Positions 1-64,000 of a stretch of 64,000 nucleotides of DNA are shown here, in pieces. A program made the translations under genes and the position numbers. The stretch's first letter is position 1, and each line of letters starts with the position of its first letter. The notes below the pieces were generated by a model. That model had not been told where the DNA came from, searched no databases, and saw nothing but the letters and a program-made list of their open reading frames with translations. Source of the stretch: Bimastos eiseni (Eukaryota > Annelida > Clitellata > Crassiclitellata > Lumbricidae); contig OY365810.1 of the NCBI GenBank assembly GCA_959347315.1, forward strand, positions 20,100,358 through 20,164,357, written 5' to 3'.

Positions 1-765
1 GCTCGACTTCAAAACTGCTTCCACCATTGCTACCTCTATCGTCCACTCCAAGCTCGACTACTGCAATTCCCTCTTCCTCAACCTTGAAGCCACACAAATC
101 AAACGTTTACAGTTAATCCAAAACTCATTAGTCAGAGCCGTCACCAGAACACCCAAGCATCCAAATCACTTCAATGGCTAAAAATCCCAGAGCGCATTCA
201 CTTCAAAATCTTATCATTAACTTACAACTCCATACAATATTTACAGCCCAAATATCTTCGCGAACTCTTCACCATCCAGCCAACCCGCTCTACCCGATCG
301 TCTTCTTGCCTCACCCTCACTCGACCCCCGATTACATCTCATCTCAAGTTTTCCAACCGCGCAATATCAAACGCCGTGCCTCGTCTCTGGAACGACCTAC
401 CTCCTGAATTTCGTGCCTTCTCGGTTCCTTCACCATCATTTCCAGTCATGCTGCATCATCTGTCCCTAGCGCCTCTGTCCATCACATCCCGGGCTTTTCA
501 TTCTAAACTTAAGTCCCACCTTTTCAAGAACTCTTACCCAGACTCACTACTTGACATCCCATCTGTCAATCCTCGACCAAAGCGACACCCTCCTTAACAG
601 TTACTCTGCCTCCCTGCTGACCTTCTTGAAACTGAACTCTGACTGCGAACGGACTATCCTTTGGACAACCCCTTTGATTTGACGCAGCGCTCGTGAATAA
701 GCTGGTGCCCTGCGCTTAGCTTTAAAGTGGCGCTTTAGAAATTTGGAGATTACGATTACGATTAT
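1..765 (+). mobile_element. 3' end of an L2-like LINE
   Basis: The first 600 bases encode, with frame breaks, the C-terminal tail of a non-LTR retrotransposon polyprotein: the LDYCNS motif near the start, a PRLWNDLP motif near 376-400 and a K(S)HLF end near 520. The protein part matches the homologous segment of the larger element at 39600-40030 (SIVHSKLDYCNS in both). The noncoding tail, including the phrase gtgaataagctggtg near 690, matches the tail at 18276-18530, so these copies form one family. The copy ends in a short (attacg)n run at about 745-765, as expected for L2-type LINEs. It is 5' truncated by the window edge and is not functional. Confidence 0.85.
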
Positions 766-1272
766 TTCTGGCTAATGGCCTGCTTTAAATATATGTAAGG
801 CTTCTATTATGTGATGTACAGAATTATATGTTGTGTTTTGTATTACCTTTAAATAGCACTGATGCTAAGTTTAAACATTTGTAAGATGATACATGACTAG
901 CACAACTTATATGAAACTCAATGTATTTACTCCCTATCTAGGCTCAGAATTTAGGGTTGACTTATTCGGAGGTGACTTTATTTCTAATTTGTTTGGCAAT
1001 GCTCACTGCTGCAGCAAATAGTGCATCCATATACTCGAATTCGGTACTCGGTGGAAATTGTTTACTCGGTTATACCCTATTGAGTTTTGAAAGAAAACAT
1101 GTATTTAGGAAATTGTAGGTGGTGGATCTCATCTATTGGGAGGGGGATCTCATGGTTGAGGTGGTGGATCTCAAATGCAAGGTTCCAGATCTTGGGTCTG
1201 GCGAAATTCGGCTGAATTTAACCACTGGAGTGATGGCAAGTTTGAGATGGATAGTGGGGACTCATACTTACA
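766..1272. other. Unannotated spacer
   Basis: No coding signal, RNA gene or transposon terminus recognised. A short run with repeated ggtggatctca phrases lies near 1120-1175. Confidence 0.5.
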
Positions 1273-1278
1273 GACTTA
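1273..1278. repeat. Left target-site duplication GACTTA of the Polinton
   Basis: GACTTA directly abuts the left element end and is repeated exactly at 6438-6443. Six base pairs is the duplication length made by Polinton/Maverick integrases. Confidence 0.93.
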
Positions 1279-1696
1279 AGTAGTGGTGATAGTACAGGAA
1301 AACGAGACGGAGGAGGTCGATACTTCTGCTGGACATACAAAGAGACATACGCACAAGGACAAGAGGCATACACACACGGACAAGCGGCCATACGTACACG
1401 GACAAACACTCGGACACGCATACGCTCACGGACAAGCACACGGACACGTACAAAGCGACATACGCACACATACAAAGACACATACGCACACATACAAAGA
1501 CACATACGCACATATACATACATATACATACATATAATGACACACACACATACACGCACGCATACGCACACATACAAGCACACAGACACGCACACATACG
1601 CCCATTTTTGGTTTACGGCTCAGTCATTGGCGGAAAGGCGGCGGCGGCGGCTGACCCTTCGCCCTTCCCTAGGGCGGCGCGCTCATCAAAGGAATG
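1279..1696 (+). repeat. Left terminal inverted repeat of the Polinton
   Basis: Its reverse complement matches 6014-6437: conserved outer 70 bases, an (ACACAT/ACGCAC)n-like middle of variable length, then a GC-rich inner block with ggcggcggc and ctagggcggc, ending at gctcatcaaaggaa. Reading frames inside it are low-complexity artefacts. Confidence 0.92.
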
Positions 1697-1986
1697 GTTG
1701 TAGGCCATAAAATTGACGAAATCCATACGGTATCAGAACATACAAAAACATTGTTTAAATATGTGCCAACAGTGGATCGTTTTACTTAGGCTCCACATAA
1801 ATGCAATCCCACCAATTCTGTCATCTAAAATATAATCGATGCTTAGGCCTCGTGCGGAATTTGACCTACCTACTTACTAAAGGACATTAGACGCTTGTTT
1901 ATCTATAAAACTTTGGAAAATAGCAACGCTCGTTTAGTATCTACGACGAACTCGAAGCATAAACTGATCACTTCGCGACATTATAT

Positions 1987-2446
1987 ATGAAAAGTAACGA
2001 TAAAAGTAAAATTTGCCGCTCCATCGTATACGTAAAAGAACGTGATTTTGCCGAAACGGTAAAATCGGCCGAGAATTCCGAACCGGATCTCGAAGATATC
2101 GTAAAGTCGCCAACGATGGGCGAAACGGAAATTGTTTAAGGGTCATCGGATCAATTCGAAAGAAGAATTGTTTGATTCGAGCGGAGGCAGTTGCGATGGC
2201 AGCGATGACGAGAAATTCGTCTCCGCCGCAGATATTTTAGCCGAATACAGATTAAAATGCGCTAGGAAGGATAATGAAACTCTGAAGACGACGTTGATAT
2301 GCAGACATTGTCGTTCGCGCGGCGTTGAATCCATGTCTCTGCCTTGCGCTCACATCGTGTGCTGCGAAAATTGTGCGGATATACTGGACTCGTGTCCTCT
2401 GTGTTCGGAGCGTATATTGGGAACAGTCAAAATTTATATAGTCTAA
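1987..2446 (+). pseudogene. RING-finger protein of the Polinton (frameshifted)
   Basis: An ATG at 1987 opens a 50-codon frame, rich in Lys, Glu and Asp, that stops at 2139. The continuation in another frame (from about 2132) runs to a stop at 2446, so one frameshift near 2135 splits the gene. The C-terminal 45 residues hold a C3HC4-type RING: CRHC, then CAH, CENC and CPLC, ending a few residues before the stop. That spacing resembles the C-terminal RING of IAP-type E3 ubiquitin ligases. No BIR domain is visible. The N-terminal part is acidic and Ser-rich with no recognised fold. RING or IAP-like genes are known accessory genes of virus-like elements and are thought to act on host ubiquitin pathways; the role here is inference. 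The ATPase gene begins 45 bp downstream. Confidence 0.75.
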
Positions 2447-2491
2447 AAGTATATAAATTTATTTCGGATCGCGAAACATTCACTCTCGAGC

Positions 2492-3106
2492 ATGGATCCA
2501 ACTTGGCAGCACCCGTTTTCAGCAATAATAAGCGGCCCCAGCGGGTCAGGAAAGACGCAGTTTACTTTTAGATTCATCGATCACTTACCGCATATGGTGA
2601 AACCCGCGATCAATAAAATTCTATAGTGTTACGGAATATATCAAGAAATATTTGACAGATATCCACAAATTCAATTTCACGAAGGTCTGCCGGACTTGAA
2701 TATTTTCGACGGCAAAGAGAGAACTCGGCTCGTTTTGGACGATTTGATGAGCAAGACCGACGAACACGTTAAAAAAATCTTTACCAAGATAGGTCGTCAC
2801 AGAAACGTTTCTGTCTTATACCTGACGCAAAATTTATTCTACAAAGGCAAGCATACGAGAACGATAAGTCTGAACGCTCATTATTTGGTTCTCTTCAAAA
2901 ACGTTAGAGATTCCACGCAAGTTGCGAATTTGGCTAGGCAAATGTTTCCCGGAAAGTCCAATTTCATGTTGGAAGCCTTTGGCGACGCTACCATGCAGCC
3001 TTTCGGTTATCTATTGGTCGCTTTAAGACCGGATACCGACGAGAGATATCGATTAAGGACGAACATGTTTCCCGGCGAGAAACATTACGTCTACGTTAGA
3101 AAGTAA
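2492..3106 (+). pseudogene. Polinton packaging ATPase (FtsK/HerA-type), one in-frame stop
   Basis: The frame opens at ATG 2492 and reads to a stop at 3106 (204 codons), interrupted only by a TAG at 2624-2626. Residues 14-21 form a Walker A P-loop (GPSGSGKT). A Walker B-like segment, RLVLDDLM, lies near 2726-2749. The downstream YLTQNLF, RTISLNAHY and KNVRDSTQVANLARQMF segments are typical of the A32-like genome-packaging ATPases of Polintons and adintoviruses, which pump DNA into a procapsid. The length fits the family. It is the least damaged gene of the element. A single TAG could be a recent mutation, a sequencing error or, less likely, readthrough. The integrase ATG lies 49 bp downstream. 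Confidence 0.88.
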
Positions 3107-3154
3107 AAACTATATAGCTATTTGGGATCAAGGTTCTGTAGTCGTTCGATAAAA

Positions 3155-4398
3155 ATGTCTTCGCGATTTAAGAAGTATTTCGCCAAATTAAAGTTACTGA
3201 AGGAAGCGACTGCCAAAACAAGGAGAAATATCCTGAAAGATTGCAGCAAAGGTCGAAGGAACGAAGACAGATGGAACTATATTAACGGATCATCGAACTC
3301 TGCCGATCACCGTACGAAGATCCACCGCGTCGTCGAGCGCACGCAAAAAGCAGCGAAAGACGTTGAAGTGGGCTCTTTACTGATGGAGTCGTATTTCGAT
3401 CCGAAGCATCCGTCCAGTTTCGGATGCGTGGAAACGTTCAAGAGACATTTAAAAGAGCGAATTAAATCTAAAGATTTGAAAACTTGGTTATTGGATAAAG
3501 ACGCTTATGCTTTGCATAAACCCGTCAGATTTAAATTCAGACGTAGAAAAACTTTTGCCGTAGGTTTAGACGATTTGTGGCAGGCCGATTTGATCGACGT
3601 TTTCTCTGTCGAAATATAACGATAAAATAAATATCTGTTAACATGCATCGATGTGTTTTCCAAATACGCGAGAGTTCTCCCGCTTAAATCAAAGACAGTA
3701 CCTGCACTGACCAAAGCTTTTCAGCGATGTTGAATGATGGATCGCACCCCGCTCACTAGCAGACCGATAAAGGCACCGAATTTCTCAATAGATCCTTTCA
3801 GACTCTGCTGCGCAAAAATGCCATTCTTTTCTACACTTCCGAAAACGAGGATATCAAGCGGCCGTCGTAGAGAGATTTAATCGTACCCTCAAAACCAAAA
3901 TTTGGAAATATTTCACGCACGGGAACATGCATCGGTACGTCGACGTTTTGCCCGATCTTGTATATTCGTACAACGAAATGTTTCATAGAAGCATAGGATG
4001 GCTCCAGCTCGTGTAACCCTAGAAAACGGAGAAGTCGTGAGAAAGCGCCTATTCGGCGGAAAGAAGAGACTGCCGGTTTGGAAGTACGAGAATGGCAACA
4101 AGGTGAGAATAAGTAAGGCCAGAATAGCATTCAAAAAGGGCTACCTACCTTTGTGGTCGGAAGAAATTTTCGCTATATCGGGTCGAATACCTTCCAATCC
4201 CGTAACGTACGAATTTATGGATTACAGCGGCAAGAAAGTAAAAGGTAAATTCTATCAAGAAGAATTGCAACGCGTTTCTAAAGAAGACGACATTTACATA
4301 GTGGAAGCGATATTAAAAACTCGCAAACAAGGCAAAAAATTGGAATATATGACAACGACAGTTTTAATTCTTGGACTTTTGATATATTGGATACTTAA
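3155..4398 (+). pseudogene. Polinton integrase (retroviral-type, multiply frameshifted)
   Basis: The start at ATG 3155 gives a basic N-terminal region. The rve-type catalytic core follows in pieces: first Asp in WQADLIDV (about 3578-3600), IDVFSKYARVLPLKSK (about 3645-3695), second Asp in DKGTEF (about 3762-3780) and the Glu in ERFNRT (about 3869-3886). The C-terminal part (3998 onward) has KVRISKARIAFKKGYLPLWSEEIF and FYQEELQRV, typical of Polinton integrases. A chromodomain-like ending, DSFNSWT, is readable in the +1 frame and stops at 4396-4398. At least four frameshifts (near 3600, 3860, 3995 and 4350) break the gene. The hydrophobic tail read in the 3998-4438 frame is a product of the last frameshift, not a membrane segment. 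Confidence 0.88.
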
Positions 4399-4441
4399 AC
4401 ATCTTTTGATTCAGATCGATCGTGTATATGGTTCGTAAAGG

Positions 4442-5248
4442 ATGGCTCACTTTTATCTCACGTTACCGAGCAACAACTTCGCGAACTACTATCCGGATAA
4501 TCAGATCACGCGATTTACCACGAGATTAGAGGAAACCGTATCTCTGTCCGGCTATTGGGAAGTCGGTTTGGTCGAAATACAATAAGCTCGCAGTTGGAAT
4601 AATTTATTCAGAGGGGAAGGTAGAGTTCACTATTCTCAATCCGCTGTCCAAAACGGCAAGCAGATTTACGTACATCACACTGTACGTCTCCCGGTCGGAT
4701 ACTACGAATCGCCTTCCAGCATCGTGCATTGCATAAACTATTATATACAAGAATTTGCGAAAAAGTCGGAAGTCAAAGACTTTCTGACCTTTAGTTATAA
4801 CGTCGTAATGAAACGCTTTCACGGAGAAATAAGCGAAGGTGCGAGTCTGATTTTCACCGTCTCTATGTTCTATGTTGGGCATCGAGTCGCATCAGAATCC
4901 CATACAGCATTTCGAGAACGAGCCGTTAAGTTTTAGATCGGGTAGCGCGTGTGACGTAAATCGAGGATTTAATTCCCTTTTCGTCTACTGCAACTTGTGG
5001 GAACACGTTATGGTCGGGGATATCAAAGTTCCTCTGCTTCGTATCGTACCGATTTCGGGAAGAAACGGCGATATCGTCCACACCATGTACGAAAAGCCTC
5101 AATACGTACCCTTGTACAGCAGAAACATTTCGATTCTATCGAGATAGGTATAAGGAACGACGTCGGTCTACCCGTACCATTCGAAACCGGGAAAGTGTTG
5201 ATAACGCTTCATTTCGAATTGCGCAAAATTCCATATCTATTACAATGA
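4442..5248 (+). pseudogene. Probable Polinton minor capsid (penton-like) protein, broken
   Basis: ATG 4442 opens with MAHFYLTLPSN, then YYPDN and SGYWEVGLVEIQ, a set I associate with the conserved Polinton capsid-accessory family. A TAA at 4583-4585 interrupts the frame. It resumes in phase to about 4870, shifts to the frame ending near 5147 (with FVYCNLWEH and VGDIKVPLLRIVP), then shifts again near 5140 to end as RNDVGLPVPFETGKVLITLHF before the TGA at 5246-5248. About 269 codons fits a single-jelly-roll minor capsid (penton) protein, which forms capsid vertices in related viruses. The assignment to minor rather than another capsid protein rests on length and remembered family motifs. The stop overlaps the next ATG (5245) as ATGA. 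Confidence 0.66.
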
Positions 5249-5673
5249 AAAGACAATTTTTTGCGACAAGTGTCGCGAGTCGTTTTGCGTACGAAGACTA
5301 TTACTCTCAACAGAGCGGGAGCGGAATGCCTGTTTTCCAAGGCTCTCGCATGCAGCGCGGACACGGACTGGGAAGCATTCTCAGCGGATTCTTCAGAAGC
5401 GCCTGGTCTTTAATTCAAACCGAAGCTAAAGCTTTCGGAAAACAGTTCTTGAGAACTGGTTTGCAGATAGCCAACGACGTTGCGGATGGGCAAAATTTCA
5501 AAGAGGCTAGCAAATCTCGTATTCCGGCCGGTATAAAAGAGTTTGCGTCGACCAACCATATCTATAATCAAAGCGGTAGCTTTGGATCGTTTTGTACGTG
5601 GAGAATTCTTCGTATGGAGAATATTTCGACTCGTTCGGCAGACCACCAGAAGATGACTTTAGCGATTTTTTGA
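5245..5673 (+). pseudogene. pX/pVI-like core peptide of the Polinton, C-terminus replaced
   Basis: The frame starts at ATG 5245, overlapping the preceding stop. Residues 35-100 read QRGHGLGSILSGFFRSAW, then KAFGKQFLRTGLQIANDV and DGQNFKEASKSR. This Gly- and Lys-rich amphipathic block recurs in Polinton and adintovirus genomes and is compared with adenovirus core/membrane-lytic proteins. Family similarity ends near 5560 (IKEFASTN). The rest of the frame to 5673 is an artefact of an internal deletion that brings in protease-coding sequence in another frame. The likely role is a minor virion component that binds DNA or disrupts membranes (inference). Confidence 0.6.
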
Positions 5674-5885
5674 CCAGATATTGCGAACATTGGATTTTTA
5701 ATGATAAACATTTAAAAAGTTCCATTAGTCGTTTCTGCCGACACTATTGCATTTTCTACTGCTTGTATAGATGTAGAAATAAAAATCTTACCGCAATTAC
5801 TAATAAACTTACTTTGGATACTGGACTTAACGATTATTTGGTTCATAATTACGTGTGTAAGATGTTTGCCAATAAAATTTATTGA
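5592..5885 (+). pseudogene. C-terminal fragment of an adenain-type cysteine protease
   Basis: This frame, without an ATG, reads ENSSYGEYFDSFGRPPED, later HLKSSISRFCRHYCIFYC, and ends with a TGA at 5883-5885. FDSFGRPP and the Ser-rich segment before a C-x3-YC motif match the second half of the adenain/Ulp1-like maturation proteases of Polintons and related viruses. The candidate nucleophile Cys is followed by Arg (CRHYC) where the family usually has Gly. The N-terminal half with the catalytic His is absent, consistent with a deletion ending near 5570-5590. The fragment cannot be an active protease. The Gly-to-Arg reading needs an alignment. Confidence 0.72.
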
Positions 5886-6013
5886 AACGTTTCCATCATT
5901 CTTTTAATGTATAGGAGTTAAAAATTGCTCAAGCGCGTAGGCGATATGATATTTACGCTCGCTAGTTGTAGCGGATATTGTCTTTCGCCATGGGCGAATA
6001 TTCCCACGAGATC

Positions 6014-6437
6014 GTTCCTTTGATGAGCGTGCCGCCCTAGGGGAGGGAGAAGGGCCAGCCGCTGCCGCCGTTCTGCCAATAACTGGTAAACTAAAAATGG
6101 GCGTTTCTTTTCGTGCATATGTGCGTATATGTGTGCGTGTCATTGTATGTATGTATGTATATGTGTGTATGTGTGCTTGTATGTGTGCTCATATATGGGT
6201 GCGTGTCCGTGTGTGTGTCTGTGTGCTTTTATGTGTGCGTGTCTGTGTGCGTGTATGTGTGCGTATGCGTGCGTGTCATTGTATGCATGTATATGTATGT
6301 ATGTGTCTTTGTATGTGTGCGTATGTGTGTTTGTCCGTGTATGTATGGCCACTTGTCCTTGTGTGTATCTCTCTTTGTACGTCCAGCAGAAGGATCGACC
6401 TCGCCCCGTCTCGTTCTCTTTTACTATCACAAATACT
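6014..6437 (-). repeat. Right terminal inverted repeat of the Polinton
   Basis: Inverted counterpart of 1279-1696, with the same inner GC-rich block (gccgccctagg), a long TGTGTATGTGTGCG-type middle and the conserved outer tip. Its middle has expanded and diverged independently of the left arm. The overlapping Val/Cys/Met-rich frames here are not genes. Confidence 0.92.
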
Positions 6438-6443
6438 GACTTA
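6438..6443. repeat. Right target-site duplication GACTTA of the Polinton
   Basis: Exact copy of 1273-1278, directly after the right element end. Confidence 0.93.
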
Positions 6444-6536
6444 CCTATGCTGTTGAGGGGCTTTGGAGTGGCTTCAACCATCTGCGAGAAAGGGTAGATG
6501 ATAGATGGTTGTCACAGATCTATCACGAATAGAACT

Positions 6537-6609
6537 GTGAAAACCAGTTGCTGTTGGATGACGTTTTGTTTCGCTGTTGCTGAGTGGAGGAGCAACAGTG
6601 GTCTTTGGC
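6537..6609 (+). repeat. Direct repeat unit, copy 1 of 2
   Basis: About 73 bp (gaaaaccagttgctgttgg ... gtggtctttggc) recurs at 7027-7099 with few changes, 490 bp apart. Origin unknown. Confidence 0.85.
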
Positions 6610-6836
6610 ATGTCATAGCAACTGATGTGTGGCTCAAGTGTTATACAGGCACTTTGTCTTCTATCACCAGTGATGGACTGAATTGGATGGTGGTACTACT
6701 GTGTGCCATGAACATTATTATTGACTGTAGTTGTTCTATATCTTTGACACACTCATTGTAGGAAATCTGATAGAATGTCACCTGCTAACTCTGGATGGGA
6801 ACCAATCAGTTGGCTGGGCATGTGGGTTTGTGTCAG

Positions 6837-6837
6837 C

Positions 6838-6873
<36 letters not shown>

Positions 6874-6914
6874 TATATATATATATATATATATATATCT
6901 ATATATATATATAG
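6837..6914. repeat. Compound microsatellite (TG)n(AG)n(AT)n
   Basis: Consecutive TG, AG and AT dinucleotide runs, the last about 45 bp with one imperfection. Confidence 0.95.
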
Positions 6915-7026
6915 AGCCTGTTCTTGTTGGCATTTAGCTATCCTGAAGAAAGCTTCTTGAGCTAACTGATGAACTCTTTGTTCTCAATGACATGTGATGT
7001 CATTTTGACTGGCATAGAAACCACCT

Positions 7027-7099
7027 GTGAAAACCAGTTGCTGTTGGATGACGTTTTGTTTCACTGTCACTGAGTGGAGGAGCAACGGTGGTCTTTGGC
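7027..7099 (+). repeat. Direct repeat unit, copy 2 of 2
   Basis: Second copy of the 6537-6609 unit, differing at a handful of positions such as cgctgttgctgag versus cactgtcactgag. Confidence 0.85.
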
Positions 7100-7532
7100 T
7101 AAAATACTTACAAAGTTTCTGGTGAAATAAAGTAAACAATTAAATTTTAACCAGGCCAGCTAACAATGTCAATATCGAATTAATTGTTGTTCTTTTTGAA
7201 ACACTATGTGCTTTCTAGGCATGGCTTGTCAATAGTAGTCATCTGATTTTATAGTGCAAAAACTTTGGCTTTAATGACAAAAAATTCAAGTTTGGCAACA
7301 TCAAAAGTTGAATTGTACTGTTTGGCTTTTCTGGAAATTGGATGATGTATTAAAGAAATACCATTCAGGTCAGAACTACTGGCCATGAACAAAAACAATT
7401 CACTGTGGTCCTTATTTGTCAAACAGACGGGACAAAACTTCTTTTATTGATTATTTCTGGGCAAAGAGTAAAGGTCATACTATAATATGTTTCAAAGAGG
7501 CCTTGTAGTGAATGCTCATCCCAACGATGGTT

Positions 7533-7742
7533 GGATGAAAATGGAATAAAGGATTGACTGGAACATATGTGAGACATCATCGTCAAGTGAAAATGGAATA
7601 AAGTATTGACTGGAACACATGTGAAACACATTGTCAAGTGAAAATGGAATAAAGTATTGACTGGAACACATGTGAAACACATTGTCAAGTGAAAATGGAA
7701 TAAAGTATTGACTGGAACATATGTGAAACACATAGTCAAGTG
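7533..7742. repeat. 51-bp minisatellite, about four units
   Basis: The unit tcaagtgaaaatggaataaa ... recurs at 7583, 7634, 7685 and (start only) 7736, a period of 51 bp, with a diverged copy before. Since 51 is divisible by three, long repetitive frames appear on the minus strand; they are not taken as genes. Confidence 0.9.
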
Positions 7743-8891
7743 CAATACTTTGTAAAAGAAGCCTGCTAGCATGGTCATGTTGGCACAATTCTGCCGATCT
7801 TGTTAAATCAAAGATTTGTGAATTACATCGATATGCATGTAGTCCCAGGTGGGTTATTGTACGTGACACAACTTTGAGCATTTGCCTAAACAGGCCACTC
7901 AGATCATATCCCGGAATGTTCAATGCATTAGGTAATATTTGGTAGTGATAACTAAACCAAATTTTCCTTTGGTTTGTAAATGGCAAAGCTTGCCTGGAAC
8001 GATTTGCCAAGAGATATGGCGTAAAGGCTATTTTAAAGATACGGATTTAGTAATGTCATGGGTGGTTTGTAAGATGGCATCATCTATGAATTGTCACCTG
8101 CACGGAGGACACCTAATCATATTGTATCCTATGGTATATCCTGGGAATTTACAATGGGCTTCAAGCCATTCAGGAACGCTTTTAGTGTTAGGGCCTTGGA
8201 AATAAGAAAGACTTCAGGCAACAAAGGAATGAGGATTGGACTCTGACTAAAATCTTACTATGGATTGTGTGAGTAGTAAGTCATTCCAAATAGAAGGATC
8301 CTCGACTGCAAAGGCAGAAGAATAAATCAGCAATGATGACTGAAGGCTACATTCGGACAGATGACCCAGAATTAACTGGATACACAAGTATTGCTCTCTG
8401 ATTATGATGATAACAATGATTTTTAAGGTTTCTTCAGATCTGCTATTCTGTTACTAAAATGTTATGTTCCAAATGTCAAGTGGTACTGCTGCTAGTTTGA
8501 TTACTAGCCGATAAATTCTTAGAAAACACGCTATGTTGGGGAAAGCAGTGAACTTGTGATTGTGCAGCACGTGTTTGCAGGGTTTAACTCGATCCATTGA
8601 GTTGTTTTTGAAAAGAGCTGCAAAAGGCTTGGATTTATTGGGAGCATGTGAAAAGACATGACTTGTATGCAGGTCATGGAATTGTGTACAGATTGGACAT
8701 TAATGGGCCAAGATAAGCATGATGTTTACTTGTAGGTGAGTATGCATGTATTTGGTGATTTGAAGCGAATTTGGTTGCAGCACAAACAGTTTGGGGTTTG
8801 CTTATGTTCAATCAGTGTGTGAGGTGTGTTTGTGTGTACATGTTTGCTTATGTCGTTATCCTAGAGGCAGTCCTTAAGTAGGGACGCATAG

Positions 8892-26327
<17,436 letters not shown>

Positions 26328-27590
26328 AGACAAAGCAGAGGGTGAGAGAGGTTGACAGATTCAGAAGATAACATCACGTTAGAATTATCTGACTGTGTGA
26401 AAACCCAAGTATTGTTTTGCATTCGACTTAGATATACTCTGGTGCAGCAGAGCAGTCTCTATCTCATCATCACTTCGTATCCTGTAATATTTAGAGATTG
26501 TGTTGTAGTTTCAGTAAGACTCATATTAGGGAATTTCCTTGTTCTGTCTAGAATCAGTTCTGTTAATTAACTGCTCTTAGGCAGCTTGCTTGAGGTGATG
26601 ATGAATTAACCATGAAGACCACTTTGACCTCTGCAGTCTATCAAAGGAATGGCTTTCCAACACTTCAAGCAGAGGCACACTTGCAGTGAGCAAAGGCGTG
26701 TTGTTGTTCTTTGTCCATGAAAATGTGACTGGATTTCATTTGAAGAACTGAACCTACTAGAATTCAGTACTTCGGTTCAAGGTCTTCTAAAAGCAGCTGT
26801 ACATTTGCGTCATACATACATACTTACATATCCACGTACGCTTGTTAACTGCAAACTTCATGGCAGGATATGATAGTTGGAATTAATTCTCTGATTGGCA
26901 GAGTCTATTAGAGGCAATGTTCCCTCTAAGCTGTGCGAATTGTGTGCGAGCACACGGGCTGTCAAGTCAGCACGTGCAAGAATTTAGTGTGCACACACAA
27001 ATGTTTTTGCAAAAATAATAGATCGCGATTTCTTCTTATGAAACTGTAGACATAAATTGAGTCTCCTAGCCGACTGCAGTCGACCTTACTCCAGAAACTT
27101 TGGTTAATATGTCTCCTTATTTATCTTTAGACTTTTCTTAGGTTATCAGAACTTATCACCACTGGATAGACTTGTAGATATGATCTTAATTTAACTATTA
27201 TCGCATTCAACTCGCACATGCGCACTAATGTTTATAAAATATTGCACACACACAAATTTTTTTGCACAATATCTCCAAAAGTTAGAGGGAACATTGATTG
27301 GAAGATCTAAAAGCAGAATGTCAGAGAGCTATGGAAGCTTGATTTCAGAAGTGTAGCTGGACTACCATAGAAGTTTTGTAAAAATTGAATTTGGAAAGCT
27401 GGTGGTTTTCTTCACAGCTGCAGAAGTAGATTTTGTGTAGTTTAGGAACTAAGGAAAGCACAATGGCCCTTGTTTATAATTTTGTTAGATGTTTAAGACT
27501 CTGAGTTAGAATGTAATTGGAGTGTACATAAGCTTTACATATGCATTCTATGCCACTTTATATTTGACATCAAAATTAAATAAATAAAAA
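26328..27590 (+). other. PPP1C-like: Probable PP1 3' UTR
   Basis: Follows the stop codon with no acceptor or new coding signal. Overlapping AATAAA signals at 27579-27584 and 27583-27588 are the first good polyadenylation candidates seen. A 382-bp hAT element lies within it. The exact end is inferred. Confidence 0.5.
26915..27296. mobile_element. Miniature hAT element in the PP1 3' UTR
   Basis: Perfect 15-bp inverted termini CAATGTTCCCTCTAA / TTAGAGGGAACATTG. The flanking 8-mers attagagg and attggaag agree at 6 of 8 positions. It is 382 bp, with CACACA-rich interior and no coding capacity. Confidence 0.85.
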
Positions 27591-27599
27591 AGAAAGAAA

Positions 27600-29404
27600 T
27601 AAGAATTTGGAATGGTGTTCTAAGTATGAAACTTTCTTATTTGTGACTATTTTTGTTTAATGTAATTTTATGGTTAATGGATATAATTATATTTTGCATT
27701 TAATTTGTTTGTTGATTATGAATTTATATTTTAATGTACTGATACTACTTTACCAATTAACTGATCCATTGTAATAGATTGTTTTCGTTAACTGTCTGTT
27801 TTTCTGTTATGTTTCTTTTACGCAAGAGATCCATTGGCAAAGGTAAAGTGGTGTTTGATAATTCAGTTCCAGCAGTTGTGCCTTCATCTTTGTCATCACT
27901 CAAAATTACTGCACACTGAAAAGTGAACTATGTGAAATCTTATTTAATGCAAAGCTTCTATTGTTCCATTATCAGCTATGTCCTAGACATCATCAGGTGA
28001 TGGCTGCTTGAGTGAAATTAGACCAGCCAGCAAGGAAAGTGGAGGATGAAGCTGATTGTGCCCTTCCATTGAGTACTGTGACGAGTATGGAACAGAAATC
28101 AATCACTTGGATAGAGTGTAGTACTTTGTGAACTGTAAGTAAGATTTGAAATGGATTTTTAGCTCCATGGGCAACCATTGAAATTATGGCAGTATTGGCA
28201 TCATATGCTGATATTTTGGGGTATTCGTTGTGACCCTAGCAATAGCAGTGTGAACCACATGTACTTTATTCAGGGTTTCCTTGCTTCTATGCATGAGGAG
28301 TGAGTTATAGCAGTGAAGTGTGATGGAAACCAAAGCAGTAGCTAGTAGGATTAAAACTGCTGAGAACAAATGAGATCTTTGTATGCAAAATTTGGGCTGA
28401 TCTGAACAATGCCTAAACAAGACTTAGTGAACATGGTTAGAAAAATGACATGTTGTAGTCAAACACCAGACCAATTGTGTGCACTTTGAGTAGTAAGTAA
28501 AGTAAGTGATTGAGTACAGCTTAAAAGTAGGCCATGCAACTGAACAGTTGAGTTGTTGGTCTGTGTAGAGTAAGAACATCAGTTATGGACAGAGCTTATT
28601 TTGGCTCTTAAAATTGGTCTTTACATGATCAAATTTTATTTATTGATAATTTGTAATCTGCCTGTATTAGCAGTGTTATTATATCTATAATTTGGTGCAG
28701 ATGTTGGCAGGTACCATTTGTAGCTGAAAATAGCGAGAACTAGGCAAAAGTAAGTATATTCTTTATTTCCGTCTGCAGACACATGACAGATGCATGAGAA
28801 TAAAAACATGTTTTGTATATAAAAGTTTCTAGATACATAAATTTGTTAAAGAAAGTGTTAATTTTCAGTTCAGCCATACATATTGAATCCACGCACACGG
28901 GGGCAATGATGAGGATAGGAAAACAACATGAATAGGGCCAGGATGAGAAATGAACAGAAGCAAAATGGATGACCTTAAGATGACAGGAAATTAAGATGAA
29001 AGTGCAGCCATGAACGGCGAAAGACAGTCCAGAGGAAATGTCATCTGGAGTGAGTCGAACACATCCTGAGAGATGATAGTGGCTATCATCTCTCAGGATG
29101 TGTTTGGGTCTGGCGTGAAACGAGTCAATGGCGCCATCGAGTGAAGATGCTAGAACCATGTTGTTAAAGTCGAGAAGTCATAGTAAGATGCGAGCTGGGC
29201 AAAGTTTGCCCACTGAGAGCAGTCGTCAATGTAATCTGGTCGGGCAGTGTTGGTAAAATCTGAGCATATGTCGATTTCCGTTGAGAAAAATAACAAGCTA
29301 AAACAGCAAAAATAAGGTTGACAACCTAGGCATGTAAACACTTTCCAGATACCGACATCCGATCATCCAAAATTGCGTCGGGGTATAACGCACGTGGGTT
29401 GAAC
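27600..29404. other. Intergenic spacer
   Basis: No gene or transposon ends recognised. Minus-strand frames of 78 and 139 codons have no identifiable motifs. It contains the perfect hairpin at 29058-29104. Confidence 0.5.
29058..29104. repeat. Perfect 22-bp hairpin
   Basis: Arms 29058-29079 (aacacatcctgagagatgat...) and 29083-29104 are exact complements around a 3-base loop, tgg. The length and perfection suggest a recent origin or selection. Confidence 0.95.
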
Positions 29405-30343
29405 CAGTGATATTTCAGTTCTAAAAATAATCCCCAAGTTTCATTCTAATTAAATTCTAAGGGTCGAATTAGAATTCTAATTCTATTCCTATTCTTAAAA
29501 TAATTCCAATTTCAGTTATAATTCAAGTTTTAAAATAATTTCAGTTCTTGTTCAAGTTCTAGAATAATTTCACTTTTAATTCAAGTTCTACATATGCTTT
29601 CAGTTGTATTTCAAGCCCTATAATAATTTCAGTTTAAGATTCATCGCTGAAGATTTTTTTTAAATATGGCCGATCATCGATTCAGATATAATAATACAGA
29701 CTACAGTTCAAAAACAAAACAGTTGCTAGACAATTCCGGCTTGTTACACGACCTAAAACATTTCTTTTGGGACATTGCCAGATATAAATCATAGGTATCT
29801 TTATGAATCTGCCATGATGTGCCATCAAAGCGCTGGAATTCTTGGCGGCAAGCGATGTTCCACAAACAACACTGATGACTGTCCCATACAGTGCAGACCA
29901 ATAATTATTTACCCGAATTAAATTCCCAAACTTAACTATCTTTCTCCCCGTTAACTCGCGTGATAAACTCATTCTCATCGAAACGAAGAAGCACAACGTC
30001 GACTGAACTTTGCAAAAGTAAACGGCGGGAAGACCAGAAGCTAAACAAAGATATTTCGAGCATAGCAGAGGATTACCGAACTAAATTACTTGAAGATTAC
30101 CAAACTAAAAGATTTGATAATAATAGTTAGCAATCTCAGACATATACCGCGAAAACAAACATCAAAGAGCAATGGTTTTCGTTTTTAAATAATTTCTATT
30201 CCTATTTCCATGCTTTGCAGCGTATATCCGTTCTGATTCTATTCTCATTCTCAAAATAATTCTCAATTTTCATTCTTATTCTCATAAACGGAAAATAATA
30301 ATTTTACTTCTAATTCCTATTTCACTTAACGAAAATATCACTG
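29405..30343. mobile_element. Non-autonomous hAT element, family D
   Basis: Termini CAGTGATATTT on both ends (inverted) with a perfect 8-bp duplication ggttgaac (29397-29404 and 30344-30351). The ends carry reiterated aattct/taattctaat-type motifs. The middle (29690-30010) is less repetitive and could be a transposase relic, not recognised. Confidence 0.9.
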
Positions 30344-31649
30344 GGTTGAACGAGATGAGGTTGAATGGAAAATTTTGTTTTCTCACTGAAATGATACCTT
30401 ATAATGGAAAAATAGTTCAGCATGACATGCCAGTAACAGACACTTCTGACATATCCTATGTAGGCCGAACAAACCCATGCCCAGACGCCAAAAACCGACG
30501 AAGACTGAAACTTTGTGACCAGTGAAGTCAACACCTTGCGAACCTGTTATATGTAGAATTTGTATGTAAGATGTATAATATGTATCTGAACATTATGCAG
30601 TGTGATAAGGATCTTTTTTGAGTCTTTTCTGCTACAAGTACTTAACATGTGGAAGCAGAGGCGTAGCTAGAGTATTTTGCGCCCTGGGACAAAGTACAGA
30701 ATTGGCGCCCCTTTGGGGGCCATCCACACATGACGCCTATGGGGAGGGGTGTAACACAATTGTGACGATGTGTCACAACGAGGGAAAGGGGTCCAAAGAA
30801 ATGTGATATCACATCATCACATCAAAAATCAAAATTTTATTTTTAAACATTTGCTCAATTAAACAAGTTCCACGAATTTAAAAGTAGTTGTTTACCACAA
30901 TTTAGCAACAATAATTATGATTAACCTACTGCATTCTTAATTTTGAACTGTATACTTTTATGCTCAGCGTCAATTTTGGGGTTTTAGCAGCCATTCTGTA
31001 ACACACAAGCAGAAATCAATTAAACCGCCAAAACGCACAGGCCACAGATCGAGAGACGCTGCACGTCGGGACTAATGATCGCGATCGCATACGAGGAAAA
31101 TGGAGAGAGTGTGGATTTGATCGACGAAGAATAGCTGGATCCGAATGGGAATATCCATTGAACGAGAAGATGAGGTCCAAGCTCTCGCATTTATTATATG
31201 AAGGAGCATTTTGCTTCTCCTTGCGAGAATGGAGAAGCATAAAGTTTGATTTACTTCAAGTTGTTATTATTAATTTTATTTAAATGCAACGATTCTACCA
31301 GAGCTTCTGATCTTGTGGAGTGCATAATGAGTGTAACAATTCAACTTTCTACATTTCGTCATCGTTCTGCTATCCTAGTTTGAAGTATTTGCATAGTTAT
31401 AATTACTTTATAAGTGATAATTATAAGAAAATGTGCATATAACATCATCAACATTTGTTTTTTATGTGGTGCAAAGCGATGTGAAGTCATATTTCAGAGG
31501 TTGTGACTTTTATCACGGCGTGTGACGAGGAGAAGGGTTGGAAGAGGGTCAAAATTGGTCGATAATTGCGTGACGAATTTTATGGATGGCCCCCTTTCTT
31601 GTTTATTTCACATTTTTCAAATATATTTAAGGTCCATTTATACATGACT

Positions 31650-31815
31650 GTCATAGACAGTCTAAAAATTTGATTTTTCTTGCTTTAACTGTCGCAAATT
31701 CGTCAATGACGTTATCAAAATTTGTTTTATCCCATGTTTCTCGTTCGATGCTTAGAACAGGATCGCTGAGACGATCTTGTCCCATTGAAGCTGCAAATAC
31801 GATCAAATTAGCTTC
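31650..31815 (-). pseudogene. hAT transposase C-terminal fragment
   Basis: The minus strand reads DPVLSIERETWDKTNFDNVI then DEFATVKARKIKF, matching the last ~35 residues of ZMYM-type hAT transposases (the SIEN...DFDDVIxxFAxxKAR ending). The remaining domains are not recognisable. Confidence 0.7.
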
Positions 31816-31904
31816 AGTTTTCTGTAGGACAGATCACAGCTTGCAATTGGTTTGGAACTACGACATGATGTTATGTCGCCTCTTACGTGCCCTTAGTGCA
31901 CGGC

Positions 31905-32150
31905 CCGGGGGCGCCAAAATCATGTATGACAACCTGTATGTAATGAGGATTTTGGGGCGATGTGTGACAACCTGTTTGTAATGAGGATTTTAGGGGCGCT
32001 AAAATCATGTGTGACAACCTGTTTGTAATGAGGATTTTAGGGGCGCTAAAATCATGTGTGACAACCTGTTTGTAATGAGGATTTTGGGGGTGCCAAAATC
32101 ATGTGTGACAACCTGTTTGTAATGAGGATTTTGGGGGCGCCAAAATGTAA
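31905..32150. repeat. 47-bp minisatellite, five units
   Basis: cctgtttgtaatgagg recurs at 31933, 31971, 32018, 32065 and 32112; the last three intervals are exactly 47 bp and the first is 38 bp. Lies inside the hAT element. Confidence 0.95.
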
Positions 32151-32559
32151 TCTTACTAACTTTTTTGGGATGAATTAGTTTGTTTCGAAATAAAATAATA
32201 ATAGTTTTAATCCTCATTTTGTCGCCCCCTCCAACTCGGCGCCCTAGGACACGTGTCCTCCTCTGCCCCTCCCCTAGCTACGCCTCTGTGTGGAATTGTC
32301 CATAATTATGGGGTTGCAGATGACAGCAACTATATTGTCATCAATATTGTAATTATGACAATATAGCAATAGCAAGGTACTTCTGTGGTTCTGTACACTA
32401 CACTGTCAGTGCAAATGCTTAGAGTTGCATAGTAAATAGATTTTCAACTTTAAAAGAAAAACACAAACGTCTGGACGTAATTCAACATGACATGGCCTTG
32501 CTCGAATAGTTGGGTCAATCTAAGGCCAACAAAACACGTAACCCTCAAAAATATCGTAC

Positions 32560-33075
32560 AAAAGGTTTCTCAACGGATTCTGATACCATTTTTCATGCTT
32601 ATTAACATAGAAAAAATCGGCTCAAATCTGACCATCAGAAAAGGGTCATTTTCAAGATGGCGTCCAACATGGCCGCCGATAGCTATAATTGTCAGTATCT
32701 AAAGAACCAGTCAACATAGAAAGGTTTGTTTAGTATCAAACTGCAGGCAATATTATATGCTAATTAACCAAGTAGCAGTCTACTCTAATTGTCAATGATG
32801 AAACAGTCACTTTCAAAATGGCGTCCATCATGGCAGCCAAAGGCAAAAATGTCAATATCTGGAGGTCCATTCAACATAGAAGGGTGTGTTTAGTGTACAA
32901 TTGTAGGCAGTACTATATGCTAATTAACAAGTAGCAGTCTGCTCTAATTTGGCAATGATAAAATATCACTTTAAAACGGCGTCCAACATGGCAGCCGAAA
33001 GCAAAAATATCAATATCTAAAGGACCATTCAACCCAGAATGGTGTGTTTGGTGTCAAACTGTAGGTTGTATTGTC
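32560..33075. repeat. ~160-bp tandem satellite, three units
   Basis: The phrase ggcgtccaacatggc with flanking sequence recurs at 32657, 32818 and 32976 (periods 161 and 158 bp). Units share gcaaaaatgtcaatatct, atgctaattaac and agtagcagtctgctctaa. No inverted termini seen. Confidence 0.92.
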
Positions 33076-33324
33076 AAACGCTCAGTTAATCACTTGATAT
33101 AAGCTTAATATATAGTTTAGAGACAAATCTAATGGTCATGAGTTTACAGCTGTGTAGCTAACACAGTAAATTTGAGAATCTTACTGAAATAAATGAATTG
33201 CTACTGAAAAGGAAGATGAGCAGACATTGATGAGGTCGTTAAACCTCTGGAGATTTGACTCATGGAAGTGGAATGTCTCAAGAGCAGATAGCCCTTTGGA
33301 CCATGTCAAGCCCGATATAAGCAG

Positions 33325-33546
33325 CAGTGGCGTAGGCAAGGGGGGGTATAGATTTGGTGTATACCCGATACCGTATACCAGGGTGTAAATGAGGCCAGAA
33401 CTTAGCCTATAATGTAACAAGCGCAATGTATCATTCAATTATTTTCGGATATACGTGTAGGACAGGGATAAAAAACAGCTGTCATAGGCCCTATGCGTAC
33501 TATGTATATATAACTATATAAAATGGGTGTGCGTGTATGTGTTTAA

Positions 33547-33581
<35 letters not shown>

Positions 33582-34889
33582 AGACTTATGTATATAGGTC
33601 AGTTCATCCTTAGACATGATCATTGGACGCATTATACCAATTTTAGTGTTCAGTAGTGGCGTCGCTGCATGGACGCAAAATACGCAATTGTGTCCCAAAA
33701 AAAGATAAAAATCACCAAAAATATTTCAACAACAATCTTTAACGAAATAAAATAAAGTAAAATACATAACCAAATATTTTGTAAATGGAATGAAATCTTC
33801 AACTTCGTCAGAACATACTTTTCCTGTTTAAAAACGATCTGTTTTCATCTTGCTTTTAAATTACAGTTTAAAATTGCGCACGAAATTTTCAAGGCCAGCG
33901 CCGCCACTAGTGTTCAGAAGTTTAAAACAGTTGAATATAAATGATAAATTATATAAATTGCTGCATTGTATATATTGGATCAACTATAAAATCAGTAAAC
34001 AGAGTTATCTCTCGCTGGAAGGTGTTGTGGTAAGTTTAACTAAACATTGTGATCTCCTGCTATAAGATGTTGGGGCAAGAATAGCACTAAGCAAAGCTAA
34101 GCGATCATTCCATAAGCAATGGCTCTCAACGTTTGGGGGTCATTAGTGGCAGAACTAAAGCTGTGGTACCGTCGTCTTTCACGCAAAGAAACGGGTAGTG
34201 TGCCAAAAAATGCTTTGGATGCAATGCATTTGTGTCATTCAACAGTTCATCCAAATATTACAAAGTTTTTGAAAATCTTGGCAACATTACATTGCCTGTT
34301 TCCGTCTGTACAAGTGAGCGTTCTTTCTCAACACTTCGCCGTCTGAAAACACATCTCAGGAACTCGACAGGCAAAATTAGGCTGAGTTTATTAGCTCTTT
34401 TACATGTTTACCGTGAATGACCCCAACAACCGAGGAAGTAATCAATGAACTACTAAGGAAGCGAAGATTAGATTTCGTTCTGTGAAGCCAAGCAAGTTAA
34501 GACCAGTAGGTCTATTCATTATGATTAACGAATGAATAAATCAGATAGGCCCTAATGACAGGAAAACTCTACTGATAATCGAAGAAGTATATCTGAGCCT
34601 ACTAAGATGTTAAGAAAATAAAATCTGAGACTGACTTGCATAGGCAGGACTATTTTATGATCATATCTAATTTGAAGCTTGAGTAGGCCTATATGTTTGT
34701 AATTTTTTTATAATTGATATTTATATTTTGTAATATCACAAAAAACTGCTGCAGTGCAAAAAAGGCTAAAATTTAAAAAATCCTGGCTCATTGAGCCCCT
34801 TATTTATTGTAGATCTAGTGTGGAAAATGACTATCCCAAAAGTGCCTACACTAAACCCCCGCCCTGGGGAAATCCTGCCTACGCCACTG
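33325..34889 (+). mobile_element. Decayed hAT element, family F
   Basis: Termini CAGTGGCGTAGGCA / TGCCTACGCCACTG with a perfect 8-bp duplication ataagcag (33317-33324 and 34890-34897). It contains a hAT transposase C-terminal remnant on the + strand and an (AT)n run at 33549-33578. The CAGTGGCGTAG terminus is shared with the intact hAT at 54918. Confidence 0.93.
34119..34420 (+). pseudogene. hAT transposase dimerisation-domain remnant
   Basis: One frame gives KLWYRRLSRKETGSVPKNAL DA-like sequence and a second gives NITLPVSVCTSERSFSTLRR then LKTHLRNSTGKIRLSLLALL. TSERSFSxLRRLKTxLR is diagnostic of the C-terminal hAT dimerisation region. One frameshift separates the halves; the N-terminal and catalytic parts are lost. 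Confidence 0.85.
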
Positions 34890-35335
34890 ATAAGCAGAGT
34901 ACAATGCTGCAACGCAGTAATTCGCAAACCTGTCATACTCTACATCAGAACAGCATAAGGAATTGACGGAAGCAATCATGGGCAGGGACCTAGTTGATTT
35001 GTTGAAGATCAGTTCCAAACTTGTCGTGGACTCGACATTTTCATCTGACCCATCCTTGAGGAATTAGAGTCACGTGGGTCAGCAGATGCGCGGCGCATTT
35101 ATTAGTCTAAACTTCTTTTCTTAATCTTCGGCGTCTCACTCGAGATGTGGGCCCTGGCTTTTAGCATAGATCTGTCTCTGGAGTTGGTGAGTCCGTTCCG
35201 ATTTCTATAATCTGTTTAAATAGCTTATATATAACTGCCCGACATTTCCTCTCTATCTGAACACTTTGTTATTCAAATCCCTGTTCCTGCACCGTCATTA
35301 CTATCATCCAGCCAATCAACTTCACCCGTATCATC

Positions 35336-36278
35336 ATGCATGCATCAATACTCATCCTCCTCATCTCCCTACGCTGCCTTAGATTCCATACTCCCCACCC
35401 AACTCATAAAAGCTCAATGCACACAACAGCATCAGCCCAATTTGGCGGTCTCGCAGTAATTCCACTGTGCTATTTTCTCACGCAACCACGCATTCGCTAC
35501 AAACCTCATAAAATGTTTCCCTCTCTACTTCTCCTTCTCTTATGCGGTGACATTTCTTTGAACCCCGGGCTACTTTCTACAGCCACCTTCAACCTTTGCA
35601 CACTCAACATCCGCTCACTTCTTAAGGGAAAACATTACACTGCATTACACGACATAATTTCATCATCTAACCACCGCCCTGATGTAATCGCCTTAACTGA
35701 AACTTGGATCATTTCTTCTGCCACTACTCTCAACTTTGCAGTGTAGACCTGACGGCTACTCTCTCATTAGCTCACCCCGGCAGCCTAAAGCTTCATCCAA
35801 AATTTCAACATCTAACCTCGGAGGTGGGATTGCCTTCCTAATACGTGAACCAGCCGATGTCCTTGCATCTCCCACATACTCATACAAAACCTTCGAACCT
35901 TCTACATCCACCTTCAACCTTTGTACTGTCACCATCAAACTATCGACACCTAAACTAACAATCTACAATATCTAACGACCTCCGACGTCATCAGCTTACT
36001 ATGCAAAACCAAGTGTTTTTCTTGAACAATTCAATTCATTTTATCTGTTGCTGTTACCACACCCCATGTCCTCACTGGCGACTTTAACATCCACGTCGAC
36101 AACCCTGACGATCCATTTGCATCCCAGTTTTTTTCCACTCTAAATTCTTTCAATCAGATCCAACATGTCTCTTTCCCTACTCACAAATATGGCCACACCT
36201 TAGATTTGGTCATTACTTCTGTCTCATCCGGCCTATCACCAATCCTCAACAGTGAACTCAACTCGCCCACTAATCATT
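35336..36278 (+). pseudogene. L2-like LINE endonuclease domain (5' half of ORF)
   Basis: From ATG 35336: a hydrophobic N-terminus, 2A-like GDISLNPG, FNLCTLNIRSLL, then PDVIALTETW. After frame breaks near 35745 and 35975 come GGGIAFLIREPADVL, TGDFNIHV and HTLDLVITSVSS. These are the successive motifs of APE-type endonucleases that nick DNA for target-primed reverse transcription. The last motif reads TNHYP where SDHYP is usual, and the reading is cut by the LTR insertion right there. Confidence 0.88.
35546..35572 (+). other. 2A-like peptide motif with altered final residue
   Basis: The codons read GDISLNPG followed by Leu. The 2A ribosome-skipping consensus is D-x-E-x-NPG-P, and 2A-like sequences occur at the N-termini of some LINE endonuclease proteins in invertebrates. 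With Pro replaced by Leu, skipping is expected to fail in this copy. Confidence 0.6.
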
Positions 36279-36283
36279 ATCCC

Positions 36284-37192
36284 TGTCACGCGCGAAACTC
36301 TGGACGATGGCGCTATATAAAAGTCATCGACCGACAGCGGAGGCGTGGGAGGACTACGTATGAAGTTGTCTACCTGAAACCTGAGAGGGGAGACATCAAT
36401 GGGTTTCTCTGGAGGCAGACGGCCTCAATACAGACGGCGAAAAGTATGCAAAGATCAACGGAGTGTCAAGCAACGAAACCCGACACCTCGAGGCAGACGT
36501 TAGAGCCGCCTGCCCCTCCCCAACTCTGCGACCCACAGACAAGAAATTCATGAACCAGCTGAAGATCTGGTCTGAACTGGCTTGTTGACACGTTTCATGA
36601 ATAGGGGACAATTCCGATACGAACGGCGCAATCTATTAGGCGGTATAACTATAATAATGTAATTCAATCCCTGGAACCTGATGCCTGTCTATGACACTAA
36701 CAAGGCCCTGCCATAACAGCCGCTAGTCAAACATTAACTGTGCGCCTCTAGGGATATGACGTTACGCTTGGGACACCAAGATCCAACCGACCATGTTTAG
36801 TAATAGATTCAGCAGCTGATCTGTCGTCCAATAGAGATACGAGTTTTGCGTTTGGGATGGAGAAGGAAATCGCCTCTAGAAGGGTTCATGTAGTGTAGCA
36901 AGCAAAGGAACAGGGACTTGTTTCGGAACTGGAGGAGACGTTAGATCGTTCTGACGATAAGGGTAATCAACGTAGCTGGGGAACCCCGTCTCCAATGTAA
37001 ACCAGGGAAACATTTATAAAGGACACTAATAACTCTAGCAAGTGTAGATAGGATGAGTGGTGTGTATATCTACCATTAAATATACATATTAAAACCATCC
37101 AGTTTGTCGTGCTGCTGAGCTTAGTGATTGAGGAAAGAACCGGCAGTAATCTCGTCATCTATTAGGAGCTGGCGAGAGAGAAACCCGCCACA
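36284..37192 (+). repeat. 5' LTR
   Basis: Starts TGTCACGCG, ends CCGCCACA. Its last 134 bp match 37746-37882 at about 88-90% identity by eye. A TATA-like box, TATATAAAAG, lies at 36314-36323. Confidence 0.82.
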
Positions 37193-37657
37193 TTGTAGCA
37201 GTCGACAGCATCACTAGCAGACGACGAAGAAGCACTTTCGACGCCTGGGAGAAACGTCAGCACAGCAGCGACATCTACACGGGAGCCACGACGGGCATCA
37301 ACGACGAGACCTCAACGCCGATGAAGCAGAGGACAGCCGAAAGAGTCGACACGTCACCAGAGGGCGGTCGAAACGCAACGACCGAAGAGGGCACGGCATC
37401 ACATTGATACGAGATGGAGCGGAAGTGACGACACGAGGCAGCCAGCGGATCGAGGTAGGACCCTGTAAACGTGTGTCTGATAGTGTGAACTTTCGAGGCG
37501 ATAGCCGAGACAGGTTAGGCGATAGAATAGGATTCTATAGCGCCTGCCTGTAGCTTTTCTTCGTCGAGTAAGGCGGAAGAGTAGGGGTACTTGCTAAGTG
37601 TGTGATTGTTTATATATTTGTGCCATCGTGTATTAGTGGAGGGTGTGTCTAGTAAAA

Positions 37658-37745
37658 ATGGACAGACAAAGCCCCCAAAGACGAGCAGCACACACTGGAC
37701 GTTACCGGGCTGACCGCGCTAACAGATCAGCCACTGTGCCACACC
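37658..37745 (+). pseudogene. Start of a gag-like frame of the LTR element
   Basis: ATG 37658 in good context (aaaaATGG) opens a very basic frame (MDRQSPQRRAAHTGRYRADR) that fuses to the 3' LTR near 37746. Position between LTRs after a ~465-bp leader suggests gag, but there is no diagnostic motif. Confidence 0.4.
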
Positions 37746-37882
37746 GGTGTGTATGTCTACCATTAAATGTACATATTAAAACCATCCAGTTTGTCGTGCT
37801 GCTGAGCTTGGTGATTGAGGATTGAACCGGCGGTAATGTCGTCATCCAGAAGAAGGTGCTGGCGAGAGAGAAACCCGCCACA
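37746..37882 (+). repeat. 3' LTR remnant
   Basis: Last 137 bp of the LTR (ggtgtgtatgtctaccatta ... cccgccaca), matching 37059-37192. Confidence 0.85.
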
Positions 37883-37887
37883 ATCCC

Positions 37888-40035
37888 ATTTTCACAAAGC
37901 TCAACACTGAACCATCTATTCGCCACTCACTCAAACTGCACTCATTCCGCCGCATCAACTCCATCGACCTTGATGCATTCAAACTCGACCTTGAATCCTC
38001 CTCCCTGCTTCTCAATCCTCCAACAGATCTCCTGTCTGCATACAACTCCACCTTGTCTGAACTCATCAACAAACATGCCCCAATCATCACAAAGCCTGAA
38101 TCTCATGCAAAAAATCCATGGTTCAACTCGTTTCTGCAAGCTCTAAAATCATCGCGCCGTCGCCTGGAACGAGCATACAAACGAACACACGACATATCCA
38201 TTCTCAATAGACTAAAAACCGTAACAAACAGATACCATAGCCAACTTCTCTCAACCAAGAAGCACTACCTACCATCTCTCGTTCACTCAAATTCATCCAA
38301 CCCTTGAAATCTTTGGAAAACTGTTAATAATCTTCTCCACTGCAGCTCCTCTAATTCTCTTCCAAACTCTATTCCACATGCATCCATTGCCGACTCCTTT
38401 GCATCTTTCTTCACCAACAAAGTATCCTCTCTCCGTCTCTCGTTACAGACTCTCCTATCACCATCATCATCATCCCCCTCAGACGATCACGGCGACACAA
38501 TTTTGCCACTTGGTACATCTTTTGACATATTCGAGCCTGCTACTGACGAAATCATAACCCTCATCCAAGCCTCTCAAAACAAACAATGTGACCTCGACCC
38601 AATTCCAACCTCCTTACTAAAAGACTGTGCAACTCTTCTCGTTCCTACAATTACGAAGATCATCAACCTATCTCAATCAACCGGCACTTTTCCTATGCTT
38701 TTCAAGGACTCGACTGTTAAACCACTCCTCAAAAAACCATCCTTAGACAAAGAACTCCTGTCTAACTATCGGCCAATTTCAAATATCTCTATCTTATTCA
38801 AACTCTCGGAACGGGTTGTCCTCTCTCGTCTCAATGGCTTCCTAACCTCAAACAATCTCAACCCAAATCAATCTGCATACACCAAAAACACTACAGAAAC
38901 ACTACTCACCTCATTATACAACAAACTTGCTATGGCGATAGGTCGCCAACAAGTGTCTTGTCTATGTCTCTTAGACATTTCTGCCGCCTTCGACACCATA
39001 GATCACGCCATTCTTATCAAACGCCTTTCCTCTGCATTTGGAATCTCTGGTACTGCCCTATCCTGGATCAAGTCATACCTTTCTTCACGCTCCTTCACTG
39101 TCAATACCTCTGGTCACACATCTAGTCCTCACAGCCTTGCCTGCGATGTTCCTCAAGGTTCTGTTCTTGGACCTCTTTTATTCATTCTGTACACCTCCCC
39201 ACTCAGCAAAATCATTTCCTAGTCTTCTGTAGATCATCAGCTTTACGCTGACGATACACAACTATTCTTATCTTTCTCTCCTCAATCACTTACAGATGCA
39301 ATAAATCCCGTTCAAAACACCATCACCCTTATATCAACTTGGATGACCACCCACCTGCTCTGTCTAAACTTTTCAAAAACAGAATTTCTCATGATTGGCC
39401 TCCGTGAGCAATTGAACAAACTTATTTACCCCTCCGACCTTCTTCAAACGAACCCAACTTATCCTGTGCCTTACTCTTCTCCTGTCCGCATTCTTGCAGT
39501 CATCTTCGATAAGAACCTTACCTTTTCTCACCACATCACTCAGCTATCTCGCACCTGCTATATGCACATCCGCGACCTTCGTCGATTCTCAACTACAAGA
39601 CTGCATGCACAATAGCCACATCAATTGTTCATTCAAAGCTAGATTACTGTAATTCTCTCTTTCACAACATTGATTCCTCACAAATAAGACGCCTCCAAAC
39701 AACTGAGACTGCTGTTGCCCACGCAGTCATTAAAACCCCGAAACGCCATCATATTACCTCTGTCTTAAAATCATTTCATTGACTTAAAGTTCCTCAACGC
39801 ATCAACTACAAAATTATATATATCACCTACAACGCACTTCAAACCTCTCAACCCTCTTACATTCGTCAACTCCTTACAATCCAACCGCACGGATCAACTA
39901 GCTCATCGTCATCGTCATATCTTTCTCTATCTCGACCTCCAGTCTCATCGTCTCTGAAATTCTGCAACCGCTCCTGCTGCGCCATTAATTTGGAACGGAC
40001 TCCCAAATATCCATCAATTTCTCCATTGTTTGAAT
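37888..40035 (+). pseudogene. L2-like LINE reverse transcriptase and tail
   Basis: After the insertion the polyprotein resumes with RHSLKLHSFRRINSIDLDAF and KNPWFNSFLQALKSSRRRLE. A TGA at 38306 interrupts it. The RT has LLSNYRPISNISILFKLSER, LLDISAAFDTIDHAIL (about 38970-39015), DVPQGSVLGPLLFILY, a TAG at 39220-39222, then YADDTQLFL at 39244-39270 with an intact catalytic Asp pair. The thumb (LNFSKTEFLMIG, RILAVIFDKNLTFSHHI) and LDYCNSLF tail follow, with breaks near 39615, 39780 and 39960. Damage is light, suggesting a fairly young copy. Confidence 0.92.
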
Positions 40036-40507
40036 AGGCCTACATAGGCGGCCCTGCCGAATCAACTCGATCCAGATATCTGGAACACTTCATATCCTGT
40101 GTAGGCCTATGGTTCACAGGTAGAGCAGCAGGTGACACTGGTGCTATTTGTGAAACTTCATCAAGTATACGGCTTATCGGATGATATCGCATACACGTTG
40201 GACACTGATGTGATTTAAGACCGTTCTGTTCAGTCGGGGTTGAGTTGGGAGCGCTCCTGCGTAGTAACCTTTTAGGGGCGCTATATAAATGTCCGTAATG
40301 AATGAATGATGTAGGTCTACACAGTATAAGGGTGAATATTTGATAATGGGTAATTTTAGTCACTCTAAATAAAAATAATATGTCACAATTTTACTGTAAA
40401 AAGTTAAAAAACCAAAAATACAAATATATTGTAAAGATATTATAATATTGTTCATAACGGATATATCCTATCTCCGCTTGAATAATTTTTTTTTAAATCG
40501 TTGATGT

Positions 40508-41905
40508 AGCACACGATGTTAGCACCGCAACCACATAATGTCAGCACCGCAAACAAATAAAATTTCGGTAGCCAAGCTGTATAAAACAAATTCGTCTGTA
40601 GTTTCATAATTAATGTAAAGCTGCATCATATGGAATAAAATGCTAAACCAAAATAAATATCATACGATTGCCGCAAAAGATTATGAAAACATAAATTTAT
40701 CACCCAAATTGGCAAAACCGCAACAGACTTATATCAATTATAAACTCTTATGGAAATAATTGGCATGTAATAATAATGCAAATTTATGCTGCCTCACAGG
40801 TACAAGAGTAAACCAGCTGTAACAAATAAAGATTCAAAATATTTATTATGAATCAATTTTAGTTAACAAACCTATCAGCCTGTCTACAAATACCAGAACT
40901 ATGAAATGTAAAAACAATAAAGTCATACCACAACACTACAGACCAATTCGTAACATGTTAAAACAAGAAGAGGTATAGAGCAGTTATTACCCTTACTAAA
41001 ACTAAGACTAACCAGATAAAAACTGAAAACAGCAAAACAGCTTTAGATTACAAACCAAGCTTCAACAAAACAGCAGACCAAACTGATTGCTCAATGCACA
41101 ATGTCTGCTATGCAGTCCCAGTAGTTTAAGGCTCATCAATGAGAACTACCGGTATTATGTTTTAAGCTCATAAAACCAAATGTCTGCAGCATTTGGCCAA
41201 AAGAAACAGTTAGATATGGAACCACGTCAGCCTCTAACAGTAGCCATGCACGAAACTTCTAAATCACCATCCAATAAATTGACACCAATAATTTTTCCAG
41301 GATAATGGTGACCACGTTTATATTTTACAAACACAAAGCTTTCCAATATGATCTTTTTGTCGACAGAATTGCTGCTGCTGCTGCTTGTGCCACTATTTCT
41401 GAATGGCTCGCCTACATCTCTCGCACTAAATTCATCAACTAGCTTCAACTTTCCAGTGACTTTTCTATCTTCATAAAGTTTTCTTTTCTTTTTCTAAATA
41501 AGCATGGTGGAGCTCAGAATTGGATTAAATTTTTGCTCTACAAATTGCTGATTTCTCTTTAGAAGTAAGTGGCATGATCACAATATGTGATCAAAGAAAT
41601 CTAACAAAACACAACAATATTTAAATCAAAACTTATTTTATTAATATATCATTAATATTATTTTTTCGATATAATTTTTTGACTTATATTTACTGTAAAG
41701 CGTTCATTTAGAGATATAGAAAAATTAGTGTTAAATGGCAGACAGATTTTACTGTTGAAACTTTATAAAACATTATGGTTATTTATGCTATTAGGACTAC
41801 TGAAATCGTAACAACTAAGCATGTGTTAGAGCCACGACCATGAAGTCAGCACCGCGACTGCTTGGATGGTTGCGAGGCTGACAGTTGCGATGCTGACATT
41901 TTACC
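40508..41905. mobile_element. Putative DNA element with reiterated GTCAGCACCGCAA ends
   Basis: The left side has gttagcaccgcaacc and tgtcagcaccgcaaac (40516-40556). The right side has, inverted, gttgcgaggctgacag and ttgcgatgctgacatt (41869-41899), plus a direct gtcagcaccgcgac near 41845. Such reiterated inverted subterminal motifs suggest a transposon. No target duplication was identified. A related motif, tgcggttacagtgctgacat, is at 46828-46848. Confidence 0.45.
41227..41448 (-). pseudogene. Ser-rich ORF fragment, function unknown
   Basis: A 73-codon minus-strand frame: a poly-Ser run, then ILESFVFVKYKRGHHYPGKI. The FVxVKYxxxxxYxGxI pattern resembles a small beta-barrel motif seen in various transposon proteins, but I cannot assign a family. 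It lies inside the putative DNA element. Confidence 0.3.
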
Positions 41906-42184
41906 GAAGTTTAAATGTTACGCCAATTCCGCTTAACATGCGTGCCAGTGGTTAAAGTGGGCCGGATCTCGATGGATCCAGGGCCCCATATTTTCGGAAA
42001 ATGGAGATCCGGCAATTCACCACAGACAATTTGCGACGGATCTCGAAATCCGGTACATCGCGAATGGGCATTTCTTGCCGGAAATTGCCTATTGTCGGCG
42101 CCATTGACTTCTTTAGAAATTAAGTTTCTTTTGAAAAAGAACTTGATTGAAAACTAACCGGTTACTTACTTTGACGAGTATTTG

Positions 42185-44640
42185 ATGTTCGTTGGGTCGC
42201 ATCTAGCTACAGAAGTGTACATGCAGTTTGCAGTGTTACACTGCTCTGCATAAACACTTCTGCAACAAAGCTATTGACACATGTCTGGAGGGACGAGAGC
42301 GGGCAAAGTTCTCCGGTTTCGCGAAAAAACTTGAAAATCCAATATTTATAAAAAATCTGGGGCTCATGTACAATGGTCTTGAGGAGTTGTCAGTTGTCAG
42401 TTGTCAGACCTGTCCTTGGCACTACAGAAATCTTACATAACGTTGCCAGTTGCAAATAGGCTTATTTCTCGTCAGATTGAAGTATTTAATGCTCGTAGTG
42501 AAAATCATGCACAGCATTACAAAGAAGTATGTGAAGTAGTATCGTAAGGTATGTTTCACAATGTTCCTGTGCATGATGTAGAGGGCAAAGAAAAATAGAT
42601 CAGACCGGGTCAGTTTTATCAGACTCTGAGTGATTCGCTGCAAGGTTGCAGAGGTATTTATCATAGACAAGATGGTGGTACAAATGTTGACAATGCTCAA
42701 AGAAAATACAACTCCAGGAATAGACTATATACACCTAAAATTTTTAAAGGAGGTGAGGCATAAAGTGGGAGTGATTCTGGCTGACATTTTCAATGAATCC
42801 ATAAAGAGAGGGGAAATTCCAAGGGACTGGAGAGATGCAATAATCACACCATTATTTAAGAAGGGTAACAGGAATGAAACTAATAACTACAGAGAGGTCA
42901 GTTTAACGTGTATTATATGCAAGGTGATGGAGAAAATAGTCAATGGAAGGATCGTTGAACATCTGAAGGAAAACGGAATAATTAATAATAGCCAGCATGG
43001 TTTTATGAAAGGAAGATCCTGACTGACAAATCTATTGGATTTCTTCAAGGAGGTGTACGATAATATGGAGAGAGAAAATTCAGTGGACTTGATATATTTG
43101 GACTTTGCAAAAGCTTTCGATAAGGTACCTCATCAAAGACTGGAAATGAAGCTACAGGGATGTGGAATACATGGTGGACTGCTACAATGGACTACTAACT
43201 GGCTGAAGGATAGACGACAAAGGATTAATGGCAAGTTTTCAAGCTGGATGGATGTCACTAGTGGAGTGCCTCAGGACTCAGTATTAGGACCATTGCTGTT
43301 TGTAATATATACCAATGACAAAGAGGAAAGAATAATCTCAAAGATTTCAAAATTTGCTGACAATATAAAACTCTGTGCAAAAGTTAACAATGAGGAAGAT
43401 GCCAAAGTGCTAAGACAGGACTTGGAAGGATTGTACAGGATTGTAATATGCTGTTCTACATGGATAAATTGTGTTTTAATCATGTGGGGAGAAAGAATGA
43501 AGGCTTTGAGTATGAAATAGGTGGCAGGAAGTTAAGAGTAACGGAGGAGGACCTGGAAGAAAAATACCTGGGAGTCGTCATTCATAAAAGCACCAAACCA
43601 TCAAGACAATGCACTGAAGCAGCAAGCAAAGCAAATAAAGTTCTGGGACAAATAAGAAGAATGATAGTCAGCAGGGACAAGAATATTATCCTGAACCTAT
43701 GTAAAGCGCTTGTCAGACCACACTTGGAGTACTGTGTGCAAGTGTGGTGCCCATACACGAAACAGGACAAGGAGGTGCAGCAAAGAGTGCAGAGGAGAGC
43801 TACTAAGATGATAAGAGGATACAGAACATTGACATACGAAGAGAGATTAAGGAAGTGTGGACTAACAAAATTGAACAGAAGAAGAGAAAGGGGAGATTTA
43901 ATCGAGACATACAAGATCATAATAGGCAAGGAGATAACAACACCATCGAGGTTCTTCCAACTGGCTGACAGAGGTGGCTTAAGAGGACACATTTATAAAA
44001 TCTATAAGAAACCAGAAGGACCCATAAATCAAAGATTCTTCAGCAGCAGGGTGGTGAATGCATGGAACCACTTGAGTGAAGAGACAGTTTCTGTGCAGAC
44101 AATTTTTAATAGCTTCAAGACTCGGCCAGGGACTATTGAGATGTGTACTATAGGGGTGGTTCTCACACTGGCCTCAATCTACTGAGCCACCTAAAACCCA
44201 GTTATATTATTGCTGCCAGATGATGAGAAAGCTCTCTGTAGTTCATTGGCAGTATTGGATTTCAAAACTGGCCAAGCGATCCTATATCCCCAGAGTATGG
44301 TGAAATTGAAGTTCAATTATTATATGTGAAAAGTTTGACTTGAATTTTAAAAATGTGAAATTTGCATATTGTTCGTTCAAGGACAGTGATTTGATAAAAG
44401 TCCTCATTTACTTGCATTACTTAATCGTGTAAACACAATTCCTGTGAGTACTGCTGAATGTAAACGTGGGTTCAGCAAAATTAATATCGTGTGCACACCT
44501 TTGCGCTCATGCCTAACAGTGAAATACTTGTGTTCATTGACGTTCATTTCGCTGACTGGTCCTCCGCTAGCAATGTGGAAACCTCTGCCATATGTTAAGT
44601 TGTGGATTGCATCTGACAAAAGAGATGCATGCCAATAAAT
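42185..44640 (+). pseudogene. hAT transposase relic split by a CR1 LINE
   Basis: The first part (42200-42535) carries GRERAKFSGFAKKLENPIFI and LALQKSYITLPVANRLISRQ across frames. The second part (44210-44640) has PEYGEIEVQ-like sequence, then STAECKRGFSKINIVCTPLR and MWKPLPYVKLWIASDKRDA, the hAT C-terminal dimerisation region of the KIAA1586-like type. The two parts are collinear in one transposase, and the CR1 LINE at about 42600-44190 sits between them. Multiple stops; no termini identified. Confidence 0.75.
42600..44190 (+). mobile_element. CR1-like LINE reverse transcriptase, 5' truncated
   Basis: Encodes TPGIDYIHLKFLKEV, IPRDWRDAIITPLFKKGN, a stop at 43021-43023, LDFAKAFDKVPHQRL, SGVPQDSVLGPLLFVIY (Gln-Asp where Gln-Gly is usual) and FADNIKLC. 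Here the second catalytic Asp is replaced by Asn, so the RT is dead even apart from stops. A frame change near 43450 leads to KYLGVVIHKSTKPSRQC, ALVRPHLEYCVQVW, RVQRRATKMIRGYR and FFSSRVVNAWNHL, ending by 44185. This tail is typical of CR1. It is inserted in a hAT relic. Confidence 0.92.
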
Positions 44641-44644
44641 ATGC

Positions 44645-45015
44645 CCATATGCCACACATGCCAATTGTCAAAAAAGAAATAATCAGATTGACTACAAAAA
44701 AGAACAACTCTCTGTATGGGAGAATTTGTGACAGTTCAATTATAACTCAGCGGTAGTCACAGAAGATGTAATAATGTGTGAATATTAGAGATATTGAATT
44801 ACAGTGTACGTCTTCCTCTAATTGACATTTATCCATTTACATATAATGTACATAATTGTTGTTATATTTGACTGATAGGATTTGCAGGTAACAGTACCGC
44901 ACCCTTATGCAGTAATACATAGTATTTTAGATAACTTGTGTCTGGCTAAAAATGTAGCACAGGTTGTTTGTCTGGTTGTTTATTTGTGTTGTTTTAATTG
45001 TCGAATATCAACCCC
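44645..45015. other. Spacer
   Basis: No features recognised. A (C)n run at 45011-45021 marks the junction with the next LINE. Confidence 0.5.
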
Positions 45016-45019
45016 CCCC

Positions 45020-46435
45020 CCTACTACACGAGATATGTGTGGACGTATGGGAGACCGGGGATTGGCCAGAAGAATGGCCACAGTCAATTTTGATTCCACT
45101 GCGGAAGAAAGGAAATCTACTTCACTGTGGTAATCACAGAACAATTGCGCTAGTCTCACATGCCAGTACGATTTTGTTACAAGTGATACTGGAACGTATC
45201 CAGACCAAGCTGGAAACAGAGATCGCTGAAGAACAGGCTGGCTTTAGGCCAAGAAGAGGCATGCGAGATCAAATTGTTAACTTAAGAATCATCTTTGAGA
45301 AAGCGAGAGAAAGGAAACATCCACTGTACCTCTGCTTCATTGACTGTACAAAAGCTTTTGACATGATTCAACACGATCAACTATGGATATCCATGATGGG
45401 GATGGGTTTCCCACCCCACCTCATTCAGCTATTGCAAAAATTTCTACAAACAACAATGAGCTACTGTCAAGACAGACGGAATTATGTCAACATGGTTTAG
45501 TATCATGAAAGGAGTCCGGTAAGGATGTAATTTATCACCAAACCTGCTTACCAATCTGGCAAAGCAGGTAATGTGAAAAGCACTGCTAGGCTATAACAAG
45601 GGATTCAGGATTGGAGGGAAGACTATTAATAACCTTAGATATGCTGATGACATCGTGCTACTGGCCACTTCACCAAAGGATTTACAGGAGTTGGTGCAAC
45701 ATGTTGAGATATCAGCAAAAGAATACAGTATGCTGATTAAAGTAGCAAAGACAAAAGTTATGACAAATAACAATGACGCACTTTTGATCAAGGTGGACGG
45801 ATACAAACTGGAACAAGTGGACTCATTTACATACCTTGGGAACAGAGTAACGAAGGATGGGACTGCACGAGTGAGGTAAAATCAAGATTAGGTATGGGAA
45901 TGTCAGTCATGTTTAAGTTGGTAAGCCCCCGAAGAATAAATCAGTCAGTACTAAAACCAAACTGCGACTCATGAAGGCCTTGGCGTGGCCAGTAGAAACG
46001 TATGGTTGTGAGGCGTGGACAATAAAGAAAGAAGAAAAGAAACGCATATAAGCATTTGAGAACAAGTGCATGAGGAAACTGCTCAGAATTCCATGGACAG
46101 CAATGGTGACCACCAAACAAGTATATCAAATGGCGAAAGTTGACAGCAAACTGTTGGGCCACATCAAATCCAGAAAACTGCGGTACTTCGGGCACATCAT
46201 GAGACAGCATAAGGACAGTATTGAGAACAGTGTGATGTTGGGTATAGTGGAAGGAAACCGAAGTCGTGGAAGACCCAGAATCTGCTGGTTTGACAATGTC
46301 ATGGCATGGACTGGTTTAAAAGGCACAAGCTTAATGAACATCATACGAGACAGAAAGCACTGGACATCACTTTCCCATTCATGTAGTCAATCGTCGCAAA
46401 GCGACGATGACGATGTGACATGACACATGACAGCC
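45020..46435 (+). mobile_element. RTE-like LINE, RT and C-terminal tail
   Basis: Encodes LHEICVDVWETGDWPEEWPQ, NHRTIALVSHASTILL, EEQAGFRPRRGMRDQIVNLR, LYLCFIDCTKAFDMIQHDQL (44964-45500), then broken frames with NLRYADDIVLLATSPKDLQE (about 45630-45690), DSFTYLGNRVTKDG, and the tail ESxKLRYFGHIMRQ-like and GRPRICWFDNVMAWTG (46070-46423). It ends with a gacgatgacgatgtgacatg tail. The same family occurs on the minus strand at 58985-63530, which keeps the 5' half missing here. Confidence 0.9.
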
Positions 46436-48090
46436 TGAATCGAAACGCGGGGGCCGAGAAACAATTTTGTGGACAGATACAAAAGCGAGGATATGGAAAG
46501 AAATCTAAGGGTCCCAGAAAAAATCTGAGGGGCCCGAAAGAAACTGAGAGGGCCCAAAATAAAATTGGGATCCCACACCTCAACTTTCCCACTTTAATCA
46601 CTGGTGCATGCATCAGTGATTAAAGTCTTGTTTCTTCAGTATTTTCTCTCGATCCAATATATGACATTTAAAATTACTTAAAATTTATGGATTATAAACT
46701 GCTTTCAAAATTATCACACGGTCATTTGGCAATATGCGATCGTCATAGCAAAGGGAACTTGATACTATGCAGCAGAGCGCATGCGCATTCAGTATAAACA
46801 CAGCTTTCTAATAGGTGTGCGCCAATTGCGGTTACAGTGCTGACATTAATAATTGTAAGTAAGTTACACAACTTTACAAACTATTTTAAGTCGAAAACAA
46901 ATCCATAGTGCATTGCAATGATTATACAATTCTTTTTGCAATTTAGCAGAAACTATAATTTTTCATTAAAGTGTGCAAATAATGACCGCATCCTCGTTTT
47001 TTACATTTAAAAGCAAGAATAGTTTTGATAGTATGTTAGCAGACAAAAAACTTTTAAGGCTGATTTGATAAATTTAGAATTTAGATTTAAGTTTAAAAGC
47101 CTACTTTGCACTAAAACCTTTCAGTAGCTGTTATACCAATATAATGTATAAGCATAAAATAAATATTTGTGCAAGTTTTATTACAATTATTAATAACATC
47201 ACAAATTTATTTTGTGATTGAAGTGTCCCGGTTTTTAGTTCCCAGTATCTGATCAGCCTAACCGTTCCATCATTCCAACTTCCATTAAAGCAAGGATACT
47301 AAACTGTGCACAATAATCGTCTTATCAGGCACCATAGCGCCCAGATTTCAAGTCTGGAGACGTTGAAGATGGCGTGCGCGGGTTTCAGGAACCCCCTCAA
47401 CTGCGTGTATCAAGTGTTCCCGAGCCAACGGTGAAGGTTTGGAGTGAATAACTCTAAAACTGTGGTAATGCATCACCTGCCAAGGACACACAGACAGACA
47501 GAATACTCTCTGTTTATTTATATAAATAAGAATCCATCTTCTCGTCATGCCTCCTTCCTCTCCCCTCCGACTCTTCTTCTCCCGTTTCCTGTTTTCATCT
47601 CCTCCCCTTTTCTGATGGTCTCCCTTGCTATGCCTTTCCCTTTCTCTCAGCGAGTCGACAGCCAGCTTCTCACACGTTGATGTCTAAGAAATCTTATTAG
47701 GCTACTCATGGCCATTGTCTGCTAACATACTATCAAAACTATTCTTCCTTTAAAATTTAAATTTAATTATTCTAAATTTACCAAATCAGTCATTCATATT
47801 TGGCGCTTGAATGTAAGCTATGCTTCTTGAAAGCTGTGTCTGCTAATATTCTGTATTAAATTTTAGCACATGTCTCTTCTATATTCACATTCACTATCTT
47901 CACTATTATAACAGCTTCAAGAGCTTCTTCTGATTAACGACTTTTTTAATCTGATCAGCAAGAGTTCATCAGTGAACAAACTCTCTCAGCTGGTGCATGG
48001 TAATAAAAACCGGAAGAGGCATTATGCATGATAATAAATAAAATTTAAGTTAAAAATGAATTTACTAGTCAGATGCCAGTAGTAAAATCA
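46436..48090. other. Spacer with one palindrome
   Basis: 46440-46600 contains reiterated gggcccgaaa/ggcccaaaa phrases. Short frames near 47350-47680 have no recognisable motifs. The palindrome at 46591-46626 is listed separately. Confidence 0.5.
46591..46626. repeat. Palindrome centred on GTGCATGCAT
   Basis: Perfect 13-bp arms actttaatcactg / cagtgattaaagt around gtgcatgcat. Confidence 0.9.
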
Positions 48091-48095
48091 AGGAG

Positions 48096-49600
48096 ATGTT
48101 GATAAGTCAGGTCAGTTTTGAAAACTGGGACATTTTTATCGTTTGGCTAAAAACCAGGACATTCTTAGGGTTTGGCCTACCTCTCCCGGCAGCCGGGACA
48201 GCTAGCAAAAAATTGGGACTGTCCCTGGAAAAGGGCTACATTCAAGAAGACCTAGTAGTCGAGAGTAAACATGATACAAGGTCATTTCAAGGTCAAAAGG
48301 TTAATATATTGGAAAAATGGCCATTACTCAAATTGCGGATGTGTTTCATAGCAATGAAGTTGGAAGCCCTAGTGATCTCATTAAGGAAATTTATGACCTG
48401 CTCGACGATGGTCTGGTCTCCAAGCAAACCAGTTGAGGATGTAGAAACATTAAATGCATTGTTTCAAATCGCTAGTGCTTTGGAGGAGAAGAGAACTTGT
48501 CTAAAGTCTGCTTTGCGGACAAGTAGAATATGGCTGGTATACCTAGATACGAGCAGACAGGGTTTGATCGTGGAATTTGCACTTACACACTATGCTGGAC
48601 ATAATTGCAGCAGCTGGACATAATTGCAGCAGCTGGACATCACAATAATGTGAAATCGATATACTTGTACATGCAGAATGTGATCACTTTGCCATCTTAA
48701 AATGCAGCCATTAAAAAAATGTTCAGATGGTAAATTTGTAATAAGAAGAAGTGACAGATTATGGGCCGGTCTTGGTACAAACCTGGTGATAGAACAAGTG
48801 CTAAAGCGCTAATGAAAAGCAGAGGTGAACTTACAAGAGGAAGTGGTTTATCAGATACCAAGAGGAAAACGTGGTTTTTTGGCCCAAATGTTTGTTCATC
48901 AATATGATACTACATATGCTGAATGAATTTGATCTTGCAGTGACTGGTCAACCCAGTGTCATGTAAAGGTCAAATAGTCGAAATCAAAATCAAACCTCCA
49001 CAACTGATAATCAACCAAAGAAAACAATACTTGGCTGAGTCATGGCCATTTTCCCATTATATTAACATTTTGACCTGGGCATGGCCTTGCATCATGTTTG
49101 TCCTTGACTACTAGAAGAATGTTAAAGAATCACCCAAATAGAACAATATTTTGGCTAAGTTATGACCAAAATTATTTGGACCTTTTGACCTTGAGATGAC
49201 CTTCTATCATGCCAGCCATTTACTATTGGGTCCTCCCAAATGTAGCCTTTACCGGTTCAAGCTAACAGAAAAAGAATCACCAAAACAAAACAATATTTTG
49301 GCTGAGATACGGCCATTTCCTTTTATGCTGACCTTTTGACCTTTTGAAGTCCATTTTTGGGGTGATCCGTAGTAGAACTTTGTGGGATTTTCAGTATGTT
49401 ATTCAGCAATGAATTCTGAGCTGGAAAAAGTTAGGAAAAACTTCTGAAGTAATTTTGTCCAGGTGAAACTGTATTTTGCCTGTACTAGTATTAAATATCA
49501 CTTCATTAGCAGCGTTGTTAATACTGAAGAACGCACACCATTTCACATTGGCGCCACCTGGCGAAAGGAAATACAAAAGGACTGCGTAAAATTGGCTTTC
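48096..49600. other. Unresolved stretch with a 175-codon + frame
   Basis: The frame 48096-48623 shows no known motif, and an overlapping frame is equally long in pieces, so it is probably transposon-derived. 49010-49340 holds four loosely repeated units containing caaaacaatattttggctga and tgaccttttgacctt phrases. Confidence 0.4.
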
Positions 49601-49609
49601 TACAGGCCT

Positions 49610-49764
49610 GCGTTTTGTGTAACAAATAATATTGTAATTATACTGCTGTTTCCTTAGCACATGTTTTGTTTGAATAAACAGTAAACTTGCTCGTCGAAAA
49701 ATATTGGTGAAAGTATTGGTATTGGTATTGCAATGCTTTTTTCCAGTATTGTTAACAGCCCTGC
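49610..49764. mobile_element. hAT family A 3' fragment (copy 2)
   Basis: Shares cttagcacatgttttgt, cttgctcgtc and attggtattggtattgca with 61320-61410 and ends ttccagtattgttaacagccctg like the right end at 12343. 5' truncated. Confidence 0.8.
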
Positions 49765-49769
49765 CGTTG

Positions 49770-50785
49770 ACAGCCTTAATGATAAGTCTATGTACACTGA
49801 ATGCACCACTGTGCCTAATTGACACGGCTTCTTCAGACGCGTCAGATGAGTCTATGCAGAGCGGACATGATTTCTTAGGCCTATATAAGTTAGACTAGAG
49901 GCATCAATCCCCCTCTAACTGATGGAGGCAAACACCCTGGTTCCAAGTGTCAGGTAGCCAAGCTATCCCCTAAGACTCAACAAAATACCCTCTATCTGGA
50001 CGCCTCTGAGTTAGACTAATAGTCGTACTGAGTGTCACTTGTAATGTTGTGCAGACTTTGTTAGTAGTGTCAGTTATTATGGTATGGCTTCTAATTGCAG
50101 AAGCTAGTTGGAATTATTTTTGATTGAACAATCAGCTCATAGCAGGTAGACTGTGTTCAAGTGTGTCGATGCTCAACGGGCGTTTTCTGCCGGCTACACC
50201 TGCGTTATCTGATCCATGTTGCGAACCATGCATCTCGGTGATGAAACTTAAATTTGGACTCCTTGTGCTTCCAACGTTAATATTTTCAGAAGTAGACCTC
50301 CGCGCCTTAGATTCAGTTAGGTGTGACCTTGTGCGCGTTAGAAATTTAATATATAAAATAATAATAATAGGCCTAAGTGTATAGCCTGATGCATTATGGA
50401 TTCATTAACACTGTGGACTATATAGGCATATATATATATATATATAGACTATATAGGGTGTGTAACTATTTATCTATTTTATTTATTTCTATGACCATGT
50501 GTAGTTTGGTATAGACTAGTTAAGAAGACATGAAATTAGTATTTGAATTTGTTGAGAATTTTTTTGAAATTGACAGTAATGAGTCGATGAATACGCTAAC
50601 AATGAGAATTCCGGAATAATTCCGACAATTGACCGAAAAAAATTCCGGCAAAATCATTATGGTCCAGAATTGCGATCTCTATCTGCGAGTGGTTTACAAT
50701 GCGAGGAATATGTGGCGAATAAAAAAATTCCCCTTACTTTATAAAATTTTCAGATTTCCGATTCCCTGCTTCTTTTTTGACAAAT
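49770..50785. other. Spacer
   Basis: Nothing recognised except an (AT)n run near 50429-50446 and short chance frames. Confidence 0.5.
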
Positions 50786-50832
50786 CGGATCCTGGATATC
50801 TGGCGTATGTCTGGTCGTAGCTTCTGAGCACG
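50786..50832 (-). mobile_element. Mariner copy 2, fragment a
   Basis: ggatatctggcgtatgtctg ... cttctgagca matches 21183-21217 of the first mariner. The match stops at the insertion beginning near 50833. Confidence 0.7.
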
Positions 50833-51689
50833 GTGTAAGATATACTGAGATGTTATTTCGTATGAAATGTTTTAATTCATTTGGGGACCTCTGAGATGTT
50901 ACTCTGTGTTTTATATTTCCATTCTTTTGCTGGCCCTCTGAGATGTCATGGTCTATTTAATGTTTTCACTCGTTTGGGGGCTCCCTGGGATGTTATTTTG
51001 TATGAAATGTTTTCATTCATTTGGCGGCCACTGAGACGCTATTTTGTATTTAATGTTGTAATCATTTGGGGGCCATCTGAGATTTGGGGGCCCTAGGCGC
51101 GCGTCTAGTGCGCCTATAGGTAAACGCGCCACTGCACATGTTCCTATTTGAATGTATTAGTTATATCTTTAGCAAAAGAGAATATGAGCTCTGTTCAGCA
51201 GGCCTTATTGATACCATTAGGAAGCTAGCTGCAGGAAGAGCAGTGGGCAAGAATTGACTTCAGCTATTGATTAGAATTCTCTGTTGAATAATTAGAATTC
51301 TCTGTTGAATACATGCAGTAACTGCTTATGATCATATTAATTTTTTACGTTATTCAACTGTGGTTAATGGATCAATCCTTAGATTATTCTGTCTGCTTGT
51401 ACATATAATGAACATGGATATAATATGATATATCTATTTTCCAACAAATGTTGCGTTTATTGATGGCTGAAAAGCGTTTTGTACTTGCCTTTGTTCTAAT
51501 TTGTTATGCTTAGGTGTTGCAAAACCACACAGTTATCATTGCTTCATTGTGGGCCATGTTGATCGTGCTGCGTCGCCATCGTCATCTAGCGAACTGTTAG
51601 TTATTATTAGTCACATATTACAGCCAAGTGAACTCAACCATATATATCTTACGCCATGCTTCTGACTAAGAAGGCTGTAAAAAGGGATG
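50833..51689. other. Insertion splitting mariner copy 2
   Basis: Starts with repeated gagatgttattttgtatgaaatg / catttgggggcc phrases (50850-51080) and ends before tgtcgctatagtatgccc. Type not identified. Confidence 0.5.
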
Positions 51690-52015
51690 TCGCTATAGTA
51701 TGCCCCATTCACTTTGGCACCCGGCTCAATTAAATGGAGTTCAGTACAGCCATTCAATCACACTGATCTTCAATCAGTGCAGCCATTAAACTTAAAGTAA
51801 TAAAATGTAAGCGTTATTATACAAAAATTAGTACATCGATCTTCAACAAGGTAGTGTGGTTATTTGAGTCAGGTGTGGTGGAAAATTTATATTGGCTATA
51901 GCATTAAATTTCAGCCGTCTTGCCATCCTACTTACCAAAATTTATTAAAATTGGTGGAAATTTGACGAAGTTCTGACAAAAAATTTGTACACAGTATATT
52001 TTTGAGACACGGTGT
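51690..52015 (-). mobile_element. Mariner copy 2, fragment b with terminus
   Basis: cgctatagtatgccccattc onward matches 21231-21503, including cacccggctcaattaaatgg and the terminus ...gagacacggtg followed by TA. One terminal repeat is therefore preserved. Confidence 0.82.
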
Positions 52016-52069
52016 ATAAAATTATAGAATAATTATATTGCTTTAATCGAATCTGAGTTTGAGTAGCGT

Positions 52070-53175
52070 ATTATCAGTGATGGGCACTTTTAGCTACTGT
52101 AGTTATTAACTAGTAGTTATAACTAATAGGGAAGTAGTTGCCTAGTAGTTATAACTAGTTTTTAAGAAGTAGTTAAAAATAGTTATAAGTACTTTCATCA
52201 AGTAGTTTTAAGTTAGCTACAATATTTCACATTAGCTACATTTTTTCCTATTTATTAATCCCTCTTACAGAAATTTTTTTAATTTTTGTTATTTCACAAC
52301 AAACATGGACTTTGCCCATAATAACCTCATGAGTAAATTCGCTGTGTGCATAACGTGTGAGGACGAGGGTTTCTCTCAGAACAATAGTGATAGCCTAAGG
52401 CAATATGCCTCTTTAATGGCATACCTGGAGATTGTTGTGCGATAAGAACTAGAGTAAAATGGTGTTAGAGGGTTGGGTGTATGATCCAGGGTTAAGAAAT
52501 GAGGAAAACGGCAAGTGCGCGGCTGGATGACAACAAGTAGGCCGCCGAGTTACAAATGGGTCTGAGAGAGCTCAGAGAGGCGACTGTCGAGTCAAGAATG
52601 ACAGAGGTGAGAGAAAGAGACAGAGACAGGAATTGAAGAAGCACGGCTGATGCAGGCAGCAAAAGGTGAGATATACAGTGATATAGTATATCACTTGTAG
52701 TATAATATATATTCACTACTCTTTTGTTTCTGAACATTAACATTATCTAAGAGCTTTACAGTTCTGGACTTTGTAGGCTAGACATTTTTGCAGTTGCAAC
52801 AAGTCGGCTTATGTCACTGCTAAAAATGTGCTCTGATCAGGGTGCTTTGCAGCATGTGCTAGTAGTTCGTGTCCTTGCTAGTGTACAATTAGATATGTCA
52901 TTGTGTTTCTGGTCATTTTTATTACTTACGTTGAATATCAACAATTAATACTGGCAATACATTTTCATAGACTTACTGCTTGGCACGACGACATAACATT
53001 AGCAAAGTAGTTTTAAAAGTAGCTAACTACTTATGTGGTAGTTACAAAAAGTAGTTATAACTACTTGTCATCTAAAGTAGTTAAAGAATAGTTATAACTA
53101 CATACTTTGTAAGTAGTTAGGAAGTAGTTTTAACTACTAGTCAAGTAGTTCCTATTATGTGCCTATTATGTTTTA
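52070..53175. mobile_element. Element with inverted tagtagttataac-rich ends
   Basis: Both ends (52085-52215 and 53005-53155) consist of many copies of aagtagtta / taactactt in inverse arrangement, with gggcac near the left end and gtgcct near the right. This subterminal design is typical of non-autonomous hAT-like elements. The exact ends and duplication were not resolved. The middle shows no transposase. Confidence 0.5.
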
Positions 53176-53898
53176 GTGAGGAATTTTCCGAAGCATCCGT
53201 ATGGGCCCTACGCCTATAGGCCTACGGATTTATCTTTGGTAAATGGTAATTGGCAATTTTAAGAGTAGGCGTCAGGCCATACTGGGCAAAACAGAAAAGT
53301 TTTCTGACAAAGTTGAAACGCCTGCACTTGCGAACCCATCACTATTCACGTTTCTACTTCAGCATCGTCATTCGAACGAATACGAAAGAAGACAATAATC
53401 CAATGAAACACGATGATTAAAAAATCATTTAAAAAAATTTAAGTAAGCTACTTGAAAAGCTCTGTCTAAATGTCATACACAGACACACTCCTGCAGTTGA
53501 GAAGGACGAGTTACATTTACACGCGAAATTGGAAATTTAACACGCGCGCACATATGCTAATATTTTCTTGCTTATTGCACATCGCTTTGTACAACATAAT
53601 AGCCTACATTTTGAAGTGGCCTGGCAGATTTCTACCAATGGTTTCTACGGCACAATAAGGACACAGAGTCTCGCATTTCTTCATTTCCTAAACGCCAATT
53701 TCTTGGCATTATTGGCTACAAGACTTGTGTCATGTAGCCAATTTCTGACAGAGCCTGCTTGGGCTTCTGGCCATGCTGGCGCTACAATAAGATGCTACGT
53801 ATGCAGGCCTATAAAACAATGATTAGGCCTATTTTAAAAACAGCGACTGATTCATTGATAATAGAACATTAACAGAGCTGAGATCGCGCAATCCCGCA

Positions 53899-54115
53899 TC
53901 ATTTTAAATCCAAGCTATAGTCAATGACTGCCTTTCGTACGTGGCCCTTTAACCGAAACAAACGACCAAACGCTTCCGTTTGCTTGTCGTTTGCCCAGGA
54001 CATTCCCAGCTCCATAATTTTGGCTTCGTCTCGTTCAATTCTCTTCCAGTAGAGTTCTAAGTCGCCATCCATCCGCATTATCTCGGCACTGAGCACAGAG
54101 TCCGGTATATCTGGA
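53899..54115 (-). CDS. Possible terminal exon of an unknown host gene
   Basis: On the minus strand, an acceptor-like ggtctgcttctccag is followed by an open frame of about 70 codons: IPDSVLSAEIMRMDGDLELY, KRIERDEAKIMELGMSWAND, then AFGRLFRLKGHVRKAVIDYS and a stop at 53899. The composition (charged, helical, no low complexity) is protein-like and unlike the transposon frames nearby. No domain is recognised and no upstream exon was found. Confidence 0.3.
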
Positions 54116-54917
54116 GAAGCAGACCAACAAAAGATGCACTATACCAGTGAAAAACAATCTCATGCCTTCTTCTCCGCAGTAATGAAATCGAATAAGACGA
54201 TTATTCGAATTAATATTCAGTCAGTCAGAAAATTTGACAAGTGCCCCTTCAAGATTTATATTCAGATACGCTCCCGACCCAACCCCGTCGGGAAATGACA
54301 GACCTCAGATGCGCTACCGACCCAACCCCGTCGGAAAATGACAGACCTTGGGCTGTTCTAAAAGGTACCAGAACGAACCCTAGATCGCAGCTCCAGCTAG
54401 AGGAGCCAATTCCAAACAATAGGACAAACGACCCAAAACTACAGGCCAAAAGAACAAACTCACTCCAAGCACCAAATGCGCCCTAATAGGAAACTTGAAT
54501 AAATGACCAACGTGCAGTAGTAAAATTGAATTATAACAAAGGAATGCACATTGATAGCAATACCCATTACGTAGGATCAGCCTTAAACGTGAGACAACGA
54601 GAAAACGCAACTTCCATGGCGTAACTTGTAAAAGCAACTATATAGAGCGAACTACAGGGTGGGCCAGCATAAATGCACCGACTTTGCATGCAAATAACTC
54701 CGCCAATATTTGAAAGTTATTTCTACTTAATGCGTAAAATCAAAGATATTTCACTCTAGTATTAGCCTATAAAACGCCGAACTGGTACTAACTTTAAGTT
54801 TAAGAAAATGTTTGGAACAGCTGCCCAATTTTGTTGTCATTAGTGACGCAAAATGGCGCCGTTGACAGACGATGATTGAGTCTTGGTTCGACTTTTGCGA
54901 ACTGATAAGGGATTTAA

Positions 54918-57900
54918 CAGTGGCGTAGCTATCTCATCACGGGCCCCACAGCAGCTTTATATACGGGCCCCCACTCCAACAGTTATTTAAAGAAACTAAA
55001 CCAGTAAACGCGCGCACTGTAAACCTGATTGTCATAACATGTTTAACATCACTTTAATTAAATCCATTTTATAGTTTAAAGACATGCCTCTACACTCTAC
55101 AGTATGTTCAGAATTTCTTTCTGCGGCACTTCTTCTCTGCAAAATGTTAACAAGTTCATCAACGTCCATTTTATTTGCGTTTTCGTTTTCTATGCTAAGA
55201 ATGGCTAATCCAGATAGTCTATCTTGCAACATGGTACTACGCAAATAGTTTTTGATGAGCTTAAGCTTGGAGAACGACCTCTCTGCTGTTACCACAGTTA
55301 CTGGTAAAGTGAGGAAGAGAAGATATGCAGTGCAGACATCTGGGAGTGATGTAACAAGAGAACTATTTTCGATTATCAAAAGATGACTCAACTCTTTGAT
55401 TGTGTTTATTTTCTTAATTTCTTGTTTGAGAACCATTGTAAAGCTTTGTAGCTGCTCGAAGAACGATGGTGCTATGTCATTTGAATACTGTTGTTGTAAC
55501 TTTGTCGCCTTTGTGAATAGTTGATCATCGGTGGCGGCAGTCAATTGACGGGGGTGCAGTATGCCAAATGTATCTACCACAACCTGCATTCCTCTGAACC
55601 GATGAACAACCTGATTGATGAGAATGTCAAGAGTGTGGTAAACCACATTTACTTTGAATCGCATTTCTGGATCAGTGAGTCGGCTATCATCGCATAGATC
55701 ATCAAACTGCTTCTCTGCTTTTGGGATTCGTTTACCTTTTCCAAAATTGGTCTCTACACCCCATTGTTGGGCAAGAGAGACTGCCGTTTTCTTGGCAATA
55801 TTGTATTCATTTGAATTGTTCCTGAATGCTGACATGAGTTCAAACAAATTTTTAAGCAGATTTGAAGCACTCATTAAGTCAATTGTATCAGTCTGTAGCA
55901 TTTTTGAAACAGTATTCACACTTTCAAACATTTTTGTGAGCACAACCAGAAGAAAAACAAATTCAAACGATTCTAATTTCCTTTGAAGTCCGAGTGCTTC
56001 AGCAATTATATCTTTTTTTTTCTCGACCAGATTTATATTTATTAATGCTTTCAATATATCTACATAACGATAGCGTACTGCTATTATGCACTCTTCACGG
56101 GACGACCATCTTGTTGGGCACAATGCCTCGAGTTTGATATTCGACTTAGTTGTAAACGATGACAGAATGTCCCATCGTTTGATGCTGGAACCGAAGAACG
56201 TGTAAATCCGCTGAATAACATCGAAAAATTGTGATACTTCGTGTACTTGAGAAACTGCATCATTCAGAACCAAGTTCAGATTATGTGCAACACAATTAAC
56301 GTATAAAGCGTTTGGCACTTTTTCCAAAATACGTGATTGGACTCCAGAGTAGACACCACTCATTGTGGCAGCACCGTCATAGCCTTGGCCCCTGCATTTC
56401 AACAGATCCAACCCTTTATCTTTTATGCACTTTAAAATTTCGCCTTCAATTCCTGCAGCACTTTGATCATGAATCGCACGGAAGCCTAGACAACTTTCAT
56501 TGATCTGAATGTGGGTTCGTTTTCCAGTTTCAGGGTCAGTCTCTATCGTCACATAACGAAATACTTCACTCATTTGATCAACTTTGGAAATATCTTGAGT
56601 GGTGTCTATGATGACTGTAAAAAAAGGAGCCTGCTTTATCAGATCTATTAAAGCATTTTGCAAATGAGTAGAAAGTATCTCTATTACTTCATTCTGCACT
56701 GTAGGGCTTAAATATTTGGTTGTTCCACCAGGTCGTTCAATAAGTTCTTTCAACACTGGGTCATATGCCGCCAAAAGTTCAATGACTGATAAAAAATTTC
56801 CAGAATTCACATTTCCCAACTTTTCCCTATGGCCTCTGAAAGCGAGTCCGCGCGTCGTTAAAGTAAGAGTAACGTTCACAACACGATGTACAATTTGCCT
56901 CCAAAAGTTCCTTTCTTTTAACACTTGCTTCTCGTTTTCTTCATCAATAGTTTTATGAAGCCTCCAATGATCAAAAACCACACAAGCTTCAGCATGCCCA
57001 TCAGAACATTCATGCATACGAATTTTACTTGTTAACGATTTCCATTTACGAATTCCTTTTGCCCATGCAGGTTCATTTCCAAGTTTTGTACGATCACCAA
57101 AATGCCAACATGGCTCACAATACACAGAATCAAGTTTCTGTGAATAACACAAATAAGTAACTGGTAATTTCAAACCAGCTTTAGTTGTCCTCTCATAATA
57201 CTTTTCTGAAAAGCTCCTGTTGTCTTGATTCGGATCCCTAGAAAAAGGACCTCTGGGCTGGCATGGTCCATGTTCCACGACAAACCGTTTGATGCTATTG
57301 TCACTTACATTAACAGAATAGTTTGCTCTGTCCGTTGGGAATTGACCTAAAATCACTAAAACTTCAGTTTCGACTGGAATAACATCCAATTTGTTTGCAG
57401 TTTCAACAATTTTAGTTTCCATAGTGTTTGGATCAAACGCTTCGACTGAATTAGTAACAGTAGAACTAGTACTACATCCTTCCGAAATCGATGGCTGAGT
57501 TTCAACATTTCCTTCATTAACGCAGCTAGTGTCTGGCGTTCTACCTGCTACGTTACAAACATCTGGACTCGGTCGACTTTTCAACTCGGCAGAGGCAGAT
57601 TGACTTTGCTTAGGTGCTGGATTACAAAAATGATCTATTTTTTGTAGTTTCCTTAAGCTTAACATCTCCTCATGCTTTTTTTTACGTTTTGTTGCTCCAC
57701 TTGTGTGTTGATATGACATTTTGGGCTGCTTTATATTTTGTTAATATCTTGAAATTTAAAATTATTTCCAAATATTATAATTAAAACTAAATTTTTAGCT
57801 TCTAGATTCAAACGTTAATTAAGCTTTTTACTGCACATTAAAATAAACAATTGACGTCATATTACGTCACAAAACAGGAAGTATAGTAATAGCGTATTCA

Positions 57901-58151
57901 TAATATAGTATGAAGTACAGCTAAGACAGTAATCGAATTTTTGGCGACATCTATTCGTTTGTAATGTCCATAATGTTAACTTCGTAACTAGAAATTTATC
58001 GCATCGCATCACGTCCTTCTGACTGACTGACTGCCTGTGCTCAACTGCTCATAATTTTTGTTTTTCTTGGTCGGGCCGAGCCCCCCCCCCCCCCAAAGCG
58101 GCCGGGCCCCGCAGCACGGCTGTAGCTGCTACCACGGTAGTTACGCCACTG
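54918..58151 (-). mobile_element. Complete hAT transposon, potentially autonomous
   Basis: Termini CAGTGGCGTAGCTA and (inward from right) CAGTGGCGTAACTA, with a perfect 8-bp duplication ggatttaa (54910-54917 and 58152-58159). It is 3,234 bp and encodes a single uninterrupted 895-codon transposase on the minus strand. A (C)n run lies at 58080-58094 near the 5' end of the gene. An intact reading frame and exact duplication argue for recent insertion. Confidence 0.96.
55032..57719 (-). CDS. hAT transposase (TTF-type zinc finger, DUF4371, hAT dimerisation), intact
   Basis: 895 residues from ATG at 57719, with no internal stop. A lysine-rich N-terminus (KRKKKH, 11-16) may be a nuclear signal. A TTF-type zinc-binding region spans about 150-250 (PRGPFSRD, LCYSQKLDSVYCEPCWHFG, ECSDGHAEAC). 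The catalytic RNase H-like fold follows: candidate first Asp D372 in FFTVIIDTTQD, D448 in CRGQGYDGAATMSG, the C-x2-H motif CVAH (476-479), the conserved Trp W538 in CPTRWSS, an all-alpha insertion, and the C-terminal dimerisation block TAERSFSKLKLIKNYLRS (about 811-828). It would bind the element's terminal repeats in the nucleus and move the element by cut-and-paste. The domain order matches ZMYM/THAP-repressor-like hAT transposases, which are sometimes domesticated. Here the flanking repeats show it is a transposon gene. Activity is inferred from intactness only. Confidence 0.96.
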   Translation of the reverse strand: MSYQHTSGATKRKKKHEEMLSLRKLQKIDHFCNPAPKQSQSASAELKSRPSPDVCNVAGRTPDTSCVNEGNVETQPSISEGCSTSSTVTNSVEAFDPNTMETKIVETANKLDVIPVETEVLVILGQFPTDRANYSVNVSDNSIKRFVVEHGPCQPRGPFSRDPNQDNRSFSEKYYERTTKAGLKLPVTYLCYSQKLDSVYCEPCWHFGDRTKLGNEPAWAKGIRKWKSLTSKIRMHECSDGHAEACVVFDHWRLHKTIDEENEKQVLKERNFWRQIVHRVVNVTLTLTTRGLAFRGHREKLGNVNSGNFLSVIELLAAYDPVLKELIERPGGTTKYLSPTVQNEVIEILSTHLQNALIDLIKQAPFFTVIIDTTQDISKVDQMSEVFRYVTIETDPETGKRTHIQINESCLGFRAIHDQSAAGIEGEILKCIKDKGLDLLKCRGQGYDGAATMSGVYSGVQSRILEKVPNALYVNCVAHNLNLVLNDAVSQVHEVSQFFDVIQRIYTFFGSSIKRWDILSSFTTKSNIKLEALCPTRWSSREECIIAVRYRYVDILKALININLVEKKKDIIAEALGLQRKLESFEFVFLLVVLTKMFESVNTVSKMLQTDTIDLMSASNLLKNLFELMSAFRNNSNEYNIAKKTAVSLAQQWGVETNFGKGKRIPKAEKQFDDLCDDSRLTDPEMRFKVNVVYHTLDILINQVVHRFRGMQVVVDTFGILHPRQLTAATDDQLFTKATKLQQQYSNDIAPSFFEQLQSFTMVLKQEIKKINTIKELSHLLIIENSSLVTSLPDVCTAYLLFLTLPVTVVTAERSFSKLKLIKNYLRSTMLQDRLSGLAILSIENENANKMDVDELVNILQRRSAAERNSEHTVECRGMSLNYKMDLIKVMLNML

Positions 58152-59141
58152 GGATTTAATTCCTTTCAAAGGATGAAAGAGTTTCCTAGCAGGGGATGGA
58201 ATAAATACACCTTGAATCGTCTGTTACGAAAAATCGATGAAACAGGAGCCTTATATCGTAAATCACGCAAATCGGTACGCACGGCGCGCACACCCGCTAA
58301 CATCTTTCGTGTGTCCGAATTAACCAAGAAGATGGTCCAGGTATACAAATAAATCTCCCAGGAAAATTCATCGTGAAACAGGCATTTCGAGAAGCACCGT
58401 ACGACGAATAGCAAAAGATGACCTAAATTTGAAGATATTTCATAGGCGCGAAGACCAACAGCTTTCCGAGTCAGACGAGCAGAAACGACTGAACGCCTGC
58501 AAGCGTTTGAAACTGCGCATGACTGTTGATAAAATTCAAAAAACTTGGTTTAGCGATGAGAAGATATTCACGGTGCAGACTCCTACAAACACTCAAAATG
58601 ATCGTAAAAACGAGATGTTACACCTGGTAAGTTGTCATGACTATTTTCATCAGCTATTATCACTAAAAACGATGACTTGTCATGTCACGATTTACGTCAT
58701 GTAGGCTGAAGGTGCAATAGCTAATGTTTTTTGTTTTTATAGGCTAATACTAGAGTGAAATACCTTTGATTTGACGCATTAAGTATAAATAACTTTAAAA
58801 TATTGGCGGAGTTATTTGCATGCAAAGTCGGTGCATTTATGCTGGCCCACTCTTTAGATTCAACTTTTAAAGTAAGCTTATTTCGACAAGGTAGGCCTAA
58901 TCTCCTGGCCGAATTTGACGCCAGGGTCACGTAGGGAAGAGGAAAAAGTAAACTGAGGAAACTTAACCGCAAGGGCGATAGAATCAATTTGAGCCAGCTG
59001 TCATGTCATGTCATCGTCGCTTCGCGACGGTTGACTACATGAATGGGAAAGTGATGTCCAATGCTTTCTGTCTCGTACGATGTTAATTAAGCTTGTGCCT
59101 TTTACACCAGTCCACGCCATGACATTGTCAAACCAGCAGAT

Positions 59142-59511
59142 TCAGTGTCTTCCACGACTTCGGCTTCCTTCCACCATCACACTTTTCTCAATGCTGTCTT
59201 TAGGCTGTCTCACGATGTGCCCGAGGTACCGCAGTTTTCTGGATTTGATGTGACCCAACAGTTTGCTGTCAACTTTCGCCATTTGATACACTTGTTCGGT
59301 GGTCACCATTGCTATCCAAGGAAGACCGAGCAGTTTCCTCAAGCACTTGTTCTCAAATGCTTATATACGTTTCTCTTCTTCTTTCTTTATTGTCCAAGCT
59401 TCACAACTATACGTTGCTACTGGCCAAGCCAAGGCCTTCATGAGTCGCAGTTTGGTTTTAGTACCGACTGATTTATTCTTCGGAGGCTTACCAACTTAAA
59501 CATGACTGACA
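59142..59511 (-). pseudogene. LINE C-terminal tail
   Basis: Frame 59342-59142 reads MRKLLGLPWIAMVTTEQVYQ then HIKSRKLRYLGHIVRQ and EGSRSRGRH, collinear with 46070-46300. SVMFKLVSLRRINQSVLKPN is readable further upstream to 59515, where the hAT begins. Confidence 0.85.
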
Positions 59512-60260
59512 TTCCCTGGGCTGTTAATATCGCGATGGAGTATCGCGATACTTTGGTATCGGTGATCTTTTTGCAGTAGCGCAGGGTGTATCGCGATAGT
59601 ATTGTTCGGTCAGTATCGCGTGTGTGTCGCGATACTTTTTTTAGCCAGTCATCGATACGCGTTACCAATACTTTTTTCACACCGTAATAAAAAAAATTAT
59701 AATTTCTCTTCCACTTGAAATCTTTGCGATCAAGAAATGGTGAGTAATAAATCATCGCACTCAGAATATTGTCTCTTCCTCACAGAACAGCAGGGGCAGG
59801 CATATAATCTGAATAATTTCATGCCTGTTAGATTTCAAGCCTGCGGACTGCTAGGGTAGAACTAGTTTAAACCGGTTGCTAGAGGGGTTGGGGTCTACGC
59901 TTATCCAAAGTAAGGAATGTGGACCGGCTAAGGAGAAAAGCCAGAGGCCGGCTGACTGACCAGATGGGACCAAGATTACTCCAGTAATCTTGAGATGGAA
60001 CTGCCTGGCTGGCTGGCTGGTTGATCACTGGGCCAGAGGCTTACAGAGGTGACTGGGCAACGCAGAAAGACAGGTGAGGGATGTGAATGAGAGAAACAGG
60101 CAGACTGAGATTTTTCTCTGTCTGTCTGTCTGTGTCTGTCTGTCTCTTTCATTCTCTCTCTCTCTAAGAGAGCAGCAACGGACGAGAGGTAGAAGAAGCT
60201 CGGCCGGTGCCAGAAGGAGACGCATATAATCCTTGTCATGGATGCGTCGTTAAATAAACT

Positions 60261-60267
<7 letters not shown>

Positions 60268-60312
<45 letters not shown>
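60268..60312. repeat. (AC)n microsatellite
   Basis: About 45 bp of uninterrupted AC repeats inside the hAT copy; absent from copy 1. Confidence 0.95.
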
Positions 60313-60313
<1 letters not shown>

Positions 60314-60404
60314 AAAAAGAGAGGTGAGATACGATGAAACAGTCTAGAGTTGCAGAGTTAGCTTATAGAGTATAGTAAGGCATTTTAGCAGACGGACCAC
60401 TTTA

Positions 60405-61312
60405 TTTGGCCTGGGGTCGACGATCGCCTCAGAGTCGTTTGAAGTGGCCGCGTATAGGCTCTTTGACTCCTGTAATTAAAGTATAGTTAGAATTGTGAAA
60501 CATCGCTGAGATTGTGTTAGATAATTCAAAGAGATATGTTAATATTGTGAAATCGTTGCATTTGTAGTTATTTTGTACTAATATATAGAAACATGTCTTA
60601 TCAAATGTGGCCCCGCTCCAACCTGGGTGCTTTCCCTATTGGGCCACCTGAACATCATGTAGGGCAGGGGCAAAAACTTCCTAGGCTAGAACCTGGACTC
60701 ACTAGCCATGAGTCCCCGCTTGACCATTGGCCACCTGGCATATGGATCCCTACCTTCAGTCGACCCAAGATAGGTTAGACCCCGGAAATCTAGGTCAGGG
60801 TGGGAGTTCGTCACAGAATATAAAGAATCTATAAATAGGGAAACGATCGGATATAGTGTTTCCCCCTCTACACACATCATTGAGTAGTAAAGTCGGACCA
60901 TATTCCATACGGAACGTTGGAAAGGTGCTCATCTTCTTTTCCTAGGCCCTTGAGCCGGCAATGGATGAATCGCAGGATCCTGGACACGGGGCCAGTGATA
61001 TCGTAGGACTCGCCGTTTACTTATCACCTTACTGCTTGGTGACAGAGGCATGTGTTCGCAAACAACTTGCCTGAGGATCGTTACACGGAGTCGAACTCGC
61101 AACCGCATGCTAAGCGAGCAAGCGCATTATCGATAGGTCATCGTGTAGTACGCTTGAGTATTTTTGAAAATAACAATTTTTATAATAATTGTAGTTATTC
61201 TGATTTTTTAAGTAAGAAATATTATTGCAATTATACAGATCTTTGATTTGTGAAAATAATAATTATTGTAATTCTAGTTTACTGATTTTTGTATGTAAAA
61301 ATAATAGTATAA
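60405..61312. other. Insertion of unknown type inside hAT copy 3
   Basis: Absent from hAT family A copy 1. It includes a ctataaatag TATA-like box near 60830 and, on the minus strand, a tRNA-like head at 61072-61143. The composition is less AT-rich than the surroundings up to 61140, then strongly AT-rich. Confidence 0.5.
61072..61143 (-). ncRNA. tRNA-like head of a SINE (candidate)
   Basis: The minus strand reads TGCGCTTGCTCGCTTAGCAT then GCGAGTTCGACTCC, where GTTCGACTCC fits the B-box consensus (GGTTCGANNCC-like). A box and acceptor pairing are poor, so this is not a working tRNA but could be a tRNA-derived SINE promoter. Confidence 0.4.
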
Positions 61313-61494
61313 TTATACTCCTTTTTCTTTAGCACATGTTTTGTGTGAAAAACCAGGAAACTTGCTCGTCAAAAAGTATTGGTGAAAGTATTGGTATTGG
61401 TATTGCAATACTTTTAAGTAGCTCGTTGTTGTTTGTAGAGATTTCGCAATAGCTGAATGAGGTGGAGTGGGAAACCCATCTCCATTAAGGTTAT

Positions 61495-61944
61495 CTATAG
61501 TTGATCGTGTTGAATCATGTCAAAAGCTTTTGTAAAGTCAATGAAGCAGAGGTACAGTGGTTGTTTCCTTTCTCTCGCTTTCTCGATGATGATTCTTAAG
61601 TTAACAATTTGATCTCGCGTGCCTTTTCTTGGCCTAAAGTCAGCCTGTTCTTCAGCGATCTCTGTTTCCAGCTTGGTCTGGATGCGTTCCAGTAACAGTC
61701 GTAACAAAATCTTACTGGCATGTGAGACTAGTGCAATTGTTCTGTGATTAGCACAGTGAAGTAGATTTCCTTTCTTTGGCAGTGGAATCAAAATTGACTG
61801 TGACCATTCTTCTGGCCAATCCCCGGTCTCCCATACGTCCACACATATCTCGTGCAGTCCTGTCAGAGTCATTTCTCCACCAAATCTAAACAGCTCAGCG
61901 GCTGGGCCATCTGGGCCTGATGACTTCCGCATAGCTGCTTTCAA
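61495..61944 (-). pseudogene. LINE RT, finger and palm part
   Basis: 150 codons open: MRKSSGPDGPAAELFRFGGE, WPEEWSQSILIPLPKKGNLL, TIALVSHASKILL, QADFRPRKGTRDQIVNLRII and LYLCFIDFTKAFDMIQHDQL. The first catalytic Asp is in FIDFTKAFD. The YADD block is lost to the deletion. Confidence 0.9.
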
Positions 61945-62066
61945 TATGGCTCGTCTTATCTCTTCTTTTAGTGGCGGTGGTTCCTTTTCTTGTATTTTGA
62001 TTTTTATGTCTTTTTCCTCTTTTTCATTGCTGTAGAGTCCTTCACAATATTCTCTATATCTTTGGT

Positions 62067-62583
62067 TTACTTTTGCGGTTCAACAAGTTTTTTGTTCTTG
62101 TTGTCATTTATGGCTGTGGTTCGAGGCTTGAACGAGCCAGTGAGTTTCTTCACCATTTGGAATACTGGTCTGGTGTTACCTTTCCTTTCGTTCTCCTCCA
62201 GCTCGATGCATAATGTATCCAATTCCGACTGCTTGTCTCTTCGTAACATCCGTTGTACCTCATTTCGTAGAATTTTGTACTCTTGTGGAGGCCTTGTTTT
62301 TGCATCTCTTTTCTTATCTTATTAATTCAAAGGTGTCACTGGAGATCCAATTCTTTCGCTTGTCGCAGTTCTTCAGTAATGTTGTTTTGGCGGCACTCAG
62401 AGTGATCTCTTTAAGTTGTTGCCATAGTTCATCTGCTGTGCGTGGTTCGGCAATTCCCTCAAGTGCTTCGAATCTATTAGTTATTTCAACTTGGTATTGC
62501 TGTTCTATCTGATTGTTTCCGAGTTTTTCCAAGTCTAGGAGAAGAGGTTTGATGGTTCGTTTCTTTTTGAATCTTAAATGCAT
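62067..62583 (-). pseudogene. LINE linker between endonuclease and RT
   Basis: Two frames: LRFKKKRTIKPLLLDLEKLG ... LKEITLSAAKTTLLKNCDKR (62583-62314) and MLRRDKQSELDTLCIELEEN (62249-62067). This is the usual region between the domains, with one frameshift near 62320. Confidence 0.75.
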
Positions 62584-62658
62584 TGTCAGTATTACTAGAT
62601 TGTGGTCTGAGTAACAATTTGCACTGAGGTATGTGCGGGCGTTGTTGATCGATTGTTT

Positions 62659-63156
62659 CTAATGTTTATTAATCAGGATGTAGTCGATCTGCGATCGGGT
62701 GTTTTTGTCTGGGCTTCTCCAAGTATATATATGTCTATTGTGCAGTCGAGAAAACGTATTGGTGATAACCAACTTGAGCTGTGTGCAGAAATCCACTAAA
62801 GTTTGTCCTCTGTTGTTTCTTTTCCCGTGCCCATATTTTCCGAGAACATCGGTTTCCAATGCACCATCGCCAACTCTAGCATTGAAATCTCCTGTAATCA
62901 ATAATATGTTTCGTTTGGGGGTCTCTGCAATGACCTGATTTAACTCTGTGTAGAATTGATTGATTTCTTCATCTGGCTTGTCTGCTGTTGGTGCATAGCA
63001 TTGTATTACTGTCACGTTTCTTGGTCTAGATGAAACTGTGGCTGTCATTACTCTGTTGCTCACTGGATTGTAAGATATTAGACTAGAGGCAACATTCTTG
63101 TTCATCCAGATGGCTACACCGTGGTGTTCCCTGTTTGTCTTACCTGAGAAGAGCAC
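62659..63156 (-). pseudogene. LINE endonuclease domain
   Basis: 165 codons open: GVAIWMNKNV, VIQCYAPTADKPDEEINQFY, ILLITGDFNARVG, NNRGQTLVDFC, and YTWRSPDKNTRSQIDYILIN. The GDFNA and QIDYIL motifs define an APE-type endonuclease. The N-terminal catalytic Asn and Glu segments are degraded between 63160 and 63290. SDHN follows beyond a stop near 62659. Confidence 0.92.
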
Positions 63157-63246
63157 TGTATGTCCATCTAGCGTCTTGAAGTGGCCATTGTCTGATCACT
63201 TGGTTTCTGATAACCCGCATCATGAGAGATGTTTAATCTTTTGAGT

Positions 63247-63516
63247 TCATTTCCAAGTATCGATAATTTCCCGATCGAGTTCCATTCGTCCTATTTTTAT
63301 CCTGTGTTTACCGTTTAACTGGATTGATTTTTCCTTTCTTTTGTTTTTTATTGGTGATTTTGTCGATGGTGTCGATGATGATGATGATGACGACGACGAT
63401 GATGATGAGTCAGTAGCACACTTGTCGGCACCCATCCTGACTCTCACGGTGGATGGTGCGGGCCTTTTTATCCTGGGCGGCGTCCGAGCCAGTATTGTTT
63501 CTATATTCTGTTCCAT
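63247..63516 (-). pseudogene. LINE ORF start with poly-Ser tract
   Basis: ATG at 63516; 89 codons, with a 12-Ser run encoded by the imperfect (TGA/CGA)n repeat at 63374-63410, then basic KNKRKEK and IKIGRMELDREIIDTWK and a stop. KIG normally leads into TWNVRTL of the endonuclease, which is lost. Confidence 0.65.
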
Positions 63517-63530
63517 TCATGTTTTGTGGG

Positions 63531-64000
63531 GGAGGGTGTGACTAGCTGAGTACCCCATTCTCTTGCTGGTTTCGCAGTTGATTTACCGTTGTGCCAGGTT
63601 GGACCCGGTATGCGCCAAATCATAAGCTCGGTGGCTGCCGTTGGGTGCATTGTGCTCCTCATCCGCCAGCTACTGATAAAAACCGCGCTGCTGCCCGCCG
63701 TTCTAGACTTTCAGGTTAGCCCATGACCGGTTGCAGTTTTACGTCGTGCCCATGAGTAAGAGAAATAATTTTGAATATTGGATGTAAACAACTTCGTTAA
63801 AACGACAAATGAGTCGGCGTCTTCGTTCGTTGCTAATCAACACGCATTGTGACGTCTTACGATGTTAATTGATATACCGTTGTGGATTAAAAATATATTA
63901 ATTTCGTTTTCCAGTTTTACAATTCAAACGTTTTAACTTACAATCCTGCAAAATTCCGAACAGAAAGCCAGAAAATAAATAGATATTCCAGGTCTTGATA
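63531..64000. other. Right-hand spacer
   Basis: Probably includes the 5' UTR of the minus-strand LINE (63531 to about 63750). Nothing else recognised. Confidence 0.45.

What the first reader, a model, noticed from the sequence alone, without database searches (positions are those of the whole stretch)
1273..6443. Compact Polinton with both ends and an exact 6-bp duplication
The element is only 5.16 kb against the usual 15-20 kb, yet it has complete ~420-bp inverted repeats and a perfect GACTTA duplication. It was either inserted as a deletion derivative or shrank in place. Short Polintons that keep the capsid/packaging genes but lack the polymerase are seldom described.
Basis: partly seen in the sequence, partly recalled or inferred. 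Interest (0 to 1): 0.75.

Follow-up and report, generated by a model that had tools for sequence, protein, structure and literature searches.

The report
Decayed short Maverick from polymerase-lacking family
This is a decayed, twice-deleted copy of a virus-like mobile element whose local family (about 8 kb per copy, dozens of copies) carries capsid and integration genes but, in the copies examined, no DNA polymerase of its own.

Summary
Observation confirmed: a 5,159-bp element at 1279-6437 with ~420-bp inverted repeats and an exact GACTTA duplication. The 5.16-kb form is not a family: each of its two deletion junctions was found at 1 place in the 660-Mb genome (up to 3 mismatches); an undeleted control pattern was found at 57. 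Nor does the copy keep its capsid genes: the major capsid protein, part of the protease and two small genes are deleted, and ATPase, integrase and penton carry stops or frame breaks. The missing polymerase belongs to the family. Sister copies with both ends (best 7,885 bp) have the Maverick order ATPase-PM-PZ-integrase-penton-PW-MCP-protease, with a RING gene between left repeat and ATPase and no pPolB. In 14 of 15 left ends the repeat runs into RING and ATPase; 0 of 85 detected PolB loci start within 10 kb of the 102 ATPase or 113 MCP loci found with the family's proteins. A separate 11.9-kb PolB-bearing Polinton with the same AGTAGT ends sits in the genome and could have supplied polymerase in trans (inference). 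Variants between copies are mostly singletons, spread about evenly over codon positions: one burst, then neutral decay.

The parts
1273..1278 (.). target site duplication GACTTA, left
1279..1694 (+). left terminal inverted repeat, begins AGTAGT; holds CA-rich tandem units
2105..2446 (+). RING (C3HC4) protein, C-terminal part open; IAP-type RING in a sister copy
   Evidence: PF13920 6.1e-9; sister copy L004 matches BIRC3 RING 2e-8
2447..3106 (+). A32-like packaging ATPase with Walker A GPSGSGKT (motif recalled), interrupted by an in-frame stop at 2624-2626
   Evidence: window piece Pox_A32 0.0041, below cut-off; sister copy L009 3.5e-6, above cut-off
3107..3254 (+). start of the gene in the PM position, cut by deletion 1
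   Evidence: name from gene order in PMC8097293
3255..3257 (.). deletion 1 junction (788 bp missing against L034, 790 against L032) with 3-nt filler; removes the rest of PM and nearly all PZ
   Evidence: one place in the genome
3258..4438 (+). PZ tail and rve integrase, in pieces in different frames (3107-3619, 3792-4016, 3989-4438)
   Evidence: window piece rve_3 0.014, below cut-off; sister copy L036 rve 6.8e-10 and Chromo 2.5e-7
4443..5250 (+). penton (minor capsid) gene, broken over frames; limits approximate
   Evidence: a metagenome homologue, 76% identical to the penton of copy L032, folds like mavirus penton, 3.6e-12
5245..5580 (+). short protein in the PW position, C-terminus cut by deletion 2; start approximate
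   Evidence: name from gene order only
5581..5581 (.). deletion 2 junction (1,552 bp missing against L034, 3-nt AGC microhomology); removes PW end, whole MCP and N-part of protease
   Evidence: one place in the genome
5582..5885 (+). C-terminal part of the gene in the protease position
   Evidence: no Pfam match in L034; identity by position and recalled resemblance
6015..6437 (-). right terminal inverted repeat
6438..6443 (.). target site duplication GACTTA, right

Best explanation
The locus is a fossil copy of a Maverick-derived, polymerase-lacking element. Shown: a copy was inserted with a 6-bp duplication and AGTAGT-type ends; sister copies with both ends (up to 7.9 kb) carry RING-ATPase-PM-PZ-integrase-penton-PW-MCP-protease between ~0.4-0.6-kb inverted repeats and no pPolB; this copy lacks ~0.79 kb and ~1.55 kb through two private deletions with end-joining type junctions, and its genes carry stops and frame breaks. 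Inferred: the family integrated with its own rve-chromo integrase, was copied by a protein-primed PolB supplied in trans by a PolB-bearing Polinton of the same genome, spread in one burst, and has since decayed without selection.
For: Ends and duplication. Sisters with both ends: L034, L032, L033, flanks agreeing at 5 of 6 bases (my reading; for L032 and L033 I set the end by eye at AGTAGT or its remnant). Gene identities: RING, ATPase, integrase, MCP fold, penton fold. No pPolB: left repeat contiguous with RING and ATPase in 14 of 15 left ends, window included (L008 breaks off inside RING, and its held interior has no PolB match); 0 of 85 PolB loci start within 10 kb of 102 ATPase / 113 MCP loci; the element has no blastn match in 30 PolB loci cut with 1.5-kb flanks and one translated match, integrase-like, 37%. 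The nearest PolB to an ATPase match (C3, 12.7 kb) is 85% identical to the PolB of the separate 11.9-kb family, so it is probably a neighbour. Private deletions: control. Burst and decay: window 5.5-8.0% from 13 sister copies in 14 loci; singletons outnumber shared variants in all six genes tested and are roughly even over codon positions.
Against: Searches score only part of the candidates (TIR 40 of 1128, PolB 91 of 457 and 55 of 2409, ATPase 150 of 575, MCP 150 of 223), so a PolB-bearing sister could be missed. Four PolB loci lie within 20 kb of an ATPase or MCP locus against about 1.1 expected by chance; C3:46.54-46.56 Mb has diverged MCP (51%), ATPase (65%) and PolB on one strand in an order that would fit a Maverick, though no matching repeat was found there. 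Short ATPase-MCP spacing says nothing about PolB, which lies upstream of ATPase in the known order. The RING singletons are not quite even (89, 68, 99; P 0.053). Trans supply of polymerase is not tested. The junction test would miss a copy with more than 3 mismatches; the control found 57 places although 102-113 loci exist.
Confidence: 0.85

Rival explanations
1. Ordinary decay of full-length, PolB-bearing Mavericks: this copy and its sisters each lost PolB separately after insertion.
For: Most Mavericks are degraded: PMC8097293 (section 6 read) gives 96% eroded; sister copies do show separate internal deletions (L032, L033, L070).
Against: Fourteen of 15 left ends have one arrangement, repeat-RING-ATPase, aligned without room for PolB; separate losses would not give one arrangement.
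Confidence: 0.06
2. The 5.16-kb form is itself a mobile deletion derivative that amplified.
For: Intact ends and exact duplication fit insertion in the short form.
Against: Each junction was found at one place, its own, at up to 3 mismatches, against 57 places for an undeleted control of the same length.
Confidence: 0.03
3. The family is a lasting satellite virus: it keeps capsid genes under selection and borrows only the polymerase.
For: A full set of morphogenesis genes with integrase and repeats, no pPolB; a PolB-bearing Polinton with the same AGTAGT ends and an exact 6-bp duplication coexists.
Against: Shared variants are few and show no significant third-position excess (ATPase 8, 8, 15; MCP piece 4, 4, 5), so selection during amplification is not shown, though the test has little power in one burst; the repeats of the two groups match in the terminal hexamer only.
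Confidence: 0.2

Closest known systems
Vertebrate Mavericks (PMC8097293, sections 6 and 7 read, other passages seen)
   Same: 6-bp duplications, (AGT)2//(ACT)2 ends, inverted repeats of a few hundred bp (mean 402), gene order atp-pm-pz and int-mcp-pw-Mcp-pro
   Different: theirs include pPolB in the first module and are 12.7-24.6 kb when intact; here no pPolB, a RING gene next to the left repeat, all genes on one strand (as in the Xenopus tropicalis ones), about 7.9 kb
Adintoviruses (PMC11071296, passages seen)
   Same: rve integrase with C-terminal chromodomain, hexon-type MCP and penton; anti-apoptotic gene homologues are reported there for mammal-associated species
   Different: defined there by a distinctive PolB, absent here
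Tlr1 element and Polinton-like viruses (PMC11071308, PMC4028283, passages seen)
   Same: Tlr1 has rve integrase, packaging ATPase and MCP without pPolB
   Different: Tlr1 codes for a superfamily 1 helicase instead and PLVs mostly for other replication proteins; none recognised among the ORFs scanned here
11.9-kb PolB-bearing Polinton of the same genome (C1:27,048,955-27,060,885)
   Same: AGTAGT ends, exact 6-bp duplication GATATG, rve-chromo integrase, double jelly-roll domain
   Different: different inverted repeats (about 210 bp), different MCP, PolB present

Membership tests
Polinton/Maverick (autonomous) | 6-bp target site duplication | tested here: met
   GACTTA both sides
Polinton/Maverick (autonomous) | terminal inverted repeats with (AGT)2 ends | tested here: met
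   right end of this copy has one changed base
Polinton/Maverick (autonomous) | retroviral-type (rve) integrase | tested here: met
   rve and Chromo in sister copy L036; broken in the window
Polinton/Maverick (autonomous) | protein-primed PolB | tested here: not met
   absent from this copy and from the 14 of 15 left ends that reach ATPase; 0 of 85 PolB loci start within 10 kb. Hence filed as a Maverick-derived non-autonomous element, not as a Polinton proper
Polinton/Maverick (autonomous) | double jelly-roll MCP and single jelly-roll penton | tested here: met
   family level, on metagenome homologues: MCP model hits PBCV-1, Sputnik, mavirus MCPs; penton model hits mavirus penton. In the window copy MCP is deleted
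Polinton/Maverick (autonomous) | Ulp1/adenain-type protease | tested here: inconclusive
   gene in the right place, no Pfam or NCBIfam match
Polinton-like virus / Tlr1 | helicase or other replicase in place of pPolB | tested here: inconclusive
   no helicase, primase or other polymerase over its Pfam cut-off among the ORFs scanned (L009 ATPase has a sub-threshold RNA_helicase row, 0.1); not every ORF was scanned
distinct 5.16-kb family | other loci with the same internal deletions | tested here: not met
   against control

The most novel reading that the evidence does not exclude
A Maverick lineage of this (probably animal) genome gave up its own polymerase, kept integrase and the full set of capsid genes, and spread to dozens of loci as a satellite of PolB-bearing Polintons in the same genome: a capsid-coding, polymerase-borrowing mobile element of about 8 kb.
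Probability: 0.25. Interest if true: 0.6.

Novelty: new variant of a known kind. Interest (0 to 1): 0.42.

Why it matters
Polintons are called self-synthesising because they bring their own polymerase. A family that amplified with a full capsid set but without it separates the two halves of the element and makes helper-satellite relations among endogenous viruses of one genome testable. It also shows what a length filter hides: the 2014 capsid survey removed Polinton-like elements under 10 kb as incomplete (PMC4028283 Methods passage). The single window copy is itself an ordinary fossil.

Tried and rejected
Rejected: a distinct 5.16-kb family. Rejected: a two-part system in which PolB elements are mere PolB carriers; the one I opened has its own integrase, double jelly-roll domain and other genes. 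Rejected as evidence: short ATPase-MCP spacing (58 of 102 ATPase loci have an MCP downstream on the same strand within 25 kb, 52 of them within 5.7 kb), because pPolB lies upstream of ATPase in the known order. First taken for a PolB-bearing relative, then doubted: C3:46.54-46.56 Mb, since its PolB is 85% identical to that of the separate 11.9-kb family and no repeat like ours was found in the pieces read. PolB identity of the query L041: the genome search gave PF03175 68 bits, but hmmscan of the same protein listed only a weak Endonuclease_7 and solved structures gave nothing useful; it is 42% identical over 638 columns to the L044 protein, which has PF03175 1.1e-17, so I keep the name. No result: ATPase and MCP scans of viral contigs (no relative confirmed); PHROGs and NCBIfam gave only transposase-type matches of use; empty site by joined flanks (only the two own halves, so the target is single-copy here). 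In one search, L013 and L026 are one copy.

Not answered at all: an integrase search of the genome, a RING search and a count of repeat ends.
Full report
What is there. At 1279-6437 lies a 5,159-bp element between two copies of GACTTA. Its ends are inverted repeats of 416 and 423 bp, 75% alike over 430 columns, E 5e-74. Two stretches largely outside the tandem array, 1313-1367 and 1639-1694, are each 91% complementary to their partners; the rest is mostly a CA/TG-rich array. An exact 6-base match at that spacing occurs at 17 of 51,800 other positions. The left end reads AGTAGT, the motif (AGT)2//(ACT)2 given for vertebrate Mavericks (PMC8097293, section 7 read); the right end of this copy has one changed base in the hexamer.

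What it encodes. Stop-to-stop frames and Pfam show a RING domain (2105-2446, PF13920, 6.1e-9), an A32-like ATPase with Walker A and one in-frame stop (2447-3106; Pfam below cut-off), and integrase, penton and small-gene pieces in changing frames. Sister copies give firmer names: ATPase Pox_A32 3.5e-6 (L009), with 379 homologues among 454 candidates; integrase rve 6.8e-10 plus Chromo 2.5e-7 (L036); RING nearest to BIRC3, 2e-8, with other IAP RINGs and MYLIP close behind (L004). MCP: 746 homologues among 6654 candidates (query L070, a copy in which PW and MCP are fused by a deletion); the model of an unaltered homologue, 86% identical to the query (pLDDT 77), matches PBCV-1, Sputnik and mavirus MCPs (best 4.0e-15). 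Penton: 78 homologues among 147 candidates; the model of one 76% identical to the query (pLDDT 87) matches mavirus penton (3.6e-12) and adenovirus penton bases, and in the viral library an adintovirus protein among others. PM, PZ, PW and the protease are named by gene order against PMC8097293 and by recall; no profile confirmed them.

The family. The repeats recur at many places (73 rows; 40 of 1128 candidates scored). Of 30 loci cut out, 25 (the window's own included) hold family interior next to the repeat and 5 do not (L007, L010, L018, L022, L028; L010 and L028 show no PolB either). Fourteen of the 25 are left-end loci, from 13 copies; with L032 and L035 there are 15 separate left ends. 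In 14 of 15 the repeat leads within about 1.5 kb through RING into ATPase; in one (L008) the interior breaks off inside RING, without PolB in what is held. The other 11 are right-end loci: all 11 lead into protease sequence and 10 of 11 into MCP sequence, L016 having lost nearly all of it. Copies with both ends recognised: L034 (7,885 bp), L032 and L033, and two repeat-only derivatives, L037 (612 bp) and L031 (with an inserted retrotransposon); a 10-kb copy with 3.2 kb of extra sequence (L035/L036) has the repeat at both sides but its outermost ends were not recognised. By my reading the flanking hexamers agree 6 of 6 in L031 and 5 of 6 in L032, L033, L034 and L037 (in L032 and L033 I set the end by eye), so these copies inserted one by one. 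The family is large: 150 ATPase rows and 153 MCP rows, merged to 102 and 113 loci, diverged relatives and fragments included.

Size and deletions of the window copy. Against L034 it lacks 788 bp at 3254/3258 (PM end and nearly all PZ, 3-nt filler) and 1,552 bp at 5580/5582 (PW end, all MCP, N-part of the protease, AGC microhomology); L032 gives 790 bp for the first. Longer repeats and small indels in L034 account for the remaining difference in length. Patterns of 24 bases across each junction occur once in the genome at up to 3 mismatches (the reversed control also had 1), while an undeleted stretch of the same length occurs at 57 places. So the short form did not visibly multiply; a diverged sibling could be missed, as 57 is below the number of loci. 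Other copies have their own, different losses in the PW-MCP stretch (L032, L033, L070).

No polymerase in the family. pPolB is the first gene listed in the known order, in one module with ATPase. Here 45 bp separate the RING stop from the first Met of the ATPase frame in the window, and 14 of 15 left ends align through. Two PolB searches (33 rows; 62 rows) give 85 loci: 0 start within 10 kb, 2 within 15 kb and 4 within 20 kb of an ATPase or MCP locus, with about 1.1 expected by chance within 20 kb. The element has no blastn match in the 30 PolB loci cut out. Against: only part of the candidates were scored, and C3:46.54-46.56 Mb has diverged MCP, ATPase and PolB on one strand.

Possible helper. 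At C1:27,048,955-27,060,885 an 11,931-bp element has AGTAGT ends, about 210-bp repeats (90%), an exact GATATG duplication, PolB, rve-chromo integrase, a double jelly-roll domain (PF21738) and a phospholipase-like domain. Its PolB was called by PF03175 in the genome search (68 bits) but not listed by hmmscan; a 42% identical relative is listed at 1.1e-17. Its repeats match ours in the terminal hexamer only. That such an element served our family in trans is inference.

History. The window copy differs by 5.5-8.0% over the RING-ATPase stretch from 14 loci, which are 13 sister copies. In six genes singletons outnumber shared variants and lie roughly evenly over codon positions (ATPase 60, 61, 76; RING 89, 68, 99, P 0.053; MCP piece 37, 35, 48; integrase 47, 50, 64; penton 32, 28, 39; protease 49, 56, 65), and the shared variants show no significant third-position excess. 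No tree was built. This fits one burst from near-identical sources and neutral decay, and gives no support for selection on the capsid genes during the burst.

Known or not. My searches of the held library (listings, and passages or sections of five papers) showed no description of a polymerase-lacking, capsid-coding Maverick family that amplified; subscription journals and Repbase entries were not searched, and non-autonomous Polintons may well be listed there (recalled). PMC4028283 removed elements under 10 kb. I therefore call the family a new variant of a known kind and the window copy an ordinary fossil of it.

Noticed in passing
L031:1499-4447 (G000:C6:39178400-39184900): A 983-aa open frame with reverse transcriptase (RVT_1, 3.3e-16) sits inside a repeat-only derivative of this family with an exact CATGCA duplication.
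   Followed up: partly
L037:293-904 (G000:C9): A 612-bp element made of the two inverted repeats only, flanked by TACGTG/TTCGTG; a miniature derivative.
   Followed up: partly
G000:C1:27048955-27060885 (L071, L041, L072): Separate 11.9-kb PolB-bearing Polinton with exact GATATG duplication; its PolB has about 50 full-length or part relatives of 77-92% in the genome.
   Followed up: partly
L011 and L014 (G000:C8:8396040 and 8192818): Two inverted copies 203 kb apart with the same 14-bp flank: probably a segmental duplication, not two insertions.
   Followed up: no
L033 and L070: Separate deletions fuse the PW-position gene in frame to the inside of MCP, at different points in the two copies.
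   Followed up: no
G000:C9:2.7-4.6 Mb, C13:22.6-27.9 Mb, C10:6.86-6.97 Mb: MCP matches of lower identity are crowded in a few chromosome regions, as if amplified locally.
   Followed up: no
window 55032-57740: A 902-aa open frame on the minus strand with DUF4371 and hAT dimerisation domain: an apparently open hAT-type transposase gene.
   Followed up: partly
window 88-597, 38308-39222, 43394-44185, 61495-62079: Open stretches that look like pieces of non-LTR retrotransposon reverse transcriptases (by eye).
   Followed up: no
G000:C7:14108855: An ATPase match lies in an open frame listed as 2099 aa, far longer than the gene.
   Followed up: no
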